A stretch of DNA of 64,000 bases from Acidobacteriota bacterium (GTDB lineage: Bacteria > Acidobacteriota > Blastocatellia > Pyrinomonadales > Pyrinomonadaceae). The DNA is taken from NCBI GenBank assembly GCA_025463135.1, contig JAOAPY010000016.1, positions 62,001 to 126,000 of the forward strand, in the 5' to 3' direction. The position numbers and the translations under genes were made by a program. The number at the start of each line of letters is the position of its first letter. Positions within the stretch are counted from its first letter, which is position 1. The notes below the pieces were generated by a model that worked only from the letters and a program-made list of their open reading frames with translations, did no database searches and was not told the DNA's origin. Below are positions 1 through 64,000 of the stretch, piece after piece.

Positions 1-262
1 CGATTATCGTTTGCGCCACGCCAAGTTTGCCGGCGAGCTCGCTGAGCTGCTTGCCGCCGCCATGAACTACACAGATGTGGATGCCGACTTGATAAAGCAG
101 GGCGAGTTCCTCGGCCAGAGAGTTGAGGTTCTCGCGGTCTTCGGTAACTTTGCCGGAAAGTTTGACGACAAACGTCTGACCCTGAAAGCGCTGAATATAG
201 GGTAACGCTTCGCGCAAAAGATCGAGGCGCAATTGATCGCCGACTTCGTTGGTGTTGGTCAT
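1..262 (-). CDS. argB: Acetylglutamate kinase, N-terminal part (cut by window edge)
   Basis: Partial gene: about 87 N-terminal codons are visible from an ATG at 262-260 and the rest lies before position 1. ArgB phosphorylates N-acyl-glutamate in the second step of arginine synthesis. The visible part has the amino-acid-kinase pattern: a strand with VVKLSGK around residues 31-37, then the nucleotide-binding glycine loop VVHGGGKQ around residues 67-74. It lies 121 bases downstream of argF' on the same strand, at the end of the arg gene run. The KLSG and GGGKQ wording differs from the common KxGG and HGGG(P) forms, so this may be the branch that some bacteria fuse to an acetyltransferase domain. 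That cannot be decided here because the C-terminus is missing. Confidence 0.85.
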   Translation of the reverse strand, partial: MTNTNEVGDQLRLDLLREALPYIQRFQGQTFVVKLSGKVTEDRENLNSLAEELALLYQVGIHICVVHGGGKQLSELAGKLGVAQTII

Positions 263-280
263 CTTTTTGTTAGCCCTACA

Positions 281-367
281 GAGGGTTCCCGCAAAGGTGC
301 AAAGGAAGAAATTTCAACTGGATTGCTTTTCCATGTCCCTTTGCAGCTTTGAGCCTTTGCGGGAACG
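281..367. repeat. Intergenic inverted repeat of TTTGCGGG-type words
   Basis: The argF'-argB spacer holds an imperfect inverted repeat. GGTTCCCGCAAAGG with AGGTGCAAAGG on the left faces CCTTTGCAGC and GCCTTTGCGGGAAC on the right. The same words recur near 5965-6010 and 42226-42298. It could fold in the mRNA between the two genes. No coding potential is seen. Confidence 0.6.
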
Positions 368-383
368 TCTTCCGTTTGTGAAA

Positions 384-1391
384 CTACCCTCTCACCAATC
401 TCGCCATGATCGCCTTTTGCACGTGCAAGCGGTTCTCGGCTTCATCGATCACCACCGATTGCGGCGAGTCGATGACGCCGTCCGTTACGATCACGTTGCG
501 TCGCACGGGCAAACAGTGCATGAAGATCGCATTGTTGGTGCGCGCCATCTTTGGTTCATCGACGATCCATTTGTCGCGGTACTGCGCCCGCGCGGCAATG
601 TCGGCTGCGGCGTCGCCGTAAAAATTCTTACTTCCCCAGCTCTTGGCATAGATAACCTCGGCGTCCGCGAAAGCCTCATCAATGTCGTTTGTAAGATTGA
701 TGCTGCCTCCTGCTTGTGCCGCCTGTTTTCTAATCTCAGCCAATAGATCATCATCCAGGTCATAGCCTGCTGGATGCGCAATGGTAACTTCATGCGCCAT
801 TTGGGCGGCCGCCAATGCAAAACTGTTGGGGACGGCCATCGGCAGCGGCTTTGGATGCCACGCCCAGATCAACACCACGCGTTTGGGTTCCGACCCAAGT
901 TTTTCGCGAATGGTCATCATGTCGGCCAGGGCCTGACAGGGGTGATGCATCGCGGATTCCAGATTGATTACCGGCACCCCGGCATACTTCGCAAAAGCTT
1001 TCAATATTGGATCGGTTCGTTCTTCATCCCAGTTTTTCAGCGCTGCGAAGGTGCGCACCCCAATCGCCGAGCAATAGCGACCAAGCACGCGTACGAATTC
1101 CGCTATGTGTTCCGTCTTATCCGTGTCCATCACCGCGCCCTCGCGATGTTCGAGCGTCCAGCTGCTGCCGCCCGGTTCCAACACCACTGGGTTGCCGCCC
1201 ATTTCGTAAATGCCCACCTGCATAGATGCCCGCGTACGCAAGCTGGGATTGAAAAACACCAGGGCCACGGAACGACCCGCGAGTGGCCGCGCCGGATTTA
1301 TACTGTGCTTGAATTGCACGGCTGAATCGAGCAGAGCAGTTAGCTCGTTCGTGGTCCAATCAGCGGTGCTTAGAAAATCTCGGGGCGTCAT
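384..1391 (-). CDS. argF': N-acyl-L-ornithine carbamoyltransferase (ArgF' type)
   Basis: 335 aa. Transfers the carbamoyl group of carbamoyl phosphate to an N-acylated ornithine, giving N-acyl-citrulline; this is the route known from Xanthomonas (acetyl) and Bacteroides (succinyl). Visible signatures are the carbamoyl-phosphate loop FFNPSLRTRAS (residues 46-56), W78 in GGSSWTLE, the HPCQALADM block, the WAWHPKPLPMAVPNSFA loop, and HCLPVRRN near the C-terminus. Overall it resembles Xanthomonas AOTCase and Bacteroides SOTCase much more than ordinary OTCase. The residue known to discriminate between the two acyl groups (Glu92 in Xanthomonas, Pro90 in Bacteroides) aligns with Thr93 here, in TDKTEHIAE, so acyl specificity is uncertain. 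Isoleucine replaces the lysine of Xanthomonas in RRNVKATD (RRNVIVTD here), as in Bacteroides. The start overlaps the upstream gene by ATGA, which implies translational coupling. Confidence 0.93.
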   Translation of the reverse strand: MTPRDFLSTADWTTNELTALLDSAVQFKHSINPARPLAGRSVALVFFNPSLRTRASMQVGIYEMGGNPVVLEPGGSSWTLEHREGAVMDTDKTEHIAEFVRVLGRYCSAIGVRTFAALKNWDEERTDPILKAFAKYAGVPVINLESAMHHPCQALADMMTIREKLGSEPKRVVLIWAWHPKPLPMAVPNSFALAAAQMAHEVTIAHPAGYDLDDDLLAEIRKQAAQAGGSINLTNDIDEAFADAEVIYAKSWGSKNFYGDAAADIAARAQYRDKWIVDEPKMARTNNAIFMHCLPVRRNVIVTDGVIDSPQSVVIDEAENRLHVQKAIMARLVRG

Positions 1392-1663
1392 TGGTTAGCC
1401 GCTCGATCGCTACTCGGTCCCTTCGTCGTTAGAAACTTGATCAAACCAAACAAACTTATCAACAGCCAGAACGACTCGACCAGAAATGCGGACAGATTAA
1501 AACTGTACACGAGCGAAATGAGCACCAGCAAAGCGCCGATGGCATTGGTTAACGAATAGCTCAAATCGTTGATGCGCAGCTTACCGAGTTGCAACAGCAA
1601 GTAGGACAACACCATCATCGCTACACCGACGTTACCCGTCAGATCGTACCAGCCGTATTTCAC
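1388..1663 (-). CDS. Small membrane protein, CBU_0592-like family
   Basis: 91 aa with three predicted membrane segments (about residues 10-27, 38-56 and 60-78). Motifs WYDLTGNVGVAMMVLSYLLLQ, LSYSLTNAIGALL and YSFNLSAFLVESFWLLISL match the small CBU_0592-type membrane proteins, whose function is unknown. It sits in the arg run and its TGA stop overlaps the argF' ATG, so the two are probably co-translated. Whether it has anything to do with arginine is not known. Confidence 0.8.
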   Translation of the reverse strand: MKYGWYDLTGNVGVAMMVLSYLLLQLGKLRINDLSYSLTNAIGALLVLISLVYSFNLSAFLVESFWLLISLFGLIKFLTTKGPSSDRAANQ

Positions 1664-1734
1664 TTGCCCCTCACTTAGTGTCTTGTTCCCAAAGTTCTCA
1701 AATTCCTTGTTACAAGAATTTTAGAAACGCGATA

Positions 1735-3141
1735 CTAGTCGCTGCCTGTTTCGCCCCGTCTGAGCCCGAACATTCGGTAGTCTTTTTTCTCAATCGCCGC
1801 TTTGGGCAGGTCGCGATTCAAATAAAGCGACCGGCTCTTGAAATTGTCATACGCCAGGCCGGCGCTAAAAATTATTCCGCAGATCAGAAACAGAGCCGCT
1901 AGTGTCTGCCAGCGCCGGCTGCGGGCCAGGAAATCGTTCCAACAGTATAGGCTGTATAACATCACCAACGGAAAAACCACGTAGAGAGTGTGTGAGAGTG
2001 GCGCCTTCATCGAGAAAGCGTAGCCGACGTAAAGCAACACGACAGTTGCCAGGGTCAGGTATTTAATTGCTTGCCAATCAGAACGCGAGTGGCTCTTCTT
2101 AAACCATAAAATCACCATAGCGATCGGCTGAACGATGCCGGCGATCCCGAGGAAGAGGATGATCGGAATCAGCCACCAATAGTGCTTCATGAACTCCAGA
2201 CGCGACAGCGTGTTGCCGCCCAGGAAGCGAGCCATTTCGTAGCTGGCGAGTGAAAGAAAGCGACCAAGAATGCCTTCCGCCAAATTCCACTGGGTTAACA
2301 AGTTTGCACCGTTAAAGCGAACAACTTCCCCGGTGCGGCCGGAACCAGCGGCAAAGCCATACTTGATGTAAGTAGGCAGCACAAAACTAAACGTGAGCGC
2401 GGCGCCGGCTGCCGACCAGGCCACGGACCTGACCACGGCTCGGCCCTGCTCGCGATACTGAAAATAAAGCGAAGCCAACAGGTAAGGCAGAAGGATTACC
2501 CAGGACATGTGAAACTGCATGATCCAGCAAAGGGCAAACCCCATCATGAAATTGGCCCAGTGCCGCGGTATCAGCTTGAGGCTCGTTCGCGGAAAAGTTT
2601 CCAGCACGCCCACAAAGAAAATAATGCTCCCCGCCAGGACGTACGAGGGATTATAGATGTGTGTAGATAAATTCAGAGTCCACGGCGCCGTCAGCAGCCA
2701 GGTCCATATGAACCAGCGCGGCATGTCGGGGAGGCGTTTGCTGCAGTACCAGGCAAAGAAACAAAGCGCTGCAAAAGAGATGATGTTCAGCAGCACAAAG
2801 GGCACCTCGGGAACCGGTAATACATAAAAAGGAAGGCCCACCAGCAATCCCTGCAGTGCGCCGGGAATGTGTATCGAGTTCGTTACGTCCGGACCGAAGT
2901 AGGGCCATTGACCAGTCGCATAAAATTTCAAACCAATTAAGTAGATCTGCTTTTCATCCTCAAACCAGAATTCCGAACACAGTCCGAAAAGGAGCCGAAA
3001 GAGAAACGCCAGGACCAGCAGTGAGGCAACACCAGCGCGACCTTTGAGTATTTGCGGAATTTTGAGCAAAGCGATGTTTTGAGAATCAGGAGCGGTGCGG
3101 CAGATGCGGTAATGGGTCAGTTTGATGTCCGACAAGCTCAA
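1735..3141 (-). CDS. Multi-pass membrane glycosyltransferase-like protein (GT-C fold)
   Basis: Up to 468 aa, with about ten or more hydrophobic segments. After the first membrane segment (RAGVASLLVLAFLFRLLFG) comes a loop with acidic residues, FWFEDEKQIYLIGLKFYATG. This is the arrangement of GT-C enzymes of the ArnT / dolichyl-phosphate-mannose type, where an acidic pair in the first loop is catalytic. It would use a lipid-linked sugar on the outer face of the inner membrane; acceptor and sugar are unknown. The longest reading starts at a TTG lying inside a palindromic repeat (3126-3184), so the true start is probably an internal TTG or GTG. It lies between argD and the small membrane gene on the same strand. 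It has no evident arginine role and may simply be an insertion in the run. Confidence 0.7.
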   Translation of the reverse strand: MSLSDIKLTHYRICRTAPDSQNIALLKIPQILKGRAGVASLLVLAFLFRLLFGLCSEFWFEDEKQIYLIGLKFYATGQWPYFGPDVTNSIHIPGALQGLLVGLPFYVLPVPEVPFVLLNIISFAALCFFAWYCSKRLPDMPRWFIWTWLLTAPWTLNLSTHIYNPSYVLAGSIIFFVGVLETFPRTSLKLIPRHWANFMMGFALCWIMQFHMSWVILLPYLLASLYFQYREQGRAVVRSVAWSAAGAALTFSFVLPTYIKYGFAAGSGRTGEVVRFNGANLLTQWNLAEGILGRFLSLASYEMARFLGGNTLSRLEFMKHYWWLIPIILFLGIAGIVQPIAMVILWFKKSHSRSDWQAIKYLTLATVVLLYVGYAFSMKAPLSHTLYVVFPLVMLYSLYCWNDFLARSRRWQTLAALFLICGIIFSAGLAYDNFKSRSLYLNRDLPKAAIEKKDYRMFGLRRGETGSD

Positions 3142-3184
3142 TTAGCTTGTCGTAACGCTGCGACAAACTAAAGTTTGTCGGACA
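3126..3184. repeat. Double-hairpin palindromic element (CGACAA type)
   Basis: The outer inverted repeat TGTCCGACAA...TTGTCGGACA encloses two smaller hairpins, CGACAAGCTcaattAGCTTGTCG and CGACAAACTaaAGTTTGTCG. The form is REP-like. It lies between argD and the glycosyltransferase gene and covers the longest possible start of the latter. Confidence 0.75.
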
Positions 3185-3257
3185 TTTGCCGTTCCTGACC
3201 ACTACCATCCGGTCACAACCGCTTCCGGTTCCTGTAATGCGTTGGCCATTGCCGGCA

Positions 3258-4451
3258 TTATTGTTTTAGCGCGTCGCTCAACGCATCAACAAACAAGTCT
3301 ACCTCTTCACGTTTTAGACAAAGCGGAGGCAGCAAACGCAGCACTCTTTGATCGCTGGAGGTTCCAGTGATGATGTGTCTATCGAGCAGCGCCTTATGGA
3401 TCGGCGCCGCCTTGTCGGAAAATTCAAGTCCGAGCAGAAAACCTAGACCACGAACACTCACCACTTGCTCAATTTCTTTCAGACGCTCGCGCAAATGAGC
3501 TCCGACTTCCTTCACATTCGCGAGCATCCCGTCATTTTCGATTGCTTCAAGCGTAGCCGTGACCGCCGCCATCGCAATCATGCCGCCGCCAAAAGTTGTT
3601 CCCAGATCATTCTCTTTGATATGCGCGGCAATCTTCTCCGTGACCAAACATGCGCCAACCGGAATCCCGCTGCCCAACGCCTTTGCCAGCGTGATGATGT
3701 CCGGAACAACCTGCGCGCCCGCGGCACAGCCTGCAAAGAACCAGTCGCCCGTGCGACCTATTCCCGTTTGCACCTCGTCATAGATCAGGACGATGTCACG
3801 TTCATCGCAAAGCGTGCGCAATTCGCTATGGAACGCCGGTGTAGCCTGACGCACACCGGCCATCGATTGGATCGGCTCAAGCATAATGGCGGCCACTGTG
3901 TCATCCGCGACTGAGCGCACCGATTCGATATCGCCGAATTCGGCTTGCAGATGACCCGGCACATTTGGTTTGCCGATCTCGCGATACCTGCCGAGAAACG
4001 TGGCGCTGATTGCATCGGCGGTGCGGCCGTGAAAGCCGCCTGAAAAAGTGATGATGTTCGTGCGGCCGGTTGCCATGCGCGCCATACGCATGGCGTTCTC
4101 ATTCGCCTCGGTCCCGGAGTTGCAAAAGAAAGCCTTTGTCAGCGACTCGGGCGCAAGCGAAACCAACTTTTCCGCGGCGCGCGCTCTTGCATCGGAATAA
4201 ACCAGGTTCGAATAGAAAAGCAGTTTCTCTGCCTGCTCGCGAATAGCCCGGACCACGTGCGAGTGTGAATGGCCGGTCCCGGCGACCGCGTGGCCGCCAT
4301 ACAAATCGAGATATTTCTCGCCGTCGTTGGTGTAAAGCCAGACGCCCTCGCCCCGTTCAGCGACAATCGGCATCTTCTTATAAGTAGCGAGTTGATAGCG
4401 TTCTTCACGCTCAGCTACATCAGCGAAAGTGTTTCCGTCCTCGGGTGTCAT
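3258..4451 (-). CDS. argD: Acetylornithine (or succinylornithine) aminotransferase
   Basis: 397 aa, the usual length of class-III PLP aminotransferases. Converts N-acyl-glutamate semialdehyde and glutamate to N-acyl-ornithine and 2-oxoglutarate. Seen: GHAVAGTGHSHSHVV near residues 53-66, the phosphate-binding NSGTEANENAMRMAR (111-125), the SGGFHGRT motif (137-144), the cofactor aspartate in YDEVQTGIGRTG (around 224-235), and the Schiff-base lysine K257 in ITLAKALGSGIP. Its ATG overlaps the TGA of the upstream tRNA-binding-domain gene by four bases, so translation is probably coupled. Because the downstream carbamoyltransferase is of the acyl type, its substrate should carry the same acyl group. 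Confidence 0.95.
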   Translation of the reverse strand: MTPEDGNTFADVAEREERYQLATYKKMPIVAERGEGVWLYTNDGEKYLDLYGGHAVAGTGHSHSHVVRAIREQAEKLLFYSNLVYSDARARAAEKLVSLAPESLTKAFFCNSGTEANENAMRMARMATGRTNIITFSGGFHGRTADAISATFLGRYREIGKPNVPGHLQAEFGDIESVRSVADDTVAAIMLEPIQSMAGVRQATPAFHSELRTLCDERDIVLIYDEVQTGIGRTGDWFFAGCAAGAQVVPDIITLAKALGSGIPVGACLVTEKIAAHIKENDLGTTFGGGMIAMAAVTATLEAIENDGMLANVKEVGAHLRERLKEIEQVVSVRGLGFLLGLEFSDKAAPIHKALLDRHIITGTSSDQRVLRLLPPLCLKREEVDLFVDALSDALKQ

Positions 4452-4807
4452 CCGGCTCTCGTTCCGTCGGGAATCTGTTTTTCAGGTACAGCCAATACCG
4501 GCGTCAAACCATCGGCATAACCAATGTCGAACAACATGCCTTCAGAGATCTGGCCCAACATCTTTCGCGGCGGCAGGTTGACCACAAACAACGCCTGCTT
4601 GCCTTCGATCTCTTTCGGGTTTTCGCGCTCCTGCTTCATACCGGCGAGAATGGTCCGCCGATGATCGCCAAAGGACACGGTCAGCTTAAGTAGCTTGTCC
4701 GAACCGCTGACCGCCTCAACGGAAATGATCGTGCCGACGCGAATGTCGATCTGTTCGAGATCCGCCAGTGATATGGTTGGCTTTATTGGCACTGGTGTGA
4801 AATTCAT
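4448..4807 (-). CDS. tRNA-binding domain protein (CsaA / MetRS C-terminal type)
   Basis: 119 aa. The whole protein is one OB-fold tRNA-binding domain. Seen: LADLEQIDIRVGTIISVEAV, then SDKLLKLTVSFGD, RTILAGMKQ, and FVVNLPPRKMLGQISEGML, which are the classic blocks shared by CsaA, Trbp111 and the C-terminal domain of methionyl-tRNA synthetase. Such stand-alone proteins bind tRNA structure or act as export chaperones. It lies between argC and argD, overlapping argD by four bases. The placement in an arginine run is odd, and nothing in the sequence shows an amino-acid-specific role. Confidence 0.88.
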   Translation of the reverse strand: MNFTPVPIKPTISLADLEQIDIRVGTIISVEAVSGSDKLLKLTVSFGDHRRTILAGMKQERENPKEIEGKQALFVVNLPPRKMLGQISEGMLFDIGYADGLTPVLAVPEKQIPDGTRAG

Positions 4808-4818
4808 TACCTGGTGAT

Positions 4819-4894
4819 GTAGGGGCGGACGCGTGTGTCCGCCCGGCGGCTTTTGTTTGCAACGTCCAGGGCGGACACATTGGTCCGCCCCTAC
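4819..4894. repeat. Paired GGGGCGGAC hairpins between csaA-like gene and argC
   Basis: GTAGGGGCGGACgcgtgTGTCCGCCC faces GGGCGGACACattgGTCCGCCCCTAC. Each half forms its own hairpin and the two halves are also complementary. It fills the argC to csaA-like spacer and looks like a REP-type element, possibly transcribed as an mRNA stem. Confidence 0.75.
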
Positions 4895-4898
4895 GAAA

Positions 4899-5936
4899 CT
4901 ACGGGTTACTTCCCGCCAGCATCAATCCAAGTTTTTCATCCAGCCCGAACATCAAATTCATATTCTGCACTGCCTGGCCCGCCGCTCCCTTGACCAGGTT
5001 GTCGATGGCCGAGAAGACCACCAACTCGCGGCGGCGAACCGCAAACCCGAGGTCACAAAAGTTCGTCGTCTTGACCCAGTTAATGTCGGGCGATCCTTTG
5101 ACCAGCCGCACAAAAAAAGCATCGCGATAAAACTCTCGAAAGAGTTCTCGTATTTCTTCTTCCGCCAGCGCGGTTTTCATTTCCAAATAAATTGACGAAA
5201 AAATTCCGCGGGCCACGGGCAGGGAATGCGTCATGAAGATCAGCTCGCTGGTCCAATCGCCCACGGCCGACAATTCCTGTTCGATCTCCGGCAGGTGCTG
5301 GTGCGTGAAGGGCTTGTAGGCATAAAACGAATTGCTGCGCTGCGGATGGTGGGTGTTCGCAGCGGCCTTTGCTCCAGATCCGGAGGAGCCGGTTTTTGCA
5401 TCCACAATCACGCGGCCGGTAATTAGTTTGCCGGCCACCAGGGGCGCCAGGCCTAACAGCGTGGCCGTGGCAAAGCAACCCGGATTCGCGATCAAACGCG
5501 CCTGCTTGATGGCTTCACGATTGGTTTCGGTAAGACCATAAACGAACTCTGCCTGCGCCTCCATTGCGGTATGCGCGCGATCATAGTGTTCTTCAAACAC
5601 TGACTTGTCGCGCAAGCGAAAGTCGCCGGAAAGGTCTATGACTTTCAGCGTATTCGGCAGTCGCGGCACAATCTCCATGGCCTGCCCATGTGGCAGGGCC
5701 AGGAAGACGCAAGCGAGATCTTGCGCTCGCTCGAGTTGTTCCGCTCCAGAAATGAAATGCAGATCCGTCAGGCCACTAAGATTTCGATGCACTTCGCCCA
5801 CGGCTTTGCCGGCATGTTCATTGGCTGTGACGAAAACGATCTCCACGTGCGGATGAAACAGCAGGATGCGCAGTAACTCTGAGCCGCCATAGCCCGAGCC
5901 GCCAAAAATGCCGATTTTAATTTTCTCGCCGGTCAT
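4899..5936 (-). CDS. argC: N-acetyl-gamma-glutamyl-phosphate reductase
   Basis: 345 aa. NADPH-dependent reduction of N-acyl-glutamyl phosphate to the semialdehyde. The N-terminal Rossmann motif GIFGGSGYGGSELLRIL (residues 9-25) is clear. The catalytic cysteine is C154 in ANPGCFATATLLGL. GSSGSGAKAAANTHH and KPFTHQHLPEIEQEL are the substrate-side blocks, the latter with the conserved histidine. The NPGCFAT wording, rather than NPGCYPT, resembles my recollection of ArgC from organisms that use acyl-ornithine carbamoyltransferases, which fits argF' here. Confidence 0.95.
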   Translation of the reverse strand: MTGEKIKIGIFGGSGYGGSELLRILLFHPHVEIVFVTANEHAGKAVGEVHRNLSGLTDLHFISGAEQLERAQDLACVFLALPHGQAMEIVPRLPNTLKVIDLSGDFRLRDKSVFEEHYDRAHTAMEAQAEFVYGLTETNREAIKQARLIANPGCFATATLLGLAPLVAGKLITGRVIVDAKTGSSGSGAKAAANTHHPQRSNSFYAYKPFTHQHLPEIEQELSAVGDWTSELIFMTHSLPVARGIFSSIYLEMKTALAEEEIRELFREFYRDAFFVRLVKGSPDINWVKTTNFCDLGFAVRRRELVVFSAIDNLVKGAAGQAVQNMNLMFGLDEKLGLMLAGSNP

Positions 5937-6053
5937 AATTGATTATTTCTCGGCAGCTTCGCGCCTTGCGGGAAAAATATGTCCCGCCAAAGTGCAAAGA
6001 CGCAAAGTCAAGACGAATGCACACTTATCTACAGTTCATGCTAAGTTACAATC

Positions 6054-6097
6054 CCAAATCAATCGCGCCCAAATCAATCGCGCCCAAATCAATCGCG
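6054..6097. repeat. 15-bp tandem repeat, three copies
   Basis: Three head-to-tail copies of CCAAATCAATCGCGC, the third with one changed base. They lie directly upstream of the 48-aa membrane protein gene and in the region ahead of argC on the other strand. Possibly replication slippage or a repeated binding site. Confidence 0.85.
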
Positions 6098-6113
6098 AGG
6101 TAACTAAACACCA

Positions 6114-6260
6114 ATGCGCAACGCGTACATTGCTTTTTTTGCTCTCGGTATCGCCTTCATCGCTATCGGGCTCAGCGGCCAGCGGACCTTTATTTACATC
6201 GGTATCGTATTTCTCGTGATTGCCCTCCTGCGTTTCCGCCGCGCCGGCACTAAGAGCTGA
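6114..6260 (+). CDS. 48-aa membrane protein
   Basis: Short reading frame with ATG at 6114 and TGA at 6258. The protein begins MRNAYIAFFALGIAFIAIG and has two hydrophobic stretches (about residues 4-21 and 26-41), with a basic tail RFRRAGTKS. The clear hydrophobic periodicity, a positively charged C-terminus and normal codon use suggest a genuine small membrane protein. It converges on the P-loop gene and overlaps its 3' end by 11 bases. A GAGG lies about 14 bases before the ATG, which is rather far for a ribosome site. Function unknown. Confidence 0.6.
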   Translation: MRNAYIAFFALGIAFIAIGLSGQRTFIYIGIVFLVIALLRFRRAGTKS

Positions 6261-7311
6261 CCATCACACAAACAGCGTCCACCTTCGACCTGATGAGCGC
6301 AAAGAGTCGTGCGCCATCGCGGCGTGCGTTTGCGGCCGGAACTCCAAACTCTTTTTCAATATAATCCTCGCCCATCTGTGAATCTGTAACTGAACCCGCA
6401 ACCATATCGATTTCGATGCCCCGGCGACGAAACAACTCGATGCCGCCCCAGGCGCCGACATAGTCCGAAGCACAAAAGATGATCGCTGCTGTTGCCTCGC
6501 GCATTTCCTGATCGTCGAACACCGACTCTACTGAATATCCGCCCAGGATCCCGTCACCCATTTCAATCACAATGAAATCGGGTGCGCTCTCGTTAAGCCG
6601 GGCAATAACCGCTTTGGCAATGGGAGCCAGATCGCCTATGCCCACTGTCGAAGGCAAGCCACAATCGAGAAAACTGGCCGTCGCGATGGCCCCATGATCG
6701 CCCATGTTCAAAGTGTCGCGCAGGCAGGCCACGCCTGAAAGTTTGGCCGCCGCTACTTTCAATCCGGCGCGCGTCGCCTGTTTGATTAATTCAGTGGCCG
6801 CATAAGTCTTGCCGCTGTTCATGCAGGCACCGGCGATAATGACCAGGGGAGCGGTTGCGCCCAGCGTGGCGCGTGGGGTCAAGGCAGAGTCGCCAATGTT
6901 TTGTACGCGCCCTTCTTTATCGCAGACCAGACCGATCACTTCCAGTTTGATGGCATCGCTGAGGCTGGAATGATGGCCGGTGCAGTAGCCAATCACTCCA
7001 CCCATATTCAGCAGATGGAGTTGGTCGCCGCGCCTTACACTCTCAGGCACATCGCCGACAAAGCCTTTTAGTGCGCGTCTGCGTCCCAGCACGCCCAGGA
7101 GGAGATCGCCCGGATTAATTTTGGCGAGTCGACCCGTCGGCAGTTCCAGCATGTTGTAGGTTGCACTGTCAGTCAAAGCGCGCACCGCAACAACGTCGCC
7201 GGCCCGCGGCGCGGCGCAGTCGTCAGTGATCGCGACTGTGCGCGAGAGGTTGAGCGGAGAAGTTGCCGATCCGATTTTGTCCGCTTCGATAATGTGAATA
7301 GATTCTTTCAT
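6250..7311 (-). CDS. P-loop NTPase-like protein of unknown function in the arg run
   Basis: 353 aa from the ATG at 7311. An upstream ATG at 7377 would extend it into a palindromic repeat (7339-7400), so the shorter form is preferred. The N-terminal half is a beta-rich domain with the words AGDVVAVRAL and INPGDLLLGVLGRR. The C-terminal half is a P-loop domain: VIIAGACMNSGKTYAATELI has the Walker A pattern, followed by KVAAAKLSGVA, and FIVIEMGDGILGG occupies the Walker B region. Layout is similar to the DUF1611 and MobB-like groups, but I cannot assign it firmly. It lies between argG and argC on the same strand, suggesting a role linked to arginine or acyl-amino-acid metabolism. Confidence 0.75.
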   Translation of the reverse strand: MKESIHIIEADKIGSATSPLNLSRTVAITDDCAAPRAGDVVAVRALTDSATYNMLELPTGRLAKINPGDLLLGVLGRRRALKGFVGDVPESVRRGDQLHLLNMGGVIGYCTGHHSSLSDAIKLEVIGLVCDKEGRVQNIGDSALTPRATLGATAPLVIIAGACMNSGKTYAATELIKQATRAGLKVAAAKLSGVACLRDTLNMGDHGAIATASFLDCGLPSTVGIGDLAPIAKAVIARLNESAPDFIVIEMGDGILGGYSVESVFDDQEMREATAAIIFCASDYVGAWGGIELFRRRGIEIDMVAGSVTDSQMGEDYIEKEFGVPAANARRDGARLFALIRSKVDAVCVMVSS

Positions 7312-7338
7312 AACTTTCTCAACCCCCACGTTCTTTCC

Positions 7339-7400
7339 GTTTAGAAGGCGGACTTGTCCCCCGGTGTCGGGGCACAAGTGCCCAAGTGCCCCTGCTAAAC
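7339..7400. repeat. GTTTAG/CTAAAC-bounded palindromic element, copy 1
   Basis: Begins GTTTAGAAGGCGGACTTGTC and ends CCCCTGCTAAAC, with GGGGCAC in the middle. A sister copy with the same ends lies at 48221-48273. The TAG stop of argG (7397-7395, minus strand) is part of the element end. Confidence 0.75.
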
Positions 7401-8624
7401 GGTTCCGCGGCGCTGTGCCTCCGCCTGGCCTTGCGTGGCCCTCATCCTCAGTCGCAGCGCATTCAGTTTGATAAAGCCTTCGGCGTCGCGCTGGTTGTAA
7501 ACAGTGTCGGCTTCAAACGTAGCCAGCTTCTCACTGTAAAGCGACAGCGGCGAACGGCGGCCGGCCACCATCGCATTGCCGCGATAAAGCTTTAGACGCA
7601 CGTCGCCCGAAACATTCTGTTGTGTTTCGTCGACCATCTTGCGCAGCAAATCGAACTCCGGCGCGAACCAGAATCCGTAGTACACGCACTCAGCGAATTT
7701 GACGCCGAGGGAATCGCGTAGGTGCATCACTTCACGATCCAGAGTAATAGACTCGAGCGCTCGATGTGCCGCCTGCAGGATCGTAACGCCGGGAGTTTCG
7801 TAAACGCCGCGAGACTTCATGCCCACAAAACGATTTTCCACGAGATCGATCCGACCGATGCCATGATCGCCGCCAATCTTGTTCAAGGTCTCGAGCAGGT
7901 TTACTGGAGCCAGAGTCTGGCCATTGACAGCCACGGGCTCGCCCTTCAAGAAAGAAATCTCGAGATACTCAGCTTCGGTCTTTGCGTTCTCGGGAGATCG
8001 CGTTAATAGAAAGATGTTCTCTGGCGGCTCGGCCCAGGGATCTTCGAGTATGCCGCCTTCATAAGAGATATGCATGAGATTGCGATCGGTGGAATATGGT
8101 TTTTCAGCCGTGGCAGTGACTGGAATGTTGTGCTCTTTGGCATAGGCGATTAGATCGGTTCGACCTTTGAACTCCCACTCGCGCCAGGGTGCAATGACTT
8201 TGATGTCGGGCTGCAGCGCGTAGTAGGTCAGTTCAAAGCGCACTTGATCGTTTCCCTTGCCGGTTGATCCGTGCGCTACGGCATCGGCCCCTTCGCGCCG
8301 GGCAATCTCAATCTGACGTTTGGCTATGACCGGACGGGCCAGGGAGGTGCCCATCAAATAAATACCTTCATAGACGGCATTCGCCTTCACGGCTGTAAAG
8401 ACATAGTCACGCACGAACTCTGCGCGCAGATCTTCGATGAAGAGTTTCGACGCGCCTGTCTCCAGTGCCTTGGCCTCGAGGCCGTCCATCTCCTCGCCCT
8501 GGCCAACATCCGCGCAGTAACAAATCACTTCACAGTTGTAACGCTCCTTCAGCCAGCGCAGCATCACGGAAGTGTCGAGTCCACCCGAATAAGCCAGAAC
8601 GATCTTGTTGATTCTCTCCGTCAC
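7395..8624 (-). CDS. argG: Argininosuccinate synthase
   Basis: 409 aa, the usual length. Joins citrulline and aspartate using ATP. The PP-loop [17 protein letters not shown] is at residues 8-24. Further family blocks are [38 protein letters not shown], and [25 protein letters not shown] (in parts). No missing residues were noticed. It is the first biosynthetic gene after argR, separated from it by a 111-base spacer with a TAATCAG word repeat. Its stop codon lies in a palindromic element, so the last few residues may derive from it. Confidence 0.97.
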
Positions 8625-8637
8625 AAAAACTCCTAAT

Positions 8638-8667
8638 AGTAGTCAGTAATCAGTAATCAGTAGTCAG
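8638..8667. repeat. Short word repeat (CAGTAATCAGTAGT) upstream of argG
   Basis: TAGTCAGTAATCAGTAATCAGTAGTCAG is a run of near-identical 7-base words in the argR-argG spacer. It is one of many word-repeat spacers in the window. Confidence 0.55.
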
Positions 8668-8735
8668 CTTAGGTTGTTGCCGCAGACAAAGAACCGAGCA
8701 CAAAGGACAAAGGACGAAAGCACGAAGCCTACGTC

Positions 8736-9149
8736 TTATTCAAAAATCTCCCAAACCTTTCTGACCACCGTTCGCTGCATTTTGCGGTTCGTTACCGCGA
8801 TAAAAATAGCGTCCTCGCCGGCTATGGTGCCGACAATCTCCGCAATGGCGGCCGCATCGATCTGTACCGCTACCGCGGATGCCAGACCCGGCTCAGTATG
8901 CGCCACGACTAAAGCGTCGCCGGCCAGATCGAGACTCAGCAAGCCACGCGCGGCCGCACCACTGGATCGGGGCAGCGTATAGCGGCCCTTATGTTTCAGA
9001 ACGCCCAATTCTTCGAGGTCGCGAGACACACTCGACTGCGTCGCCGGCACTCCCGCACGTTCCAGATAGGATTTCAGATCAGCCTGAGTACCAATGGGCC
9101 GCGCCTGAATCAGGCTAAGGATCTTTTGTTGTCTGGTGTTCTTAAGCAT
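8736..9149 (-). CDS. argR: Arginine repressor
   Basis: 137 aa. The N-terminal winged helix (about residues 1-68) carries the DNA-contact motif ATQSSVSRDLEELGVLK. The C-terminal half is the arginine-binding hexamerisation domain, with GLASAVAVQIDAA and GTIAGEDAIFIA, the latter matching the GDDTIF motif in altered form. Known role: with arginine bound it represses arginine synthesis genes. It starts the minus-strand arg run and is divergent from argH. The intervening region carries ARG-box-like palindromes, so it probably controls both directions and itself. Confidence 0.95.
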   Translation of the reverse strand: MLKNTRQQKILSLIQARPIGTQADLKSYLERAGVPATQSSVSRDLEELGVLKHKGRYTLPRSSGAAARGLLSLDLAGDALVVAHTEPGLASAVAVQIDAAAIAEIVGTIAGEDAIFIAVTNRKMQRTVVRKVWEIFE

Positions 9150-9154
9150 CGTTC

Positions 9155-9198
9155 TTTATGCACCAATCTTGCATAGTCAATGCATAGATGCATAAAAT
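9155..9198. promoter_or_regulatory. Putative ArgR operators overlapping an argH promoter
   Basis: TATGCA-N7-TGCATA (9157-9175) and TGCATAGATGCATAA (9181-9195) are two adjacent palindromes with the TNTGNAT...ATNCANA character of ARG boxes. They lie between the divergent argR and argH. A plausible sigma-70-type promoter toward argH overlaps them: TTGCAT at 9169-9174, an 18-base spacer, and TAAAAT at 9193-9198. Position and symmetry support ArgR control. Confidence 0.7.
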
Positions 9199-9264
9199 AC
9201 GGGACGGGATGCAAGAAAGTCAAATGAGGTAGAATTCGTTTGTCGAAACCTGGGCTGGCTACAG

Positions 9265-9334
9265 GGTGTTCAGATACAAGCTTTAGCTGGCGTGGTTTCG
9301 CAGGCGGCAACCTGAAGGTTGTAGTCTGAACACC
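9265..9334. repeat. GGTGTTCAGA inverted repeat
   Basis: GGTGTTCAGA on the left pairs with TCTGAACACC on the right around a middle with AAGCTTTAGC and ACCTGAAGGTTG words. It lies in the argH leader, just before the ribosome site, and could fold in the argH mRNA. Confidence 0.65.
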
Positions 9335-9348
9335 TGCGGGGAGGGAAA

Positions 9349-10740
9349 ATGACCGAGGCAAAAAACCTTTGGGGTGGCCGCTTTACCGGTGTGGCCGATG
9401 CCGGATTTGTCGAATTCAATCGTTCATTTGGATTTGATCGACGGCTGTTCGCCGCCGAGGTGCGGGCCAGCGGCGCGCATTGTGAAGGGTTGCTTGGCGC
9501 GGGCGTGCTGAGCAGAGACGAAGCGACAGCCATCACCAACGCTTTGCAAAAAATCCTCGCGCAGGCGGAGTCGGACGAGAAATATTTCGAGGGGCCGGCC
9601 GAAGACGTTCATTCCTTTGTCGAAGCGCGCCTGATTGAACTCATCGGTGATACCGGACGAAAGCTGCACACAGGCCGCAGCCGCAACGATCAGGTGGCCA
9701 CCGATCTTCGCATTTGGTTACGCGACGAGCTGGACGTTTTCAGCGCCGCTCTGCTTTCCATACAACGGGCTTTGCTTGATCTGGCAGAGGCGCAGCGAGA
9801 CGTGATCATTCCCGGTTACACGCATCTGCAGCGTGCGCAGCCGGTCCTCCTTGCCCACTGGTGCCTCGCCTACTTTGAAATGTTCGGGCGCGACCGCGAG
9901 CGAATCTCGGATGTGCGCAAAAGAGTGAACGTCATGCCGCTCGGATCGGCCGCGCTGGCCGGCACTTCTTACGCTATTGATCGAGAGGCGGTGGCGCGTG
10001 AGCTTGGTTTTGCCGCGCTCTCGCGCAACAGTCTTGACGCCGTCAGCGATCGCGACTTTTGTGTTGAGTTCGCGGCCGCCGCGGCGCTGATCATGGTCCA
10101 CCTTTCAAGGTTGGCGGAGGACATCATTATCTACTCCACGACGGAGTTTGGTTTTTTCGAGTTGAGTGACGCGGTGGCCACCGGCTCGAGCCTTATGCCG
10201 CAGAAGAAGAACCCCGATTCGATGGAGCTGGTGCGCGGCAAGGCCGGACGAGTATTCGGACACACAGTTTCACTGCTGGCGATGTTGAAGGGTTTGCCGC
10301 TGGCTTATAACAAGGACATGCAGGAAGACAAGGAAGCGGTCTTTGATACCGCTGACACGGTAACTTCGTGCTTGAGAGTAAGCACGACGGTGCTGCGCAA
10401 TCTGCGGGTTAATGAAGAACGGACTGGCGCCGCGTCGGCCGCGGGTTATATGAACGCGACCGAATTGGCTGACTATCTGGTGCGCAAAGGTGTGACCTTT
10501 CGCGAGGCGCATGAAACGGTCGGCAGAGTTGTGCTGCGTGGACTTGAGTTGGGAGTTGAGTTACAGGAACTGTCGTTGGAAGATTTGCAGGCGTTCTCTT
10601 CATCGATCGAAGAGGATGTGTATGAAGCGCTTTCAATCGAGAGTACGCTGGCCACCAAATCGCAGTTGGGCGGCACGTCTCGAGGGCAAGTGAGGGAAGC
10701 GCTGATGGCAGCGCGCGCATCGATGGAAACTGGTCCTTAG
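9349..10740 (+). CDS. argH: Argininosuccinate lyase
   Basis: 463 aa, the normal length. Splits argininosuccinate into arginine and fumarate. The fumarase/aspartase superfamily signature GSSLMPQKKNPDSMELVRG is intact and includes the catalytic serine. HTGRSRNDQVATDLRIWLRDE and GYTHLQRAQPV are the other conserved blocks. GGAGGG lies four bases ahead of the ATG. It is divergent from the rest of the arg genes with a shared control region. Confidence 0.97.
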   Translation: MTEAKNLWGGRFTGVADAGFVEFNRSFGFDRRLFAAEVRASGAHCEGLLGAGVLSRDEATAITNALQKILAQAESDEKYFEGPAEDVHSFVEARLIELIGDTGRKLHTGRSRNDQVATDLRIWLRDELDVFSAALLSIQRALLDLAEAQRDVIIPGYTHLQRAQPVLLAHWCLAYFEMFGRDRERISDVRKRVNVMPLGSAALAGTSYAIDREAVARELGFAALSRNSLDAVSDRDFCVEFAAAAALIMVHLSRLAEDIIIYSTTEFGFFELSDAVATGSSLMPQKKNPDSMELVRGKAGRVFGHTVSLLAMLKGLPLAYNKDMQEDKEAVFDTADTVTSCLRVSTTVLRNLRVNEERTGAASAAGYMNATELADYLVRKGVTFREAHETVGRVVLRGLELGVELQELSLEDLQAFSSSIEEDVYEALSIESTLATKSQLGGTSRGQVREALMAARASMETGP

Positions 10741-10765
10741 ACCGCGAAATCCGAGCGAACTGGGT

Positions 10766-11212
10766 TTAACCAAGCCGGGACTTTACGAGTTCACTCACCG
10801 CGCGGCCGTCGGCGTTTTTCCCGGCGAGTTGGGCCTGGGCGGCTTTCATCACTTTGCCCATGTCCTTAATCGAACTCGCTCCCGTTTCCGCAATTGCCGC
10901 GTTTACGGCTTGCTCGATCTCTTCCTGCGAGGCACTTTGCGGCAGATAGGCTTCGATAATTTCAATCTCTGCTTTCTCTTTATCGGCTAATTCCTGACGC
11001 GCGCCCTTCTCGAATTGCTCGATCGAGTCCCGGCGCTGCTTGACCATGGAACGCAGCATCTTTGCGAGCTCTTCATCGTCCAACTCGCTGCCTTTTTCAA
11101 TTTCACGATTCATTATCCCGGCCTTGACCATACGCAGTGTCGAAGTGCGCGACGCATCCTGCGCCTTCATGGACGTAGTCAGATCGGAAACGATTTGTTG
11201 CTTTAGACCCAT
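10766..11212 (-). CDS. GatB/YqeY domain protein
   Basis: 148 aa from the ATG at 11212, which matches family length; longer starts add non-conserved residues. The protein is one YqeY domain: LKQQIVSDLTTSMKAQDA, LRMVKAGIMNREIEKG, EAYLPQSASQEEIEQAV, and DMGKVMKAAQAQLAGKNADG near the end. This fold is shared with the tail of the GatB amidotransferase subunit, and a tRNA-related role is suspected but unproven. It is convergent with argH, 25 bases apart. Confidence 0.92.
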   Translation of the reverse strand: MGLKQQIVSDLTTSMKAQDASRTSTLRMVKAGIMNREIEKGSELDDEELAKMLRSMVKQRRDSIEQFEKGARQELADKEKAEIEIIEAYLPQSASQEEIEQAVNAAIAETGASSIKDMGKVMKAAQAQLAGKNADGRAVSELVKSRLG

Positions 11213-11245
11213 CGCTCTAAACATCCTCCGCCGACAATATACCCT

Positions 11246-11389
11246 ATGGTTCCGAGTCACTTGCCCCATCTTACGTTGGCACAAGTTTTTGGTGCGCTAA
11301 GTTACTACAGCGACCATTCCAGCGAGATCAACAACCACCTTGAGCGTAACCGCATCCCCGATCATCTAACACAGATTCGTTATGTCTGA
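11246..11389 (+). pseudogene. DUF433-like antitoxin remnant (C-terminal 47 codons)
   Basis: A 47-codon frame from ATG 11246 to TGA 11387. Its translation contains PHLTLAQVFGALSYYSDH and SEINNHLERN. This matches the end of DUF433 proteins, where a (Y)P-LT--QV-AAL-YY--H--EI pattern is typical. The N-terminal helix-turn-helix part expected before it is missing, so it is probably a decayed 3' fragment. It overlaps the uvrA stop by ten bases on the other strand and the start region of the yqeY gene is next to it. A genuine short protein is the alternative. Confidence 0.55.
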
Positions 11390-14283
11390 CCTTTGCTCCG
11401 GTGTCCGTTCGAACGCGCCAGGTGCGCGCGCAGAAACCGGCCGGTGTGCGATGCTTTGACGGACATTATCTGTTCCGGTGTTCCTATCGCCACCACCTTG
11501 CCGCCGGCGTCGCCGCCGTCCGGACCAAGATCGATCACGTAGTCCGCGGTCTTGATCACATCGAGGTTATGCTCGATGACTATCAAAGAGCCACCCGCGG
11601 CCATCAGGGCGCGAAAGGCAGTCAGCAGTTTGTTGATGTCGTCAAAGTGCAGCCCCGTGGTCGGTTCGTCAAAGATGTACAGCGTCCTGGCCCCCGTTCG
11701 CTTCGAAAGATGGGCCGCGAGCTTGATCCGTTGCGCTTCGCCACCCGATAACGTGGTTGCCGATTGGCCTAGTCGCAGGTAGCCCAGGCCAACCTCCTCG
11801 AGCACGCGCAGACGGTTCATGATGCGCGGCACTTCACGAAAGAAGGCAATCGCTTCGCGCACGGTCATGGCCAGTACTTCATGAACGTTCTTGCCGCGAT
11901 AACGCACATCCAGGATTTGTTGTTTGAAGCGCGTGCCCTTGCATTCCTCGCAGACCAGTTCGACATCGGCAAGAAACTGCATCTCGACCGTGACCGTACC
12001 ATCACCCTGGCACACCTCGCAGCGCCCGCCGGGCACATTGAAAGAAAAGTGCGAGGGATCAAAGCCGCGCGCTTGTGCTTCCCGTGTGCCCGAAAAGACT
12101 TCGCGGATCGCGTCATATACCTTGATGTAAGTGACCGGGTTAGATCTGGGCGTCCGTCCAATCGGCGACTGGTCCACCAAAATCACGTCGTCGATCAGTT
12201 GCGCGCCCTCGAGTTTGCGAAATGCTCCAACATGTCCCTGCCAGTCGCCGCGCTGCTTTTTCAGCCCGGCGTAAATGCAATCGTGTATCAGCGTTGATTT
12301 GCCTGAGCCGCTAACGCCGGTGATACACACCAGCATATCCAGCGGCACTTCGACATCGATCGATTTCAGATTATGTTCGCTCGCACCCCGCAGCTTCAGG
12401 CTTCTCGTTTGCAGCAGTCGACGCTGCTTTGGTTCCTTGATCTCGGCTTCGCCACGTAAATAACGCGCGGTCAGCGAGGCCTGATCTTTCATCAGCCCCG
12501 GAAAGTCGCCTTCATAAATTACGCGCCCCCCAAGCTCACCGGCAGCCGGCCCGATATCCAGAATGTGATCGGCAGAACGCATCATCTCTTCGTCGTGTTC
12601 CACCACCAGCACGGTGTTGCCGATATCGCGAAGATTATGAAGCAGACGAATCAGACGATCGTTATCGCGCGGATGAAGTCCAATCGACGGCTCGTCGAGC
12701 ACGTAAAGCGCGCCCACGAGGGCCGAACCAAGATTGGTCGCGAGCTGGATGCGCTGCGCTTCGCCTCCGGACAATGTCGCGGCCAGACGGTCAAGGGTCA
12801 GGTAATCAAGACCGACATCGACGAGAAAACGAAACCGCCTGCGGATCTCAAACAGAATTCGATCGGCTATGGCACTCTGCTCCGGTGATAGCTCCAGCGA
12901 ATCGAAGAACTTCGCGCCGTCCTTGATCGCCATCGCCGAAATCTGCGGGAGGGTCATTCCGCCAACCTTCACGTCGCGGGCCTCCTGGCGCAAGCGGGCG
13001 CCGCCACAATCGGGACACAATGTGTAGCCGCGATACTTGGAAAGAAAAACGCGAACATGCAGTTTGTATTTTTTGGTTTCCATCCAATCGAAAAACCCGC
13101 GCACGCCGGCCCAGTCGCCTTTGCCTTCCATGATCGCGCGTTGTTCTGAGCGCGACAGTTGACTAAAGGGCACGGTGAACGAAATCTTTTCCGACTTACA
13201 AAACTGGCGCAGCTCCGTCAGGGCCCACTCATGCTGCGGTCTGGTCCATGGCTCGATTGCGCCGTCATTCAAACTGAGACCGGGATTAGGGATCACCAGA
13301 TCCATATCCAATCCAATCGTGTTGCCAAAGCCCTGACAGGTGGGACAAGCACCAAAGGGATTGTTAAAGCTGAACAGCCGCGGCTCGGGTTGCTCGTAAC
13401 TGGTACCGTCATACTTGCACGAGAATTTTTCTGAGAAGCGCAGACGCTGCGGTTCGGCTTCGGCGGTTTCGATCACGGCTGCGCCGTGGCCTTCCTGAAA
13501 ACAAATCTCGAGCGAATCAACCAGCCGCTGGCGCACCTCGGGACGAGCCGTCAACCGATCGACCAGTACGAACACGTTTTCAAAATCGGGCAACGTGTAA
13601 TCGTCCGGCGAGTTCAGTTCGATAATCAGGCCGGCGGCAAAGAGGCGAGTGAAGCCTCTTTGCATCAAGCTCATGAGGTGCGCGGTGATAATGCGGCGCT
13701 GAGACACGGCGGCGCGGGGACGCGCGGACTTTTTGCTGCGCGACTTCCCTGTGGTTACGCGTTTATGCGTTTCCGTCTCTCCGTTTACCTGTGTTTCCGC
13801 CAGACCTGCAGATGCCGGGAAGAGGACGTAAAAACGCGTGCCTTCGACCAGCTTGCCCAGTACTTCGTCGGCCACCGATTGGGGCGAATCGCGATAAACC
13901 TGGCGCCCGCAAACGCGACAGAAGGTTATTCCCACGCGTGCGTACAGCAGACGCAGGTAGTCATAGATTTCGGTTTGCGTGCCCACGGTTGAGCGGGGGT
14001 TGCGCGTGGAATTTTTCTGTCGAATCGCAATCGCGGGCGCGATACCGCGCACTTCGTCGACGTCGGGCTTGTCCATCCGCTCCAAAAACTGGCGCGCATA
14101 AGCAGATAAGGATTCGACATAGCGTCGTTGCCCTTCGGCGTAGATCGTGTCAAAGGCCAACGAGGATTTGCCTGAGCCGCTGACGCCGGTAACCACGGTC
14201 AGCTGGTTGATCGGTATGGAGAACGAGATGTTCTTGAGGTTATTGACGCGGGCGCCACGGACTTCAATTGCTTCTTCAGACAT
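11380..14283 (-). CDS. uvrA: Excinuclease ABC subunit A
   Basis: 967 aa from the ATG at 14283 ([18 protein letters not shown]). Upstream in-frame codons are unlike the family. Damage-recognition ATPase of nucleotide excision repair. Seen: first Walker [14 protein letters not shown], the Zn finger CRVCGRQVY region, the CPTCQGFG and CPDCGG cysteine pairs, the first LSGGEAQRI signature, the second Walker [14 protein letters not shown], the CEVCQGDG and CEECKGTR zinc module, and a second [15 protein letters not shown]. Both Walker B regions ([20 protein letters not shown]) are present. A basic insert, around [20 protein letters not shown], in the first half is not in most homologues and may be a local expansion. 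It is transcribed toward yqeY. Confidence 0.97.
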
Positions 14284-14569
14284 AGTTGAAAACCTGTACA
14301 GGCCAGATAGATGGGAACTTCGGGCCCTTTGCAAACCTCGAATGATAGCAGCGAAAGGGTAGTAGGCGAAATGGCAAGGCTGAGGACACTTGGGCGACTG
14401 TCTTTCCTCCATCTACCTCGTACAGCGCGAGGCAGCCCCGGGCAGCTCCCCGGGCAACAGATGATGTCACGACTTGCAACGCTCTGTTTCGTTCGAGTCG
14501 GGAGTTAGGGGGAAGAGTTATAAAGATAGATTAGTGAGAGGGGCGCCGGCATTAGCCGAGCAAAATTCA

Positions 14570-14597
14570 TTGACAGCATTGGGGACGGTCATAGAGT
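14570..14597 (+). promoter_or_regulatory. Putative sigma-70 promoter for the secreted protein at 14676
   Basis: TTGACA at 14570-14575 is followed after 16 bases by TAGAGT (14592-14597), a 4/6 match to TATAAT. It lies about 80 bases ahead of the ATG at 14676. A hand-found match; moderate support. Confidence 0.4.
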
Positions 14598-14675
14598 GAT
14601 GGCTCACCGCGACTCTCTGCGTAACAATTGGACTAACATTCTTGTGAAGATTCCTCTTGTTACGTTCCTCTAATC

Positions 14676-15389
14676 ATGAAACATCTTATCTCAGCCTTCG
14701 TCACCGGCGGTCTGTTGTTATTCTGTGCAGTTCGGCCGGCGGCGCAGGAGAAAAAGACCGTCAGCATCCGCGGACGCAGTCTGTATCGCAACGGCAAGAT
14801 TGCTGTGGGCGCCAGGGTTACTGCGAATCCCAAAACTCAGCTTGCCGGTCGGGTTATGCTGGACCATTCTGATAGCGAAGGTCATTTCGAAATTCCTGGT
14901 CTCGAACCCGGTAAAGAGTACTCTGTCTGCGCTTCCAAACAAGATGAAGGCCATTGGGATCCATACTTCCTTCCCTTTGGCCTACCCAGCGGAGGACAGT
15001 GCAAGGACATAACTGCGGGCCAGGTTTCCGTGATTGACGTTTTTCTCGCACCAAAAGGAGGCACGATTGAGGGGCAAGTGCTGGATCAGAAGACCGGCAA
15101 ATTCGTTTTGAATGGTAAGGTCATAGTTTATCGGCCACTGAAGTTTCTGCACGGAGAGTGGAGGCCGGTTAGCGCGCGGGAAGCCACTTTTGTTCCTACT
15201 GCCGAATCGAGCCTGGATGGCGATGGTCACTTCAAAGTCGTTGGCCTGCCTAGCGGCGCCTATTTTCTGAAAGTAGAAATTCCCGGACGCAAAATTTCAT
15301 ATTTCGATAGTCAGATTATGGACACCGCTGCGCGATCCATCGCCGTACGAGCCGGAGCGACGCGTAAATTGTTGGTCCGAGCGCCCTAA
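14676..15389 (+). CDS. Secreted protein with two carboxypeptidase-regulatory-like domains
   Basis: 237 aa. Signal peptide at residues 1-24 (MKHLISAFVTGGLLLFCAVRPAAQ), with likely cleavage after the AAQ region. The rest forms two beta-sandwich units: one around SIRGRSLYRNGKIAVGARVTA and GHFEIPGLEPGKEYSV, the second around GTIEGQVLDQKTGKFVLNGK and GHFKVVGLPSGAYFLKVE. This is the CarboxypepD_reg-like pattern common in Acidobacteriota, often for cell-surface proteins. No catalytic domain or outer-membrane barrel is attached. Function unknown. It is divergent from uvrA. Confidence 0.8.
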   Translation: MKHLISAFVTGGLLLFCAVRPAAQEKKTVSIRGRSLYRNGKIAVGARVTANPKTQLAGRVMLDHSDSEGHFEIPGLEPGKEYSVCASKQDEGHWDPYFLPFGLPSGGQCKDITAGQVSVIDVFLAPKGGTIEGQVLDQKTGKFVLNGKVIVYRPLKFLHGEWRPVSAREATFVPTAESSLDGDGHFKVVGLPSGAYFLKVEIPGRKISYFDSQIMDTAARSIAVRAGATRKLLVRAP

Positions 15390-15456
15390 AGGCCAGTCAA
15401 CAAACCTCGGTGCAAGACCCAACCCTAACCACGGTCCAGCGATCATCCCTCCCAGC

Positions 15457-15537
15457 CAGTAGTGGGTCACTTTGAACGTGGCGCGCGCATCTGCGCGTGA
15501 TTCACGGGCGGCGCTTTAGGAAGTCACCCACTACCCG
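15457..15537. repeat. GTAGTGGGT inverted repeat
   Basis: CAGTAGTGGGTCACTT on the left faces AAGTCACCCACTAC on the right, with GCGCGCGCATCTGCGCG between. It sits next to the larger element at 15551-15770. The remaining spacer from 15390 to 15974 shows no coding potential beyond these repeats. Confidence 0.65.
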
Positions 15538-15550
15538 TCCAGCCAGCCAG

Positions 15551-15770
15551 TAGTGCTCCGTTAGCGTGTTGCTGAGAAAGAAAGGACTGCCCGGCGAGTT
15601 ACTGCGAGGAATGAGGTCAGTACCACCTGCGGTAGCGGGTGGGTTGTCGTTGGAGCAGCAATAACGCCGAGAGGATCTGTTGCCCAGCGATCTTGTTCGG
15701 GAGCAGACCCACCCGCTACCGCAGGTGGTACTGACCTCATTGCCTTCGAACCTCCCCTTTTTTGGCAACA
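15551..15770 (+). repeat. About 220-bp palindromic element, copy A
   Basis: Contains a 31-base perfect inverted repeat (GAGGTCAGTACCACCTGCGG... and its complement ...CCGCAGGTGGTACTGACCTC) around a roughly 85-base centre, flanked by unique arms (TAGTGCTCCGTTAGCGTGTT at one end, CCCCTTTTTTGGC at the other). Copy B at 27070-27292 is almost identical in the opposite direction. No transposase gene is inside, so it is a MITE-like or REP-like element. Reading frames crossing it encode low-value peptides such as VSTTCGSGWV and are not genes. Confidence 0.85.
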
Positions 15771-15863
15771 CCTTAATGAAGCACTACCGAGCGATGCGGT
15801 AATGGTGCAGGTTGATTTAGTAAGACGCATTTCCCATTGTGGGCCATCGTTACAGAACCGGGA

Positions 15864-15896
15864 GAGCCTGTGTGAAACTAGTTTTCACACGGGCTC
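15864..15896. terminator. Strong hairpin downstream of the GGDEF-EAL gene
   Basis: GAGCCTGTGTGAAA-ctag-TTTTCACACGGGCTC forms a stem of about 14 bp with one wobble. It lies about 80 bases past the stop of the gene at 15975-18236. No T-run follows on the minus strand, so it may be an mRNA-stabilising hairpin rather than an intrinsic terminator. Confidence 0.4.
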
Positions 15897-15974
15897 GGTA
15901 GCGACCGGATCCTTCACTCAAGTGTGCGTTGGCAAAAAACCTTAGGAATCATGATGTAGTAATCGGCTCAAGGG

Positions 15975-18236
15975 TCACGCTACCATCTCCAGCCGGGCAA
16001 CTTCAGCATGGTTCTCGCTCTGGGCGTTTTCTTCTTCATGCCGCCGGTCGTGATCGGCATCGATGAAAGCTGAGGCCGCCTCTGAATTCAGCGGTCGAGA
16101 GAAAAGATATCCCTGGGCGTATTCACATTTCAGCGCTTTCAAACAAGCGAGTTGATCTTCAGATTCGACGCCTTCGGCCACTACTTCCATGCCCAGATTG
16201 CGGGCGAGCGTGGCGATGGTCCTGACGATCTCGACGTTTTCGTCCTTCTCTTCAATCCGGTTGACAAACGAGCGATCGATCTTCAGCGTGTCGACCGGGA
16301 ACCGGTGCAGATAGCTGAGCGATGAATAGCCGGTGCCGAAATCGTCGATGCACAAGTGGACGTTCAAATCCGAAAGCTGCTTCAGCATGGTGGTTGCCAG
16401 TTCGGCATTTTCCATAACCACACTCTCTGTAATCTCCAGTTTCAGGCTGCGCGCCGGCAACTCGGTCTTCGCCAATATCGATTTAACTTCCTGGACCAGG
16501 CCTGACTGAATCAACTGTTTCGAAGAGAGATTCACGTTCATGGTGAGCGACCGGTTTGCCGGATGCTGGGTGTGCCATTCCTTCATCTGCCGGCAGGCGT
16601 TCTCGAGGATCCACGATCCCAAAGGAACGATCAATCCTGTTTCCTCCGCCACCGGTATGAATTCCGACGGAGCCACCAGGCCGCGCTCCGGATGTTGCCA
16701 ACGTACCAGGGCTTCAAAGCCTGAAAGCCTGGATGTCTCCACGCTCATTATGGGTTGATAGTAGAGACAGAACTCGTCTCGTTCGAGGGCCCGCCGCAGA
16801 TCGTTTTCCAGACGCATGCGAATCACTGCCCGCGAGTGCATCTCCAGATCAAACAACTCATAACAAGCCTTGCCCGCATCCTTTGCGCGATACATCGCCG
16901 TGTCGGCATCGCGCAGGATATAGTCCGGCTGATCATACCCGCCTGTGCTCAAAGCAATACCAATACTGGCCGAAGTGAATGCTTCGTGCCCACCCAGCTC
17001 GAAAGGCCGCAGGAGCTCCTGCTGGATTTTTTCCGCGACGCGTATGGCATCGCTGGGATCGCTGATGCCATCCAGGAGAATGGCAAACTCATCGCCGCCG
17101 AACCTCGAGACCGTATCGACCTGGCGCAGCGAAGACTGCAATCGGCGCGCGAGTTCTACAATCAGTTGGTCGCCGAAACTGTGACCCAGACTGTCATTGA
17201 TGTACTTAAAGCGATCCAGATCAAGAAATAACACCGCAAAGAGATAATCGGGTTGACGTTTGCTGCGCTCGATCGCCAACTTCAGGTAGTCCGAGAACAG
17301 GCTGCGATTCGGCAGATCCGTCAGCGAATCGTGGAAGGCTGCGTGACGAAAGTGTTCCTTGCTCTCCTGAAGCGCGCGACTGGTGCGCTCCAATTCTGAA
17401 ATGTAGTGGTTCAGTTCTTCGACGTGGCGTTCCGCCTGTTCCGCGCGCTGGGTTTCCGCATCGGCGCGGGCGCGTTCAGCTTCGGCCCGTTCGCGTTCTG
17501 CCAGCTCGGCCTGTGCCGCTGTCTTGCGAATGTCTTCGAGGTACTTCTGGTAGGTGAAGTAGAGAATCAGCACCATTGGCAGCGCGACGAGGACCACGTA
17601 GAGTCCCGAAGTCTCGATCCGCGTGGCGATAAAACCGGCGAGGATAGCGCCCGCAAAATAAGTCACTGAGGCCCAGATACAATTTCTGGTCCAGATTTGC
17701 CAGAACGGCTGGTCATGCTTGAACGACATGCCCAACGCCACCATGCCGGTATTGGTCAGGTATTGCGCCAGGGCCATCGCGCATATTCCCGCAGCCAGCA
17801 CCGAAAATGGTTGCCGAATCAATTGCATTGGTGGTCCGGCAATTAGCGACAGGGCTTGCACCGAGATCGAGGTCGAACAAGCCATCACCGCGGAGCTGAA
17901 CAGAATGGTGCGGACCTTCTTACCCGCGCGGGCGCCGGTAATCAAACCATCGGCAGCTGCGAGCAACACCGCCGCCTGACCCCCGTAGAGCAAAATTGCC
18001 AGAAATATGAAGGTGTCGGAAATCGTGACGCTCACGTTGAAGCGCGGAATCTTGACCGCCACGCGGGCGCTGACAATCAGGGTCAAAGCCGCTATCAGCA
18101 GAAAGCGAAGGTCGATCCGCTCGATCGGCAACCTTGGGATTTCAGAGAGAAACAATATCGAGCCCAGGCCAACGATCAACCATTGGTAGGTCATCGCTAC
18201 GCGTTGTTTTTCGTTTAGTTGTGTCGTGGCTTCCAC
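15975..18236 (-). CDS. Membrane-bound diguanylate cyclase / phosphodiesterase (GGDEF-EAL)
   Basis: 753 aa. Residues 15-230 contain about seven or eight hydrophobic segments, forming a membrane sensor domain that includes VTISDTFIFLAILLYGG. A coiled coil rich in Ala, Glu and Arg follows (235-290), then GGDEF (about 300-460) with an intact SRFGGDEFAI motif (G380-F384). The EAL domain (about 490-735) has EALVRW, NVNLSSKQ, ESVVMEN, CIDDFGTGYSSLSYL, KIDRSFV and AEGVE. Both halves look catalytically competent, so it could make and break cyclic-di-GMP. The signal sensed is unknown. It starts 12 bases after the GNAT gene stop, so the two form an operon. Confidence 0.93.
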   Translation of the reverse strand: MEATTQLNEKQRVAMTYQWLIVGLGSILFLSEIPRLPIERIDLRFLLIAALTLIVSARVAVKIPRFNVSVTISDTFIFLAILLYGGQAAVLLAAADGLITGARAGKKVRTILFSSAVMACSTSISVQALSLIAGPPMQLIRQPFSVLAAGICAMALAQYLTNTGMVALGMSFKHDQPFWQIWTRNCIWASVTYFAGAILAGFIATRIETSGLYVVLVALPMVLILYFTYQKYLEDIRKTAAQAELAERERAEAERARADAETQRAEQAERHVEELNHYISELERTSRALQESKEHFRHAAFHDSLTDLPNRSLFSDYLKLAIERSKRQPDYLFAVLFLDLDRFKYINDSLGHSFGDQLIVELARRLQSSLRQVDTVSRFGGDEFAILLDGISDPSDAIRVAEKIQQELLRPFELGGHEAFTSASIGIALSTGGYDQPDYILRDADTAMYRAKDAGKACYELFDLEMHSRAVIRMRLENDLRRALERDEFCLYYQPIMSVETSRLSGFEALVRWQHPERGLVAPSEFIPVAEETGLIVPLGSWILENACRQMKEWHTQHPANRSLTMNVNLSSKQLIQSGLVQEVKSILAKTELPARSLKLEITESVVMENAELATTMLKQLSDLNVHLCIDDFGTGYSSLSYLHRFPVDTLKIDRSFVNRIEEKDENVEIVRTIATLARNLGMEVVAEGVESEDQLACLKALKCEYAQGYLFSRPLNSEAASAFIDADHDRRHEEENAQSENHAEVARLEMVA

Positions 18237-18248
18237 GATTGCGGTTCC

Positions 18249-19160
18249 TTAGACTGCGGAAAAATAGGCGGTGTTGTAACAACTGCGGATTTGAAAACCC
18301 GTTCTCTGGTAAAAGGCTCGAGCGCGTTCGTTCTCTTCGTTGACGACCAGGCAAATCGATTGCACGCGGCCCAGAAGATTGCGCGCGAGTTGGGTCATAC
18401 AGCGCAGACCATAACCCTGGCGTCGCGCTTCCGGTTGCACGTACACACCCTCGATAAAAATAGCCTCAGGTGTTTCAGAGATGATGTCCGCTTTAAAGAC
18501 CATGCGGCCGTTTTGCACCAGCACCCAGATACGTCCTTGATCTACCCGTCGAGCGGTGCGGACCAACATTCCCGGTCGATCCAGCGACAAGGGGTTTATG
18601 CCGCTCTCTTCAAGACCGAGCGCGGCGTTGATCAAAACAATTGATTCGAAATCTTCGCGGCAGGCGAGACGCAATTGCGGCTCTCCGGCGACCCCGGAGA
18701 CGGCGGCTTTTTGCTCTAGAAGGAACTCGCCGCTTACCTGGCGCGGTGTGCGACCGGCCTCGGCGTACTTACTCAAGACGTATTCGATCTGTTCCTGTTC
18801 GCCTCTGATCAGGTGGCCCGTCAAATTGTCCGGCGTTAGAGAAGCAAAGACTTCCAGCGCCGCGTCGTTGCGCGCTTCGATAACAGTCTTGGGTCCAATC
18901 AGGGCCACACCCGTAAGTCGACCGCGCCGGTCGCGACATCCATAAAAAGTTCCGCGATTGGCAACATTTACGAGGCCATTGTCGCGAATCAGGCCGGACA
19001 TGAACACGGTGTGGATTGGTCGTTGGGCCAGAAAGGCGAGCACTTCATCCTGGTGGCCGCCCGACAACGCGTGCACTCTCAGTGAGCTCGGCGGCGTTTT
19101 ACTTAACGATAGCTGCGGCGTGCTGCCTTCGGTCTCGGCAAGTGCGAATGCGGATGACAT
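18249..19160 (-). CDS. GNAT acetyltransferase with N-terminal DUF4081-like domain
   Basis: 303 aa. The first half (about 30-145) reads as a GNAT-like DUF4081 domain (LAFLAQRPIHTVFMSGLIRDNG, FYGCRDRRGRLTGVALIG). The second half (about 165-300) is a standard GNAT fold: the acetyl-CoA loop IEGVYVQPEARRQGYGLRCM is in the Q/RxxGxG/A region, and CLVVNEENERARAFYQRTGF completes it. Substrate unknown. It is probably co-transcribed with the downstream GGDEF-EAL gene. Confidence 0.85.
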   Translation of the reverse strand: MSSAFALAETEGSTPQLSLSKTPPSSLRVHALSGGHQDEVLAFLAQRPIHTVFMSGLIRDNGLVNVANRGTFYGCRDRRGRLTGVALIGPKTVIEARNDAALEVFASLTPDNLTGHLIRGEQEQIEYVLSKYAEAGRTPRQVSGEFLLEQKAAVSGVAGEPQLRLACREDFESIVLINAALGLEESGINPLSLDRPGMLVRTARRVDQGRIWVLVQNGRMVFKADIISETPEAIFIEGVYVQPEARRQGYGLRCMTQLARNLLGRVQSICLVVNEENERARAFYQRTGFQIRSCYNTAYFSAV

Positions 19161-19241
19161 ATAGTTTATGCGAGTCTGTAGGAGGGTTTAGAAAGGGTGA
19201 CGAGGGAGCGCCTGGGCTCCCTCGCCTGTCGGGGCTGTGCG

Positions 19242-21869
19242 TCAGTGCATGCAGGGAGAGTCATCCCCGCCGATTAGGGCTCGCGAGGACATGGCCTGAA
19301 CATAAGCGTCACCCATGACGATGCCATCACTTACCATGATGCCGTCACCCATGACCAGCCCGTCGCCGACCATGATGCCATCGCTGACCATGATGCCGTC
19401 GCCGGCCAGTTGGCCACCAGGCAGGAACAACACACCATCACCCATGACTAAGCCATCGCTGGTCATGATCGTGTCACCCATGACGATGCCATCACTGACC
19501 ATGATGCCGTCGCTGACCATGATGCCGTCGCCGGCTACATCGGCGTCACCCATCACGATGCCCAAACCATAGATTGGCTGGTACTTCATGATCAGGTTGG
19601 TTCCGGTCAGGTAGCCGTACTTCGTGACTATCCCTCGCGACCAGCTAAAGGTCTGGCCGCCAATCGTCGTTTGCGGATTCGGCATGGTGGTAGTGGTTAA
19701 GAAATTCGAGCCGGGTGCGGTTGAATTTGTCAGATCCGTGCGGACCAGTTTGGCTACGCGCATTGCGCCTTCGACATTTACTTCACCGGCGCCCTGTTCA
19801 AGCAGGTTGAAGTGTGCAAGTGGTTGGGCTGTGTACATCAAGATAGCCTTTACCATGTTAGGCGTCAGCTTGGGATTGGCCTGGAGCAAGAGAGCGACCG
19901 TGCCCGCGACTACCGGTGTCGCCATTGATGTACCGCTCAGGTACATCAACTTCTTGTTGTCATCATCGGTAAGACCTGAGTCCAATTCCGGGTGTAGAGT
20001 GACAAGAAGGTTGTCTGCGTGGCCCATGTCCGACTCGGCGTAGATGAGCTTGTTACCTGGCGCCACTAGATCTGGTTTGACGATGTTGTCATAGTCTTTG
20101 ACACCGTTGGCGTCAGTTGTGTAGCTGCGTGTTGGTCCACGCGAACTGTAAGTCGCAATACCGTCATCGTTCCGGCCGGTCGTTGCGAAGGTATTGGAAG
20201 CGCCAACCGTAATCACCGATGGCTCGTTGCCCGGCGAATGAATTTGACCGTAAATCTTGGTGCCGTTAGCGTCTTTGCCATTGTTGCCGGCGGCGGCAAC
20301 GACAACCAAACCCGCATCAACAAGGGCGCGCGCGGCGCGACAGATTGGGTCGTTTTTATAAGAGCTCACGGCGGGCGCGCCCAGACTCATGTTGACAACG
20401 CGGATGCCGTACTTGTCTTTGTTCAGGGGGTTGGCCGAGCTTACGGCTTTGGTTGGATCAGACGGAGCTAGAAACCAATTCAAAGCACTAAGCAGAACGG
20501 CGCTGCTACCCGTACCCTGCGAGTTTAAGACCCGCAAATTAATGATGCTGGCGCCTGGCGCAACGCCGTCGTAGGCGTCGCCATTTTTTGTGCTGGTGCC
20601 GCCGGCGGTAGAAGCAACGTGGCTGCCATGACCGAAGGGATCCGAAGATGAATTGTTTTCAGTCGTGAAATCCTTGCTGTACTTGATTCCCTGTTTGAAA
20701 GCCCGGTGTCCCGTGTCAATACCAGAGTCCAGTATCGCAATGCCGATGCCCGCGCCATCAAAGGTGGTGGTGCTGCAGATGAGGCCAAGCAGACAGCTGT
20801 TGGTGACGGTTCGGATCAAGTCTGTGCCGGTCGTAGCAGTCACGTGGCCGAGTGTTTTCATCGTCACGTTCGGCGACATAAAGTCGGCCAGACCACTTTG
20901 GGCCAGCTTGGAAACTGCCTTGACTGGAATCTGAACCTTCATGGAGCTGATTTCCGACATGCGGTCGGTAACCAGTACGCCATTTCGTTTCAACATGGTT
21001 GCCAATTCTGCGTTACGAACATCCGGAGTCTGCAATATGACATCCAGGCGATCGTTTTCTGACTTCGCAGCCTGCATCAATTCGCGCAAGTCGCTGGAAA
21101 TCGTTTCCCCGACGAAGCCGCGATCTTCCCTTGTTTCACCGGCCTTAGCGGTTGCCGAATCTTTCGCATCCGTTTCGCCGAGGCGCACCGTCTGAAATAA
21201 TTTGGCAAGCGATTCGTCACCGGCGATGTAAGTCGCATAAGTCTCGCTGGTCGCGGCGCCGATTATCTGGAATTGACCGGCGGCGAGCGCCTGGCGTATC
21301 GAAGCCGACGCCTCAGGGTGCGCATAGTTGCCGGCAAACTGGTGAAGCTGATCCACAAAGAGCAGGATCTGGCCTTTGGCAGCCGCGGCTTCACTCAGCA
21401 CCGCTTGCAGGCGAGCAACGAATTCATTGCTGTCTTTCGCGCCTGCTGCCAGTTTGTTGAGACTCAGACTAAATACTTGTTTGTCTTCCAGGTTAGCCGG
21501 CACGTGACGAGCGACGATTCTGCGAGCCAGGCCGCGAGCTATGTCAGCGACATCCGCGGCATTGCCTTCGCCGGCATCACCAATAAGGAGCGGGTTGCGT
21601 TCGGTATTCTCTGAAAGAATCTTCACGACCCGATTCAGTTCCGCCTTATGGTTTGTGTTTACTTCGAGACGCCCCTGTCGTGCCAAACCAGTCAGATCAA
21701 CGGCAAAGCGCGACAACGCGGGATGACTGGCCTTTTGCTCTGCATCCTGCTTCGCTCTTCCGTTCGGATCCGAGTTGGCAATGCTGCGCAGGGGGCTGGC
21801 AAGCATTGAGACCGACAGCGCTAAGCTTGTCAGCCATACGATCGTTGGGGTTTGTTTGGTTGTTCGCAT
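19242..21869 (-). CDS. Secreted subtilisin-like peptidase fused to a degenerate ClpB-type AAA domain
   Basis: 875 aa. Signal peptide at residues 10-32. Residues 50-230 align throughout with the first AAA module of ClpB/ClpC: ALSRFAVDLTGLARQGRLEV, VVKILSENTERNPLLIGDAG, a Walker A position reading GDAGEGNA (97-104, Lys and Thr lost), Walker B LLFVDQLHQ (Glu lost), GAATSETYATYIAGDESLAK, and the arginine-finger pair replaced by Lys223-Leu224. Residues 255-350 look like a pro-region. The S8 domain (370-705) has Asp381 (AILDSGID), His414 (GHGSHVAS), Asn529 (AAAGNN) and Ser648 (SGTSMATP), so it should be active. Residues 765-857 hold two blocks of DG-containing hexapeptide repeats. The AAA part presumably serves a structural or binding role, since ATP is lacking outside the cell. 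A stand-alone gene. Confidence 0.9.
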   Translation of the reverse strand: MRTTKQTPTIVWLTSLALSVSMLASPLRSIANSDPNGRAKQDAEQKASHPALSRFAVDLTGLARQGRLEVNTNHKAELNRVVKILSENTERNPLLIGDAGEGNAADVADIARGLARRIVARHVPANLEDKQVFSLSLNKLAAGAKDSNEFVARLQAVLSEAAAAKGQILLFVDQLHQFAGNYAHPEASASIRQALAAGQFQIIGAATSETYATYIAGDESLAKLFQTVRLGETDAKDSATAKAGETREDRGFVGETISSDLRELMQAAKSENDRLDVILQTPDVRNAELATMLKRNGVLVTDRMSEISSMKVQIPVKAVSKLAQSGLADFMSPNVTMKTLGHVTATTGTDLIRTVTNSCLLGLICSTTTFDGAGIGIAILDSGIDTGHRAFKQGIKYSKDFTTENNSSSDPFGHGSHVASTAGGTSTKNGDAYDGVAPGASIINLRVLNSQGTGSSAVLLSALNWFLAPSDPTKAVSSANPLNKDKYGIRVVNMSLGAPAVSSYKNDPICRAARALVDAGLVVVAAAGNNGKDANGTKIYGQIHSPGNEPSVITVGASNTFATTGRNDDGIATYSSRGPTRSYTTDANGVKDYDNIVKPDLVAPGNKLIYAESDMGHADNLLVTLHPELDSGLTDDDNKKLMYLSGTSMATPVVAGTVALLLQANPKLTPNMVKAILMYTAQPLAHFNLLEQGAGEVNVEGAMRVAKLVRTDLTNSTAPGSNFLTTTTMPNPQTTIGGQTFSWSRGIVTKYGYLTGTNLIMKYQPIYGLGIVMGDADVAGDGIMVSDGIMVSDGIVMGDTIMTSDGLVMGDGVLFLPGGQLAGDGIMVSDGIMVGDGLVMGDGIMVSDGIVMGDAYVQAMSSRALIGGDDSPCMH
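19299..19577 (-). repeat. Coding tandem repeats, (D-G-I-M-V-S)n type
   Basis: The 3' part of the S8 peptidase gene is built of 18-base units encoding hexapeptides of the form D-G-[IL]-[MV]-[VM]-[SG], in two blocks of about five, separated by VLFLPGGQLA. The DNA units (for example ATGATGCCATCACTGACC on the plus strand) are nearly identical, which suggests recent expansion. Confidence 0.85.
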
Positions 21870-22134
21870 TGTTAAATATTCCTCTGAGTGGGGGCCACTG
21901 GGACTTGCTTAAGCTGACCACCTTATGTTCGTTTCTGTCTTACCTCTTTCAAATTCCGCTCTCGTGGGCTTTACACCCAGTTCGACTCGCTTCCTCCTTG
22001 GCGAGGCGCATGCCAAACCTGAAGAACGCGCAACTCATTCTAAATAACGGCGTTAGAGGAAATGCTGCGCTTCTGGCCAAAGGTCAAACTGATGGTGATC
22101 AGTCATCTTGCTGACTGACCGATTCATTTTGAAC

Positions 22135-22282
22135 GCGTGCTGGGATCTCCGCATTGAGTCATCTTTCGGATTCTTGATTCTCTTGAACGTCTGCACGCAT
22201 CTGCGTGCTGGGAATTGCGCGTTCAGTCATCTTTCGGATTGTGGATTCTCTTGAACGGTCTGCACGCAGGATGCGTGCGGAC
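22135..22282. repeat. Two imperfect direct repeats of about 74 bp
   Basis: GAGTCATCTTTCGGATT...GATTCTCTTGAACG...CTGCACGCA recurs twice in tandem. Each unit ends in a GCACGCA-TGCGTGC hairpin. It lies in the spacer ahead of the aldo/keto reductase at 22345 (spacer 21870-22344; the rest shows nothing I can name). Confidence 0.75.
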
Positions 22283-22344
22283 CCAGGCTTTGCCATAATC
22301 TGCAGCGTCGATTTCACAAATTCAATTTCTTAATTGAGGAAGCT

Positions 22345-23343
22345 ATGAACTATCGCACTTTCGGACGCACCAGTTGGCAAGTGAGCGAAATCGGTTACGG
22401 GATGTGGGGTATGGGCAGTTGGGCCAACTCCGAAGACCAGGAGTCACTGGATTCTCTGCAGGCGGCGATCGAACTCGGCTGCAACTTCTTTGATACGGCC
22501 TATGCGTATGGCGAGGGTCGCAGCGAAGGTTTGTTGGGCCAGGCAGTTCGCGCCGACCGCGAGCGTAAGGTTTATACGGCGACCAAGATTCCGCCAAAGA
22601 ACCTGCAGTGGCCGGCCCGGCCCGAATTCACACTCGATGACTGTTATCCACCGGAGCATATCGAAGAATACGTCCATCGAAGTCTGGCCAATGCCGGGCT
22701 GGAGAGTTTCGACCTCATCCAGTTTCACACCTGGGAAGATGCGTGGATCGAGGACCATCTCTGGGCCATGACTGTCGAATCTCTGGTGAGCCAGGGTTTG
22801 GTGAGTGCGGTCGGCATCAGTATCAACCGCTGGGAACCATGGAACGGTATCAAGGCCGTGCAAAGCGGGTTGATCGATTCGGTGCAGGTGATCTACAACA
22901 TCTTCGATCAAAATCCTGAGGATGAGTTGTTTCCTGCTTGCCGCGAAAACAAGGTTGCAGTCATCGCTCGCGTGCCGTTTGATGAGGGCACGCTCACCGG
23001 CACGTTAACGACAGACAGTAAATGGCCGGAAGGAGATTGGCGCAATGTGTATTTCGTGCCCGAGAATCTGGTCCCGAGTGTCGAGCGGGCAGAAGCCCTG
23101 AAGCAGATGTTGCGCGAGTGGAACCAGGCGCACCATAACGAACCGGAAATTACGCTGCCTGAGCTGGCCCTGCGTTTCATACTCAGCAACCCGGATGTCA
23201 GCACCATGATTCCGGGCATGCGCAAACTATCCCATGTGCAGGCCAATATCGCGGCCAGCGATGCCGGGCCCCTGCCCTCAGACCTGCTGGAACAATTGCG
23301 CAAACATCGCTGGGTACGCAAACCCGCGCCGTGGTCGGACTAG
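22345..23343 (+). CDS. Aldo/keto reductase
   Basis: 332 aa. NAD(P)H-dependent carbonyl reductase family with a TIM barrel. The catalytic tetrad is visible: Asp50 and Tyr55 (FFDTAYAYG), Lys81 (TATKIP) and His128 (QFHTWED). The cofactor end has AVGISINRW, PFDEGTLTG and ISNPDVSTMIPG-like elements (FILSNPDVSTMIPGM). GAGGAAG lies just before the ATG. Physiological substrate unknown. Relatives are often annotated as general stress or xylose-reductase-like proteins. A second AKR at 59442 is a different subfamily. Confidence 0.93.
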   Translation: MNYRTFGRTSWQVSEIGYGMWGMGSWANSEDQESLDSLQAAIELGCNFFDTAYAYGEGRSEGLLGQAVRADRERKVYTATKIPPKNLQWPARPEFTLDDCYPPEHIEEYVHRSLANAGLESFDLIQFHTWEDAWIEDHLWAMTVESLVSQGLVSAVGISINRWEPWNGIKAVQSGLIDSVQVIYNIFDQNPEDELFPACRENKVAVIARVPFDEGTLTGTLTTDSKWPEGDWRNVYFVPENLVPSVERAEALKQMLREWNQAHHNEPEITLPELALRFILSNPDVSTMIPGMRKLSHVQANIAASDAGPLPSDLLEQLRKHRWVRKPAPWSD

Positions 23344-23439
23344 TCGGGAGCTTACAGGCTATGACAAAACCTCTATCGCACGATGGGCGCACAAGTGCAC
23401 TTTCCAAACGGAAGGACGCTACGGGGCAGGAGACGGTAG

Positions 23440-24084
23440 CTACTCAGCCTTTGCGAGGCGTTGCCGGAAATAATCGCGCCAACTCTCAGGCAGCACTTCC
23501 AGCGCGATAGCCCGGCGCATGGTCTCCACATCGTTCTTGTCCCGCGCATACAATCGCGTGATATCAGCGACCGTCACGTTATTCTCATCGCGCGCAAGCA
23601 ACTCAATTTCATCCCCTGCGCCTACTTCACCTTCACGCTGTACCGAGAAATAGAAACCTGTTCTACCACTGACCAGAAACTTCTTGATGATGTCCGTGCG
23701 GCCGAACTTGATGCCGAGCTTGTAACAGGGCAGGCGCGGTTCTGTAACCATTACCTCAGCCGATCCGATGCGGAAGCGATCACCGATGTTGACGCTGGCT
23801 TCATTTAGTCCTTCAGTACTGAAGTTCTCTCCGAACATGCCCCAGGGAAGATCTGTGTCAGGCAGCTCGGCGCGCCAATATGTGTAATGCTCTGACGGAT
23901 AGGCATAGGCGGCCTTGGTTGGTCCACCATGAACGGTAAGGTCCGCTTGCCGGTCGCCATCCAGATTAAGGGTCCGAAGCATCACGCGTCCATCGACCGG
24001 CGTTTTGTAAATCCCAGTCGATACTGGTTGCTCGTTCCACACGGCCAGACGCGGACGGCCGACGTTTACCGAAATGATTTTCAT
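23440..24084 (-). CDS. MOSC domain protein, YiiM-like
   Basis: 214 aa from the ATG at 24084 (MKIISVNVGRPR); an earlier ATG adds non-conserved residues. The MOSC domain carries DLTVHGGPTKAAYAYPSEHY, WGMFGENFSTEGLNE and the conserved cysteine in EPRLPCYKLGIKFG, which is expected to handle sulfur or molybdenum cofactor chemistry. The C-terminal 3-alpha region follows GYFYFSVQREGEVGAGDEI-like text (GFYFSVQREGEVGAGDE). YiiM relatives reduce N-hydroxylated compounds with Moco. The molybdenum dependence here is inferred. It converges with the upstream AKR. Confidence 0.9.
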   Translation of the reverse strand: MKIISVNVGRPRLAVWNEQPVSTGIYKTPVDGRVMLRTLNLDGDRQADLTVHGGPTKAAYAYPSEHYTYWRAELPDTDLPWGMFGENFSTEGLNEASVNIGDRFRIGSAEVMVTEPRLPCYKLGIKFGRTDIIKKFLVSGRTGFYFSVQREGEVGAGDEIELLARDENNVTVADITRLYARDKNDVETMRRAIALEVLPESWRDYFRQRLAKAE

Positions 24085-24152
24085 ACTATTCCAAGGCGAC
24101 GGCTCTGAAAATTCCGTGCCCCGTACCAACAAAACACGCAAGGCATTTTTCG

Positions 24153-24707
24153 CTACGAGTACAGGAACTTCATCGCTTCTTCCCAGCTCTTGCCCTCGGT
24201 GTTCTGGTAATGCCAGTACTCCATCTTGGAAAAGTTTTTCCCGGTTTTAGTCCAACCTTTGTGAGCAGGTATTCTATGCCAGCCCAGGGAACCCGCGGCT
24301 TCCGTGAAGTCATAAAGACGAGCTTTAACCTTCTTGCCACGATAGTCCGTCACAGTCTTCAAAACTCCCAGGTTGCCATCTTGAGGAGCGCACTTTAGAT
24401 ATGTTCTGAACTGCGTGTGACCGCCGGCATCCTCTCGCACCACTACAGTGGCAGGGCTTTCGATGTTGTAATCGAAGGCATCACCGCATTGATGTCGACT
24501 TTTTACCGCCACACCAGGCTTGCTACTCCGAAAATTTTTCGAGCGCATCATGTCGGCGCACTTGCTGAGAAAATCAAATCCGGCTTCTGCGTTGACCTTC
24601 TGGCGCAAAGCGCGAAATTGATCCGCGGGAACTCCGGTTCTGAGAAACGGCATTCCAACTTCCACATCCATGAATTCTGTTTTCGGCGAGGGAGGTTTCG
24701 GAGGCAT
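24153..24707 (-). CDS. M15-like metallopeptidase (D-Ala-D-Ala / VanY-type fold)
   Basis: 184 aa. The zinc-binding pattern SxHxxGxAxD is exact: Ser70-Arg-His72-Gln-Cys-Gly75-Asp-Ala77-Phe-Asp79. The second family motif ExWH is at Glu163-Tyr-Trp-His166 (KMEYWHYQ). GSLGWHRIP also fits. Family members cut D-alanyl bonds in peptidoglycan or related peptides. There is no signal peptide or membrane segment, and the N-terminus is proline-rich (MPPKPPSPK), so how it reaches the wall is unclear. It could be a cytoplasmic or phage-endolysin-derived protein. AAGGAG lies eight bases before the ATG. Assignment is by motif only. Confidence 0.65.
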   Translation of the reverse strand: MPPKPPSPKTEFMDVEVGMPFLRTGVPADQFRALRQKVNAEAGFDFLSKCADMMRSKNFRSSKPGVAVKSRHQCGDAFDYNIESPATVVVREDAGGHTQFRTYLKCAPQDGNLGVLKTVTDYRGKKVKARLYDFTEAAGSLGWHRIPAHKGWTKTGKNFSKMEYWHYQNTEGKSWEEAMKFLYS

Positions 24708-24785
24708 ATTGAATTCTCCTTTTGAGAAATTTATTTTAGAGCTTTACCAACGTTTACAGCAGCGTTTCCAAACATCTAACGGTAT

Positions 24786-26957
24786 CTACATCTTCAGCTC
24801 GCGCACCAGAAAGCCCCAGCGATCGGCCAGCTCTTCGATGATCTTCGTGGTCGGTTTACCGGCGCCGTGGCCGGCTTTGGTTTCGATGCGAATCAAAACC
24901 GGCGCCGGACCTGCCTGGGCGGCCTGCAACGTAGCGGCAAACTTAAAACTGTGTCCGGGCCAGACGCGATCGTCGTGGTCCGCCGTGGTCACCATCGTCG
25001 GCGGATAAGCCTTGCCTGACTTGATGTTGTGCAGTGGCGAATACGCGTACTGGATCTTGAAATCATCGGCGTTATCCGACGAGCCGTAATCTGAAACCCA
25101 GGCCCAACCGATCGTGAACCTCTGAAAACGCAGCATGTCCATCACGCCCACGCCCGGCAATGTCGCTCCGAACAAATCCGGTCGCTGAGTCAGGACCGCA
25201 CCCACCAGCAGACCGCCGTTGCTGTCGCCGCCGATGGCCAGTTTAGGCGTCGAAGTGTACTTATTCGTAATCAACCACTCGGCCGCAGCGATAAAATCGT
25301 CGAACACATTTTGTTTCTTCGCTTTCATACCCGCCTGGTGCCAGTCTTCGCCATACTCGCCACCGCCGCGCAGATTTGGCTGGGCATAAATTCCGCCCAT
25401 CTCCATCCAAACCAAATCGCCGACAGAGAAAACCGGTGTCAGAGAAATGTCAAAACCGCCGTAGCCGTAAAGATAAGTCGGATTTTGGCCGTCAAGCTTC
25501 AGCCCTCTCTTATAGGTAAGAAACATCGGCACCCGCGTACCGTCTTTGCTGTTGTAGAAAACCTGTTTCGTTTCATAGTCGCCGGGATTGAAGTCGACCT
25601 TGGGCTGGCGAAAGATCGTGCTCTTCCCGGTCACCATGTCATAGCGATAGATGGTCGTCGGCATGGTAAAGCCCGTGAAGGCGTAAAAGGTCTCTTTATC
25701 TTTCGCTTTGCCGGCAAAACCGCTCGCGGTGCCAAGTGTCGGAAATTCAACTTCGCGCACAAACTTGCCGGTTTTGTCGAAAACCTTTACCTGTGTATGC
25801 GCGTCTTTCAGATAGCTGGCGACGAACATATTGTTGATGAAGCTGACGCCCTGCAGAGTCTCTGCCGCTTCGGGCACGAGTACTTTCCAGTTGGCGCGTT
25901 CAGGCTTGCGCGTATCGATGGCAATGATCTTGCTGCGCGGCGCGCCCAGATCCGTTTGGAACCAGAAGATTGGTCCATCGTTATCAATAAAGGTGTACGC
26001 TGCGTCAAAGTCGTCGAGCAACTTGACCACTGGCGAATTCTTCGCCGTGTAGTCCTTATAATAAACGCGCGTCTTGACGTCGGTGCCTTCGTTAATGTTG
26101 ATAATCAGGTAACGCCAGTCGAGCGTGGCGGTGGCGCCAAAGAGCCATTCCTTTTGATCGGGGCGCTCGTACATCAAAATATCTGCCGACTGCGCGGTGC
26201 CCAAACGATGGTAGTAGACTTTTTGGAAATAATTGGTGCCTTTCAGTGTGTCGTCCTTCGGTTCGTCGTAGCGGCTGTAAAAAAAGCCTCTGCTATCGGG
26301 CGACCACGACGCGCCTGAGAACTTGACCCACTTGAGATCGTCGGTTAGATCCTTGCCGGTCTCGACGTCGCGAACTTTCCATTCCTGCCAGTCGGAGCCT
26401 GAAGCCGAGAGGCTGTAAGCCAGCAACTTGCCGTCTTCGCTCGGCACTAAACCTGACAGGGCGACGGTGCCGTCCGTCGAGAGCGTGTTGGGATCGAGCA
26501 GCAACGTGGGCTCGTCAGTAAGGGAGGTCACGCTGTAGTAGACGCTTTGGTTTTGCAGCCCACTATTGCGCGAATAGAAGTAACGGCCACCTTCCTTGAA
26601 AGGCGCGCTGAAGCGCTCATAGTTCCAGAGTTTGGTCAGACGTTCGCGGATCTTTGCGCGCGCCGGGATCTCGTTGAGGTAACTAAAGGTCAGTTTGTTT
26701 TCTGCCTCAACCCAGGCCTTTTTCTCGCTGGAATCGAGGTCTTCGAGCCAACGGTATGGATCGGCGACCTTGACGCCATGATAGTCGTCGGTCTGTCCGC
26801 TCTTGCGGGCCGGTGGATATGTCGTCGGGTTAATCATCTTTTGATTGGAAGTTAGATTCTGCGCGCGCGCCGGCGAGTGGGTCAGCACGCTAATAGAGGC
26901 AACTGCGATTAGGAACACCAGCAGGCGCAGGCTACGGACATTCTTCGAGACAGGCAT
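24786..26957 (-). CDS. Secreted prolyl oligopeptidase (S9A)
   Basis: 723 aa. Signal peptide at about residues 1-33 (LLVFLIAVASISVLTHSPARAQ). An N-terminal region YHGVKVADPYRWLED and a seven-bladed propeller (about 100-440) precede the C-terminal hydrolase. The catalytic triad is Ser579 in GGDSNGGLLVGA, Asp in TADHDDRVWPGHS and His in KAGHGAGKPT. Cuts short proline-containing peptides; located in the periplasm or outside. AAGGAG lies just before the ATG. It is consistent with other secreted peptidases in the window and with the nearby amino-acid-type importer. Confidence 0.95.
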   Translation of the reverse strand: MPVSKNVRSLRLLVFLIAVASISVLTHSPARAQNLTSNQKMINPTTYPPARKSGQTDDYHGVKVADPYRWLEDLDSSEKKAWVEAENKLTFSYLNEIPARAKIRERLTKLWNYERFSAPFKEGGRYFYSRNSGLQNQSVYYSVTSLTDEPTLLLDPNTLSTDGTVALSGLVPSEDGKLLAYSLSASGSDWQEWKVRDVETGKDLTDDLKWVKFSGASWSPDSRGFFYSRYDEPKDDTLKGTNYFQKVYYHRLGTAQSADILMYERPDQKEWLFGATATLDWRYLIININEGTDVKTRVYYKDYTAKNSPVVKLLDDFDAAYTFIDNDGPIFWFQTDLGAPRSKIIAIDTRKPERANWKVLVPEAAETLQGVSFINNMFVASYLKDAHTQVKVFDKTGKFVREVEFPTLGTASGFAGKAKDKETFYAFTGFTMPTTIYRYDMVTGKSTIFRQPKVDFNPGDYETKQVFYNSKDGTRVPMFLTYKRGLKLDGQNPTYLYGYGGFDISLTPVFSVGDLVWMEMGGIYAQPNLRGGGEYGEDWHQAGMKAKKQNVFDDFIAAAEWLITNKYTSTPKLAIGGDSNGGLLVGAVLTQRPDLFGATLPGVGVMDMLRFQRFTIGWAWVSDYGSSDNADDFKIQYAYSPLHNIKSGKAYPPTMVTTADHDDRVWPGHSFKFAATLQAAQAGPAPVLIRIETKAGHGAGKPTTKIIEELADRWGFLVRELKM

Positions 26958-27069
26958 AGGGGCACTCCTTCAAATATTTTTCTCGAGAAGACGCGAACGA
27001 GGTTGAGCAGCACAGAGTGATGAGTATACAAACTGTGTCCGACGTTCAGCAAACGTGTCACACACCGTT

Positions 27070-27292
27070 CGCCAAAAAAGGGGACGGTGCGAAGGCAAGG
27101 AGGTCAGTACCACCTGCGGTAGCGGGTGGGTCTGCTCCCGAACCAGAGCGCTGGGCAAACCAGATCCTCTCGGCGTTATTGCTGCTCCAACGACAACCCA
27201 CCCGCTACCGCAGGTGGTACTGACCTCATTGCCTCGCTGTAACTCGCCGAGCAGTCCTTTCTTTCTCAGCAACACGCTAACGGAGCACTACT
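27070..27292 (-). repeat. About 220-bp palindromic element, copy B (inverted relative to copy A)
   Basis: Same arms and same 31-base inverted repeat as the element at 15551-15770, read on the opposite strand, with only a handful of differences (for example CTGGTTTGCCC versus CTGTTGCCC). It lies between the prolyl oligopeptidase start and the transporter operon. The remaining spacer (26958-27470) holds the promoter below and nothing else recognisable. Confidence 0.85.
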
Positions 27293-27307
27293 AAATCGCC
27301 AGACTAT

Positions 27308-27337
27308 TTGCTTAAAGATCAATATCGACGGTATTAT
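27308..27337 (+). promoter_or_regulatory. Putative promoter of the branched-chain amino-acid-type transporter operon
   Basis: TTGCTT (27308-27313), an 18-base spacer and TATTAT (27332-27337) resemble a housekeeping promoter. It lies about 130 bases before the first SBP gene and just downstream of repeat copy B. Hand-scored. Confidence 0.4.
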
Positions 27338-27470
27338 TCGGGTTCGAAACTGTGACGATGCGCCAGCCCCCGGGGTTGTGGCTGCTCCCCATGAAAGAGC
27401 AGGCTTGGTTCAAGCCTGAAGAGTTCCAAAATCCGTTCGACAATTCGTAAACTGCCTGTGTGAGGATCAA

Positions 27471-28688
27471 ATGAAACGCATCCTGCTAAGCTTACTAACA
27501 ACCATGTGCCTGTTGGCATCACTCGCCTGCAACAACGCCGGCGGCGGCGATAAAGTTCGGGTCGGAGTCTTCATGTCGCTAACCGGCTCAACTGCGAACT
27601 TCGGCATCTCTTCGACCAACGGTATCAAGCTGGCCGCTGATGAAGTCAACGCAGCGGGCGGCATTAACGGCAAACAGGTAGAGATCCTGATTCAGGATGA
27701 TCGCTCCGACGCGTCCGAGGCCGCCACCATCGTAACCAAATTTGTGACGCAGGATCAGGTGCATGCCATTCTGGGTGAAGTTGCCAGCTCGCGTTCGATA
27801 GCGGCGGCGCCGATCGCACAGAACGCCAAGATCCCAATGCTTACCCCGTCTTCCACTAATCCGGAAGTCACTCGCAAGGGCGATTTCATTTTCCGTAGTT
27901 GCTTTATAGATCCGGTGCAGGGCGCAGCCATTGCTCAATTTGCCGCGCGCACGCTGGGCGCCAAGCGCGCAGCGATCATGGTGGACCGAAAGAACGATTA
28001 TTCGACCGGCCTGGAAAAGGTCATCAGTGCCACCTTCACTAAGATGGGCGGGCAGATGGTTGGAACCCAGTCATACCAGGAAGGCGATCAGGATTTCAAC
28101 GCGCAACTGACTTCGCTCAAGGGTTCCAACCCCGAAGTAATTTTCGTCCCTGGCTACTACAACGATGTTGGTTTGATTGCCAAGCAGGCGCGCGATAAAG
28201 GCATCACGGTCCCGCTGGTCGGTGGTGACGGCTGGGATTCAGCGCAATTGTATGCGATCGGCGGGACGGCTTTGATCGGTTCTTACTTTACCAACCACTA
28301 CTCACCGTTTGATACCGATCCCAAAGTGCAAAAGTTCGTCACCGACTACAAGGCGCGCTACGGCGCCGTCCCCGATGCGCTTGCCGCTACAGCTTATGAC
28401 GCGGCACATATTATGTTTGACGCCATCAAGCGCTCGAAGTCGCTTTCGGGGACGGACATCCGTGATGCATTGGCGGCGACGAAAGAATTTCCCGGCGTAA
28501 CCGGCAAGGTTACCTTCAACGAAAACCGCGACGCGGTTAAGCCAATCGTGGTAATCGAAATCAAGGATGGCGGCACTTATGCGGTGCGCGAGCGAGTAAA
28601 CGTCGAAGGCGCGGCGCTGGCTTCGACCGCACCTGTGGCGCCAACAACAGCTCCGCCGGCGGCGGCCTCTTCACCAACGAAAAAGTAG
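27471..28688 (+). CDS. livK: ABC transporter substrate-binding lipoprotein (LivK-type)
   Basis: 405 aa. Lipoprotein signal with lipobox LASLAC at residues 17-22. The family-I periplasmic binding fold follows: VRVGVFMSLTGSTANFG, GIKLAADEVNAAGGINGK, and IQDDRSDASEAATIVTKFV are the classic LivK / branched-chain amino acid pattern, and PGYYNDVGLIAKQARDKGI and VGGDGWDS mark the hinge side. The C-terminus has an Ala/Pro/Thr-rich tail. It delivers substrate, probably a branched-chain amino acid or another amide, to the downstream permeases. GAGG precedes the ATG. Confidence 0.93.
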   Translation: MKRILLSLLTTMCLLASLACNNAGGGDKVRVGVFMSLTGSTANFGISSTNGIKLAADEVNAAGGINGKQVEILIQDDRSDASEAATIVTKFVTQDQVHAILGEVASSRSIAAAPIAQNAKIPMLTPSSTNPEVTRKGDFIFRSCFIDPVQGAAIAQFAARTLGAKRAAIMVDRKNDYSTGLEKVISATFTKMGGQMVGTQSYQEGDQDFNAQLTSLKGSNPEVIFVPGYYNDVGLIAKQARDKGITVPLVGGDGWDSAQLYAIGGTALIGSYFTNHYSPFDTDPKVQKFVTDYKARYGAVPDALAATAYDAAHIMFDAIKRSKSLSGTDIRDALAATKEFPGVTGKVTFNENRDAVKPIVVIEIKDGGTYAVRERVNVEGAALASTAPVAPTTAPPAAASSPTKK

Positions 28689-28714
28689 TGTGGGCCGTGG
28701 CGGCAACAAATCTG

Positions 28715-28749
28715 CGGGCTCTCGTTCTTTCAAAAACTACGAGGGCCCG
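28715..28749 (+). terminator. Hairpin between the SBP and first permease genes
   Basis: CGGGCTCTCGT-loop-ACGAGGGCCCG makes an 11-bp stem with one wobble pair, with no U-run after it. Such hairpins after SBP genes commonly protect the SBP part of the mRNA, so SBP is made in excess over the permeases; this is inferred from position. Confidence 0.45.
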
Positions 28750-28835
28750 TGAGTATGCCAACCCATCGCACTGTTTTTGAGCGACAAAGCACCAGCACTC
28801 CGGTAACAAGTTTTCGGGATCGCGTCTGACTAACT

Positions 28836-29804
28836 ATGAGTACTTTCCTGCAGCAGCTAATCAACGGCATCTCTTTGGGCGCCATTTATTCGCTGATCGC
28901 CCTGGGCTATACCATGGTCTATGGGGTTTTGAAGTTGATTAACTTCGCCCATGGCGACGTTTACATGGTCGGCGCGTTCATGGGCTACTACCTGGCAAAC
29001 GGGCTCGGAGTACGAGCAGCACAGGCTATCGGGATGAGCGCAAACGGGCTGGTTGCGCGGGGACTGCTGGGAAGCGGCGACCTGCAACCGTCGCTCGTCA
29101 CGGCGCTGATCGTAATGCTCCTGGCCATGGCAATCTGTGCGGCCCTGGGAGTGATCATCGAACGACTCGCCTATCGTCCGGTGCGTAAGTATTCACGTCT
29201 GACTGCGCTGATAACGGCAATCGGTGTTTCGCTGCTTTTGGAAAATGGCGGACAAGTTGTTTTCGGCGCCGACCCCAAATTCTTTCCCGAGCTTTTTAAG
29301 AAACGCAACATCGATCTCGTCGGCGGAGCAAGTATCAACAGCGCCGACGTCGTGGTACTCATTATCGCCCTGGCCCTGATGATCGGGTTGCAACTGGTCG
29401 TCTATCGCTCGAAGACTGGTCGCGCGATGCGCGCCGTGTCTTTCAACCTGCAATCCGCCAAACTGATGGGCATCAATACCGATCGCATTATCGCGTTCAC
29501 CTTTGCCCTGGGTTCGGCATTGGCCGCCGCCGCCGGAGTGCTGGTGGCCATACGCATTCCGCGCATTGATCCGCTGATGGGTATACTCGTCGGCTTGAAG
29601 GCTTTTGTCGCGGCCGTGTTGGGAGGCATTGGTAATATCCCCGGGGCCATGCTCGGGGGACTGCTGATCGGAATCACTGAAACGATGGTGGTCGGCTATC
29701 TATCGCCAACCTATAAGGACGCCGTAGCATTTGCCATTTTGATCCTGATACTGCTTTTCCGACCCTCGGGCCTGCTCGGGACGGTCGCCCAGGAAAAAGT
29801 TTGA
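28836..29804 (+). CDS. livH: Branched-chain amino acid-type ABC permease (LivH)
   Basis: 322 aa with eight or so membrane segments. Hallmarks: QQLINGISLGAIYSLIALGYTMVYGVLKLINFAHGD near the N-terminus (in parts), a YRSKTGRAMRAVSFN cytoplasmic loop, FALGSALAAAAGVLVA, and FVAAVLGGIGNIPGAMLGG near the C-terminus. It forms the channel with LivM. It contains an inserted loop with FKKRNIDLVGG after the third segment. The first permease gene of the operon. Confidence 0.93.
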   Translation: MSTFLQQLINGISLGAIYSLIALGYTMVYGVLKLINFAHGDVYMVGAFMGYYLANGLGVRAAQAIGMSANGLVARGLLGSGDLQPSLVTALIVMLLAMAICAALGVIIERLAYRPVRKYSRLTALITAIGVSLLLENGGQVVFGADPKFFPELFKKRNIDLVGGASINSADVVVLIIALALMIGLQLVVYRSKTGRAMRAVSFNLQSAKLMGINTDRIIAFTFALGSALAAAAGVLVAIRIPRIDPLMGILVGLKAFVAAVLGGIGNIPGAMLGGLLIGITETMVVGYLSPTYKDAVAFAILILILLFRPSGLLGTVAQEKV

Positions 29805-29833
29805 GACGGGAAGTAGACGAGATGAAAGAGAGT

Positions 29834-29974
29834 ACCGACACGGAGACACGGAAAAGGGGCGACACGGGGATGTTTAGCGTGACGAGATTCCTGCTCCATA
29901 GTCCAGTTCTCGGAGCGCACCTATTGCCTCTCGAAAGCGTCCCCGCGTCTCCGTGTCACCCTTTCTCCGTGTCG
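29834..29974. repeat. CACGGAGA-word inverted repeat between livH and livM
   Basis: CCGACACGGAGACACGGAAA on the left faces CGTCTCCGTGTCACCCTTTC and TCTCCGTGTCGG on the right. The middle (TTTAGCGTGACGAG...) differs. A second word-palindrome of the same alphabet occurs at 40293-40371. It fills the livH-livM spacer (29805-30016). Confidence 0.7.
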
Positions 29975-30016
29975 GCTCTTCGCCCTTCATTATTCATCCT
30001 TTGTCCTTAGATTCTT

Positions 30017-31087
30017 ATGTCGCGCTATCTGCGAACTCTTATCATCGTCCTGATCGTGCTTGGCGTGCTCTATGGAGTAGACATAGTCTTCCATGGCCGG
30101 CTGATTAGTCCCTATTTCGCGCGCATCGCCATGCTGTCGGGGATCGCGATTACATTGGCGGTGTCGCTCAACTTGATCAACGGCTTCACGGGTCAGTTCT
30201 CTATCGGGCATGCGGGGTTCATGGCGGTTGGCGCTTATTCATCGGCATATTTTTCCGTTAACTATGGCGTCAGGCTGGCTGAATCGCTGGGCGGCGGCTC
30301 GCTGGGCTGGATGGTCTCGCTTTTCCTGGCGACAATCGTGGGCGCCGTTTGTGCTGGATTTGCAGGTTTGGTGGTCGGGGTCCCCTCGCTGCGATTGAAG
30401 GGCGACTATCTGGCGATCGTGACGCTGGGTTTTGGTCAGATCATTGTCGTCTTTCTGAACAACATTGAAGCCGTGGGCGGAGCGCGGGGCTATTCCGGCA
30501 TCCCGATCGTCAAAAGCTTTTTCTGGATTTTCCTGATCGCCATCCTGACCATTGTCGTCGTCTACAACATCGTCCACTCGGCATTCGGCCGGGCCCTGAT
30601 TTCCATTCGCGAGGACGAACTCGCGGCCGAAGCAATGGGAGTCAACACCACCCGCTATAAGGTAATGGCCTTCGTAATTTCATCAGCCATGGCCGGCGCA
30701 GGTGGAGTTTTGCTGGCCCACTTTGACGGTTATCTGAATCCCAAGTCTTTCGAGTTCATTAAGTCGTTCGAGATTCTGATCATGATCATTCTCGGCGGCC
30801 TGGGTTCCATTGTGGGCTCAGTGCTGGGCGCGATCGTGTTGACCATCCTGCCGGAGGCATTGCGTGGCTTTGCTGAATACCGCATGGTCATCTATTCGTT
30901 GCTGCTGATCATTCTGATGATTACGCGGCCGCAGGGATTGTTGGGTGGAAACAATGCCCTGAAGATTTGGCGGGCCCGGCGGCGCGCTCGGTCCGCAGCT
31001 GCCAAAGCGCAGATCGTCGATGCGCCTGCGGAGAGCTCGAGTGATCGAAATCCAACAGAGAACCCACCGGGAAAGGAACACGCGTGA
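30017..31087 (+). CDS. livM: Branched-chain amino acid-type ABC permease (LivM)
   Basis: 356 aa, about ten hydrophobic segments. Markers: GIAITLAVSLNLINGFTGQF and SIGHAGFMAVGAYSSA in the first half, LRLKGDYLAIVTLGFGQII, a SIREDELAAEAMGVN cytoplasmic loop, and ILGGLGSIVGSVLGA. The C-terminal tail is basic then Asp/Glu/Pro-rich. It overlaps livG by one base (TGATG), so translation is coupled. Confidence 0.93.
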   Translation: MSRYLRTLIIVLIVLGVLYGVDIVFHGRLISPYFARIAMLSGIAITLAVSLNLINGFTGQFSIGHAGFMAVGAYSSAYFSVNYGVRLAESLGGGSLGWMVSLFLATIVGAVCAGFAGLVVGVPSLRLKGDYLAIVTLGFGQIIVVFLNNIEAVGGARGYSGIPIVKSFFWIFLIAILTIVVVYNIVHSAFGRALISIREDELAAEAMGVNTTRYKVMAFVISSAMAGAGGVLLAHFDGYLNPKSFEFIKSFEILIMIILGGLGSIVGSVLGAIVLTILPEALRGFAEYRMVIYSLLLIILMITRPQGLLGGNNALKIWRARRRARSAAAKAQIVDAPAESSSDRNPTENPPGKEHA

Positions 31088-31884
31088 TGAGCACGCCACT
31101 CACCGGCACCGTTGCGAACGGCAAGCCGCCAATTCTGACCACGGACAAATGCACGATCCGTTTTGGCGGACTGTGCGCCGTAAACGAGTTGGATATAGTT
31201 GTTCGCGAACGTGAGATCTACGGATTGATCGGTCCCAATGGGGCCGGCAAAACTACGATCTTTAATTTGCTCACCGGCGTCTACGAGCCAACCTCAGGTG
31301 AAATTCACTTCCAGGGTCAGCGGATCGACGGCTTGCGGCCATACGAGATTGCAGGCCGCGGCGTTTCCCGAACTTTTCAAAATATACGTTTATTTCCCAG
31401 CATGACGGTCCTCGAAAACGTTATGACCGCCTGCCACATCCATACACAACAAAATCTCATCGACGTCGTATTGCGCACGGGTCGTTTCACGCGCGACGAA
31501 GAAACGCAGCGTGAACACTGTCTTGGGCTGCTGGAAATATTCGATCTGGTGAACGTCAAAGACGAGCCCGGCACGAGCTTGCCGTACGGCAAGCAGCGCC
31601 GGCTGGAGATTGTGCGCGCGCTGGCCACTCGTCCCAAATTGCTGCTGCTGGATGAGCCGGCGGCCGGGATGAATCCGTCGGAACAGGAAGACCTGATGGG
31701 GCTGATCAAGCAAATCAGGGACCGATTCGGTCTGACGATCCTGCTGGTCGAACACAACATGAAAGTCGTGATGGGTGTGTGCGAAAGAATTCAGGTAGTC
31801 GACTATGGAAAGTCGATCGCGCTCGGCCTGCCGGAAGAGATTAAGAATAACCCGAAGGTGATTGAGGCGTATCTTGGGGATTAG
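31087..31884 (+). CDS. livG: Branched-chain amino acid-type ABC ATPase (LivG)
   Basis: 265 aa from the ATG at 31087. A GTG three bases earlier would add one residue. Walker A is GPNGAGKTTIFNLLTG, the Q-loop is FQNIRLFPSMTVLENV, a signature-like sequence YGKQRRLEIVRAL replaces LSGGQ in the LivG way, Walker B is LLLLDEPAAGMNP, and the switch histidine is in VEHNMKVVM. It pairs with LivF on the cytoplasmic side. It overlaps livM by one base. Confidence 0.94.
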   Translation: MSTPLTGTVANGKPPILTTDKCTIRFGGLCAVNELDIVVREREIYGLIGPNGAGKTTIFNLLTGVYEPTSGEIHFQGQRIDGLRPYEIAGRGVSRTFQNIRLFPSMTVLENVMTACHIHTQQNLIDVVLRTGRFTRDEETQREHCLGLLEIFDLVNVKDEPGTSLPYGKQRRLEIVRALATRPKLLLLDEPAAGMNPSEQEDLMGLIKQIRDRFGLTILLVEHNMKVVMGVCERIQVVDYGKSIALGLPEEIKNNPKVIEAYLGD

Positions 31885-32099
31885 GTCTTTGGTTTTTGGT
31901 TTTTGGTTTTTTGGCCCTTAATTTTTTCTTGTACTCATCACCCGGTTGAAACCGGGTGAGAATGAGATGAACCTCGAGATTCGCTGGTCCAGTAACAACA
32001 CAGCGGCGAAGAACAAAGAACCAAGAATATCCGACGACCCAGGTCCCAAGACCAAAAGCCAAAGACCAAAGTCCAAAGACCAAAGACCTTTTTTTTAGA
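31885..32099. repeat. CTTTGG/CCAAAG word palindrome holding a CACCCGG repeat
   Basis: The livG-livF spacer begins with GGTCTTTGGTTTTTGGTTT words and ends with CCAAAGACCAAAGTCCAAAG, its complement, so the whole spacer can fold. Inside at 31936-31968 lies ATCACCCGGTTGAAACCGGG with TGAGAATGAGAT, a copy of the element also seen at 45444, 45576 and 59161. No gene. Confidence 0.7.
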
Positions 32100-32804
32100 A
32101 TGCTTACCCTGGAAAATGTTTCCGTAAACTACGGCGCTATCGAAGCGCTTTGCGATATCTCAATGCGTGTCGATCAGGGCGAAGTTGTGACGCTAATCGG
32201 GGCCAACGGCGCAGGTAAGACGACAACGCTGAAGACCATCACCGGACTGCTCGAGCCGCGCCGGGGCCGAGTCATGTTCGAAGGCGAGGAAATCGGCGGC
32301 AAGCCGACTCATAAGCTGGTGGCCCGCGGGATTTCGATGTCGCCTGAAGGCCGCGGAGTCTTCGCCAATCTAACCGTCCGCGAGAATTTGCAGATGGGCG
32401 CTTATCTGAACAAGAACAAACGCGAAATAGCAGATGACATGGAGCGCGCCTTCCACATGTTCCCTCGTTTGAAAGAACGCCAAGCACAGAAGGCGGGAAC
32501 GTTGTCAGGCGGTGAGCAACAAATGCTCGCCATGGGACGCGCGCTAATGTCGCGACCACGTCTCCTGCTGCTAGATGAGCCATCGCTCGGCCTTGCGCCG
32601 CTGGTGGTGCACACGATTTTCGAAGCTATCGACGAGATTCGCAGCAAAGGCACGACAATTTTGCTGGTCGAGCAAAACGCCCATGCGGCCCTGGGCCATT
32701 CCGATCGTGCATATGTTTTGGAAACCGGCAGGATTGTCATGGAAGGCCCGTCAAAACAACTCGCGGACGATCCCAGAATCAAAGAAGCCTATCTTGGCGA
32801 GTAA
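32100..32804 (+). CDS. livF: Branched-chain amino acid-type ABC ATPase (LivF)
   Basis: 234 aa. Walker A GANGAGKTTTLKTITG, Q-loop around MSPEGRGVFANLTVRENLQMG, signature LSGGEQQMLAMGRALMSRP, Walker B LLLLDEPSLGLAP, and switch histidine region LVEQNAHAAL, where LivF proteins commonly have Asn/Gln wording. A standard second ATPase. It precedes the second substrate-binding gene by about 20 bases. Confidence 0.94.
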   Translation: MLTLENVSVNYGAIEALCDISMRVDQGEVVTLIGANGAGKTTTLKTITGLLEPRRGRVMFEGEEIGGKPTHKLVARGISMSPEGRGVFANLTVRENLQMGAYLNKNKREIADDMERAFHMFPRLKERQAQKAGTLSGGEQQMLAMGRALMSRPRLLLLDEPSLGLAPLVVHTIFEAIDEIRSKGTTILLVEQNAHAALGHSDRAYVLETGRIVMEGPSKQLADDPRIKEAYLGE

Positions 32805-32826
32805 TAAGTCGACCCCCCAACTGTCT

Positions 32827-34086
32827 GTGTTAAGCCCGATAATTACAGCATCACGAAGCCGATCGTTGACGCGCAAATTCCGAGCGGGCCTGATCCTGTG
32901 GCTGGTCATAACCTTCTTTTCGGCATGCGAGCGACAACCCTCGAGCAGCAATCAGCCCGATCGCAGCCTGATCAAAATCGGCTACTACGGCGACCTGTCC
33001 GGCCCGACTTTCAATTTTGGTGAATCCGCAAAGAATGGCGTCCTCATGGCCGCCGAAGATATCAATCAGGCGGGCGGCATCAATGGGCGCCGCGTCGACG
33101 TTGTTATCGAAGACGATCAGGGTAGCCCCGAAAGGGCGGCGACACGCGCCAGTAAATTAATCGATCAGGACAAGGTAATTGCGGTCATCGCCGGCGGGAC
33201 ATCCGGCAACAGCCGCGCCGGCGCACCCAAGGCGCAAGTTGCCAACATTCCCCTGATCGCCCCTTCGGCCACTGATCCAGCGGTTACGCAAATCGGCGAC
33301 TATGTATTTCGTGCCTGCTTTATTGATGCCTTTCAGGGCGAAGTGATGGCCAAGTTCGCCGTCAATACACTTAAGGCACGCAAAGCAGCGATCCTGCTCG
33401 ACTTCAATTCACCGTACAGCCGCGGCCTGAGTGATTTTTTTGAATTGAGCTTCACGCGCCTGGGCGGACAGATCGTCGACAAGCAGCTGTATACGATAAG
33501 TGACGGCGACTACCGCGGCCAGTTGAATTCGATTCGTTTGGCGGCGCCTGATGTTATCTACATTCCCGGCTACTACGGCAACGTTGCGCTGATCGCCAAA
33601 CAGGCCAGAAAGATTGGCATCACGCAACCGCTCCTGGGTGGGGATGGGTGGGACGCGCCTGAGCTCTGGGATCTGGGTGGGGATTCGTTGAACGGATCTT
33701 ATATCTCAAACCATTATTCCGCGGACGATCCTTCGCCGCCCATTCAGACGTTTGTTCGAGAGTACAAGCAACGTTACGGCAACCTTTTGCCGGACGCACA
33801 TGCAGCGCTGGCTTACGATGCCATGCGGGTGCTGATCGACGCGATCCAGCGCGCGGGTACGACTGAGGGACCAAAGCTGCGGGAGGCGCTGGCGCAGACC
33901 AAAAGTTTTCCAGGCGTCACCGGCATCATCACTATTAACGAAGAACGCAATGCAATTAAGCCGGCGGTGGTGCTTCAACTCCAGGATCGAAAGTACATCT
34001 ATCAGGAAACTATCCAGCCCGAGACAACGGCGGCGGCGGGAGCCAGTCCAACGACTGCTCCCAACCGCGCCAAAAAACCAAAGTAA
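32827..34086 (+). CDS. Second ABC substrate-binding lipoprotein of the operon
   Basis: About 419 aa from the GTG at 32827. A TTG at 32866 gives an even more typical lipoprotein signal (TRKFRAGLILWLVITFFSAC, lipobox FSAC). No ATG exists in this stretch after livF ends, so a non-ATG start is required. The fold is the same as the first SBP: KIGYYGDLSGPTFNFGESAK, ASDINQAGGINGRRV-like text (AAEDINQAGGINGRRVD), and GGDGWDAPELWDLGG. The C-terminus has an Ala/Thr/Pro tail. Having two SBPs at the two ends of one operon suggests two ligands for one permease. Confidence 0.88.
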   Translation: MLSPIITASRSRSLTRKFRAGLILWLVITFFSACERQPSSSNQPDRSLIKIGYYGDLSGPTFNFGESAKNGVLMAAEDINQAGGINGRRVDVVIEDDQGSPERAATRASKLIDQDKVIAVIAGGTSGNSRAGAPKAQVANIPLIAPSATDPAVTQIGDYVFRACFIDAFQGEVMAKFAVNTLKARKAAILLDFNSPYSRGLSDFFELSFTRLGGQIVDKQLYTISDGDYRGQLNSIRLAAPDVIYIPGYYGNVALIAKQARKIGITQPLLGGDGWDAPELWDLGGDSLNGSYISNHYSADDPSPPIQTFVREYKQRYGNLLPDAHAALAYDAMRVLIDAIQRAGTTEGPKLREALAQTKSFPGVTGIITINEERNAIKPAVVLQLQDRKYIYQETIQPETTAAAGASPTTAPNRAKKPK

Positions 34087-34118
34087 TACCGCCAGTCCGT
34101 GAAACGAACAGCTGACAA

Positions 34119-34220
34119 TAGCCCCAGCAATTCATTGTTGGGTTGGATTTTCAAGAGGAGTTTTTGGAATTCCTGGACAAGTACGGAGTTGAATATGATC
34201 GGCGCTATGTCTTTCGATGA
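34119..34220 (+). pseudogene. IS200/IS605-type transposase remnant (C-terminus only)
   Basis: One frame between a TAG and the TGA at 34218 reads PQQFIVGLDFQEEFLEFLDK and then YGVEYDRRYVFR. That is the typical end of single-strand Y1 (IS200-like) transposases, where F--EF---L---GIEYD-RY-W is conserved. The catalytic HUH and Tyr parts are absent, so this is a decayed end fragment. The rest of the spacer to 34342 shows nothing recognisable. Confidence 0.55.
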
Positions 34221-34342
34221 TTCCGCAATTTGCAATAGGGGATCTGCTCACGGCCGTCAAACGGACGGCTGGACTCCCGGCCTGTGATGCCGTCCGAACC
34301 AGACAAACACCAATCGTCCCCATCTTCACCTCGCCGCTCCGG

Positions 34343-34371
34343 TTGCGTACCGATCTTCCTTTCCGTATAAT
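34343..34371 (+). promoter_or_regulatory. Putative promoter of rimP-nusA-infB operon
   Basis: TTGCGT (34343-34348), a 17-base spacer and a perfect TATAAT (34366-34371). It lies 127 bases before the rimP ATG and just ahead of a leader hairpin, a layout seen for many rimP operons. Confidence 0.6.
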
Positions 34372-34404
34372 TCTCCGCTTGCTCGAAGCACGGGTTCCAG
34401 TCCG

Positions 34405-34430
34405 GTGGGTTCGCGCCCACTTTTTCTTTT
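34405..34430 (+). terminator. Leader terminator-like hairpin ahead of rimP
   Basis: GTGGGttcgcgCCCAC followed by TTTTTCTTTT is a short stem plus U-run in the transcribed leader of rimP. It may act as an attenuator or a processing site. The stem is only five to six pairs. Confidence 0.5.
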
Positions 34431-34497
34431 GGGCGACAGTTGTTTTGCAAAACGTCTGCCCTGGAACAGAGACTTGTGCCGGCATTTAGAGGGGACA

Positions 34498-34983
34498 ATG
34501 GGTTCGAGGTCGATTCAAGAGCGAGTCCGCGCCGTCACCGAGCGAGTCGCCATCGATAATGGACTCGAATTGGTTCACTGTGAAGTTGCGGGGCCTGAAA
34601 ACAAGCCTATTGTCCGCGTATTCATTGACAAGCCAGAGGGTGTGACTCACGAAAATTGTGCGGCAATGAGTTTGAACCTCGGCACCATTTTGGACGTCGA
34701 AGATTTTATTCACTCGGCGTACACGCTTGAAGTTTCGTCTCCCGGTCTGGAACGTGGGCTTTACAAGCGGGATGACTTCGAGCGTTTTGCTGGGAATCTG
34801 GCAAAATTGCGTACCAACGGGCCGATCGGCGGTCAGCGAAATTTTCGCGGACGGTTGTTGGGAGTTGAGGGCCCGAACCTGTTATTTGAAGACCGGACCA
34901 GCGGGCAAGTAAGCATCCCCCTGGAAGCGGTAGCCAAAGCAAATTTGGAATACGATTTCGACGCGGAGTTGCGACGCAAGTAA
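34498..34983 (+). CDS. rimP: Ribosome maturation factor RimP
   Basis: 161 aa from the ATG at 34498 preceded by GAGGGG. Upstream codons in the frame are not conserved. Needed for 30S subunit maturation. Seen: the N-terminal domain with LELVHCEVAG and VRVFIDKPEGVTHENCAAMS, YTLEVSSPGLERGLYKRDDF, and the C-terminal SH3-like barrel around NFRGRLLGVEG and VSIPLEAVAKANLEYDF. First gene of the rimP-nusA-infB run. Confidence 0.94.
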   Translation: MGSRSIQERVRAVTERVAIDNGLELVHCEVAGPENKPIVRVFIDKPEGVTHENCAAMSLNLGTILDVEDFIHSAYTLEVSSPGLERGLYKRDDFERFAGNLAKLRTNGPIGGQRNFRGRLLGVEGPNLLFEDRTSGQVSIPLEAVAKANLEYDFDAELRRK

Positions 34984-35083
34984 AGCAAACTGTTAGCTTG
35001 CGATTGCACGGCATACGCAACTTGAAGCTGTCACTCGGGCCCTGACTTGGGCTCGTCATAATCGCAAGCTAACACCTTGCTTT
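34982..35083. repeat. Long inverted repeat between rimP and nusA
   Basis: AAAGCAAACTGTTAGCTTGCG (34982 on) and its near-complement CGCAAGCTAACACCTTGCTTT (ending 35083) flank about 55 bases that hold GGGCCC...GGGCTC words. The mRNA could form a long stem just ahead of nusA. Confidence 0.7.
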
Positions 35084-35151
35084 ACACAACTGAATAGGCT
35101 CAGCGACGCGCACACATTGCAGCGTCGAGCCAATGAGCGGAAATCTTTAAA

Positions 35152-36960
35152 ATGAGTTCATCCATTGCACAGAACATTGAAGCCCTCTGCCAGGAACAGG
35201 GCATCGAACGCGACCTCGTCATCGAAGCAATGAAGGAGGCCGTGCGCGCCGCTGCCAAGAAACAGTTCAAGTCGGGCGAAGACATCCAGGTCGACTGGAA
35301 CCCTGACACCGGCATCGAGCTTTCGTCGTCCAAGGTCGTCGTCGACGAAGTGACGAACGGCGCCACCGAGCTTTCGATCGAAGAAGCACGAGAGCTGGCC
35401 GGTGATGAAGTCGAAATTGGCGACGCCTTGCTGCTGCCCCTGCCGATGGAAGAACTGGGACGCATTGCCGCGCAAACCGCGAAACAGATCCTGTTTCAAA
35501 AAGTACGCGATGCAGTCCGCAACAACGTCTACGAGCAATACATCGACAAGACCGGCGATCTGGTCAACGGCTATGTGAAGCGCTTCGAACGAGGCAACAT
35601 CATCGTTGATTTGGGCAATCTTGAAGCCATCCTGCCCCGATCCCAGCAATCACGCGGCGAGCAATGGAACCAGGGCGAACGTATTCGCGTCGTTATCCAC
35701 AACGTCTCCAAAGAATCCAAGGGACCACAAATCGAAGTATCGCGCACTTCTCCCGAACTCCTGCTCCGCCTGTTTGAAATGGAGGTGCCGGAAATCTATG
35801 ACGGCACTGTCGTGATCAAATCCTGCGTCCGCGAGCCGGGTGAGCGCGCGAAAATAGCCGTCACTTCGAACGAGCGTGACGTCGATCCCGTGGGTGCCTG
35901 CGTTGGTATGAAGGGTTCGCGCGTGCAAGCGATCATTCGCGAACTGCGCGGCGAGAAAATCGACATTATTGAATGGTCGGACGAGCCTTCGGTCTTTGCG
36001 GCAAACGCGCTTTCTCCTGCCAAAGTTAACCAGGTTCGTATTACCGACATTGAAAACCGCCAGATGGAAGTCATCGTTAACGAAGATCAACTCTCGCTGG
36101 CGATTGGTAAGCGCGGTCAGAACGTTCGCCTGGCAACGAAACTGGTCGGCTGGAACATTGATATTCGCAGCGAAGAAGAGATCAAGCGCGAAGTCACTGA
36201 GCAAATGGGCGCCCTGATCGCTTCAGGCGAGGCCGTGCCGCTCTCTGCTATTGAGGGAGTTACCGCCCAGCAGGCAGAAGCACTTGCCGAACATAACATC
36301 AATGATATTGATACGTTGGCCAATACTTCGGTCGACGATCTGGTTGAGATTTTGGATCTTAGTTTGGATGAGGCTGAAGTGATCCTGGATCAGGCGAAGG
36401 CGGTAATCGCCATTCGCGAAAAGAGCCAGCAATCTGAAGATGAAACCGCGACTGCTGAAGAAGGTTCAGAAGCCTCGACCTCCGAGACGGAACATATCCA
36501 TGCCGCTTCGGTCGAAGAAGATGAATCGGCTACGAGTGAAGTAGAGCCTTCAAACGAGATGACTGCCGCGGGGTACGATGAGGCGGTCGAGAACGGCGAG
36601 CCTTTTTCGAACGAACACGAAATGCTGGCCCAGCATGCTGCTGAATCGGTAACGCTTACAGAAATCGAGCCGCTGACTGAAGGCGAGTTGATGCTGGAAG
36701 GTGCAGGTCGAGATCTACGACCCGATACCATTACGTCATCGCCCGACGTTACCTCGACCGAGGCGGCCGGGGACCAGGCTGAACTTGAAGAAGAGACCGG
36801 CGAAACACCGGCTGATGAGAACGCAGAGTCAGACGAAATTGCTGCGGAAGCCCTGGCTTCCAAAGCTGAACCAGCTCTCGAGAGTGTTGAAGATGCCGCA
36901 CAGGGCGAGAGCAGTGACCAAGACGAGAAGCAAGATGCTTCCCCTGACGCGGCAAATTAG
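35152..36960 (+). CDS. nusA: Transcription elongation/termination factor NusA
   Basis: 602 aa. The N-terminal RNAP-binding domain (1-130) has QNIEALCQEQGIERDLVIEA. The S1 domain (about 135-205) has GDLVNGYVKRFERGNIIVDLG. The two KH domains (about 230-345) have RDVDPVGACVGMKGSRVQAI and LSLAIGKRGQNVRLATKL. A helix-hairpin-helix-like unit follows (about 360-425, IEGVTAQQAEALAEHNI...LDEAEVILDQAKAVI). The last 170 residues are a highly acidic, Glu/Ala/Ser/Thr-rich tail without predicted domains. That tail is much longer than in E. coli-type NusA and is probably disordered. Confidence 0.96.
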   Translation: MSSSIAQNIEALCQEQGIERDLVIEAMKEAVRAAAKKQFKSGEDIQVDWNPDTGIELSSSKVVVDEVTNGATELSIEEARELAGDEVEIGDALLLPLPMEELGRIAAQTAKQILFQKVRDAVRNNVYEQYIDKTGDLVNGYVKRFERGNIIVDLGNLEAILPRSQQSRGEQWNQGERIRVVIHNVSKESKGPQIEVSRTSPELLLRLFEMEVPEIYDGTVVIKSCVREPGERAKIAVTSNERDVDPVGACVGMKGSRVQAIIRELRGEKIDIIEWSDEPSVFAANALSPAKVNQVRITDIENRQMEVIVNEDQLSLAIGKRGQNVRLATKLVGWNIDIRSEEEIKREVTEQMGALIASGEAVPLSAIEGVTAQQAEALAEHNINDIDTLANTSVDDLVEILDLSLDEAEVILDQAKAVIAIREKSQQSEDETATAEEGSEASTSETEHIHAASVEEDESATSEVEPSNEMTAAGYDEAVENGEPFSNEHEMLAQHAAESVTLTEIEPLTEGELMLEGAGRDLRPDTITSSPDVTSTEAAGDQAELEEETGETPADENAESDEIAAEALASKAEPALESVEDAAQGESSDQDEKQDASPDAAN

Positions 36961-37046
36961 TTCGCGCGAGCGTGCTGGATTGCTCAGCACGTATCGCTGC
37001 TCGCCCTCAACCCCCCTTTTCGGGATGCACTTCTGATTGTGTGCTC

Positions 37047-37088
37047 GGAAAAGTGGTTGAGAGCGAGATTGCTCTTAACCACTTTTCG
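37047..37088 (+). promoter_or_regulatory. Perfect hairpin in the nusA-infB spacer
   Basis: AAAAGTGGTTgAGAGC-gagatt-GCTCTtAACCACTTTT is a near-perfect 16-bp stem centred about 57 bases ahead of the infB start. No U-run for termination. It may be an RNase III-type processing site or a translational control element. Confidence 0.55.
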
Positions 37089-37124
37089 AAAGAGTCAGGA
37101 CGCAAGGCGTCCCAGAAGGAGTGC

Positions 37125-39860
37125 ATGACCGCTTCCAAAGTTCGCATTTACGACCTCGCTAAGGAACTCAAGCTCGACACCAAACGGCTGATTGAAGAAA
37201 TCCGCCGCGAGGGCGTGGATGTCAGTGTGCCTTCCAACTCTGTTTCCAAGGAACTGGCGGAGAAAATCCGCATCAAATATTTTCCCAAGAAGGAAGCAGT
37301 AGCCAAGCGGACCATCAAAGTTGTTAAGCGCGCCGCCCTCCCCGTCGCCGAGGAAGAGGCGCATCCCGAAGTGGCAGAGCCCGTGGCCACGCAACCGGAA
37401 GAAGCACCGGAAGTGTTTGAAGAGGCCGCTCCACCGGCCGTCGCAACTCCGACCCCGACCGCGAAGCCCGCTGCGCCGGCGCGTCTGGTTAAGAAGCTGA
37501 CACCGGCAATCAGAGCGGAACAGCCTGCGGCTGCGCCACCCATTGAGGCAATTGAAGTTGCGGAACCCGTAAATGGCGACATGGGGGCAACCTTGGAAAC
37601 GAATCACGTTGCCGAGCCCGCCGCTACTGCAACCGCGCGCCAGCACGAAGCTGCGCCCGCCCCTTTCGTTCCTTCCCGACAAGTGCGCGTGATGCGTCCG
37701 ACAGCGGCCGCGCTAGATGCAGGAATACGCCACGGCGAGCGAGTACCGGCGCCGACGCCGCCACCAACAACAACACCCACGCCAACGCCGCGCGAGCGTG
37801 ATGAACGGCGTCGCGAGCGCTCCGCTCAGGGTCGCACTGAATATCGGGGCACTCCCGGAGAGACGGCGACACCACAAACCACTTATATTCCACCGCCCGA
37901 TAGCGGCCGGCGTCGTTCGCGGCGCGCCGTTCCACGTGGCGGTCGTAAGGGCAACGAAAGAGGCGGACGCTTTGATAAAGGTGACTTCATTGCGCCACCA
38001 AAAGCGTTGTCGCTGGAAGACAGAATTGCCGGTCGAATGGAGAGCCCTACCGTTCCCGGCGAGTTGAAGCCCGTGCGCGTAATCGAAGGATCGACCGTCA
38101 AAGAGTTCGCTGAAAAGCTCGGCATCAAACCCAAGGACATCGTTACGCTGCTGCTTCAGCGCGGCGTGTTTGCAACCATCAATCAGCCACTCAACGATGA
38201 TGTCGCCATCGACCTCGCGAAACGCTTCGGCTATGAATTGACGTTCGTTAATTTTGAAGAGATGGTGGCCGAAGAAGAGTTCGAAGAGTTGGTTGCTTCA
38301 GATTCGGACGATGTGGAACTGCCGCGCGCTCCCGTAGTCACGGTGATGGGACACGTCGACCACGGCAAAACCTCGCTGCTGGACGCAATTCGCGCCACCG
38401 ATGTGGCCGGCGGAGAAGCCGGCGGCATTACGCAGCACATCGGCGCCTACAGCGTTCAGGTTCCCAGTCCCGACAATGCCGGTGAAACTCGGCGGGTGGT
38501 TTTCCTCGATACGCCGGGCCACGAAGCCTTCACTTTAATGCGAGCCCGCGGCGCCAAGGCCACGGACGTGGTCGTGTTGGTAGTGGCGGCGGATGATGGC
38601 GTCATGCCGCAAACGATTGAGGCAATCGAACACTCACGCGCGGCCAATGTGCCCATCGTGGTGGCAATCAATAAGATTGATAAGCCCGACGCCAATCCAG
38701 AACGCGTCAAGCAAGAGCTTGCCCGTCAGGGTTTAAACCCGGTCGATTGGGGCGGTGAGACGGAAATGGTTCAGGTGTCGGCAAAGAAACGCGAGAATCT
38801 CGAGACATTGCTCGAGACCATTCTGTTGACGTCTGACATCCTCGACTTAAAGGCCAGTCCCACGCGTTTGGCATCCGGCGTAGTGCTCGAAGCCAAACTT
38901 GATCGCGGTCGCGGGCCGGTGGCCACGGCGCTTGTGCAACAAGGCACGTTGCGCGTTGGCGATCCTTTTATTGTGGGCCAGATTTACGGCAAGGTTCGGG
39001 CGATGTTTGATGATCGCGGCGCGCCGGTAACGGCCGCCTTGCCGGCAACGCCCGTGGAAATACTCGGCTTGCAGGGAGTCCCACTGGCCGGCGACACGTT
39101 CCAGGTGGTTGCCGACATTGGCCGCGCGCAGCAAATCTCTCATCACCGGCAGGTGATCAATCGACAAAGCACGCTGCTGCAGACCACCAAACGCGGTATC
39201 GAGGCTTTGGGCCAAAGCGAAGTTAAGGAACTGCTCGTCGTCATCAAGGCCGATGTACAGGGCTCGGTCGAAGTTTTGAAATCGACTCTGCAAAAACTTT
39301 CCACTGATGCGGTCAAGGTCAAGGTGATTCGTTCAGGAGTGGGAGCGATTACCGAGTCGGACGTTCTGCTGGCTTCGGCTACACAGGCGGGCACGGCTTC
39401 TACTGCCGTAGTGATTATCGGCTTTAACGTGCGACCTGAATCGCGGGCCGGCGATCTCGCCAAGCAGGAGAGTGTGGACATTCGGCTGCACTCAATTATT
39501 TACAAGGTTGAAGAAGAGATCCGGGCAGCCATGATCGGCATGCTCGAAAAAATCGAGAAAGAAAAGATTCTCGGCAAAGCGGACGTGCGCGAAGTATTTC
39601 GCGTGCCTCGAGTGGGCGCCGTGGCCGGTTGCATGGTAGTCAACGGGCTCATCAGGCGCACTGCGCGGGCACGTCTGATTCGCGATGGAGTCGTCAGCTG
39701 GGAAGGCAACATTGCTTCCCTGCGACGCTTCAAGGAAGACGTTTCGGAAGTTCGCGAGGGCTATGAGTGCGGCATCGGGCTGGAGAACTTCAACGATATG
39801 AAGGTCGGCGATCAAATCGAGGCGTACATCGTCGAGAAAGTCGCCGCCACGGAATTGTAG
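37125..39860 (+). CDS. infB: Translation initiation factor IF-2
   Basis: 911 aa from the ATG at 37125 (AAGGAG at the right distance, [20 protein letters not shown]). Longer readings add an unconserved leader. The N-terminal IF2_N module is followed by an Ala/Pro/Thr-rich linker and an Arg-rich stretch ([20 protein letters not shown]). A second IF2_N module ([20 protein letters not shown]) follows, then the GTPase: G1 [16 protein letters not shown]2 [11 protein letters not shown]3 DTPGHEAF, G4 NKID, G5 SAKKREN. Domains II-IV complete the protein. The linker length is normal for non-E. coli IF-2. Confidence 0.96.
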
Positions 39861-39862
39861 GA

Positions 39863-39922
39863 GGCAGAAGGCACAGCGTCTTGCTTTCCTGCCTGCTGCC
39901 TTCGGCCGACTGCCTACTGTTT
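39863..39922. repeat. GGCAGAAGGC-word hairpin between infB and rbfA
   Basis: AGGCAGAAGGCACAGCG on the left faces CTGCCTGCTGCCTTCGG and GCCTACTGT on the right. The same GGCAGAAGGCAG/CTGCCTTCTGCC words occur massively at 60472-60616. Confidence 0.55.
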
Positions 39923-39928
39923 TTAACC

Positions 39929-40297
39929 ATGCGCCGGACGGAAAGAGTTGCCGATCTCCTGCTTGAGGAGATTATTCAGATTGTTGGCTACGAGCTGGAA
40001 GATCCACGCTTGACACCAGTAACCGTCACCGACGTGCGACTGGCTGACAATCTCAAGAGCATGCGAGTCTTTATCACCGTCGCCGGCACTGAAGAGGAAT
40101 ACAAAGCAGCGCTCGCCGCTTTGGGCCATGCTACTCCCTACGTTCGGAAACAACTGGGTCTATCGCTCAACCTGCACCGTACTCCCGAAATCCACTTCGT
40201 GCGTGACCGCGTGGAAGAAGAAGGCGAGCGCGTGGACAAGTTGCTGGCCGAGATCGAAGAGGAATGGAAAGATAGAAAGGATGAGGACGAACAATGA
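39929..40297 (+). CDS. rbfA: Ribosome-binding factor A
   Basis: 122 aa from the ATG at 39929 (MRRTERVADLLLEEIIQIVG), normal RbfA length. KH-type fold acting in late 30S maturation and cold adaptation. Seen: LEDPRLTPVTVTDVRLADNL, MRVFITVAGTEEEYKAALAA and LHRTPEIHFVRDRVEEEGER, which are the conserved blocks. The frame continues upstream in non-conserved codons, so this ATG is chosen. Part of the nusA-infB-rbfA-nrnA operon. Confidence 0.94.
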   Translation: MRRTERVADLLLEEIIQIVGYELEDPRLTPVTVTDVRLADNLKSMRVFITVAGTEEEYKAALAALGHATPYVRKQLGLSLNLHRTPEIHFVRDRVEEEGERVDKLLAEIEEEWKDRKDEDEQ

Positions 40298-40371
40298 CAC
40301 GGCGACACGGCGACAGGGAGACGCGGAGAGAAGAAGTCTCCGTGTCGCCGTGTGCCCCAATCTCCGCGTCC
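40293..40371. repeat. CACGGCGA/CACGGAGA-word palindrome between rbfA and nrnA
   Basis: ACACGGCGACACGGCGAC and GGGAGACGCGGAGAG face CTCCGTGTCGCCGTGT. It folds as a near-perfect hairpin and shares its words with 29834-29974. The rbfA stop overlaps its edge. Confidence 0.7.
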
Positions 40372-40384
40372 GTCCCTGTTTGTA

Positions 40385-41374
40385 ATGCTTAGCCAAGTCG
40401 TTGAACTTATCGAATCGAAGCGCAGCTTCGCCATCACCTCACACATACGCCCAGATGGTGACAGCCTGGGCTCAAGTCTGGGTCTTTACTGGTTGTTGCA
40501 GGCGCTCGACAAAGACGTCGAGGTCATCATGCGCGATCCGGTGCCTCACTCGTACCAGCAACTCCCCGGTTCGCCCAAGGTGCGCGTGACCCCTGGCGTT
40601 GATCGTAATTACGACGCTGTTTTCGTCATTGAATGCTCGGACATTACACGCCCCGGTCTGGTCAATCTGGAAAAGCAATACGTAGTCAATATCGATCATC
40701 ACTCGACCACGGCGCTGTTCGGGACCATCAACTGGATTGACTCAACCGCATCGGCGGTCGGCGAGATGGTTTACAACCTTTGCAAAGCTACAGGCGTGCG
40801 CGTCACCAAAGAAATTGCCGAATGCGTCTATACCGCGCTGATTACCGACACCGGCTCGTTCCATTACTCAAACACCACGGAACGTACATTCAAAGTGGCC
40901 TCGGAACTGGTGCGCACTGGCGTTAAGCCGGCCAAGACCGCTGAGTCCGTGTTTGCCAGTTATCCCTGGAGCCGCATTCAACTGTTGGGTGATGTTCTGT
41001 CCACCGCCAGGCGCGATACTTCAGGACGTGTGGCCTGCATGCGCCAAACCCTGGACATGCAGAAGCGTTCGGCTGCTTCTGAAGAAGATACTGACGGCTT
41101 CGTCAACTATCCCCTGACCGTGGCGGAAGTCGAAGCGGTGGCGCTGCTCAAAGAAAGCGCTCCCGAGGTTTACCGCACCAGCCTGCGCTCCAAGGGCGAC
41201 GTCAACGTGGCTCGGGTGGCAGAGATGTTTGGCGGTGGCGGACATCGCAACGCCGCCGGCTGTACCCTGACGGGTCCCTGGGAAGACGCTGAACAGCGCA
41301 TCGTCGATCTGCTCCGAGACGCCGTCGACCGCGCTAACGGCGCGCAGGATATTACGGAAGATGCGTTGAAATAA
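40385..41374 (+). CDS. nrnA: DHH-family phosphoesterase, NrnA-like (oligoribonuclease / pAp phosphatase)
   Basis: 329 aa from the ATG at 40385. The DHH motifs are intact: SHIRPDGDSLGSSLGLYWLL (motif I), the acidic VIECSD region, IDHHSTTALFG (the DHH motif itself), and ALITDTGSFHYSNTT. The C-terminal DHHA1 part ends with GGGGHRNAAGCTL. Degrades short RNAs to mononucleotides and may dephosphorylate 3'-phosphoadenosine-5'-phosphate. It follows rbfA, as in many bacteria, in the translation-factor operon. Confidence 0.93.
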   Translation: MLSQVVELIESKRSFAITSHIRPDGDSLGSSLGLYWLLQALDKDVEVIMRDPVPHSYQQLPGSPKVRVTPGVDRNYDAVFVIECSDITRPGLVNLEKQYVVNIDHHSTTALFGTINWIDSTASAVGEMVYNLCKATGVRVTKEIAECVYTALITDTGSFHYSNTTERTFKVASELVRTGVKPAKTAESVFASYPWSRIQLLGDVLSTARRDTSGRVACMRQTLDMQKRSAASEEDTDGFVNYPLTVAEVEAVALLKESAPEVYRTSLRSKGDVNVARVAEMFGGGGHRNAAGCTLTGPWEDAEQRIVDLLRDAVDRANGAQDITEDALK

Positions 41375-41515
41375 GGTCTTTGGATTTTGGTCTTGGGTCT
41401 TTGGTCTTTGGATTTTCTTCCGGCGGTTTGATGCGAATTGTTTCAAAAATCTGAAATCAACAAAAGAACAAAGAACCAAGTACAAAATCCAAAGACGACC
41501 AAAGACCAAAGTCCT
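41375..41515. repeat. GTCTTTGG/CCAAAGAC-word palindrome
   Basis: The spacer starts with GGTCTTTGGATTTTGGTCTT and ends with CCAAAGACGACCAAAGACC, again self-complementary at word level. Same alphabet as 31885-32099. No gene. Confidence 0.65.
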
Positions 41516-41525
41516 ACCCTCCCCA

Positions 41526-42104
41526 ATGCCTACAAAAGAAAAGCAATACAAATGGCGGCGCGAGGACTATCAGGAGAACACTCGTGGTTTGCTGATGGTC
41601 TATACCGGCCACGGCAAGGGCAAGACAACCTGCGCGCTGGGGTTGATGATGCGCGCGGCCGGCCAGGGTCTGCGCTGCTGCATGATTCAATTCATGAAAT
41701 CGCGCAACGACCGTTATGGGGAACATGTCGCCGCCGAGAAACTGGGGATCGAAATCCACACCATGGGCGATGGCTTTACCTGGGACACAAAGAACCCGGC
41801 ACAGGATCGCGAGACTGCCAACCAAACCTGGGAGCTCTGTTTGGAAAAGCTGCACAGCGGCGATTACGACATGCTCGTCTTTGATGAACTGGTCTATGTA
41901 TTGAGTTACAACATGCTGCCTGTCGCCGAGGTCGTCGACGAACTACAAGCAGCGCGTACTTCACAACCAGCCTTGCACATCGTGGTGACCGGCCGCGATG
42001 CTCCCGCTGAACTAATCGAAGCCGCCGATCTCGTGACAGAAATGCGCGAGGTCAAACACCCATTCACCGCCGGCATCCGCGCCCAGAGAGGTATCGAGTT
42101 TTAG
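41526..42104 (+). CDS. cobO: Cob(I)yrinic acid a,c-diamide adenosyltransferase (CobO/BtuR type)
   Basis: 192 aa. Adds the adenosyl group to corrinoids. P-loop GHGKGKTTCALGLMMRAAG is near residues 29-47, and LLMVYTG precedes it. MIQFMKSRNDRYGEH, the Walker B-like MLVFDELVYVLSYNML, and VVTGRDAPAELIEAADLVTEM complete the family pattern. No other cobalamin genes are nearby, so it may serve salvage of imported corrinoids. It lies between word-palindrome spacers. Confidence 0.93.
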   Translation: MPTKEKQYKWRREDYQENTRGLLMVYTGHGKGKTTCALGLMMRAAGQGLRCCMIQFMKSRNDRYGEHVAAEKLGIEIHTMGDGFTWDTKNPAQDRETANQTWELCLEKLHSGDYDMLVFDELVYVLSYNMLPVAEVVDELQAARTSQPALHIVVTGRDAPAELIEAADLVTEMREVKHPFTAGIRAQRGIEF

Positions 42105-42225
42105 GGTTATGTTCCCATTGCCTGTTTTGTAGTAGCTTAACTGCTGGGCCGCACTTTGGAAGAAATCGCCGGCACTTGCGATTTACCTCTCGCAGCCGTC
42201 AGAAGATGAGCTCCGAGAGATGTCC

Positions 42226-42298
42226 TTTGCGCGCTTTGCGTCTTTGCGGGAGGCTCTTCAATGGCAACAAAGAATTTCCCGCAAGGGCGCAAAGCGTA
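42226..42298. repeat. GCGTCTTTGCGGG inverted repeat in the cobO-accD spacer
   Basis: CGCTTTGCGTCTTTGCGGGA faces TCCCGCAAGGGCGCAAAGCG across AGGCTCTTCAATGG. Downstream, GACTTCTGACTTCTGACTTC is a short word repeat (42386-42406). The 316-base spacer 42105-42420 holds no gene. Confidence 0.7.
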
Positions 42299-42420
42299 AG
42301 TCCCGCCCGTTGGCCCCCCTTACTACTTGTGCTACCCTTTCAGCATTCAGTTTCTAATCAATTTGAGAACGAACCCTAAGTTTCGGACTTCTGACTTCTG
42401 ACTTCTTTTGTATTTGACTT

Positions 42421-43320
42421 ATGCCGTGGTTTAGCAAGAAAAATAAGCGGATTGAATCAGTTCCGCTTGAAGAGCGCGTCGTAAAGACTGAAAACGTTTT
42501 CGTCAAATGCGATGGCTGCGAAGAGCATCTTTTCCAGCGCGAACTGGAAGAGGCACTGCAGGTGTGCCGGCATTGTGGTCATCACTTTCGCATTGGCGCG
42601 CGCGAACGCCTCGAGATGCTTTTTGACGATGGCAAGTATGAAGAGCTTGACGCTGAAGTCATCTCCATCGACCCGCTGGAATTTGTCGACACCAAGCCAT
42701 ATCCGAATCGTTTGCAACAGGCGAAGCAGGCTTCCGGTCTGCCAGAGGCGATCATCAATGCGCGCGGCAAAGTAGGTGAACATCTGGTCTTTGCCGGGGC
42801 AATGGACATGTCTTTCATTGGCGGCTCGATGGGTTCCGCGGTGGGCGAAAAGGTAACGCGCTTGATCGAACACGCCCTCAATGAGCACGCCGCCGTGATT
42901 ACGTTTGCCGCTTCCGGCGGCGCCCGCATGCAGGAAGGCACGTTATCGCTGATGCAGATGGCCAAGATTGCCGCGGCCCTGGCTCAGTTGGAGGAAAAGC
43001 GGCTGCCCTTTATCTCGGTACTTACCGATCCTACGACCGGCGGCGTAACCGCGAGCTTTGCCATGCTTGGCGACGTCATAATCGCTGAGCCGAAAGCGTT
43101 AATCGGATTTGCCGGTCCCCGAGTGATCGAGCAGACGATTCGCCAGAAGTTACCTAAAGACTTTCAACGATCAGAATTCCTGCTGGAACACGGTATGCTC
43201 GATGCAATCGTGGATCGTCGCGAGCTGCGTGACTTCATCACCAAGACATTGAACTTCATGATGAATCCGGAAATCCGCAGCGAACTGGAGCTGGAGAGAG
43301 AACGGCGCGCGGCATCGTGA
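42421..43320 (+). CDS. accD: Acetyl-CoA carboxylase carboxyltransferase subunit beta
   Basis: 299 aa, the usual length. N-terminal zinc finger CDGCEEHLF...CRHCGHHF (residues about 30-60). The carboxyltransferase core follows with DTKPYPNRLQQAKQASGLPEA (parts), GAMDMSFIGGSMGSAVGEKV, FAASGGARMQEGTLSLMQMAK, SVLTDPTTGGVTASFAMLGD and GFAGPRVIEQTI. Makes malonyl-CoA with AccA. accA is not in view. It lies upstream of folC, a pairing common in bacteria. Confidence 0.96.
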   Translation: MPWFSKKNKRIESVPLEERVVKTENVFVKCDGCEEHLFQRELEEALQVCRHCGHHFRIGARERLEMLFDDGKYEELDAEVISIDPLEFVDTKPYPNRLQQAKQASGLPEAIINARGKVGEHLVFAGAMDMSFIGGSMGSAVGEKVTRLIEHALNEHAAVITFAASGGARMQEGTLSLMQMAKIAAALAQLEEKRLPFISVLTDPTTGGVTASFAMLGDVIIAEPKALIGFAGPRVIEQTIRQKLPKDFQRSEFLLEHGMLDAIVDRRELRDFITKTLNFMMNPEIRSELELERERRAAS

Positions 43321-43437
43321 AGCCGGTCCTTTGTTCTTTGTACTTAGTTCTTGGTTTTTGCTACTGGGTCCCTGGTGTGGGTTCCTAAGAAATTAGTTTC
43401 GTTGGAAGAGAGTACAAAGAACAGAGTACACGAATCA
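43321..43437. repeat. Word palindrome in accD-folC spacer
   Basis: TTTGTTCTTTGTACTTAGTTCTTGG faces AGTACAAAGAACAGAGTACA, so the accD-folC spacer can fold weakly. Similar words occur in the CTTTGG spacers. Confidence 0.45.
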
Positions 43438-44778
43438 ATGCAGTTCGACGAAGCGCTTCGCTACCTTCTGAGCCTGGGCCACGAAACGCTGGCTCTTAAG
43501 CTCGGATTGAAAACCACTGAGGTGCTTCTGCAAGCGCTCCAGGATCCTCAAACACACTTCCCTTCCGTCCAGATCGCCGGCACTAACGGCAAGGGCTCGA
43601 CCGCGGCGGTGCTGGAGTCAATCGCTCGCGCCGCCGGAATCAAGACGGGACTATTCACTTCCCCTCACCTTGTCCATATCACAGAGCGGATAAGAATCGA
43701 CGGCCGTCACATTTCTGAACGCGAGTTTGCCGAGTTAGCAACCACTGTGCGCAACACCGTGGAGCAGCTTCTGGCAGACGGTCAACTCACTGCGCCGCCG
43801 ACCTTCTTCGAACAAATCACCGCCATCGCCCTGCTGGCCTTCAAGCAGGCCAACATCGAGCTGGCGATTCTGGAAACTGGTTTGGGCGGCCGTCTCGACT
43901 CCACTACAGTCGCCGAAGCCCAAACGGTTGGCATCACTTCAATAGCGCTGGACCATCAGGAGTACCTGGGAGACACGCTGGCTGAAATCGCAGCCGAGAA
44001 AGCCGCGATCATCAGGCCCGGAGTCACCGCCGTGATAGCACCCCAGGCCCCGGCCGCACTCGAGGTGATCCTGAATCGCAGCGCGAGCGTTGGGGTTCAC
44101 CCTCGCATCAACGGCTCAGATGCGCGGCTCCAGCGGGTCACGGGTGATGGTCGAATGGTTGTAACGTTCGCAACCGCTTACGATTGTTATGAGGAAGTAG
44201 TATTCGGTCTTCGTGGGCGCCATCAGTTCAGCAATGTCTCGCTTGCTGTCCAGTTGGCCGAATCGTTGCGTGAGCGTGGCTTTCAGATCAGTCGCGAGGC
44301 CATCATCAACGGAGTCGAAGGCGCCCAACATCCGGGACGGCTCGAGCTTATCGACGGCAGGCCACAGCTTCTTTTTGACGGTGCGCATAATCCGGCCGGG
44401 GCTTTGGCTCTTCGAGAGTACCTCGACGAGTTTGTGACTGGTCCCGTAACCATGGTGTTCGGAGCGATGCGCGAAAAGAACCTGGAAGAGATGGCCGGGT
44501 CGCTGTTCCCACGCGCTCACAGTTTGATTCTCACCAGACCAGAAAATCCCCGGGCTGCAGCTTTGGAAACTCTTCAGAGAATCGCCCGCAACACGCTTGA
44601 CCAAGAAAGAATTACCCTCGAGCCGCTAGCCGGAAAAGCGATCGATATCGCCCTGCAGCAAACTCCCCCCGACGGGCTCATCTGCGTCACCGGATCACTT
44701 TACCTGATTGGAGAAATCCAAACAGCACTCAAGCATTCAGAGTTTGGCCCATTTGCGAAATCGCAACGGTCACACTAG
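43438..44778 (+). CDS. folC: Folylpolyglutamate synthase / dihydrofolate synthase
   Basis: 446 aa from the ATG at 43438 (MQFDEALRYLLSLG); upstream codons lie in the spacer palindrome. Mur-ligase family enzyme. The P-loop is VQIAGTNGKGSTAAVLESI. TGLFTSPHLVHITERIRIDG, ILETGLGGRLDSTTV and TSIALDHQEYLGDTLAEIAAEK are hallmark blocks. The C-terminal domain has LLFDGAHNPAGALALREYL. Adds glutamate to folates and may also make dihydrofolate. It follows accD, as often in bacteria. Confidence 0.95.
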   Translation: MQFDEALRYLLSLGHETLALKLGLKTTEVLLQALQDPQTHFPSVQIAGTNGKGSTAAVLESIARAAGIKTGLFTSPHLVHITERIRIDGRHISEREFAELATTVRNTVEQLLADGQLTAPPTFFEQITAIALLAFKQANIELAILETGLGGRLDSTTVAEAQTVGITSIALDHQEYLGDTLAEIAAEKAAIIRPGVTAVIAPQAPAALEVILNRSASVGVHPRINGSDARLQRVTGDGRMVVTFATAYDCYEEVVFGLRGRHQFSNVSLAVQLAESLRERGFQISREAIINGVEGAQHPGRLELIDGRPQLLFDGAHNPAGALALREYLDEFVTGPVTMVFGAMREKNLEEMAGSLFPRAHSLILTRPENPRAAALETLQRIARNTLDQERITLEPLAGKAIDIALQQTPPDGLICVTGSLYLIGEIQTALKHSEFGPFAKSQRSH

Positions 44779-44796
44779 TCTCTCGTCATAGACATT

Positions 44797-45375
44797 ATGT
44801 CCAACAATAACAAGCACAGCGCGCCAAAGGTCCTCGAAAGCAAGGAAGTTTTTCACGGATCGGTTTTTAGTGTCACGAAGGACAGAATTCGCGAAGGTGA
44901 CACGACCTATGACCGGGACGTGGTCCATCATCCCGGCAGTGCTGTTATTGTGCCGGTATTCGACGACGGCACCGTCGCCCTCGTGCGTCAGTATCGACAT
45001 CCGGCGGTGCGCTATCTGATTGAGGCGCCGGCAGGCACCCTGGATAACAGTGAAAGGCCTGAAGCAGGAGCCGCGCGCGAACTCGAAGAGGAACTGGGCC
45101 TGGTCGCGGGAAAGATGGTCCAGCTCAGTGAGTTTTTTGTTTCACCAGGTTTTTGCGAAGAGAAGATGTGGGTCTATCTCGCTACCGAGCTGACGGAAAC
45201 TGCGCAGCGCCTGGAAGATGACGAGTTGATCGAAGTGGTGCGGCTTCCCTTCTCACGCGCGCTAGAGATGATCAGCAATGGCGAAATTGAGGACGCCAAG
45301 ACCATCATCGGGCTGATGCTGGCGGCATCGCACCTTGGTCCGGCGATGCTGGAAACATCGTACCCCGCAGTTTAG
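44797..45375 (+). CDS. Nudix hydrolase, ADP-ribose pyrophosphatase type
   Basis: 192 aa. The Nudix box GX5EX7REUXEEXGU is complete: G-TLDNS-E then ARELEEELGLVAG. FGSV-like N-terminus (VFHGSVFSVTKDRIREGD) and VALVRQYRHPAVRYLIEAPAG match NUDT5/ADPRase-type enzymes that hydrolyse ADP-ribose. ILEAPAG-type wording is one of the better subfamily clues. Exact substrate not provable from sequence. Starts 18 bases after folC. Confidence 0.9.
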   Translation: MSNNNKHSAPKVLESKEVFHGSVFSVTKDRIREGDTTYDRDVVHHPGSAVIVPVFDDGTVALVRQYRHPAVRYLIEAPAGTLDNSERPEAGAARELEEELGLVAGKMVQLSEFFVSPGFCEEKMWVYLATELTETAQRLEDDELIEVVRLPFSRALEMISNGEIEDAKTIIGLMLAASHLGPAMLETSYPAV

Positions 45376-45443
45376 CGGGAACGGACCGCTCTCTTCGGAA
45401 CCGGCGGTTGAAAAACAGTGCAGAGCCCAGCATCGGAAAGGTG

Positions 45444-45608
45444 CTCTCATTCTCACCCGGTTTCAACCGGGTGATAGTTGAGTCATTCGGATCTTCAAAA
45501 CCGTTTCTAACGGTTTGCCTTCCGCTTAGTGAATCAGAAACCGTTGAAACGGTTCAGAATTCAAAGGCAAGATTAGATCACGCGGTTGAAACCGGATGAG
45601 AATGAGAG
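45444..45608. repeat. CACCCGGTTTCAACCGGGTG elements and AAACCG hairpins
   Basis: A minus-oriented copy (45444-45475: CTCATTCTCACCCGGTTTCA then ACCGGGTGAT) and a plus-oriented copy (45576-45608) face each other. Between them lie two small hairpins AAACCGtttctaACGGTTT and GAAACCGttgaAACGGTTC. The 322-base spacer 45376-45697 contains nothing else recognised. Confidence 0.75.
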
Positions 45609-45697
45609 GGCTTTTTATCCAAACCGGTAACTCCTCCGGCTTTCTGCCAATCCCAAAGTTGACCGTCTCGCAGTGACTCCCATACACTGACCTTACC

Positions 45698-46678
45698 GTG
45701 CAAACACCAGAAGAATTCGGCGCGCGTACCGCGCTAAACAACGCGCGCGAATTGGACTCGGTGTCCAACCAGGCAATTCAACCACCACAGAACATTGATC
45801 CAGACGATCCTCCCTGGGGCGTGTTTATGGCGGTGCTGGTGTTTCTGGCTAGCTTCTTCGTATTGGCAATCGCGTCGGCTGTATTTCTGATTCCTTATGC
45901 GGTGCGGCGCGGCATCACGCCGGCTACTCCAGACTATCCTCACGCCCTGGCAGAGTTTGCCCTGAAGGATCCCACGGCCGTCTTCCTACAGGTTTGCTCG
46001 ACGCTGCCCGCACATCTGATAACCCTCTTCATCGTGTGGGCAGTCGTGACCAAAGTCGGCCGCCGGCCATTCTGGAAGACGCTGGGCTGGGATTGGGGAA
46101 AACAGTTTGGTTTATGGACCAGCGTCGGCCTGGGTGTAGTGCTGTTTCTCGCCAGCAGCGCTGTGGCCCACTTCCTGGGCGGAGATAAACTCACCCCCCT
46201 GGAACAGGTCATCAACAGTTCAGCAGCCACCCGCTATATGATCGCGGTACTGGCTACGCTGACGGCGCCGCTCGTGGAAGAATTGGTTTTTCGCGGCGTG
46301 TTGTATTCCGCGCTACAGCGCCTGATAGCCAGAATTTCTTCGCTAGTATTTGGCTCGGAGCCTGGCAAGGGCCTGTCTTCAAAGGCACTTCTGTTCGGCA
46401 AAGTCGGCGCGGTAATACTGGTGACTGTTTTGTTTGCCGGGTTGCACGTGCCTCAATATCAAACCAACTATGGAGTCATCGCGGCGATTGCTCTCCTTAG
46501 TCTCAGCCTGACACTCATCCGCGCGGTCTCTGGCCGGCTGTTGCCCTGCTACATCGTCCATCTGGTTTTCAATGGGATCCAGTCTGTGATCATAGTGTGG
46601 CAGGGCCATGTGCCTGCGGTTCCACCGGAGCGCGCGGCTATGCTGTTGTTGCCGCTGCTTCGGTCCCTCATTCACTGA
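45698..46678 (+). CDS. CPBP-family intramembrane metalloprotease (CAAX protease-like)
   Basis: 326 aa from a GTG. About eight membrane segments after a 38-residue soluble N-terminus with Pro/Asp residues. Family motifs: EExxxR at Glu194-Glu195-Arg199 (LVEELVFRGVLY), FxxxH at His250 (FAGLHVPQ), and HxxxN at His288-Asn292 (YIVHLVFNG). These are the metal and catalytic residues of Rce1-like enzymes. In bacteria such proteins act in peptide processing or self-immunity; target unknown. The gene ends nine bases before the CrtI-like gene. Confidence 0.9.
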   Translation: MQTPEEFGARTALNNARELDSVSNQAIQPPQNIDPDDPPWGVFMAVLVFLASFFVLAIASAVFLIPYAVRRGITPATPDYPHALAEFALKDPTAVFLQVCSTLPAHLITLFIVWAVVTKVGRRPFWKTLGWDWGKQFGLWTSVGLGVVLFLASSAVAHFLGGDKLTPLEQVINSSAATRYMIAVLATLTAPLVEELVFRGVLYSALQRLIARISSLVFGSEPGKGLSSKALLFGKVGAVILVTVLFAGLHVPQYQTNYGVIAAIALLSLSLTLIRAVSGRLLPCYIVHLVFNGIQSVIIVWQGHVPAVPPERAAMLLLPLLRSLIH

Positions 46679-46687
46679 TCTAACGAG

Positions 46688-48181
46688 ATGGCATACGAGG
46701 TAGTCGTCGTCGGAGGCGGAATCGGTGGCCTGACAACCGCTGCACTGCTGGCCGCCCGTGGTGTGAGTGTTTGTTTGTTGGAGAGACAATCCGTACTCGG
46801 AGGCTGCCTGGCGCCTTTCGAAAAGTTCGGCTACAGCTTTGAAAACGGCGCCGGATTGTTCGCTCTCTGGAACCCGGGGGAGATTCACGATCGAATTTTT
46901 GCGGAGCTTGCTGTTACTGCTCCGGAAGTTCGGCCACTCGATCCAGCTTACGCCGTTCGTCTGCCTGATCATTCGGAAATCGCCGTCACCTCGAATTCGG
47001 AAATGTTTGACGCGAACCTCCGTGCAAATTTCCCGGAATGTGCGGAACGCGCGATCAACTTTTATCGAGAAGCAGAGACGTTGGGCAACGCGTTGCTGAG
47101 CGCGATCAATCGCGTACCCGATCTGCGCAACGCGGGCCTGAAGGAAAAGCTGCGCGCCTTTTTTCCCGATTTGCGAACAGCCGCCCGTCTTCGCAGTCTG
47201 GCCAGCGACACGACGGCACAACACCTCGCCGGCGTATCGTTGCGCTTCAGACGTTTTATTGATGCCCAGCTGCAAACCTTCGCGCAAAGTTCGGCGGACG
47301 ACTGCGCGTATCTATACGCGTGTGCCGTGCTGGCACTGCGGACTCGCGGGCTGTTTGAAATGCGCGGCGGTGGCGCGGCACTGGCAGCAACTCTGGCCGC
47401 ATCGATCAGAAAGAGTGGAGGAACCATTCGCTTAAATACGCCGGCGCTCCGGCTGGCGTACGATTCTGAGGGACGCGCCGCGGGAGTGCACTTGCTGAGC
47501 GGCGAGACGGTTAGCGCCGCGCGGGCCGTGGTCAGCAATCTCTCAGTCTGGGACACGTTCGGCAAGCTGGCAGGACTTGACCGCACCCCAACGGAAATCC
47601 GGAAACGATTGAAGAGTGTTAGCGGCTCCGGGGTCTATCTGCTATTCCTCGGTGTCAGCGAAGCTCAGGCGCAAGGCATTTCGACAGATCACATTATCGC
47701 CGTTACGGATCTGCAAGACGGCTGCGCCTACGATCCGACTGAGGCTCAGTTGACGTTTGCCATATCTTCTCAGACTGAACCGCGCGGTCCGGCCGGCATG
47801 CGTGCCGCGACGGTCCAAATGTTCACGGACGTCGAGCAGTGGTTTACTTATCACGAGGATGAAAGTGAACACGAGCAGCAGGATCAGACAACCCTCGAAG
47901 GACTTTGGTCCAGGCTGCACACCGCCATACCGGAATTGGGTGATGCGGTGGAGGTAATCGAGACTGCGACGCCGCGCACCTGGTACGAGACGACGCGCCG
48001 CAAGCTGGGAATGGTTGGCGGTCTGGGCCAGTCGCTGCCGGTGTTTGGACCAAACTCTTTCAGCCACAGTGCTCCCATACCAAACCTTTTTCTCGTCGGC
48101 GACACTGTCTTTCCTGGGGCTGGAGTTGCGACAGTCAGCATGTCGGCGCTCATTGTCGCCAATCTCATTACCAGCCGCTAA
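46688..48181 (+). CDS. FAD-dependent phytoene desaturase-like oxidoreductase
   Basis: 497 aa. The N-terminal FAD motif VVVVGGGIGGLTTAALLAAR with GxGxxG/LER follows the CrtI/CrtO/retinol-saturase pattern (LERQSVLGGCLAPFEKFGYS). The C-terminal FAD block is LFLVGDTVFPGAGVATVSM, as in phytoene-desaturase relatives. No carotenoid genes (crtB, crtE) are nearby, so the substrate is uncertain; a general lipid or terpenoid oxidoreductase is possible. Likely an operon with the CPBP gene nine bases upstream. Confidence 0.85.
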   Translation: MAYEVVVVGGGIGGLTTAALLAARGVSVCLLERQSVLGGCLAPFEKFGYSFENGAGLFALWNPGEIHDRIFAELAVTAPEVRPLDPAYAVRLPDHSEIAVTSNSEMFDANLRANFPECAERAINFYREAETLGNALLSAINRVPDLRNAGLKEKLRAFFPDLRTAARLRSLASDTTAQHLAGVSLRFRRFIDAQLQTFAQSSADDCAYLYACAVLALRTRGLFEMRGGGAALAATLAASIRKSGGTIRLNTPALRLAYDSEGRAAGVHLLSGETVSAARAVVSNLSVWDTFGKLAGLDRTPTEIRKRLKSVSGSGVYLLFLGVSEAQAQGISTDHIIAVTDLQDGCAYDPTEAQLTFAISSQTEPRGPAGMRAATVQMFTDVEQWFTYHEDESEHEQQDQTTLEGLWSRLHTAIPELGDAVEVIETATPRTWYETTRRKLGMVGGLGQSLPVFGPNSFSHSAPIPNLFLVGDTVFPGAGVATVSMSALIVANLITSR

Positions 48182-48220
48182 ATCTCTCCCTTACACAGGC
48201 TCTCATACACAGGCACCCCA

Positions 48221-48273
48221 GTTTAGAAGGCGGACTTGTCCGCCCGCGCGGGGCACAGGGGTCCTCCCTAAAC
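48221..48273. repeat. GTTTAG/CTAAAC-bounded palindromic element, copy 2
   Basis: GTTTAGAAGGCGGACTTGTC at the start, GGGGCACA in the middle and CTCCCTAAAC at the end match the element at 7339-7400. GGCGGACTTGTCCGCC inside is itself a hairpin. Confidence 0.75.
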
Positions 48274-48442
48274 GAACCGGCGATCTTATAAGCGGACCCT
48301 CCGGTCTTTCGAACTTTTCGACTTTCGCTCAAATTTCGAATTTCAGCCAAAAATCTCGACGGGGACCAAAATTCTTGTTTTCCCCGAAGCGACTAAAGTG
48401 TATGGTGTATGCACGCAACGTACAATCTTTGAAGAGGCTGGA

Positions 48443-48817
48443 ATGTACATCACCATTGACGAAACCGACCGTCGACCGTTTTACCGGCAGGTGGTTGACG
48501 AAATCAAATCGCTGATTGCTCGGGGTGAACTCCTGGAGGGGTCCTCTCTGCCGCCGGTGCGACAGGTCGCCTCAGACCTCGGGGTCAATCTCAATACGAT
48601 CGCCTTTGCCTATCGAAAGCTGCAGCAGGAAGGACTCATCAAGATCAAACACGGCTCGGGTGCGATTGTTACTTCTCGGGTGCTGGGTGAGAAATCAAAC
48701 GAGCATCTGCGGGCGCAGCTTTCCACGGCACTTACTCATCTGGTGCTGGCCGGCTTGAAGCGATCTGAGATCAAGACTCTGGTGGATGGTGAACTTGACC
48801 GGCTGCTGAAGAACTAA
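48443..48817 (+). CDS. GntR-family transcriptional regulator, YtrA subfamily
   Basis: 124 aa from the ATG at 48443 (MYITIDETDRRPFYRQVVD), matching YtrA length. The winged helix contains LPPVRQVASDLGVNLNTIAFAYRKLQQEGLIKIKHG (in parts), and the short C-terminal helical tail lacks a ligand domain, as usual for YtrA. Relatives often repress an ABC transporter operon that they belong to; none follows here, as the next gene is convergent. Upstream, GTGTATGGTGTATGCAC (48398-48414) contains two GTGTATG units and may be an operator; low support. Target unknown. Confidence 0.9.
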   Translation: MYITIDETDRRPFYRQVVDEIKSLIARGELLEGSSLPPVRQVASDLGVNLNTIAFAYRKLQQEGLIKIKHGSGAIVTSRVLGEKSNEHLRAQLSTALTHLVLAGLKRSEIKTLVDGELDRLLKN

Positions 48818-48836
48818 TCGACGTTGGCCGAAGCGC

Positions 48837-49943
48837 TTAGGGCGTCGGTGGGCGCTGGCGGCCGCCATCGGGATTTGTATCCGGCTTGCCGATGCTCCGT
48901 CCCGGCCAGTCCGGTGACGAAGACGGACCCATGCGAGAGCCGCTACCAGATCCGGATCCTGCACCAGATCCCGAACCACTACCTGAACCCGTGCCCGCGC
49001 CGGGACCACTTCTCGACCCTATGCCCACACCGGAAGCGAAGATCACCTGCCGGCGATCGTCATAGCGGAAGCGTCGATCCCAAAAACATTCACAATCAAA
49101 AATTCGCGAGTAACTGGACCCATAGGGAGAGCCCCAACCGAAAGTAAACGGCATGAAGGTATAGCAATGATATCCGGGATTGAATAACCACACGCCTGAC
49201 GCACGAGCAGAGAAAGGAGCCCACCAAAAGTCATCCATGCTGGAGACAAAAGCGTTCAAATCCCGCGCCGAGATTTTGTTATTAGCCAGGGCAACAGTTC
49301 CGGCCCTCTCTTTACTCCAGGTATCAAGAACGTCTTTGTGCTTTTCAGCTTTTTGCAGTTTGGCTACCGAGAACGCGGTGCTGCTGAAAACTACTTTGTT
49401 TCCCTCTTTGACTTTTGTGTGGGTGTTGGCCAGCATCACGCGACCTTTGCGCACGAATAATTCCGTGGTGTCGCCTGGGATCACATTAACGCGATAGAGG
49501 CCGCGTCTGATGATTATGATCCGGGCATGCGGCGTGGTGATGTTAATGGCCAGTTCAGTCTCATCGGCGCCCGTTGCTTCGATTATCGCGGTGCCCCTAG
49601 TGAGACGTACTTCGAGATTCTCCAAAGAGTTATCGGTTAACTCGAACTCGGAATTCTCGCCCACTCGCAGATACGACCCAGGATTCAGCAACATCTCGAC
49701 CCGGCCGTCCTGGCCTGTCCTAACGACGTCACGCGCTTTCAAGTCGTCGGTAATGTTCAGCAGCGACCAGTCAGCACCGAGATAGGATCTGATCTCTACG
49801 CGACCGGAAACCGCGTTTATCCCTCCAGCTTTAGCGGAAATAACAAATTTTTCGCGGTTTTGGGCATTCAAAACAAGGTTCGCGGAGAGCACCAGGGCGA
49901 CAGTCGCAATGGCGAGAGTAACTGAAGAGAAACAGTGTTTCAT
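48837..49943 (-). CDS. Secreted FecR-domain protein with glycine/serine-rich tail
   Basis: 368 aa. Signal peptide at about residues 1-28 (TLAIATVALVLSANLVLNAQ). The FecR-like beta-helix or sandwich region (about 45-190) has LKARDVVRTGQDGRVEMLLNPGS, LRVGENSEFELTD and VRKGRVMLANT. The C-terminal end is rich in Gly and Ser dipeptides and Pro. FecR domains are often found on periplasmic regulatory or cell-envelope proteins of Acidobacteriota; no sigma factor or receptor neighbours are seen, so a classic FecR-sigma role is unlikely. Convergent with the GntR gene. Confidence 0.82.
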   Translation of the reverse strand: MKHCFSSVTLAIATVALVLSANLVLNAQNREKFVISAKAGGINAVSGRVEIRSYLGADWSLLNITDDLKARDVVRTGQDGRVEMLLNPGSYLRVGENSEFELTDNSLENLEVRLTRGTAIIEATGADETELAINITTPHARIIIIRRGLYRVNVIPGDTTELFVRKGRVMLANTHTKVKEGNKVVFSSTAFSVAKLQKAEKHKDVLDTWSKERAGTVALANNKISARDLNAFVSSMDDFWWAPFSARASGVWLFNPGYHCYTFMPFTFGWGSPYGSSYSRIFDCECFWDRRFRYDDRRQVIFASGVGIGSRSGPGAGTGSGSGSGSGAGSGSGSGSRMGPSSSPDWPGRSIGKPDTNPDGGRQRPPTP

Positions 49944-50104
49944 GGCGATCTCTCCTTGGGACTTTCGGGTTCGGGGCCGCTTGGTGTGTCCCCATTATAG
50001 ACCTCTCGATTGTATTTACAAGCTTTGTTGCGGGCAGGTGTTGATCGCGGCACGCGCATCCTGAGGAGGGATTAGGGGCGGGACGCCCGTGCCGGTTCTT
50101 CATT

Positions 50105-51124
50105 TCAGGGCGGTGAGCTGGAAGCGAGCGAGCCCGAATAATAGCCGTTTCGTGTACGCGCCGTCAGGTCGGGGTGTTCCAGGAGGGCTACGCTTATCTG
50201 ATGCCACTTGCCGTCCCGCTTATTGTTCACGGGCCGGTAGCCAATACTGTAGACAGTTCCCAGGTCGCGTATGATTTGCTCATAGACGCTTTCCAGGTCC
50301 GACACTTTATTCGCGCGACGCACTACGGTCCCGCTTGCCTCAGCAAGCTGCGCCAGTTGCGCCCGCGCCAACACATAGGCGCTGGCAGGCGTACGATGAC
50401 GCTTCACTTCCTCTTTTTCGGTATCGAGGAATACCGGGAATACTACCGCCTCAGAATGTGCGGCTATGTTCGCCAACTCTTCAAAAGTAATTCGCGAGCC
50501 GGCTCCGCCGACATCCGGCAAAGCATTATCGACCCCGTCCGTCATGACGACCACTGCCGTGCGGCGCGAGGACTGACCGGGACGAAGGACGGCTAAGTAC
50601 ACATAGCGCAGGGCATCCCAAAAGCTCGTGCCTCCACTGGGCCTTTCGATGTCATCAATTGCGCGGAACAGCTCCTTATGGTTCGAAGTCAACGGCGAAA
50701 CTATTTCGATATCATCCGTGAAGGTGATAATCGCAATCCGATCCAGCGGTCGCGAAGCTTCTACAAAGCGCTTCGACGACTTGCGAATCAGCTTCAATTT
50801 GTCCGCGGTTGAGCCGGAGAGATCCAGAAGCAACACCAGGTCGAAGGGCGCATCCGCGGCCGCAAAGAAGGTAATCTCCTGGGGCGATCCATCGTCCAGG
50901 ACTTTAAAGTCACTCTGCTGCAAATAGGTCGGTGGCTTTAGAGGATCGTGGCTAAGCACACTAACCTGAAGACTCACAAGATCAGAATCTATGCGCAGAG
51001 TATCCGCGGATTCCGGGACCTGCGCCAGGCAAGGGGTGACCGAGATCAAGAGCAGTACCGTCGCCAACAGAACGCTTTTGATCCGGCTGCAAGAGCAGCC
51101 TGGTTTGGTCTGCCTAGTTTGCAT
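50105..51124 (-). CDS. VWFA-related secreted protein 2
   Basis: 339 aa from the ATG at 51124 (an ATG at 51133 is also possible). Signal peptide at about residues 15-37 (SVLLATVLLLISVTPCLAQ). The fold is an acidobacterial-type VWFA: the N-terminal RIDSDLVSLQVSVLSHD and DFKVLDDGSPQEITFF leader, then the MIDAS motif DLSGSTADKLKLIR, MTDGVDNAL at the second metal position, and YSIGYRPVNNKRDGKWH at the end. Its start overlaps the 3' end of VWFA protein 1, so the two are co-translated. Presumably extracellular; partner unknown. Confidence 0.85.
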   Translation of the reverse strand: MQTRQTKPGCSCSRIKSVLLATVLLLISVTPCLAQVPESADTLRIDSDLVSLQVSVLSHDPLKPPTYLQQSDFKVLDDGSPQEITFFAAADAPFDLVLLLDLSGSTADKLKLIRKSSKRFVEASRPLDRIAIITFTDDIEIVSPLTSNHKELFRAIDDIERPSGGTSFWDALRYVYLAVLRPGQSSRRTAVVVMTDGVDNALPDVGGAGSRITFEELANIAAHSEAVVFPVFLDTEKEEVKRHRTPASAYVLARAQLAQLAEASGTVVRRANKVSDLESVYEQIIRDLGTVYSIGYRPVNNKRDGKWHQISVALLEHPDLTARTRNGYYSGSLASSSPP

Positions 51125-52877
51125 AATAGCCATGTTTGCCGCGCGCGATCGCATTGCTGCGCTCGACATTGACGCGGATCGCGCGCCATTTCCCATCTCT
51201 ACTCTTATTTGCGGGACGGTAGGCCAAACTATAAACGGTCCCGAGATCGGCGACTACGTGTTCATATGCGCCGGCGAGATCCTCGAGCCCATCGACTTCG
51301 TAAAACAATCCCCCACCAGCGTCAGCCATCTCTTTCATCCGATCGTGCCCCATGTCGAATGCTTCCGGCTGGGTGTCCTGAGGATTCAACGCCTCGTAGT
51401 AAGTATTCAGCCAAAGCGTATAAAGGACGCCGTCGAATTCTCGGATTCCGTTCAGAAACTCCTGATAAGCAAGCTTCGATCCTTCTCCCTGAACCCCGGG
51501 AATGCTGCCGTCAAGACCGTCACTCATCAGGACGATTGCAGCGCGCCGTGAGTTTTTTGTCTCTCTGACCAGCTCAGCCATGGCAAAATCACCGGCGTCA
51601 TAAAGTTTGGTATCACCCGATACGGTGTCGATGTCGTTTACTCTCTGGCGCAGCGCCTCACGGTCCAAAGTCAATGGCGACACAACGCTGGGCTTGCCCG
51701 CAAAAGTTATGATCGCAATCCTGTCCGAGCTGCGGGCCGCATCGACAAACCGGCGCGCGGCAGCCCGAATGAGTTTCACCACATCCCTGGTCGACCCGGA
51801 CAAATCGATTACCAACACCAGATCAAAGGGCGCGGAAGAAGAATCAAAATGTACCAGCTGTTGCTGGACACCGTTCTCAAAGAGCTTGAAATCGGATTGA
51901 CTCAAACCCACCAGACCTCGGTTGGTGGAGCGATCCACAACGCTCATGTTCAAGGTAACCAGCTGTGCGTCAACGCGAATTACATCGCCTTCGTCAACTT
52001 CTTCAGTCTGAGAGGTGTTTGCCGGCGTTCCCACACCCGGCGCCACCGGTATGGAGGGCCGAAGTTCGGGAAGTTGAGCCTTTCCCGGCACCGGACTATC
52101 GCCGGCGAGCGAGCTCAGAGTTATTTCGCCGCTCTGACTATTGGCGCGCAGGACCATGCGTCCCGAGCCAAAACGCGATTGATAATTATGGGTTTTGGCA
52201 CTCTCAGTCGGTCCGATTTGTGAGCGAACCAGCCCCAGGGTAGACCGGGCAATAATGTCGGCGTCGAGCGGCGATTCCGCCTCAACCTGAATAGGGCCCG
52301 CGGTTGTGTTCAGTGACAAAGAGACGGTTAGTCCCCGACTGAATATCCTGCCCTGACCGGTGACAATCTCGGCGCGCGTTTTTTCCGGAATGGTCACCGT
52401 CAAATTAATATGAACGTTTGGATCGCGTGGTCTGACCACCAAAATGGAAAGAAGTTCGTGCTTCGCCTCGATTACCACCGCTGAGCGAGGAAACGCGGGG
52501 CCTTTGTTATTCTCAATCGTAAGACGATAAGGATCACTGGTGACGCCAAACTTGTCCATTTCAAACCGGGCGGAAACAGAGACATCTTTTTCTTTTCCGA
52601 CGCTAATATTGACATCGCCAAACTGGTTTTCGACTCGCAGTTGGCCATTGGACGGCAGCTCAACACGAATCTCTTCGGCCGGAGCGCAGCGCGCTTCCTG
52701 AATTCCCAACGAAGCCAACAGCAACAGGAAAATGATTGGAATAAGTCGAAGTGATTGCTTTAATTGAGCGAAGCGAAGCAGCGACGGCGCGAAACACACT
52801 GAGGTTGTGTTGATTGGCGTCGGGAGAATTGGTATTGAGGGGCCGAGTAACTCCATAAAAACGGCCTGGATCTTCAA
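51114..52877 (-). CDS. VWFA-related secreted protein 1 with N-terminal beta-helix-like (DUF4097-like) region
   Basis: 587 aa from a TTG overlapping the pilT stop (TTGA); the first ATG is at 52856. A signal/anchor segment is at about residues 44-66 (RLIPIIFLLLLASLGIQEARC). Residues 70-260 form a repeating beta structure (LPSNGQLRVENQFGDVNISVG, VEAESPLDADIIARSTLG) like DUF4097 adhesin-type proteins. Residues 290-580 are the VWFA part: RVDAQLVTLNMSVVDRSTNR, MIDAS DLSGSTRDVVKLIR, LMSDGLDGSIPG and YSLAYRPANKSRDGKWR. It pairs with pilT and the next VWFA gene in one operon. Confidence 0.87.
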   Translation of the reverse strand: MKIQAVFMELLGPSIPILPTPINTTSVCFAPSLLRFAQLKQSLRLIPIIFLLLLASLGIQEARCAPAEEIRVELPSNGQLRVENQFGDVNISVGKEKDVSVSARFEMDKFGVTSDPYRLTIENNKGPAFPRSAVVIEAKHELLSILVVRPRDPNVHINLTVTIPEKTRAEIVTGQGRIFSRGLTVSLSLNTTAGPIQVEAESPLDADIIARSTLGLVRSQIGPTESAKTHNYQSRFGSGRMVLRANSQSGEITLSSLAGDSPVPGKAQLPELRPSIPVAPGVGTPANTSQTEEVDEGDVIRVDAQLVTLNMSVVDRSTNRGLVGLSQSDFKLFENGVQQQLVHFDSSSAPFDLVLVIDLSGSTRDVVKLIRAAARRFVDAARSSDRIAIITFAGKPSVVSPLTLDREALRQRVNDIDTVSGDTKLYDAGDFAMAELVRETKNSRRAAIVLMSDGLDGSIPGVQGEGSKLAYQEFLNGIREFDGVLYTLWLNTYYEALNPQDTQPEAFDMGHDRMKEMADAGGGLFYEVDGLEDLAGAYEHVVADLGTVYSLAYRPANKSRDGKWRAIRVNVERSNAIARGKHGYYAN

Positions 52878-54100
52878 CGCTCAATCAGGTCAAGCATTGA
52901 ACCTTCTTCCTTCGCTTTTGGTTGGGGCTGCACCGGGGCCGCACCTTTACCGCCTAAATCGCCGAGCCGCAATAGTAGATTATTTTGATTCGATGAATAG
53001 GGCAAGGCCGCCTCCAGCGTGACATCACCGTTACGAATAAACTTCTCAATCACGCCATCGAACGTTTGCATGCCGTCCATGTCGCCTTGTTCCATGGCGT
53101 CCATCAGCGATTTGCCTTCGGTCTCGCCTTTTTCGATGTAGTCTTTAGTACGCAACGTCGATTTCAGAATCTCGATGGCGGCCACGCGCCCCTTACCCCC
53201 GGCACGCGGAATCAATCGTTGCGAGATGATGTACCGAAACGATTGCGACAGGCGCATACGGATCACTCGCTCTTCATTTTTGGGAAAAACTCCGATGATT
53301 CGATCCACTGTTTTGGCAGCATCGATTGTGTGCAAAGTGGAAAGGACCAGATGTCCCGTCTCGGCCGCTTCCATGGCCACCTCGATTGTTTCCCGGTCAC
53401 GCATTTCGCCCACCAGAATTACCTTGGGTGCCTGACGCAATGCAGCACGCAGCGCCACCGAAAAATTCGGCGTGTCTGAATGCAATTCTCGCTGGTGTAT
53501 CGTGGACTTTTTGTGCGGATGGAGGAACTCGATCGGATCTTCAATAGTAACTATATGGTAGTACTTCGTTTCATTTATCAGGTCAATAATGGCGGCCAAC
53601 GTCGTACTTTTACCGCTACCGGTTGGTCCGGTAACCAGCACAATTCCCGTCTTCAGTTCCGCGATTGTCTTCAGCTGTTCCGGCAGGTCAAAATCACTAA
53701 ACTGCGGCGGTCTCTGGGGGATGACGCGCATCACGATCGCATAAGTGCCGCGTTGTTTGAAGATGTTCACGCGAAAGCGAGACTCACCCGGAAAACTGAA
53801 CGAGAGATCCGCTGATCCCGTTTTCTCGAGGCTTTCGATAGCCATTTGCTGATTTCCCAGAATCACTTTGGCGATGGACGCGGTGTGAGCCGGCAACAAC
53901 TTTTCCAAACCGGGAATATTTACGGGGACCAGTTGCCCTGATAATTCAACCTGTGGCGGGCGTCCTGGAGAGAAAAGCAAATCACTGACAGTGTCCGCAG
54001 CCCTTAACATTTGTCGCAACACGATCATGAAGTTAAGTGGCGGAGGAGTTGCCGTTGTGGTTCCCGTCGCCGGTGCCGCCGGTTGCAGTGGTGTACTCAT
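52874..54100 (-). CDS. pilT: PilT-family type IV pilus retraction ATPase
   Basis: 408 aa from the ATG at 54100 with AAGGA eight bases before. Walker A GPTGSGKSTTLAAIIDLIN, Asp box IVTIEDPIEFLH, Walker B ILVGEMRDRETIEVAMEAAETGH, and the His box LSTLHTIDAAKTVDRIIG. N-terminal PAS-like region with ADTVSDLLFSPGRPP. The C-terminus lacks a clean AIRNLIREGK motif. A Pro/Ala/Lys tail ends the protein. It powers pilus retraction or acts as a second retraction ATPase (PilU-like). Two VWFA genes follow in overlap. Confidence 0.9.
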   Translation of the reverse strand: MSTPLQPAAPATGTTTATPPPLNFMIVLRQMLRAADTVSDLLFSPGRPPQVELSGQLVPVNIPGLEKLLPAHTASIAKVILGNQQMAIESLEKTGSADLSFSFPGESRFRVNIFKQRGTYAIVMRVIPQRPPQFSDFDLPEQLKTIAELKTGIVLVTGPTGSGKSTTLAAIIDLINETKYYHIVTIEDPIEFLHPHKKSTIHQRELHSDTPNFSVALRAALRQAPKVILVGEMRDRETIEVAMEAAETGHLVLSTLHTIDAAKTVDRIIGVFPKNEERVIRMRLSQSFRYIISQRLIPRAGGKGRVAAIEILKSTLRTKDYIEKGETEGKSLMDAMEQGDMDGMQTFDGVIEKFIRNGDVTLEAALPYSSNQNNLLLRLGDLGGKGAAPVQPQPKAKEEGSMLDLIER

Positions 54101-54281
54101 AAATGTTCCTTGGAACTTTTCGCTTACCTCGAACGTCAAATAATCAGATGAAAAGTGCCGTGACTAAAAATAAATGTTTCGCGGTGACAAACGCAACATG
54201 TCATGGCTACATCATAGCTGTTGTTCGTGGGAGGTTGCTGTTGAGCTTCCCTGACTGACGAAAGGAGGCGCTGAAAACACC

Positions 54282-54539
54282 GTGGCAACGTACAGGGATC
54301 CCATTCGCTGTTTTGCTCCGCTCGAGGTGATTGAGCGCCTGCTCGAAATTCGCTCTGAAGCAGGTTACGAGCCGTCCATTTATCTTATGTCTCCAAATGA
54401 CATGGCCGCATATCTGGACGCCTATGGTTTTGATGTCTACGCTTTTTCCGAATCGGAAGCCGAGTTTCACTTTGGTGATTATCGAGCCCCTCTGGCCCCG
54501 GGTGGCGATCACGCGCACAACTCCCTAACTACCCATTAG
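54282..54539 (+). CDS. Hypothetical 85-aa protein
   Basis: 85 aa from a GTG at 54282, with GGAGG about 13 bases upstream (long spacing). The middle reads FAPLEVIERLLEIRSEAGYE and YLMSPNDMAAYLDAYGFDVY, a plausible small alpha/beta protein, and the tail is Ala/Pro/His-rich. It is divergent from pilT and convergent with the phosphatase gene. No recognised family. A normal amino-acid balance argues for a real gene, but a shadow frame cannot be excluded. Confidence 0.5.
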   Translation: MATYRDPIRCFAPLEVIERLLEIRSEAGYEPSIYLMSPNDMAAYLDAYGFDVYAFSESEAEFHFGDYRAPLAPGGDHAHNSLTTH

Positions 54540-54579
54540 CGGCGTAAGCTCCAACGCCGAGACTAACTGACAGTTTGCT

Positions 54580-55890
54580 CTACACGCTTTCCAGGGCTTT
54601 AATTACAAAGAACGTGACGTCATCGTGGGCTCCCTTCCCGTCGGTCCACTCCAATACATCTCGCTGTATCGCATCGATCATCTCACGCGCACTCAGATCG
54701 CGGGCGGCCTTTACTGATTGCATCAGCCGATCGGAGCCAAATTCTTCCTCGCGCGGATTCATCGCTTCGGTCACGCCATCCGTATAGAGCACCAGCAGCT
54801 GGCCCGGCCCCAGGGTCAGGTAATACTCATAGTAGCGGGTGTCGCGGAACATTCCCAACGGCACTGAACCCTGATCGAGAAAACGCGCGCTGCCATCGGC
54901 ATTCAGCAACAACGGCGGATTGTGTCCGGCGTTCGCATACGCGAGCGTACGGTTGGTGGCGTCCAAAATTCCATAAAAGGCGGTCACGAATTGATTGCGC
55001 TCGATGGATTCCCAAAGGAGATAATTCACCTTGGCCATGGAGATTTGTGGAGCATAGCCGATATGCGTGGCGGCCCGAAGGCTGGCACGCAGGAACGCCA
55101 TCAACAACGCGGCCGGTACGCCCTTTCCGGCGACATCGGCAATCACGATGCCAATCTGATCGTCGTGAATCCTCACCCAGTCGTAGTAGTCTCCCGAAAC
55201 TTCTTCCGTGGGAAAGTTATAGGCGCTGATATCGTAACCGACTAGTTGCGGATCACTCGCCGGAAGCAATTCAAGCTGCACCTGTCGGGCGACTTCGAGC
55301 TGGCCTTCCAGCCGCTTCTTCTCGATCAGCTGTTCGTGCAGCATGACCTTCTCAATGATGATCGCCACCTGCGAAGCAAGCAGCATTAACACCTCCAGAT
55401 CATCTTCCGAATAAGCATTGAGCTCATCACTCTCCAGGTCGAAGACGCCAATCACTTCGTCGTTGGAAATGATCGGCGCCACCATTTCAGACCGAGTGCG
55501 CTCGCGCGCGTTGATATATCGCGGCTCTTCGCGCACATCAGGAGAAATCACAGGCTCGCGCGTCAAGGCGACATGACCGATGATTCCCTCACCAAGTTTC
55601 AGGTGAAGCTCAGTCAATTCGCTGATGTCGTAGCCACGTACGGCTTCGGCCTGAAAGACACAGGGTTCGTCTGTTTCCAGGTCCGGGTCGGGATCACCGC
55701 AATCAACCACGAAAATGCCTGCCGCGTCGTAGGGAATCAGGGAATCAAGCGTGTCCATCACCTGATTCAGAATTTCCTGCAAGTCAAGCGAGCGACTGAT
55801 CTTGTTGGTGATGTCCAGCAGCATGCGCAGCTTGTCGACCGTGCTTAGTCCGGTCGAGGAAGCCGACGCTGTACTGATTTGTTCAGTCAT
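54580..55890 (-). CDS. GAF-domain PP2C/SpoIIE-type serine phosphatase
   Basis: 436 aa. Residues 20-180 are a GAF domain (SLDLQEILNQVMDTLDSLIPYD, VIGVFDLESDELNAYSEDDL). A coiled-coil connector (LEGQLEVARQVQLELLPA) leads to the SpoIIE-like PP2C catalytic domain (about 225-430), with metal-binding aspartates in VSGDYYDW, IADVAGKGVPAALLMAFLR, YANAGHNPPLL and LLVLYTDGVTEA, and GAHDDVTFFV at the end. Typical partner-switching regulators (RsbU-like) that act on an anti-sigma-factor antagonist. No antagonist gene is in view. Confidence 0.92.
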   Translation of the reverse strand: MTEQISTASASSTGLSTVDKLRMLLDITNKISRSLDLQEILNQVMDTLDSLIPYDAAGIFVVDCGDPDPDLETDEPCVFQAEAVRGYDISELTELHLKLGEGIIGHVALTREPVISPDVREEPRYINARERTRSEMVAPIISNDEVIGVFDLESDELNAYSEDDLEVLMLLASQVAIIIEKVMLHEQLIEKKRLEGQLEVARQVQLELLPASDPQLVGYDISAYNFPTEEVSGDYYDWVRIHDDQIGIVIADVAGKGVPAALLMAFLRASLRAATHIGYAPQISMAKVNYLLWESIERNQFVTAFYGILDATNRTLAYANAGHNPPLLLNADGSARFLDQGSVPLGMFRDTRYYEYYLTLGPGQLLVLYTDGVTEAMNPREEEFGSDRLMQSVKAARDLSAREMIDAIQRDVLEWTDGKGAHDDVTFFVIKALESV

Positions 55891-55913
55891 AATTGATTCA
55901 ACTCAGAACGGAC

Positions 55914-55942
55914 ATTATAGGGTGCGAACGAAAAAGACTGAA
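55914..55942 (-). promoter_or_regulatory. Putative promoter of the GAF-SpoIIE gene
   Basis: On the minus strand a perfect TATAAT (55919-55914) lies 24-29 bases before the ATG at 55890. Seventeen bases further upstream is TTCAGT (weak -35). The short leader suits a sigma-70-type start. Confidence 0.45.
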
Positions 55943-56019
55943 ACGGTCGTTGCTCAGGAGCGAATCGGGTAAGTGGTCCCTCTTTCGCGGCAGAGCCGCA
56001 ATCGAATTAATGGCGGAAG

Positions 56020-56676
56020 TTATTGAAGTCTGCTATCCCTCTCTGACGAACGCTTCTTCTTCACGCTGCGCACCTCCGCGGGATGAGCGGATTTGTAGAG
56101 GCTCCAGAGCCGCGTCACCTTCAGCCTGTAAAGGACCAGCTGGCGGCTGACGCGAAAGTGTCTCGCAATCTCACCGGCTGATCTTCCCAGCAATACAAGC
56201 CGGCGCAGTGCGCTGAAAGGCACAAGCGCGGCGGCGCCGGTCGCATAAGCGGCTTCTTCATCTGCTTTTTGGTAGTCACGGGCCGCCGACTTCCCACCTT
56301 TGCCTTCGGTGACGATCGCCAGACGATTAGGCGTGTGGCCAAGAAAGACATGACAAATCTCTTCCATCAAAGTCGAGTGCTGCCGTTGGCGACCATGGTT
56401 AGGGTTAAGAATAATTATTTTCCTTCCATCCGGAAGTGCCCGCGAACAAGCGCCTCCCGACCATTCTCTTGACGCGGATCCGAGCAGATGCTCGCGCGCC
56501 TCTGCACTCAATCCTTCGATCTGTTTGAAATCAACTACCAGCAGATTAGCGAAACGTGCCAGCGCAAAGGGATTGAGCGCGCCATCCAGGCGCGCGCCGG
56601 CGAAATCACGCAAGCCCAGCGCGTTGAGCTCAAACTGCCGCCACTTTTCACCGGGAGGGAGTGTGAATTGATCCAT
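56020..56676 (-). CDS. ImmA/IrrE-like metallopeptidase-domain protein with C-terminal helix-turn-helix
   Basis: 218 aa from the ATG at 56676 (MDQFTLPPGEKWRQFELNAL). The core reads HSTLMEEICHVFLGHTPNR. In ImmA/IrrE peptidases this place holds HExxH; here the first histidine is Glu105, while Glu106 and His109 remain, so zinc binding and activity are in doubt. After a basic linker, LGRSAGEIARHFRVSRQLVLYR (about 172-193) looks like a helix-turn-helix. Known relatives cleave phage or stress repressors. No neighbouring antitoxin or repressor gene is evident. It is divergent from the quinone reductase. Confidence 0.65.
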   Translation of the reverse strand: MDQFTLPPGEKWRQFELNALGLRDFAGARLDGALNPFALARFANLLVVDFKQIEGLSAEAREHLLGSASREWSGGACSRALPDGRKIIILNPNHGRQRQHSTLMEEICHVFLGHTPNRLAIVTEGKGGKSAARDYQKADEEAAYATGAAALVPFSALRRLVLLGRSAGEIARHFRVSRQLVLYRLKVTRLWSLYKSAHPAEVRSVKKKRSSERDSRLQ

Positions 56677-56757
56677 GCGTTTGCGATCTAAAGAAACTTG
56701 AAGTGTCAGCCCGCCGATCGATTTTACCATTCGCCGTTTACGATTTACGATACTCGC

Positions 56758-57726
56758 ATGAAAGCCATTCAAGTTTCTCAGGTCGGCGGGCCTGAGGCAC
56801 TCGCGCTCGTCGAGCTTCCCGTTCCCGTACCGAAACCAAATGAAGCGGTAGTACAGATCAAAGCGGCGGGTGTGAATTTCATTGACGTCTATTATCGTGA
56901 GGGCCGCTATCCAGCGCCGCTCCCATTCACAATTGGTCAGGAGGGCGCCGGCGAGATCGTTGCGGTCGGTTCAGATGTTACGAGCGTGCAACCGGGCGAT
57001 CGGGTGGCCTACACAGGCGTTATGGGAAGTTACGCCGAATATGCCTCGGTGCCTGCCGATCGGCTGGTGAAGATCCCTGACCAAATCGATTTCAATCAGG
57101 CGGCGGCGTCGATGCTTCAGGGTATGACTGCGCATTATCTTTCGCATAGCACCTATCTTCTGCAGAACGGTGAAACGGCTTTAATTCATGCCGCGGCCGG
57201 TGGAGTGGGCCAATTGCTGGTGCAAATGGCCAAAAGGCTCGGTGCGCGTGTGATTGCTACCGCCGGGTCCGCGGACAAAGCTCAAATCGCTCGTGATGCC
57301 GGCGCAGATGAGTGCATCGTCTACACTCAGGAAGACTTTGAAAGCGAAACGCGGCGTCTGACCGGAGGCAGGGGCGTTGATGTCGTCTACGACGGTGTCG
57401 GCAAAGCTACTTTTGACAAAGGCTTGAATGTCCTGCGACCCCGAGGTTACATGGTCCTCTTCGGCGGCGCCAGTGGTGCGGTTCCTCCATTCGATCTCTT
57501 GGAGCTGACGCACAAAGGGTCGCTGTTTCTCACGCGGCCCACGCTCGTACATTACATCGGCACGCGCGAGGAATTGGAGCAGCGATCCGGCGATGTGCTG
57601 CAGATGATCACCAGCGGTGAACTCAAGATCCGGATCCACAAAGCCTATCCCCTGACCGAAGCTCGGCAGGCACATCGTGATCTCGAAGGAAGGGCGACCA
57701 GCGGAAAGTTGTTGCTGGTTCCGTGA
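56758..57726 (+). CDS. Zinc-independent quinone oxidoreductase (MDR family)
   Basis: 322 aa from the ATG at 56758 (MKAIQVSQVGGPEAL). NADPH-dependent reduction of quinones or enones; cytosolic. Seen: VVQIKAAGVNFIDVYYREGRY, PFTIGQEGAGEIVAVGSDV, the cofactor motif HAAAGGVGQLLVQMAKRLGA, and YDGVGKATFDKGLNVLRPRG. No structural or catalytic zinc cysteines. A typical QOR1/crotonyl-CoA-reductase-like MDR. Confidence 0.93.
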   Translation: MKAIQVSQVGGPEALALVELPVPVPKPNEAVVQIKAAGVNFIDVYYREGRYPAPLPFTIGQEGAGEIVAVGSDVTSVQPGDRVAYTGVMGSYAEYASVPADRLVKIPDQIDFNQAAASMLQGMTAHYLSHSTYLLQNGETALIHAAAGGVGQLLVQMAKRLGARVIATAGSADKAQIARDAGADECIVYTQEDFESETRRLTGGRGVDVVYDGVGKATFDKGLNVLRPRGYMVLFGGASGAVPPFDLLELTHKGSLFLTRPTLVHYIGTREELEQRSGDVLQMITSGELKIRIHKAYPLTEARQAHRDLEGRATSGKLLLVP

Positions 57727-57776
57727 TGGTGGTGATCAATTGCCGATCTCAATAGCCTGGTGGGAAGCTACAGTCG

Positions 57777-57908
57777 GGAAGGGGACCCTGTCCCGCTTCA
57801 AGTTCTGAAATGTTCATCGAGAGAGATATCCCTAGCTTAGCGAAAATATTCATACTCGCTCGTTGCTTGATCGTCGTGCGAGTTGAAGCGGGGACAGGGT
57901 CCCCTTCC
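57777..57908. repeat. Long inverted repeat GGAAGGGGACCCTGTCCCGC
   Basis: A 25-base arm (57777-57802, GGAAGGGGACCCTGTCCCGC then TTCAAG) pairs with TTGAAGCGGGGACAGGGTCC then CCTTCC at 57883-57908 across an 80-base loop. A degenerate relative begins at 59039 (GGAAGGGGACGCTGTGCCCG). The spacer 57727-58099 holds this and an ATTACGA hairpin near 58019-58039, but no gene. Confidence 0.75.
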
Positions 57909-58099
57909 AGACTGTCCGAGGCCCACTAGACTTCCTGACCTCAGGAAATGAGTTTTTAGCAATTCTCTGAATGCGTTGGTGACCTGGCTTTCAGACCTCG
58001 CGCTTTGATATTTACACTATTCGTAATCCGAATTACGATAACCGAAATCTACAAAATCGAATCTCTGACTTTTTATTTCAGATTTCTGACGACAGACTT

Positions 58100-58999
58100 A
58101 TGATTACTCTTATGCCCAACAATCCCTGGCCGGTTTTGAAGTTTGCAGAATGGCAGGACACCCTGGCCACGCTGCACATGTGGACACAGGTGGTGGGAAA
58201 AATCCGCCTGGCCCAGACACCGCTGGTCAATCACTGGTGGAACGTGCCGCTCTATGTCTCAGCCCGCGGACTTACCACTTCGGCCATTCCTTACGGCGAG
58301 CGCATCTTTGAAATTGAGTTTGACTTCATCGATCACAGATTACTGATCAAATGCAGTGATGGTGCGGCCACTGCATTGGCGTTGCGACCGCAATCAGTGG
58401 CCGCGTTCTACGCCGAAGTTATGAAGGCCCTACGGGGTTTGGAAATTGAAATTAAGATCTGGACCATGCCCGTCGAGGTGCCCAATCCCATTCGCTTCGA
58501 AGACGATGAGCAGCACGCTTCATACGATGCGGAATATGCCAATCGCTTTTGGCGCGCGCTGGTTGAAATGGACAAGGTCCTGAAAGAGTTTCGCGGCCGC
58601 TTCATCGGCAAGTGCAGTCCGGTACATTTCTTCTGGGGCAGTTTTGACATGGCAGTTACACGCTTTTCCGGACGGCCGGCGCCGGAGCGTCCAGGGGCTG
58701 ACCTAATCACGCGCGAAGCCTACTCGCACGAAGTCCTCAGTCACGGTTTTTGGCCCGGCAACAAAGACATGGAGGCCGCGTTCTATTCCTACACCACCCC
58801 CGAGCCCGCGGGTCTCGCGCAGGCGCAGGTATTGCCTGCCGAAACATTTTACAGCCAGGAAATGAAAGAGTTCTTTCTTCTCTATGACGACGTGCGTAAA
58901 TCAACCTCACCCGCGCAGACGCTCATGGATTTTCTGCAAAGCACATATGAAGCCGGCGCGAACCTGGCGGGATGGGATCGCGCGGCGTTGGAGCGATAG
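58100..58999 (+). CDS. DUF5996-family protein
   Basis: 299 aa (an ATG at 58112 is also possible). Strong match by words to DUF5996: WPVLKFAEWQDTLATLHMWTQ, LVNHWWNVPLYVSARGLTTS, GKCSPVHFFWGSFDMAVTRF, REAYSHEVLSHGFWPG and FYSYTTPEPAGL. A soluble protein of unknown function, rich in conserved Trp and His. No signal peptide. Flanked by repeat-rich spacers; no operon partner. Confidence 0.9.
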   Translation: MITLMPNNPWPVLKFAEWQDTLATLHMWTQVVGKIRLAQTPLVNHWWNVPLYVSARGLTTSAIPYGERIFEIEFDFIDHRLLIKCSDGAATALALRPQSVAAFYAEVMKALRGLEIEIKIWTMPVEVPNPIRFEDDEQHASYDAEYANRFWRALVEMDKVLKEFRGRFIGKCSPVHFFWGSFDMAVTRFSGRPAPERPGADLITREAYSHEVLSHGFWPGNKDMEAAFYSYTTPEPAGLAQAQVLPAETFYSQEMKEFFLLYDDVRKSTSPAQTLMDFLQSTYEAGANLAGWDRAALER

Positions 59000-59038
59000 T
59001 CGCTGCCGATCAAGAGTCCAGATGGGGCCGGGCAGTCA

Positions 59039-59192
59039 GGAAGGGGACGCTGTGCCCGCTCGAGCAGCCAAAGATTCGAGTGCGGCAAGACTTTCGACGC
59101 TGTGCAGAATTGAAATGTTACGCTGCTCGATCGTGGTGTCAGTAAACCGGATTCACCGCTTATCACCCGGTTGAAACCGGGTGTGAATGAGA
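59039..59192. repeat. Degenerate GGAAGGGGAC half-element and a CACCCGG element
   Basis: 59039-59100 resembles one arm of the element at 57777-57908. 59161-59192 (TATCACCCGGTTGAAACCGG with GTGTGAATGAGA) is a copy of the CACCCGG element. After it, 59320-59395 is a pyrimidine-rich word repeat (CCCCTTTTCCCCTTTTGCCC). The 442-base spacer 59000-59441 contains no gene. Confidence 0.65.
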
Positions 59193-59441
59193 TGAGAATT
59201 TGAAAGAGCTTAATAAGTGATTGCGGTGCCACGGCCTTGTGCGGTGGAGACCCACGTTTTTTAGTTCGAGCGCCAGCCACGAAAGGAAAAATCGTGAGGC
59301 TCCTCGGGGCAAGCCCGTGGCATCCCTTTTCCCCTTTTCCCCTTTTGCCCTTTGCTCTTCGCTCTTCGCCCTTTTCCGCTCTGCCTTTGCCCCAGCGACG
59401 TTTGCGGGTTACGATCTCCAAAACCTAAATAGGGAGCACAC

Positions 59442-60470
59442 ATGAATTACAAAGTATTGGGTCGTACCGGTATCAAAGTTTCCGAGTTGTGTCTGGGAAC
59501 GATGACGTTCGGCGAGAATTTTTTCAACATCGCGGTGGTGGACCAACCTAACGCAAATACTATGGTGGCCAGAGCATTTGAGGCCGGAATTAATTTCTTT
59601 GATACTGCCGACGTCTATTCGTATGGCGGTTCAGAAGAAGTTCTGGGAGCGGCCCTAAAAGAACTCAAGGCAGGCCGCGACCAGGTTGTCATCGCCACCA
59701 AAGTTCGCGGCGCGATGAGCGAAGGAGCGACCACTGGCGCCGGCGACCTGAACAACGTAGGTCTCTCGCGAAAACATATCTTTGCTTCTGTCGAAGGCAG
59801 TTTGCGGCGGCTCGGGACAGACTACATTGATCTCTATCAGGTGCATGGCTGGGACGCGCTCACGCCCGTGGAAGAGGTCCTGCGCGCGCTTGACGATCTG
59901 GTGCGTCAGGGAAAGGTGCGTTACCTGGGCTGTTCAAATTGGGCGGCCCGACAACTGATGAAGGCGTTGGTGTTGGCGAAGGATCATGATTGGTCCGGCT
60001 TTGTATCTCTGCAAGCTTATTATTCCCTGGTCGGTCGCGATCTCGAGCACGAGTTGCTGCCGTTATGCCAGGAAGAAGGTGTCGGGGTCTTACCCTGGTC
60101 TCCGTTGTCGGGTGGTTTCCTTTCCGGCAAGTACCGGCGCGACAATCCGACTCCAGAAGGCGCGCGACGCAGCGGTTTTCAATTTCCGCCCATCGACGAA
60201 GCGCGCGGGTTCGATGCGGTGGAAGCGTTGGCCGCCATTGCGAAGCAAAGAGAGGCCACTGTGGCCCAGGTTGCGCTCGCGTGGCTGTTGGCCCAACCCG
60301 GTGTCACCTCGATCATCATCGGCGCCAACAAACAGTCACAGTTGGAGGATAATCTGAAAGCGACGGATCTGAAGTTAACGACCGCGGAACTGGAAACTCT
60401 TTCCGCCACTACCGCACCCGCAGCTCAATACCCGCAGTGGATGATCGAGCGTCAGGGCGCCGGACGGTGA
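59442..60470 (+). CDS. Aldo/keto reductase (second)
   Basis: 342 aa. Catalytic tetrad Asp54, Tyr59 (FFDTADVYSYGG), Lys87 (IATKVRG) and His135 (YQVHGWD). LCLGTMTFGENF, VRYLGCSNWAARQL, LPWSPLSGGFLSGKYRRD and TSIIIGANKQSQLEDNL match the group of YajO / AKR11-13-like reductases. Reduces aldehydes or ketones with NADPH; substrate unknown. Different subfamily from the AKR at 22345. Confidence 0.94.
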   Translation: MNYKVLGRTGIKVSELCLGTMTFGENFFNIAVVDQPNANTMVARAFEAGINFFDTADVYSYGGSEEVLGAALKELKAGRDQVVIATKVRGAMSEGATTGAGDLNNVGLSRKHIFASVEGSLRRLGTDYIDLYQVHGWDALTPVEEVLRALDDLVRQGKVRYLGCSNWAARQLMKALVLAKDHDWSGFVSLQAYYSLVGRDLEHELLPLCQEEGVGVLPWSPLSGGFLSGKYRRDNPTPEGARRSGFQFPPIDEARGFDAVEALAAIAKQREATVAQVALAWLLAQPGVTSIIIGANKQSQLEDNLKATDLKLTTAELETLSATTAPAAQYPQWMIERQGAGR

Positions 60471-60471
60471 G

Positions 60472-60616
60472 AGAGGAGGCAGACGGCAGGTAAAACGAGA
60501 AGGCAGAAGGCAGTAAGCAGTAGGCAGCGTGCTTAGGAAGCCTGCCTACCGCCTTCCGCCTTCTGCCTTCTGCCTTCTGCCTTCTGCCTTCTGCCTTCTG
60601 CCTTCTGCCTTCTGCC
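60472..60616. repeat. Heptamer microsatellite (CCTTCTG)n and its complement
   Basis: From 60551 to 60616 the sequence is about nine tandem copies of GCCTTCT. Upstream, 60503-60533 has AGAAGGCAGAAGGCAG, the complement, so the spacer folds into a hairpin. Words are shared with 39863-39922. Confidence 0.85.
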
Positions 60617-60630
60617 CCCGCCTCCTGGTT

Positions 60631-61854
60631 CTACTTATTCTTCTTCGCTGCTTCAGCCTGGGTCAGCTTTTCCTTAGCTCGAACGTAGTTGGCGCCAAAG
60701 ACTGCGGCATTCGGATCGTTATACTGCTTACCGAGTGTTTGCGCCTTTTCATAGAGCGGAGCCGCGAGATCCAGCATGCCACTCTTCTCGTATGCTTCCG
60801 CCAGACTGTCATAGACATTAGCCGAGTTCGGATAGTGCTCGACATTGCTTTTGAAAGTCGCAATGGCCTCGTCGGATTTTCCTCCAGCCAAATACTGGTA
60901 GCCAATTTGATTGACGAGGCCTTCGGGCACCGGAATCGAGTACCCAAATTTTTGCGTCAATTTCTGATAGTGTTCCTCGGCGCCTTTGAGCCCACCGGCC
61001 AGCTCGCCGGTTTGTGGATTGCGCGGCATCTGCCAACCTTCATAAACCTTGCGCAGGCCGAGATAATGACTGCGCAGTACTACCGAACCGTGATCCTCAT
61101 CAGGAAACTGTTGCGCTTCCCATTCAAATCCTTTGATCTGAGTTTTTGCCAGCGCCTGCTTGAACAGCACGAACGCATCCCCGATGTCTCCAGGTTCGTT
61201 CCCCAGTGACGTAAACAGTGTCGCGTTCAACTCCTTTCGCTCTTTCAGAAATTCTTCCGCCCGCTTTAGCGTTGCCTCATCGCTCCATTGCAGCGAGGGA
61301 CTAACTGCGACGTAAGAATTAAACAATTCCGGGCGAGTAATCAGGGCATGAACGGCGAACAGTCCGCCGAAGGAATGGCCGGCGAGAATTCGATACGGCT
61401 GCACGCGATAGTTTTTCTCGATTTCCGGAATCAACTCGGTCTCAATGAACTTGAGAAACTTATCGGCGCCGCCGGCGGTGGGAAATTGCGCGGCATTCGG
61501 ACCCACAGCTTTGGTGGGCGTCAGGTCTCGCGTCCGATCGGTATTGGGAATGCCCACCACAATTAATTCGGACATGCGGCCATTGCGCGCCAGGAACTCT
61601 ATCGTGCTGGCGGTGTGCGCCATGTGGGCGTCGCCGTCAGTCATATAGAGCACCGGATATTTCAGCTTGTTTACGTCATATCCCGCCGGTGTACGCACCA
61701 GGATAGGGCGGTCCTCTCCCATGACGTTGGATTTAATCGTTAACTTTGTGATCCCCCCGCCCTGAGCAAATGCCGACGAGCAACAGAGAGCCAGGAGAAG
61801 GAAAAAACCCACCGTAGTCGAAGTGCGACTGAAGGAACGAGTAGCGATTCGCAT
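60631..61854 (-). CDS. Secreted esterase-like hydrolase with TPR-like tail
   Basis: 407 aa. Signal peptide at about residues 13-31 ([17 protein letters not shown]). The alpha/beta-hydrolase domain (about 35-300) is of the putative-esterase (enterochelin esterase-like) type: [12 protein letters not shown], nucleophile serine in [13 protein letters not shown], and histidine in [14 protein letters not shown]. The C-terminal part (about 300-395) has tetratricopeptide-like helices ([39 protein letters not shown]). The natural ester is unknown. Confidence 0.9.
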
Positions 61855-62083
61855 TTTGATACTCCTCAGGTGAAATGAAGTCAGTGACTATGTCTGATTA
61901 CGGCGTCTGATTACGACGTGACGGAATTCCGAAACCTGATTCTCTTAGCACATCATGAGCAGTGAACAGCGCGTTTTGTGATGACCGGGCCACTGGGCGT
62001 GATGAAGCGCCGTTTTACAGCTCAAATGCTACGGGCACGATTAGCGAGACAACAACGGGTTGCCGAACGCATTTCATGTCCCC

Positions 62084-64000
62084 TTATGGCTTATGATAGT
62101 TCGGGTAGGGCGGATGATCGGGAATCACCACCGGATTCTTCTTGAGCGCCTCGAGGGTTATCTGCACGGCCTTTTCCAGTTGCGGATCATGTCCTGCCGC
62201 TACCGCGGCCGGATCGTTCTCGACTTCAATGTCGGGTGCAATGCCGCGATTCTCTACTTCCCAATCGCCTTTTAATCCATAGATGGCCCCGCGCGGCGCG
62301 GTGACAAACCCGCCATCCATCAAAGACGGATAGCCCCAGATACCTACCAACCCACCCCAGGTGCGCGTTCCCACCAGGGGGCCGATCTTGTCCTGGCGAA
62401 ACATCCACGGTAAAGCGTCGCCACCTGAGCCTGACATCTCGTTAATGATCATCGTCTTTGGACCATAGATCTGCGCCAGCGGTGAACAGAACTTTTCTCC
62501 ATCGCGCGTGATGGCACAGTTACGTAACGGCCGTTCGAGTTCATCGATGATATAGTCGGCCACCTGTCCGCCGTGGTTGTATCGTTCATCGATGATCGCG
62601 GCTTGTTTTCCTACCTGCGCAAAATAAAAGCGGTTGAAATTCAGGTAGCCGCCGGTGGCCGTGTCTGGTACGTGCACATAAGCGACCTTGCCGCCGCTCA
62701 TCTGGTCCACTTTGCGCCGGTTGTCCTCTTCCCAAGCCCGGTTGCGCATCGCGAATTCGCTGCCCACCGGGACGACTGTCACCTCGCGCGCACCTTTGCC
62801 ATCCGGACTGGGTCCTACTTTGATGCGAATCTGCGTATCGGCCGTATTCTCGAAGTATTTGTAGACATCAACCGGCGGCCTGACATCGATACCATTGACC
62901 TCGAGCAAATAGTCGCCGACTTTCACTTCGACTCCAGGTTGGGTTAGCGGCGCGCGCAAATCCGGGTTCCAATTTTCGCCGTTAAAGATGCGTGCGAACC
63001 TATAGCGTCCATTTTCGATGTGATAGTCTGCGCCCAACAACCCGCCTTTAACTTTCCTGGACTGTGGGACGTCACCACCGCCCATGAACATATGCCCAAT
63101 CGTAATTTCGCCCAGCATCTCGTCAAACAAATAGTTGACATCGTCGCGTCCGCCGGCGCCCTTGAGATATGGCGCATATTTTCTCTCCGCCGCTGCCAGG
63201 TCTAATCCGTGATGACCGGGATCGTAAAGGAAGTCCCGCTGGATGCGCCAAACCTCGTGGTACATCTGGTTCCATTCGGTGCGCGGATCGACATAGACCT
63301 CCATCGCCGATAGCTTCAGCGCTCCCTCGCCGGGCTTGGGGGCGGCCGCAGCAGCAGCGATAAACCACGCCGGGCCCTGGCGGTAGAGTACCTTTTCTCC
63401 GTTGGCTGAAACTGTGAAGCCGCTGATGCCGCCCAAAAACGTCTCAGTCTTGCGCGTGCTCAACTCAAATTTTGAAACAGTCGCTGGAATGATGGGATCA
63501 AATCGCGGCACATCGGGTAATTCACTGAGGAAGAGCACGCCGGTTTTTCCCGTGTCGAGCCCGACGTAATTTGCCGGCTTGATGGGCAAAGAAACAATGC
63601 GCTGACCAATTCCGTCCAAGTCAATGTTGACCACTACGGGCTCTTCTCTCTTCTCGTCTTCCTTACCCTTTTCGCTTTCCTTTCCTTTGTCTGCCTGCCC
63701 GCTCTTATTTGCGTCAGGTTTCTTGTCTTCGGCTTTCTTCTCTTCGGCTTTCTTTTGTTCCTCGGTCTTCTCTTCGTCGCTTTCGGGTTCAACTGGGGAC
63801 TTGTCACCCTTTTTTAAGACCACTGCATAGACACTGCGCAGGACCGGATGTTGATAGCTGGAAAGATCTAACCAACCCGACGACAGTCCGACGTCGGTGC
63901 TGGCCGTAAAGAATATTGCCTTGCCGCCCTTATCAAACACCGGATAACGGGCATCGCCAAGCGACTCAGTTATCTGCGAAGACTTTCTGGTTTCCAGCGA
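62084..64000 (-). CDS. Tricorn-like S41 peptidase, C-terminal part (cut by window edge)
   Basis: Partial: the frame is open through position 64000, with the preceding residues (RKSSQITESLGDARYPVFDK) still in-frame, so the N-terminal propeller lies beyond. Visible in order: the end of a beta-propeller (DARYPVFDKGGKAIFFTAST), a Glu/Lys-rich insert of about 60 residues, a second propeller-like part, a C1 helical region, a PDZ domain (VKVGDYLLEVNGIDV), then the S41 core with catalytic serine in NEMSGSGGDALPWMF and GPLVGTRTWGG. Homologues digest peptides; secretion is likely, but the signal peptide is out of view. Confidence 0.9.
   Translation of the reverse strand, partial: SLETRKSSQITESLGDARYPVFDKGGKAIFFTASTDVGLSSGWLDLSSYQHPVLRSVYAVVLKKGDKSPVEPESDEEKTEEQKKAEEKKAEDKKPDANKSGQADKGKESEKGKEDEKREEPVVVNIDLDGIGQRIVSLPIKPANYVGLDTGKTGVLFLSELPDVPRFDPIIPATVSKFELSTRKTETFLGGISGFTVSANGEKVLYRQGPAWFIAAAAAAPKPGEGALKLSAMEVYVDPRTEWNQMYHEVWRIQRDFLYDPGHHGLDLAAAERKYAPYLKGAGGRDDVNYLFDEMLGEITIGHMFMGGGDVPQSRKVKGGLLGADYHIENGRYRFARIFNGENWNPDLRAPLTQPGVEVKVGDYLLEVNGIDVRPPVDVYKYFENTADTQIRIKVGPSPDGKGAREVTVVPVGSEFAMRNRAWEEDNRRKVDQMSGGKVAYVHVPDTATGGYLNFNRFYFAQVGKQAAIIDERYNHGGQVADYIIDELERPLRNCAITRDGEKFCSPLAQIYGPKTMIINEMSGSGGDALPWMFRQDKIGPLVGTRTWGGLVGIWGYPSLMDGGFVTAPRGAIYGLKGDWEVENRGIAPDIEVENDPAAVAAGHDPQLEKAVQITLEALKKNPVVIPDHPPYPNYHKP

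Follow-up and report, generated by a model that had tools for sequence, protein, structure and literature searches.

We found that the knotted-type carbamoyltransferase gene argF', located at 384-1391 on the minus strand of the window (the whole stretch of 64,000 nucleotides analysed here, from a genome of the family Pyrinomonadaceae, Acidobacteriota), probably encodes, judging from its sequence, an N-succinyl-L-ornithine carbamoyltransferase (SOTCase) of anabolic function, in which the position that switches between acetyl and succinyl substrates is taken by a residue new there, threonine. Such an enzyme would extend a known kind only modestly.

The open reading frame is intact and codes for 335 amino acids, with all carbamoyltransferase motifs present (SLRT at 50, HPCQ at 150 and HCLP at 292). 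Its assignment is based on the NCBIfam model PRK04523 (462.7 bits, cut-off 288), on matches in the PDB and on the predicted structure. The top hit of a phmmer search against the PDB is the AOTCase of Xanthomonas campestris (E ~1e-102), followed by the SOTCase of Bacteroides fragilis (1.3e-68); the protein is 50% identical to the 3KZC group (Xanthomonas AOTCase) and 38-39% identical to the 1JS1/2FG6 group (Bacteroides SOTCase). The AlphaFold model (pLDDT 93.9) superimposes on 3KZM with a TM score of 0.95 and an rmsd of 1.2, and on 2FG6/2G7M with TM scores of 0.86-0.88. The active-site residues S50, W78, R113, E145, H179, K250 and R297 are kept, and as far as sequence and model can tell the protein has the traits of the knotted transcarbamylases (AOTCase, SOTCase and YTCase), that is, the HPKPLP proline-rich loop, Trp78 of the 80's loop and the fold of the group. 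Its carbamoyltransferase fold and core motifs are those of plain ornithine carbamoyltransferases (OTCases) as well, but that it is one of them is very improbable indeed: the OTCase models give 233 bits against a cut-off of 306, the phylum's ordinary OTCases branch off separately in the tree with 100% support, and it has the Trp78, proline-rich loop and Lys250 that belong to the acyl-ornithine enzymes. The earlier note, which had called the gene ArgF'-type rather than a plain OTCase, was right in this respect. ArgF' is the sole arginine-type carbamoyltransferase in the window's genome; the other carbamoyltransferase match is pyrB, flanked by pyrR and pyrC.

According to a review of the family (PMC4581275), AOTCases are marked by Glu92, Asn185 and Lys302 (Xanthomonas numbering), and SOTCases by Ala, Ser, Pro, Val or Gln at 92, Pro at 185 and Val, Ile or Glu at 302. 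Similarly, GapMind (PMC7311316) links S, P, A or V at position 92 to succinyl preference, and the PDB titles 3L02, 3L04, 3L05 and 3L06 describe the E92A/E92P/E92S/E92V mutants of Xanthomonas AOTCase, solved with an N-succinyl ligand. We aligned ArgF' jointly with the enzymes of X. sacchari, Bacteroides, Parabacteroides, Persicobacter and Bernardetia. The switch residue is Thr93 (codon ACG, complement of 1113-1115), which corresponds to E92 in Xanthomonas and P90 in Bacteroides; since an invariant Glu-His pair follows directly, the alignment of this position is beyond doubt. At the second position we find Pro184 (codon 840-842, minus strand; N185 in Xanthomonas, P181 in Bacteroides) and at the third Ile301 (codon 489-491, minus strand; K302 in Xanthomonas, Ile in Bacteroides), and both are the SOTCase state in PMC4581275. 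In other words, ArgF' carries none of the three AOTCase markers (Glu92 is replaced by Thr, Asn185 by Pro and Lys302 by Ile) and two of the three SOTCase markers, Thr93 being outside the published A/S/P/V/Q list. In the phylum that uses the succinyl pathway the corresponding sets are P/P/I for Bacteroides and Q/P/V or Q/P/I for Persicobacter and Bernardetia. Threonine is isosteric with valine and has the hydroxyl group and the polarity of serine; although off the list, it is chemically beside Ser and Val. Among the residues anchoring the succinyl group in SOTCase (His176, Arg178 and Arg278 in Bacteroides numbering), two have counterparts in ArgF', His179 and Arg297, which AOTCase has too, and the position of Arg178 is occupied by Lys, as it is in Parabacteroides.

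The alignment bears out what the earlier note had seen: Thr at the switch, with neither Glu nor Pro aligned there, a Bacteroides-like Lys before it, the LPMAVPNSF stretch, and the Xanthomonas-like DEAENRLHVQKAIMA. The lysine of Xanthomonas RRNVKATD is indeed Ile (I301 = K302), which is not odd, given that V/I/E is the published SOTCase state (PMC4581275). On the other hand, the idea that such mixed features indicate an intermediate specificity finds no support. The discriminating positions 92, 185 and 302 are all of the non-AOTCase kind, Thr is exchanged for Ala or Ser among close orthologues, and the AOTCase-like C-terminal stretch, found commonly among Acidobacteriota enzymes with SOTCase markers, does not discriminate.

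Could the enzyme nevertheless be an N-acetylornithine carbamoyltransferase, as its automatic name says, in which Thr93 makes a different contact with the acetyl group? The PRK04523 equivalog of that name matches well above its cut-off, the identity to Xanthomonas AOTCase (50%) is higher than that to Bacteroides SOTCase (42%), and the window's genome has an ArgE-type deacetylase gene (426 bits, over the cut-off). The family name does not discriminate, since NCBI gives the Bacteroidota ArgF' proteins in our set the same or a like name, and we rejected it as substrate evidence because it cannot separate acetyl from succinyl. We also rejected the ArgE-type gene as a sign of acetyl intermediates: at the threshold used only 4 of the 31 sampled family genomes match, so this deacetylase is not a regular partner, and a match at that threshold is lacking in 24 of the 28 family genomes with a Thr-type ArgF'. 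The gene adjoins an amidohydrolase gene that by eye resembles hutF, and not arginine genes. With Glu92, Asn185 and Lys302 absent from ArgF', we consider an acetyl substrate unlikely and prefer the succinyl one.

How widespread is this enzyme? Our sample comprised 396 genomes of Acidobacteriota, of which 98 have an ArgF' of this type; note that all genome counts treat genomes as independent and ignore shared ancestry. Within the Pyrinomonadaceae, Thr is at the switch in all 28 sampled genomes that have ArgF', which shows that Thr93 is no sequencing accident. In the rest of the phylum most enzymes have A, S, P, V or T at the switch, and one has I, accompanied by Pro and V/I/E (K twice). Thr is found at the switch of a planctomycetal enzyme (L163) as well.

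We calculated a tree from 59 knotted-type enzymes and seven OTCases, leaving out the three trait columns. Thr is interleaved with Ala and Ser, with six changes, among orthologues that have the same gene neighbours and operon. For example, L031 has Thr where L032, at 82.7% identity, has Ala, and L038 (Thr) is grouped with L034 and L036 (both Ser). The E/N/K enzymes form a starred branch of their own (98), where L053 groups with Xanthomonas. The family phylogeny, which the earlier note had named as a check, places Thr amid Ala and Ser enzymes and away from the E/N/K branch. A relaxed specificity for acetyl and succinyl, or a preference for malonyl, glutaryl or some further small dicarboxylic acyl group, could be imagined for a residue whose size is between Ala and Val and which might admit several groups, and no residue speaks against it. 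However, the gene cluster gives no pointer to another acyl-CoA and the close orthologues have Ala or Ser, the usual succinyl residues, so that we regard this reading as improbable and keep to a SOTCase.

The sole sampled Acidobacteriota genome with an E/N/K AOTCase is that of L053 (G059, 2146-9543). Its cluster, which resembles that of Xanthomonas, includes a synthase-kinase-like argB and lacks the gene that we call gene X below. Another single case is an ArgF' with Glu, Ser and Glu at the three positions (L045, 7380-8375, genome G152), which is nested among Ala/Pro/Val enzymes, has a sister (L044) that is 75% identical, and has no recognised arginine genes alongside. It is possible that this enzyme represents an independent reversal to acetyl or a change to another substrate.

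In the window, argF' is part of an arginine gene cluster on the minus strand. Starting from argR (arginine repressor, 8736-9149), the order is argG (argininosuccinate synthase, 7395-8624), gene X (6250-7377), argC (N-acyl-gamma-glutamyl-phosphate reductase, 4899-5936; TIGR01850, 399 bits), a gene for a tRNA-binding domain, argD (N-acylornithine aminotransferase, 3258-4451; NCBIfam PRK01278, 373.4 bits, cut-off 372), a gene for a glycosyltransferase-like membrane protein, a CBU_0592 gene, argF' and argB (N-acylglutamate kinase; the gene start is at 2-262, 302 aa in the full contig). The argH gene (argininosuccinate lyase, without a fused acetyltransferase domain) is divergent, at 9349-10740 on the plus strand. 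The tRNA-binding domain between argC and argD (4448-4807) stands alone, resembles the C-terminus of methionyl-tRNA synthetase and is kept in several relatives.

We were not able to find ArgJ or, over the cut-off, a classical ArgA in the window's genome; the ArgA model matched argB and a generic GNAT below the cut-off, and this GNAT (G000:C37) was dismissed as ArgA, being far under it. The GNAT N-succinylglutamate synthase of the BT3761 type was found in none of the 396 Acidobacteriota genomes, and the same query, as a positive control, finds it in three Bacteroidota records.

Gene X codes for a P-loop protein that has no Pfam or NCBIfam assignment and is conserved in arginine clusters. In nearly all examined Acidobacteriota loci with enough flank it lies in the arginine cluster, usually between argG and argC, and it also occurs on Planctomycetota, deltaproteobacterial and Wallbacteria contigs. 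Again ignoring shared ancestry, it is found together with ArgF' in 85 of the 98 genomes with ArgF', and none of the 100 genomes with X has ArgJ, compared with 148 of the 296 without X. Furthermore, in ten genomes that have X but lack both ArgF' and ArgJ, X is the first gene of an X-argC-argD-argB operon, which corresponds exactly to the steps from glutamate to N-acylornithine. In the clusters with an M20 deacylase, every gene except X can be given a role, and every role except that of the acylglutamate synthase has its gene. From these patterns we infer that gene X may well encode the missing N-acylglutamate synthase, and we consider this rather likely; that it is specifically a succinyl enzyme is less likely than the general role.

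The model of gene X (pLDDT 92.3) has a P-loop domain of the kind seen in BioD and CTP synthase. Its structural match with the highest Z is 2G0T (DUF1611-type, Z 16.9), and others are 2OBN (DUF1611, 15.8) and 7XRJ (the N-acetyltransferase DgcN, 15.3); dethiobiotin and CTP synthases reach Z 15-16, which on the scale of the tool ties with the DUF1611 matches. DgcN acetylates D-glutamate. In published work, it opens a route of D-glutamate racemisation. The Pfam model PF07755 (DUF1611) gives gene X 17.7 bits, below the gathering score of 25, a tblastn search connects it to an annotated DUF1611 protein (E 6e-16 over 86%), and relatives on plasmids with 27-32% identity are annotated as DUF1611 or dethiobiotin synthase. 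We have filed gene X only as a distant relative of DUF1611.

No X was detected in 13 genomes with ArgF', eight of them in the window's family (L226-L233, all Thr-type), and no replacement was visible beside their arginine genes; a GNAT near the arginine genes of one of these (L233), which we considered as the synthase, proved to be RimI. A more remote branch of X (L176, L178, L235, L237 and L238) is found at a distance from arginine genes, beside a gene for an ABC transporter, and likely has a different function. Another relative (32%), on a plasmid of Priestia megaterium (L236, 730-8807), is in an apparent phosphonate natural-product cluster together with genes for a carbamoyltransferase, ATP-grasp enzymes, an M20 peptidase and a PEP-mutase-type protein, which suggests acylation and deacylation there too.

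How might the pathway work? In AOTCase, Glu92 occupies the room and the charge that the succinyl carboxylate would need. Thr93 would leave the pocket open and uncharged, and the succinyl group could then reach the conserved His179, Lys181 and Arg297. Glutamate would be converted to N-succinylglutamate, putatively by gene X, and further to N-succinylornithine by ArgB, ArgC and ArgD, presumably acting on succinylated substrates; ArgF' would then produce N-succinylcitrulline, from which a putative M20 deacylase would release citrulline for ArgG and ArgH. Other Acidobacteriota clusters with this ArgF' also contain a Bacteroidota-type M20 deacylase and ArgG, and this deacylase was not found in the Blastocatellia clusters. 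An M20 gene at about 21.1-22.1 kb of G000:C7 (L196, 1595-2599) adjoins an aspartokinase gene. Since its counterpart in G325, to which it is 57% identical, adjoins argB, we regard it as the best deacylase candidate, and it may be a deacylase common to the lysine and arginine routes. A second M20 gene, at about 163 kb of the same contig, was discarded after a search at 1e-30, run without a positive control, did not find it in 12 relatives.

Taken together, gene X may represent a new class of N-acylglutamate (probably N-succinylglutamate) synthases that is neither GNAT nor ArgJ, built on a BioD/DUF1611-like P-loop fold. In Acidobacteriota, Planctomycetota and deltaproteobacterial lineages alike, this class would then serve a succinylated pathway to arginine together with ArgF' enzymes of the Thr, Ala, Ser or Pro type. 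We put this forward tentatively, as something that may equally turn out otherwise. If the reading of ArgF' is true, the "N-acetylornithine carbamoyltransferases" of Acidobacteriota most likely handle succinylated intermediates, the annotation is to be corrected family-wide, and Thr is to be added to the list of SOTCase residues. Gene X is a concrete candidate for the enzyme that opens arginine synthesis where ArgA, ArgJ and the Bacteroidota GNAT are lacking; should its role be confirmed, predictions of arginine auxotrophy for soil bacteria would change, and an unexpected fold would join glutamate acylation.

Finally, we compared these proteins with known systems. With the B. fragilis SOTCase (1JS1, 2FG6, 2G7M), ArgF' shares Pro as the second marker, Ile as the third, a switch residue other than Glu, the active-site residues and, by our reading, an anabolic role in arginine synthesis; it differs in having Thr instead of Pro at 90 and Lys, as in Parabacteroides, instead of Arg at 178, and the first enzyme of the cluster is not the same. 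With the X. campestris AOTCase (3KZC and mutants) it shares a near-identical fold (TM 0.95), the sequence of the C-terminal helix and 50% identity, whereas Glu92, Asn185 and Lys302 are missing and no synthase-kinase adjoins argF'. DUF1611 and DgcN (7XRJ, 2G0T, 2OBN) have in common with gene X the P-loop domain and, going by the extent of the alignments, some of the domain before it (Z 15.3-16.9), but identity is 12-16% and X is tied to L-arginine genes. The succinyl-arginine pathway of Bacteroidota (GapMind, PMC7311316) has the order argG, argC, argD, argF', argB, M20, argH in common with many Acidobacteriota relatives, while in place of its BT3761-type GNAT, not found in the 396 Acidobacteriota genomes, the cluster contains gene X.

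Follow-up and report, generated by a model that had tools for sequence, protein, structure and literature searches.

One gene of the window (the whole stretch of 64,000 nucleotides from an Acidobacteriota genome that was analysed here) encodes a putatively exported S8 peptidase in which a ClpB-derived AAA+ domain, stripped of its ATPase residues, stands ahead of an I9-type propeptide. A preliminary description made from the sequence presented the fusion as a single unusual protein; the protein is real, but its company was understated, as distinct fusions of this kind number at least 72. The module is perhaps best understood as a captured piece of ClpB D1 that now acts without ATP as an exchangeable extra part of the zymogen pro-region, a reading to which we give a probability of just under one half. 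The make-up had been called undescribed, and no published account of it was found in the open-licence literature, as judged from listings and the openings of abstracts.

Organization of the gene and protein

The domains of the 875-residue protein and its downstream neighbours are listed in Table 1. An AGAGGA motif lies 10 bases 5' of the start codon (complement of positions 21880-21885). The predicted export signal, also proposed in the preliminary description, is a hydrophobic window by the Kyte-Doolittle (KD) scale, and the signal peptides of all fusions were called by this window only; such a window was detected in 71 of the 72 fusions, and the remaining one (L047) is truncated at the edge of its contig.

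Table 1. Features of the fusion gene and its conserved neighbours, in positions of the window
Feature	Position	Strand	Residues and basis
Whole gene: exported S8 peptidase (predicted) with dead ClpB D1 module	19242..21869	-	875 aa, ATG start
Signal-peptide-like N-terminus	21777..21869	-	~1-31; hydrophobic 12-residue window, KD mean 1.85 from residue 9
Dead ClpB D1 large subdomain	21174..21737	-	~45-232; TIGR03346, isolated model, 1jbk
Former Walker A, GDAGEGNA	21558..21581	-	97-104
Former pore loop 1, KDSN in place of KYRG	21426..21437	-	145-148
Former Walker B, FVDQ	21348..21359	-	171-174
Former arginine-finger pair, KLF	21195..21203	-	223-225
I9-type propeptide domain	20850..21098	-	~258-340; model secondary structure, 3afg and 3whi alignments
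S8 catalytic domain	19743..20849	-	~341-709; PF00082; subtilisin structures align from model residue 345
Catalytic Asp381	20727..20729	-	invariant
Catalytic His414	20628..20630	-	invariant
Catalytic Ser648	19926..19928	-	invariant
C-terminal repeat tail	19290..19562	-	770-860; six-residue units, GDGIMV type
GNAT acetyltransferase, next downstream	18249..19160	-	Pfam; conserved neighbour
GGDEF-EAL protein, after the GNAT gene	15975..18236	-	Pfam EAL 2.6e-82, GGDEF 2.7e-48; conserved neighbour

Homology and predicted fold of the ClpB-derived module

Residues 50-230 had been assigned to a ClpB D1 module, and the profile search, the structure prediction with superposition on ClpB D1 and the survey of lost residues that the preliminary description proposed all uphold its account of a dead ClpB domain. 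In the profile search, residues 36-239 matched the NCBIfam ClpB profile TIGR03346 (E 5.8e-44, profile positions 140-342 of 853), with ClpV (3e-38) and ClpA (2.6e-36) behind it. All Clp matches lie below the whole-protein cut-offs because the protein contains one subdomain only. This is the large subdomain of D1, the sole ClpB part present; the N-domain, D1 small subdomain, M-domain and D2 are absent, since the TIGR03346 match ends at position 342 of 853 and is followed by I9 and S8. The ClpB of the same genome aligned with residues 38-242 at 40% identity (BLAST, 5.2e-38). In the Pfam search of the protein, S8 alone was above cut-off, and the only AAA match was AAA_16 at 0.011, below it; general annotation therefore overlooks the dead ClpB domain. 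Thus the module matches AAA proteins above background in the NCBIfam search, in BLAST with the ClpB of the same genome and in structure, though Pfam misses it.

When residues 38-250 were modelled alone (20 sequences), the model reached pLDDT 90.2 and pTM 0.84, and Clp/Hsp104 D1 domains ranked at the top in comparisons with Foldseek and VIA-align. The crystal structure of ClpB NBD1 (1jbk) aligned with residues 48-235 of the protein at Z 27.3 (181 aligned residues, rmsd 2.5, 36% identity). In the Clp tree the fusion modules formed one clade on the ClpB side (SH-aLRT 99, and 99.9 in a smaller set), apart from ClpC save for one odd row, although the long module branches might help to group them together. 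The best ClpB was also nearer than the best ClpC for 71 of 72 modules, a comparison that favours ClpB as it was made with 28 ClpB and 6 ClpC-type rows. The tree is the better evidence for ClpB kinship. The module is not counted as a member of ClpB, because the defining features of ClpB were looked for and are missing from it.

Loss of ATPase and threading residues

All replacements named in the preliminary description are present in the sequence. The former P-loop GDAGEGNA has neither the Lys nor the Thr, and its helix is four residues longer than in ClpB; FVDQ retains the Walker B Asp but has Gln for Glu; and the arginine-finger site reads KLF. In addition to these, the pore loop KYRG has become KDSN. 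None of the 72 fusions has a G4xGK[ST] P-loop. In ClpB controls that were picked by a fusion-only profile, without use of the motif, the P-loop Gly, Lys and Thr were found in 30/30, as were the Walker B DE and both arginines. The Lys position of the P-loop is occupied most often in the fusions by Gln (27) or Arg (25), and in three cases by Lys. Walker B DE is retained in 14/72; the first arginine-finger site is R in 3/72 and the second in 10/72, with both together in none; a pore-loop aromatic residue (Tyr/Phe) occurs in 0/72. The Phe past the arginine fingers is kept in 66/72. Partial remnants can be seen in L013 (GETGVGKAA), L017 (GETPYGKAS) and L002 (GFGRS, with Walker B DE), and many stages of decay coexist, as some members have not lost the P-loop Lys or have not lost Walker B DE.

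In 18 less diverged fusions, the median retention of the ATPase and pore columns was 0.17, compared with 0.33 for the remaining ClpB-invariant columns (one-sided p 0.025, with hand-picked columns). Among 116 columns nearly invariant in ClpB, 22 are retained in at least 60% of the fusions. Both column analyses used 28 ClpB domains cut out via the Walker A pattern. A new consensus among the fusions appears in one column only, Ala at 119, so that no common new site is visible. Sequence comparison and modelling together indicate that ATP chemistry is gone in every fusion examined while the fold is predicted to be intact. The suggestion that the fold was kept for peptide binding or oligomerization is weakened by these results: the pore-loop Tyr is lost in 72/72, the arginine pair survives in 0/72, and no new common site has taken their place.

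Propeptide, protease and tail

The full-length model (pLDDT 71.9, pTM 0.60) allows no usable statement on interdomain contacts. Between the AAA module and the S8 domain it contains a beta-alpha-beta-beta-alpha-beta fold of the propeptide kind (elements 274-333). Pro-subtilisin E (3whi) aligns with model residues 273-704 with Z 35.0, and Tk-SP with its propeptide (3afg) matches residues 251-762 with Z 39.5 and 33% identity. Mature subtilisin structures begin to align only at model residue 345, beyond both the I9 fold and the AAA module. Pfam I9 gave no match in this protein at E up to 1; the model topology and the alignments with pro-subtilisin structures identify the propeptide as I9-type. The earlier proposal that the AAA fold is itself the prodomain overlooked the separate propeptide, and the module is an extra piece ahead of this propeptide rather than the propeptide itself. 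As the module precedes a complete unit of propeptide and protease, normal subtilisin maturation would be expected to remove both.

The PF00082 match of the protein (6.5e-49) scores 167.2 bits against a cut-off of 21.8. The catalytic triad, already described as intact, is invariant in 24/24 aligned fusions and in 35/35 aligned family members, a set that includes 23 fusions; G341 and H342 are likewise invariant in the 35. The protein as a whole belongs by sequence to S8, and proteolytic activity is predicted; self-cleavage would occur at the propeptide end, near residue 340. The tail is made of units such as GDGVVL, GDGIMV and SDGVLV and is common to fusion and AAA-free proteases. Its DNA has periods of 18 and 36 bases. 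The hexapeptide units resemble those of left-handed beta-helices, but the model carries no confidence in this region (pLDDT <50).

Distribution of the fusions

The whole protein found matches at E <=1e-60 in 105 of 119 genomes of the same order, and fusions are present in at least 74 of the 119; the 72 distinct fusions were taken from among the matches listed. The best 80 relatives in a scan with names bear the titles Pyrinomonadaceae, Blastocatellia, Chloracidobacterium or Acidobacteria, and 22 of them have the fusion. A search of 396 genomes of the phylum at E <=1e-65 gave matches in 23, all of the same family; 28 of the 396 belong to this family by listing order, and none of the other 368 has a match at that threshold, which also misses weak fusions within the family (for example G111, at 1.5e-65). 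In a search of the class at E <=1e-50, every row among the matches listed that reaches the profile end is of the same family, and the best E values of other genomes lie within the range of ClpB. As far as sequences and trees can tell, the capture took place in the lineage leading to this family of bacteria.

The genome of the window also encodes another fusion (L002), along with a paralogue that lacks the AAA module (L003) and the ordinary Clp proteins L004-L006. Other contexts of the dead domain were sought among 48 rows in 8 genomes, mostly judged by frame length; seven stretches of these were read and contained one further fusion, five full Clp proteins with an intact P-loop and one broken Clp gene. 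In genome G056 a Clp-type D1 domain is split over two short frames (L207, 2119-2681). In L160 the AAA module and the S8 domain lie in different frames, and the second fusion of G021 (G021:C737:230-2665) has two in-frame TGA codons; both were left out of the fusion set.

Gene neighbourhood

GNAT and/or GGDEF-EAL genes are found downstream of 61/71 fusions and of 42/73 AAA-free members (duplicates merged, at least 1300 bases of room; unmerged counts were 73/83 and 44/77, with one fusion misfiled). These conserved neighbours were considered as a clue specific to the module and rejected as such, since they also follow the 42 AAA-free members. The cluster, occurring with or without the module, belongs to the protease family, and it may point to regulation of the exported proteases by cyclic di-GMP.

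A prolyl oligopeptidase gene lies near the fusion gene in the window (24786-26957, minus strand). In one branch of fusions (L029, L034, L050, L061 and others), the protease gene has a prolyl oligopeptidase gene ahead of it in the same orientation, and there is no GNAT gene. An ordinary ClpC-type ATPase gene on the opposite strand is located near four fusions (L091 1970-4348, L094 9434-11818, L096 1630-4071 and L098 1715-4096).

Selection and probable exchange of the module

Among the 40 closest pairs, a set that contains repeated records and shared sequences, the median dN/dS was 0.195 for AAA (24 pairs with usable dS), 0.17 for I9 (27) and 0.09 for S8 (26). For pairs with AAA dS <1, with repeats merged, the AAA values were 0.27, 0.30, 0.34, 0.09, 0.21 and 0.10. 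Purifying selection on the module is evident from these sequence comparisons. The module is also the fastest-evolving of the domains measured: at an S8 identity of 0.5-0.6 (3097 pairs), mean identity was 0.26 for AAA, 0.36 for I9 and 0.56 for S8.

Carriers of the module are scattered over the S8 tree, with at least 14 changes of state, or at least 12 when six uncertain rows are left out, and their grouping as a single clade was rejected (p-AU 0.0011). The module is absent in 75 of the 154 S8-tree rows of known state, despite the same I9 and S8 domains; such AAA-free relatives mean that it is not generally needed for these enzymes. The AAA tree rejected an S8 clade of 10 (p-AU 0.003), and the S8 tree rejected two AAA groups (p-AU 2.7e-8 and 0.0013), the latter result being the weaker evidence because the groups were named after the AAA tree had been viewed and one has a support of just 73-85. 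This disagreement between the histories of module and protease makes exchange among paralogues likely besides loss. On the sequence evidence, use of the module is both optional and exchangeable among protease paralogues.

The AAA module appears to be linked more closely with I9 than with S8. Over 79 fusions the Spearman correlation was 0.53 for AAA-I9 and 0.38 for AAA-S8, and the partial correlation given S8 was 0.42 for AAA-I9, compared with 0.18 between AAA and the domain that follows S8; the 500 permutations behind this linkage ignore relatedness. A shared recombination history of neighbouring domains could alone yield the correlation.

Possible role of the module

As far as sequences and trees can tell, a single capture placed the coding stretch of a ClpB D1 large subdomain in the gene of an exported S8 protease, between its signal peptide and its I9 propeptide. 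By sequence and prediction, the ATPase and threading residues were then lost and the fold retained. The module may then fold as a single domain beside the propeptide and help the exported chain to reach or hold a folded, still silent state. Self-cleavage near residue 340 would finally shed the module along with the propeptide. This pro-region reading draws on the position of the module, its fold homology, the loss of the ATPase, the dN/dS values, the linkage with I9 and the modularity; the many AAA-free relatives, the want of a uniting new site and the fastest divergence count against it. The optional, exchangeable use suggests that the module may tune folding, latency or partner for each enzyme and is not an essential step. 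It is a more doubtful proposition that these proteins represent a new class of zymogen pro-module, in which an unfoldase domain stripped of ATP use was exapted outside the cytosol as an intramolecular chaperone or latency cap traded between protease paralogues.

Two other explanations are each unlikely, and to the same degree. The module may stay on the working enzyme, or be released by a cut between AAA and I9, and serve as a lineage-specific domain that binds a substrate, a surface or another protein. Rapid divergence and exchange among paralogues fit such a role, and the D1 large subdomain has been crystallized by itself (1jbk); the location of the module before the I9 fold, however, predicts removal upon activation, no common new conserved site is visible, and the pore-loop Tyr is lost in 72/72. 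Alternatively, the module may be a tolerated passenger. It would then owe its capture to chance and its retention to the minimal demand that an exported domain be able to fold, and it could be freely lost again. Its repeated absence across the S8 tree and its standing as the fastest domain measured, with no new conserved site, agree with this. But its frame has stayed open in 72 distinct fusions, and at least 74 of 119 genomes carry it, with dN/dS of 0.08-0.36 and a fold predicted to be intact; in 18 less diverged fusions the ATPase and pore columns have been lost beyond the other ClpB-invariant columns (0.17 and 0.33, one-sided p 0.025, columns hand-picked).

A role before export is improbable. 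Here the module would pair in the cytosol with a Clp ring, either that of the cell's ClpB or a different one, in the manner of LAP1 and Torsin, so that the precursor is kept fit for export or held back. Sec export requires an unfolded substrate, which argues against such pairing, and both arginines together occur in none of the 72 fusions. ClpB is indeed the nearest of the Clp families, and LAP1 offers a precedent of an AAA+ fold that lacks nucleotide motifs and acts as partner to an AAA+ ATPase, but LAP1 is reported to retain its arginine finger (PMC4358337). Residual nucleotide binding or hydrolysis in some members is very improbable, for the partial motifs of L013, L017 and L002 and the Walker B DE of 14/72 stand against G4xGK[ST] in 0/72, the missing arginine fingers and the little ATP expected outside the cytosol.

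Whatever its role, the module is a natural case of an AAA+ domain that was kept and spread after loss of its ATPase. The fusions open a route to asking what the ClpB D1 fold does without ATP, and they bear on whether the pro-regions of proteases can recruit chaperone domains.

Comparison with known systems

The likeness to ClpB/Hsp104 NBD1 (1jbk) lies in the fold and sequence of the D1 large subdomain and in an adjoining clade. The module differs from ClpB/Hsp104 in standing without the N-domain, D1 small subdomain, M-domain and D2, in having lost the P-loop, Walker B Glu, pore loop and arginine fingers, and in being fused to a protease and, by prediction, exported.

LAP1 and LULL1, activators of Torsin, have an AAA+ fold devoid of nucleotide-binding motifs and reside in a compartment other than the cytosol; LAP1 is reported to retain an arginine finger and to activate its partner ATPase (PMC4358337). 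By analogy, LAP1 sets a precedent for an AAA+ fold that does without nucleotide outside the cytosol. The fusion architecture is unrelated to that of LAP1 and LULL1, and the arginine-finger site in the protein of the window reads KLF.

With Tk-SP and other subtilisin-type S8 zymogens (3afg, 3whi), the protein shares an I9-type propeptide, an S8 domain and a further C-terminal domain; it adds the ClpB-derived domain before the propeptide and a terminal tail of GDG repeats. The AAA-free S8 paralogues of these bacteria have the same I9, S8 and repeat tail, and GNAT and GGDEF-EAL genes often adjoin them too, but they have no ClpB module. The one in the same genome (L003) is 54% identical over residues 244-874.
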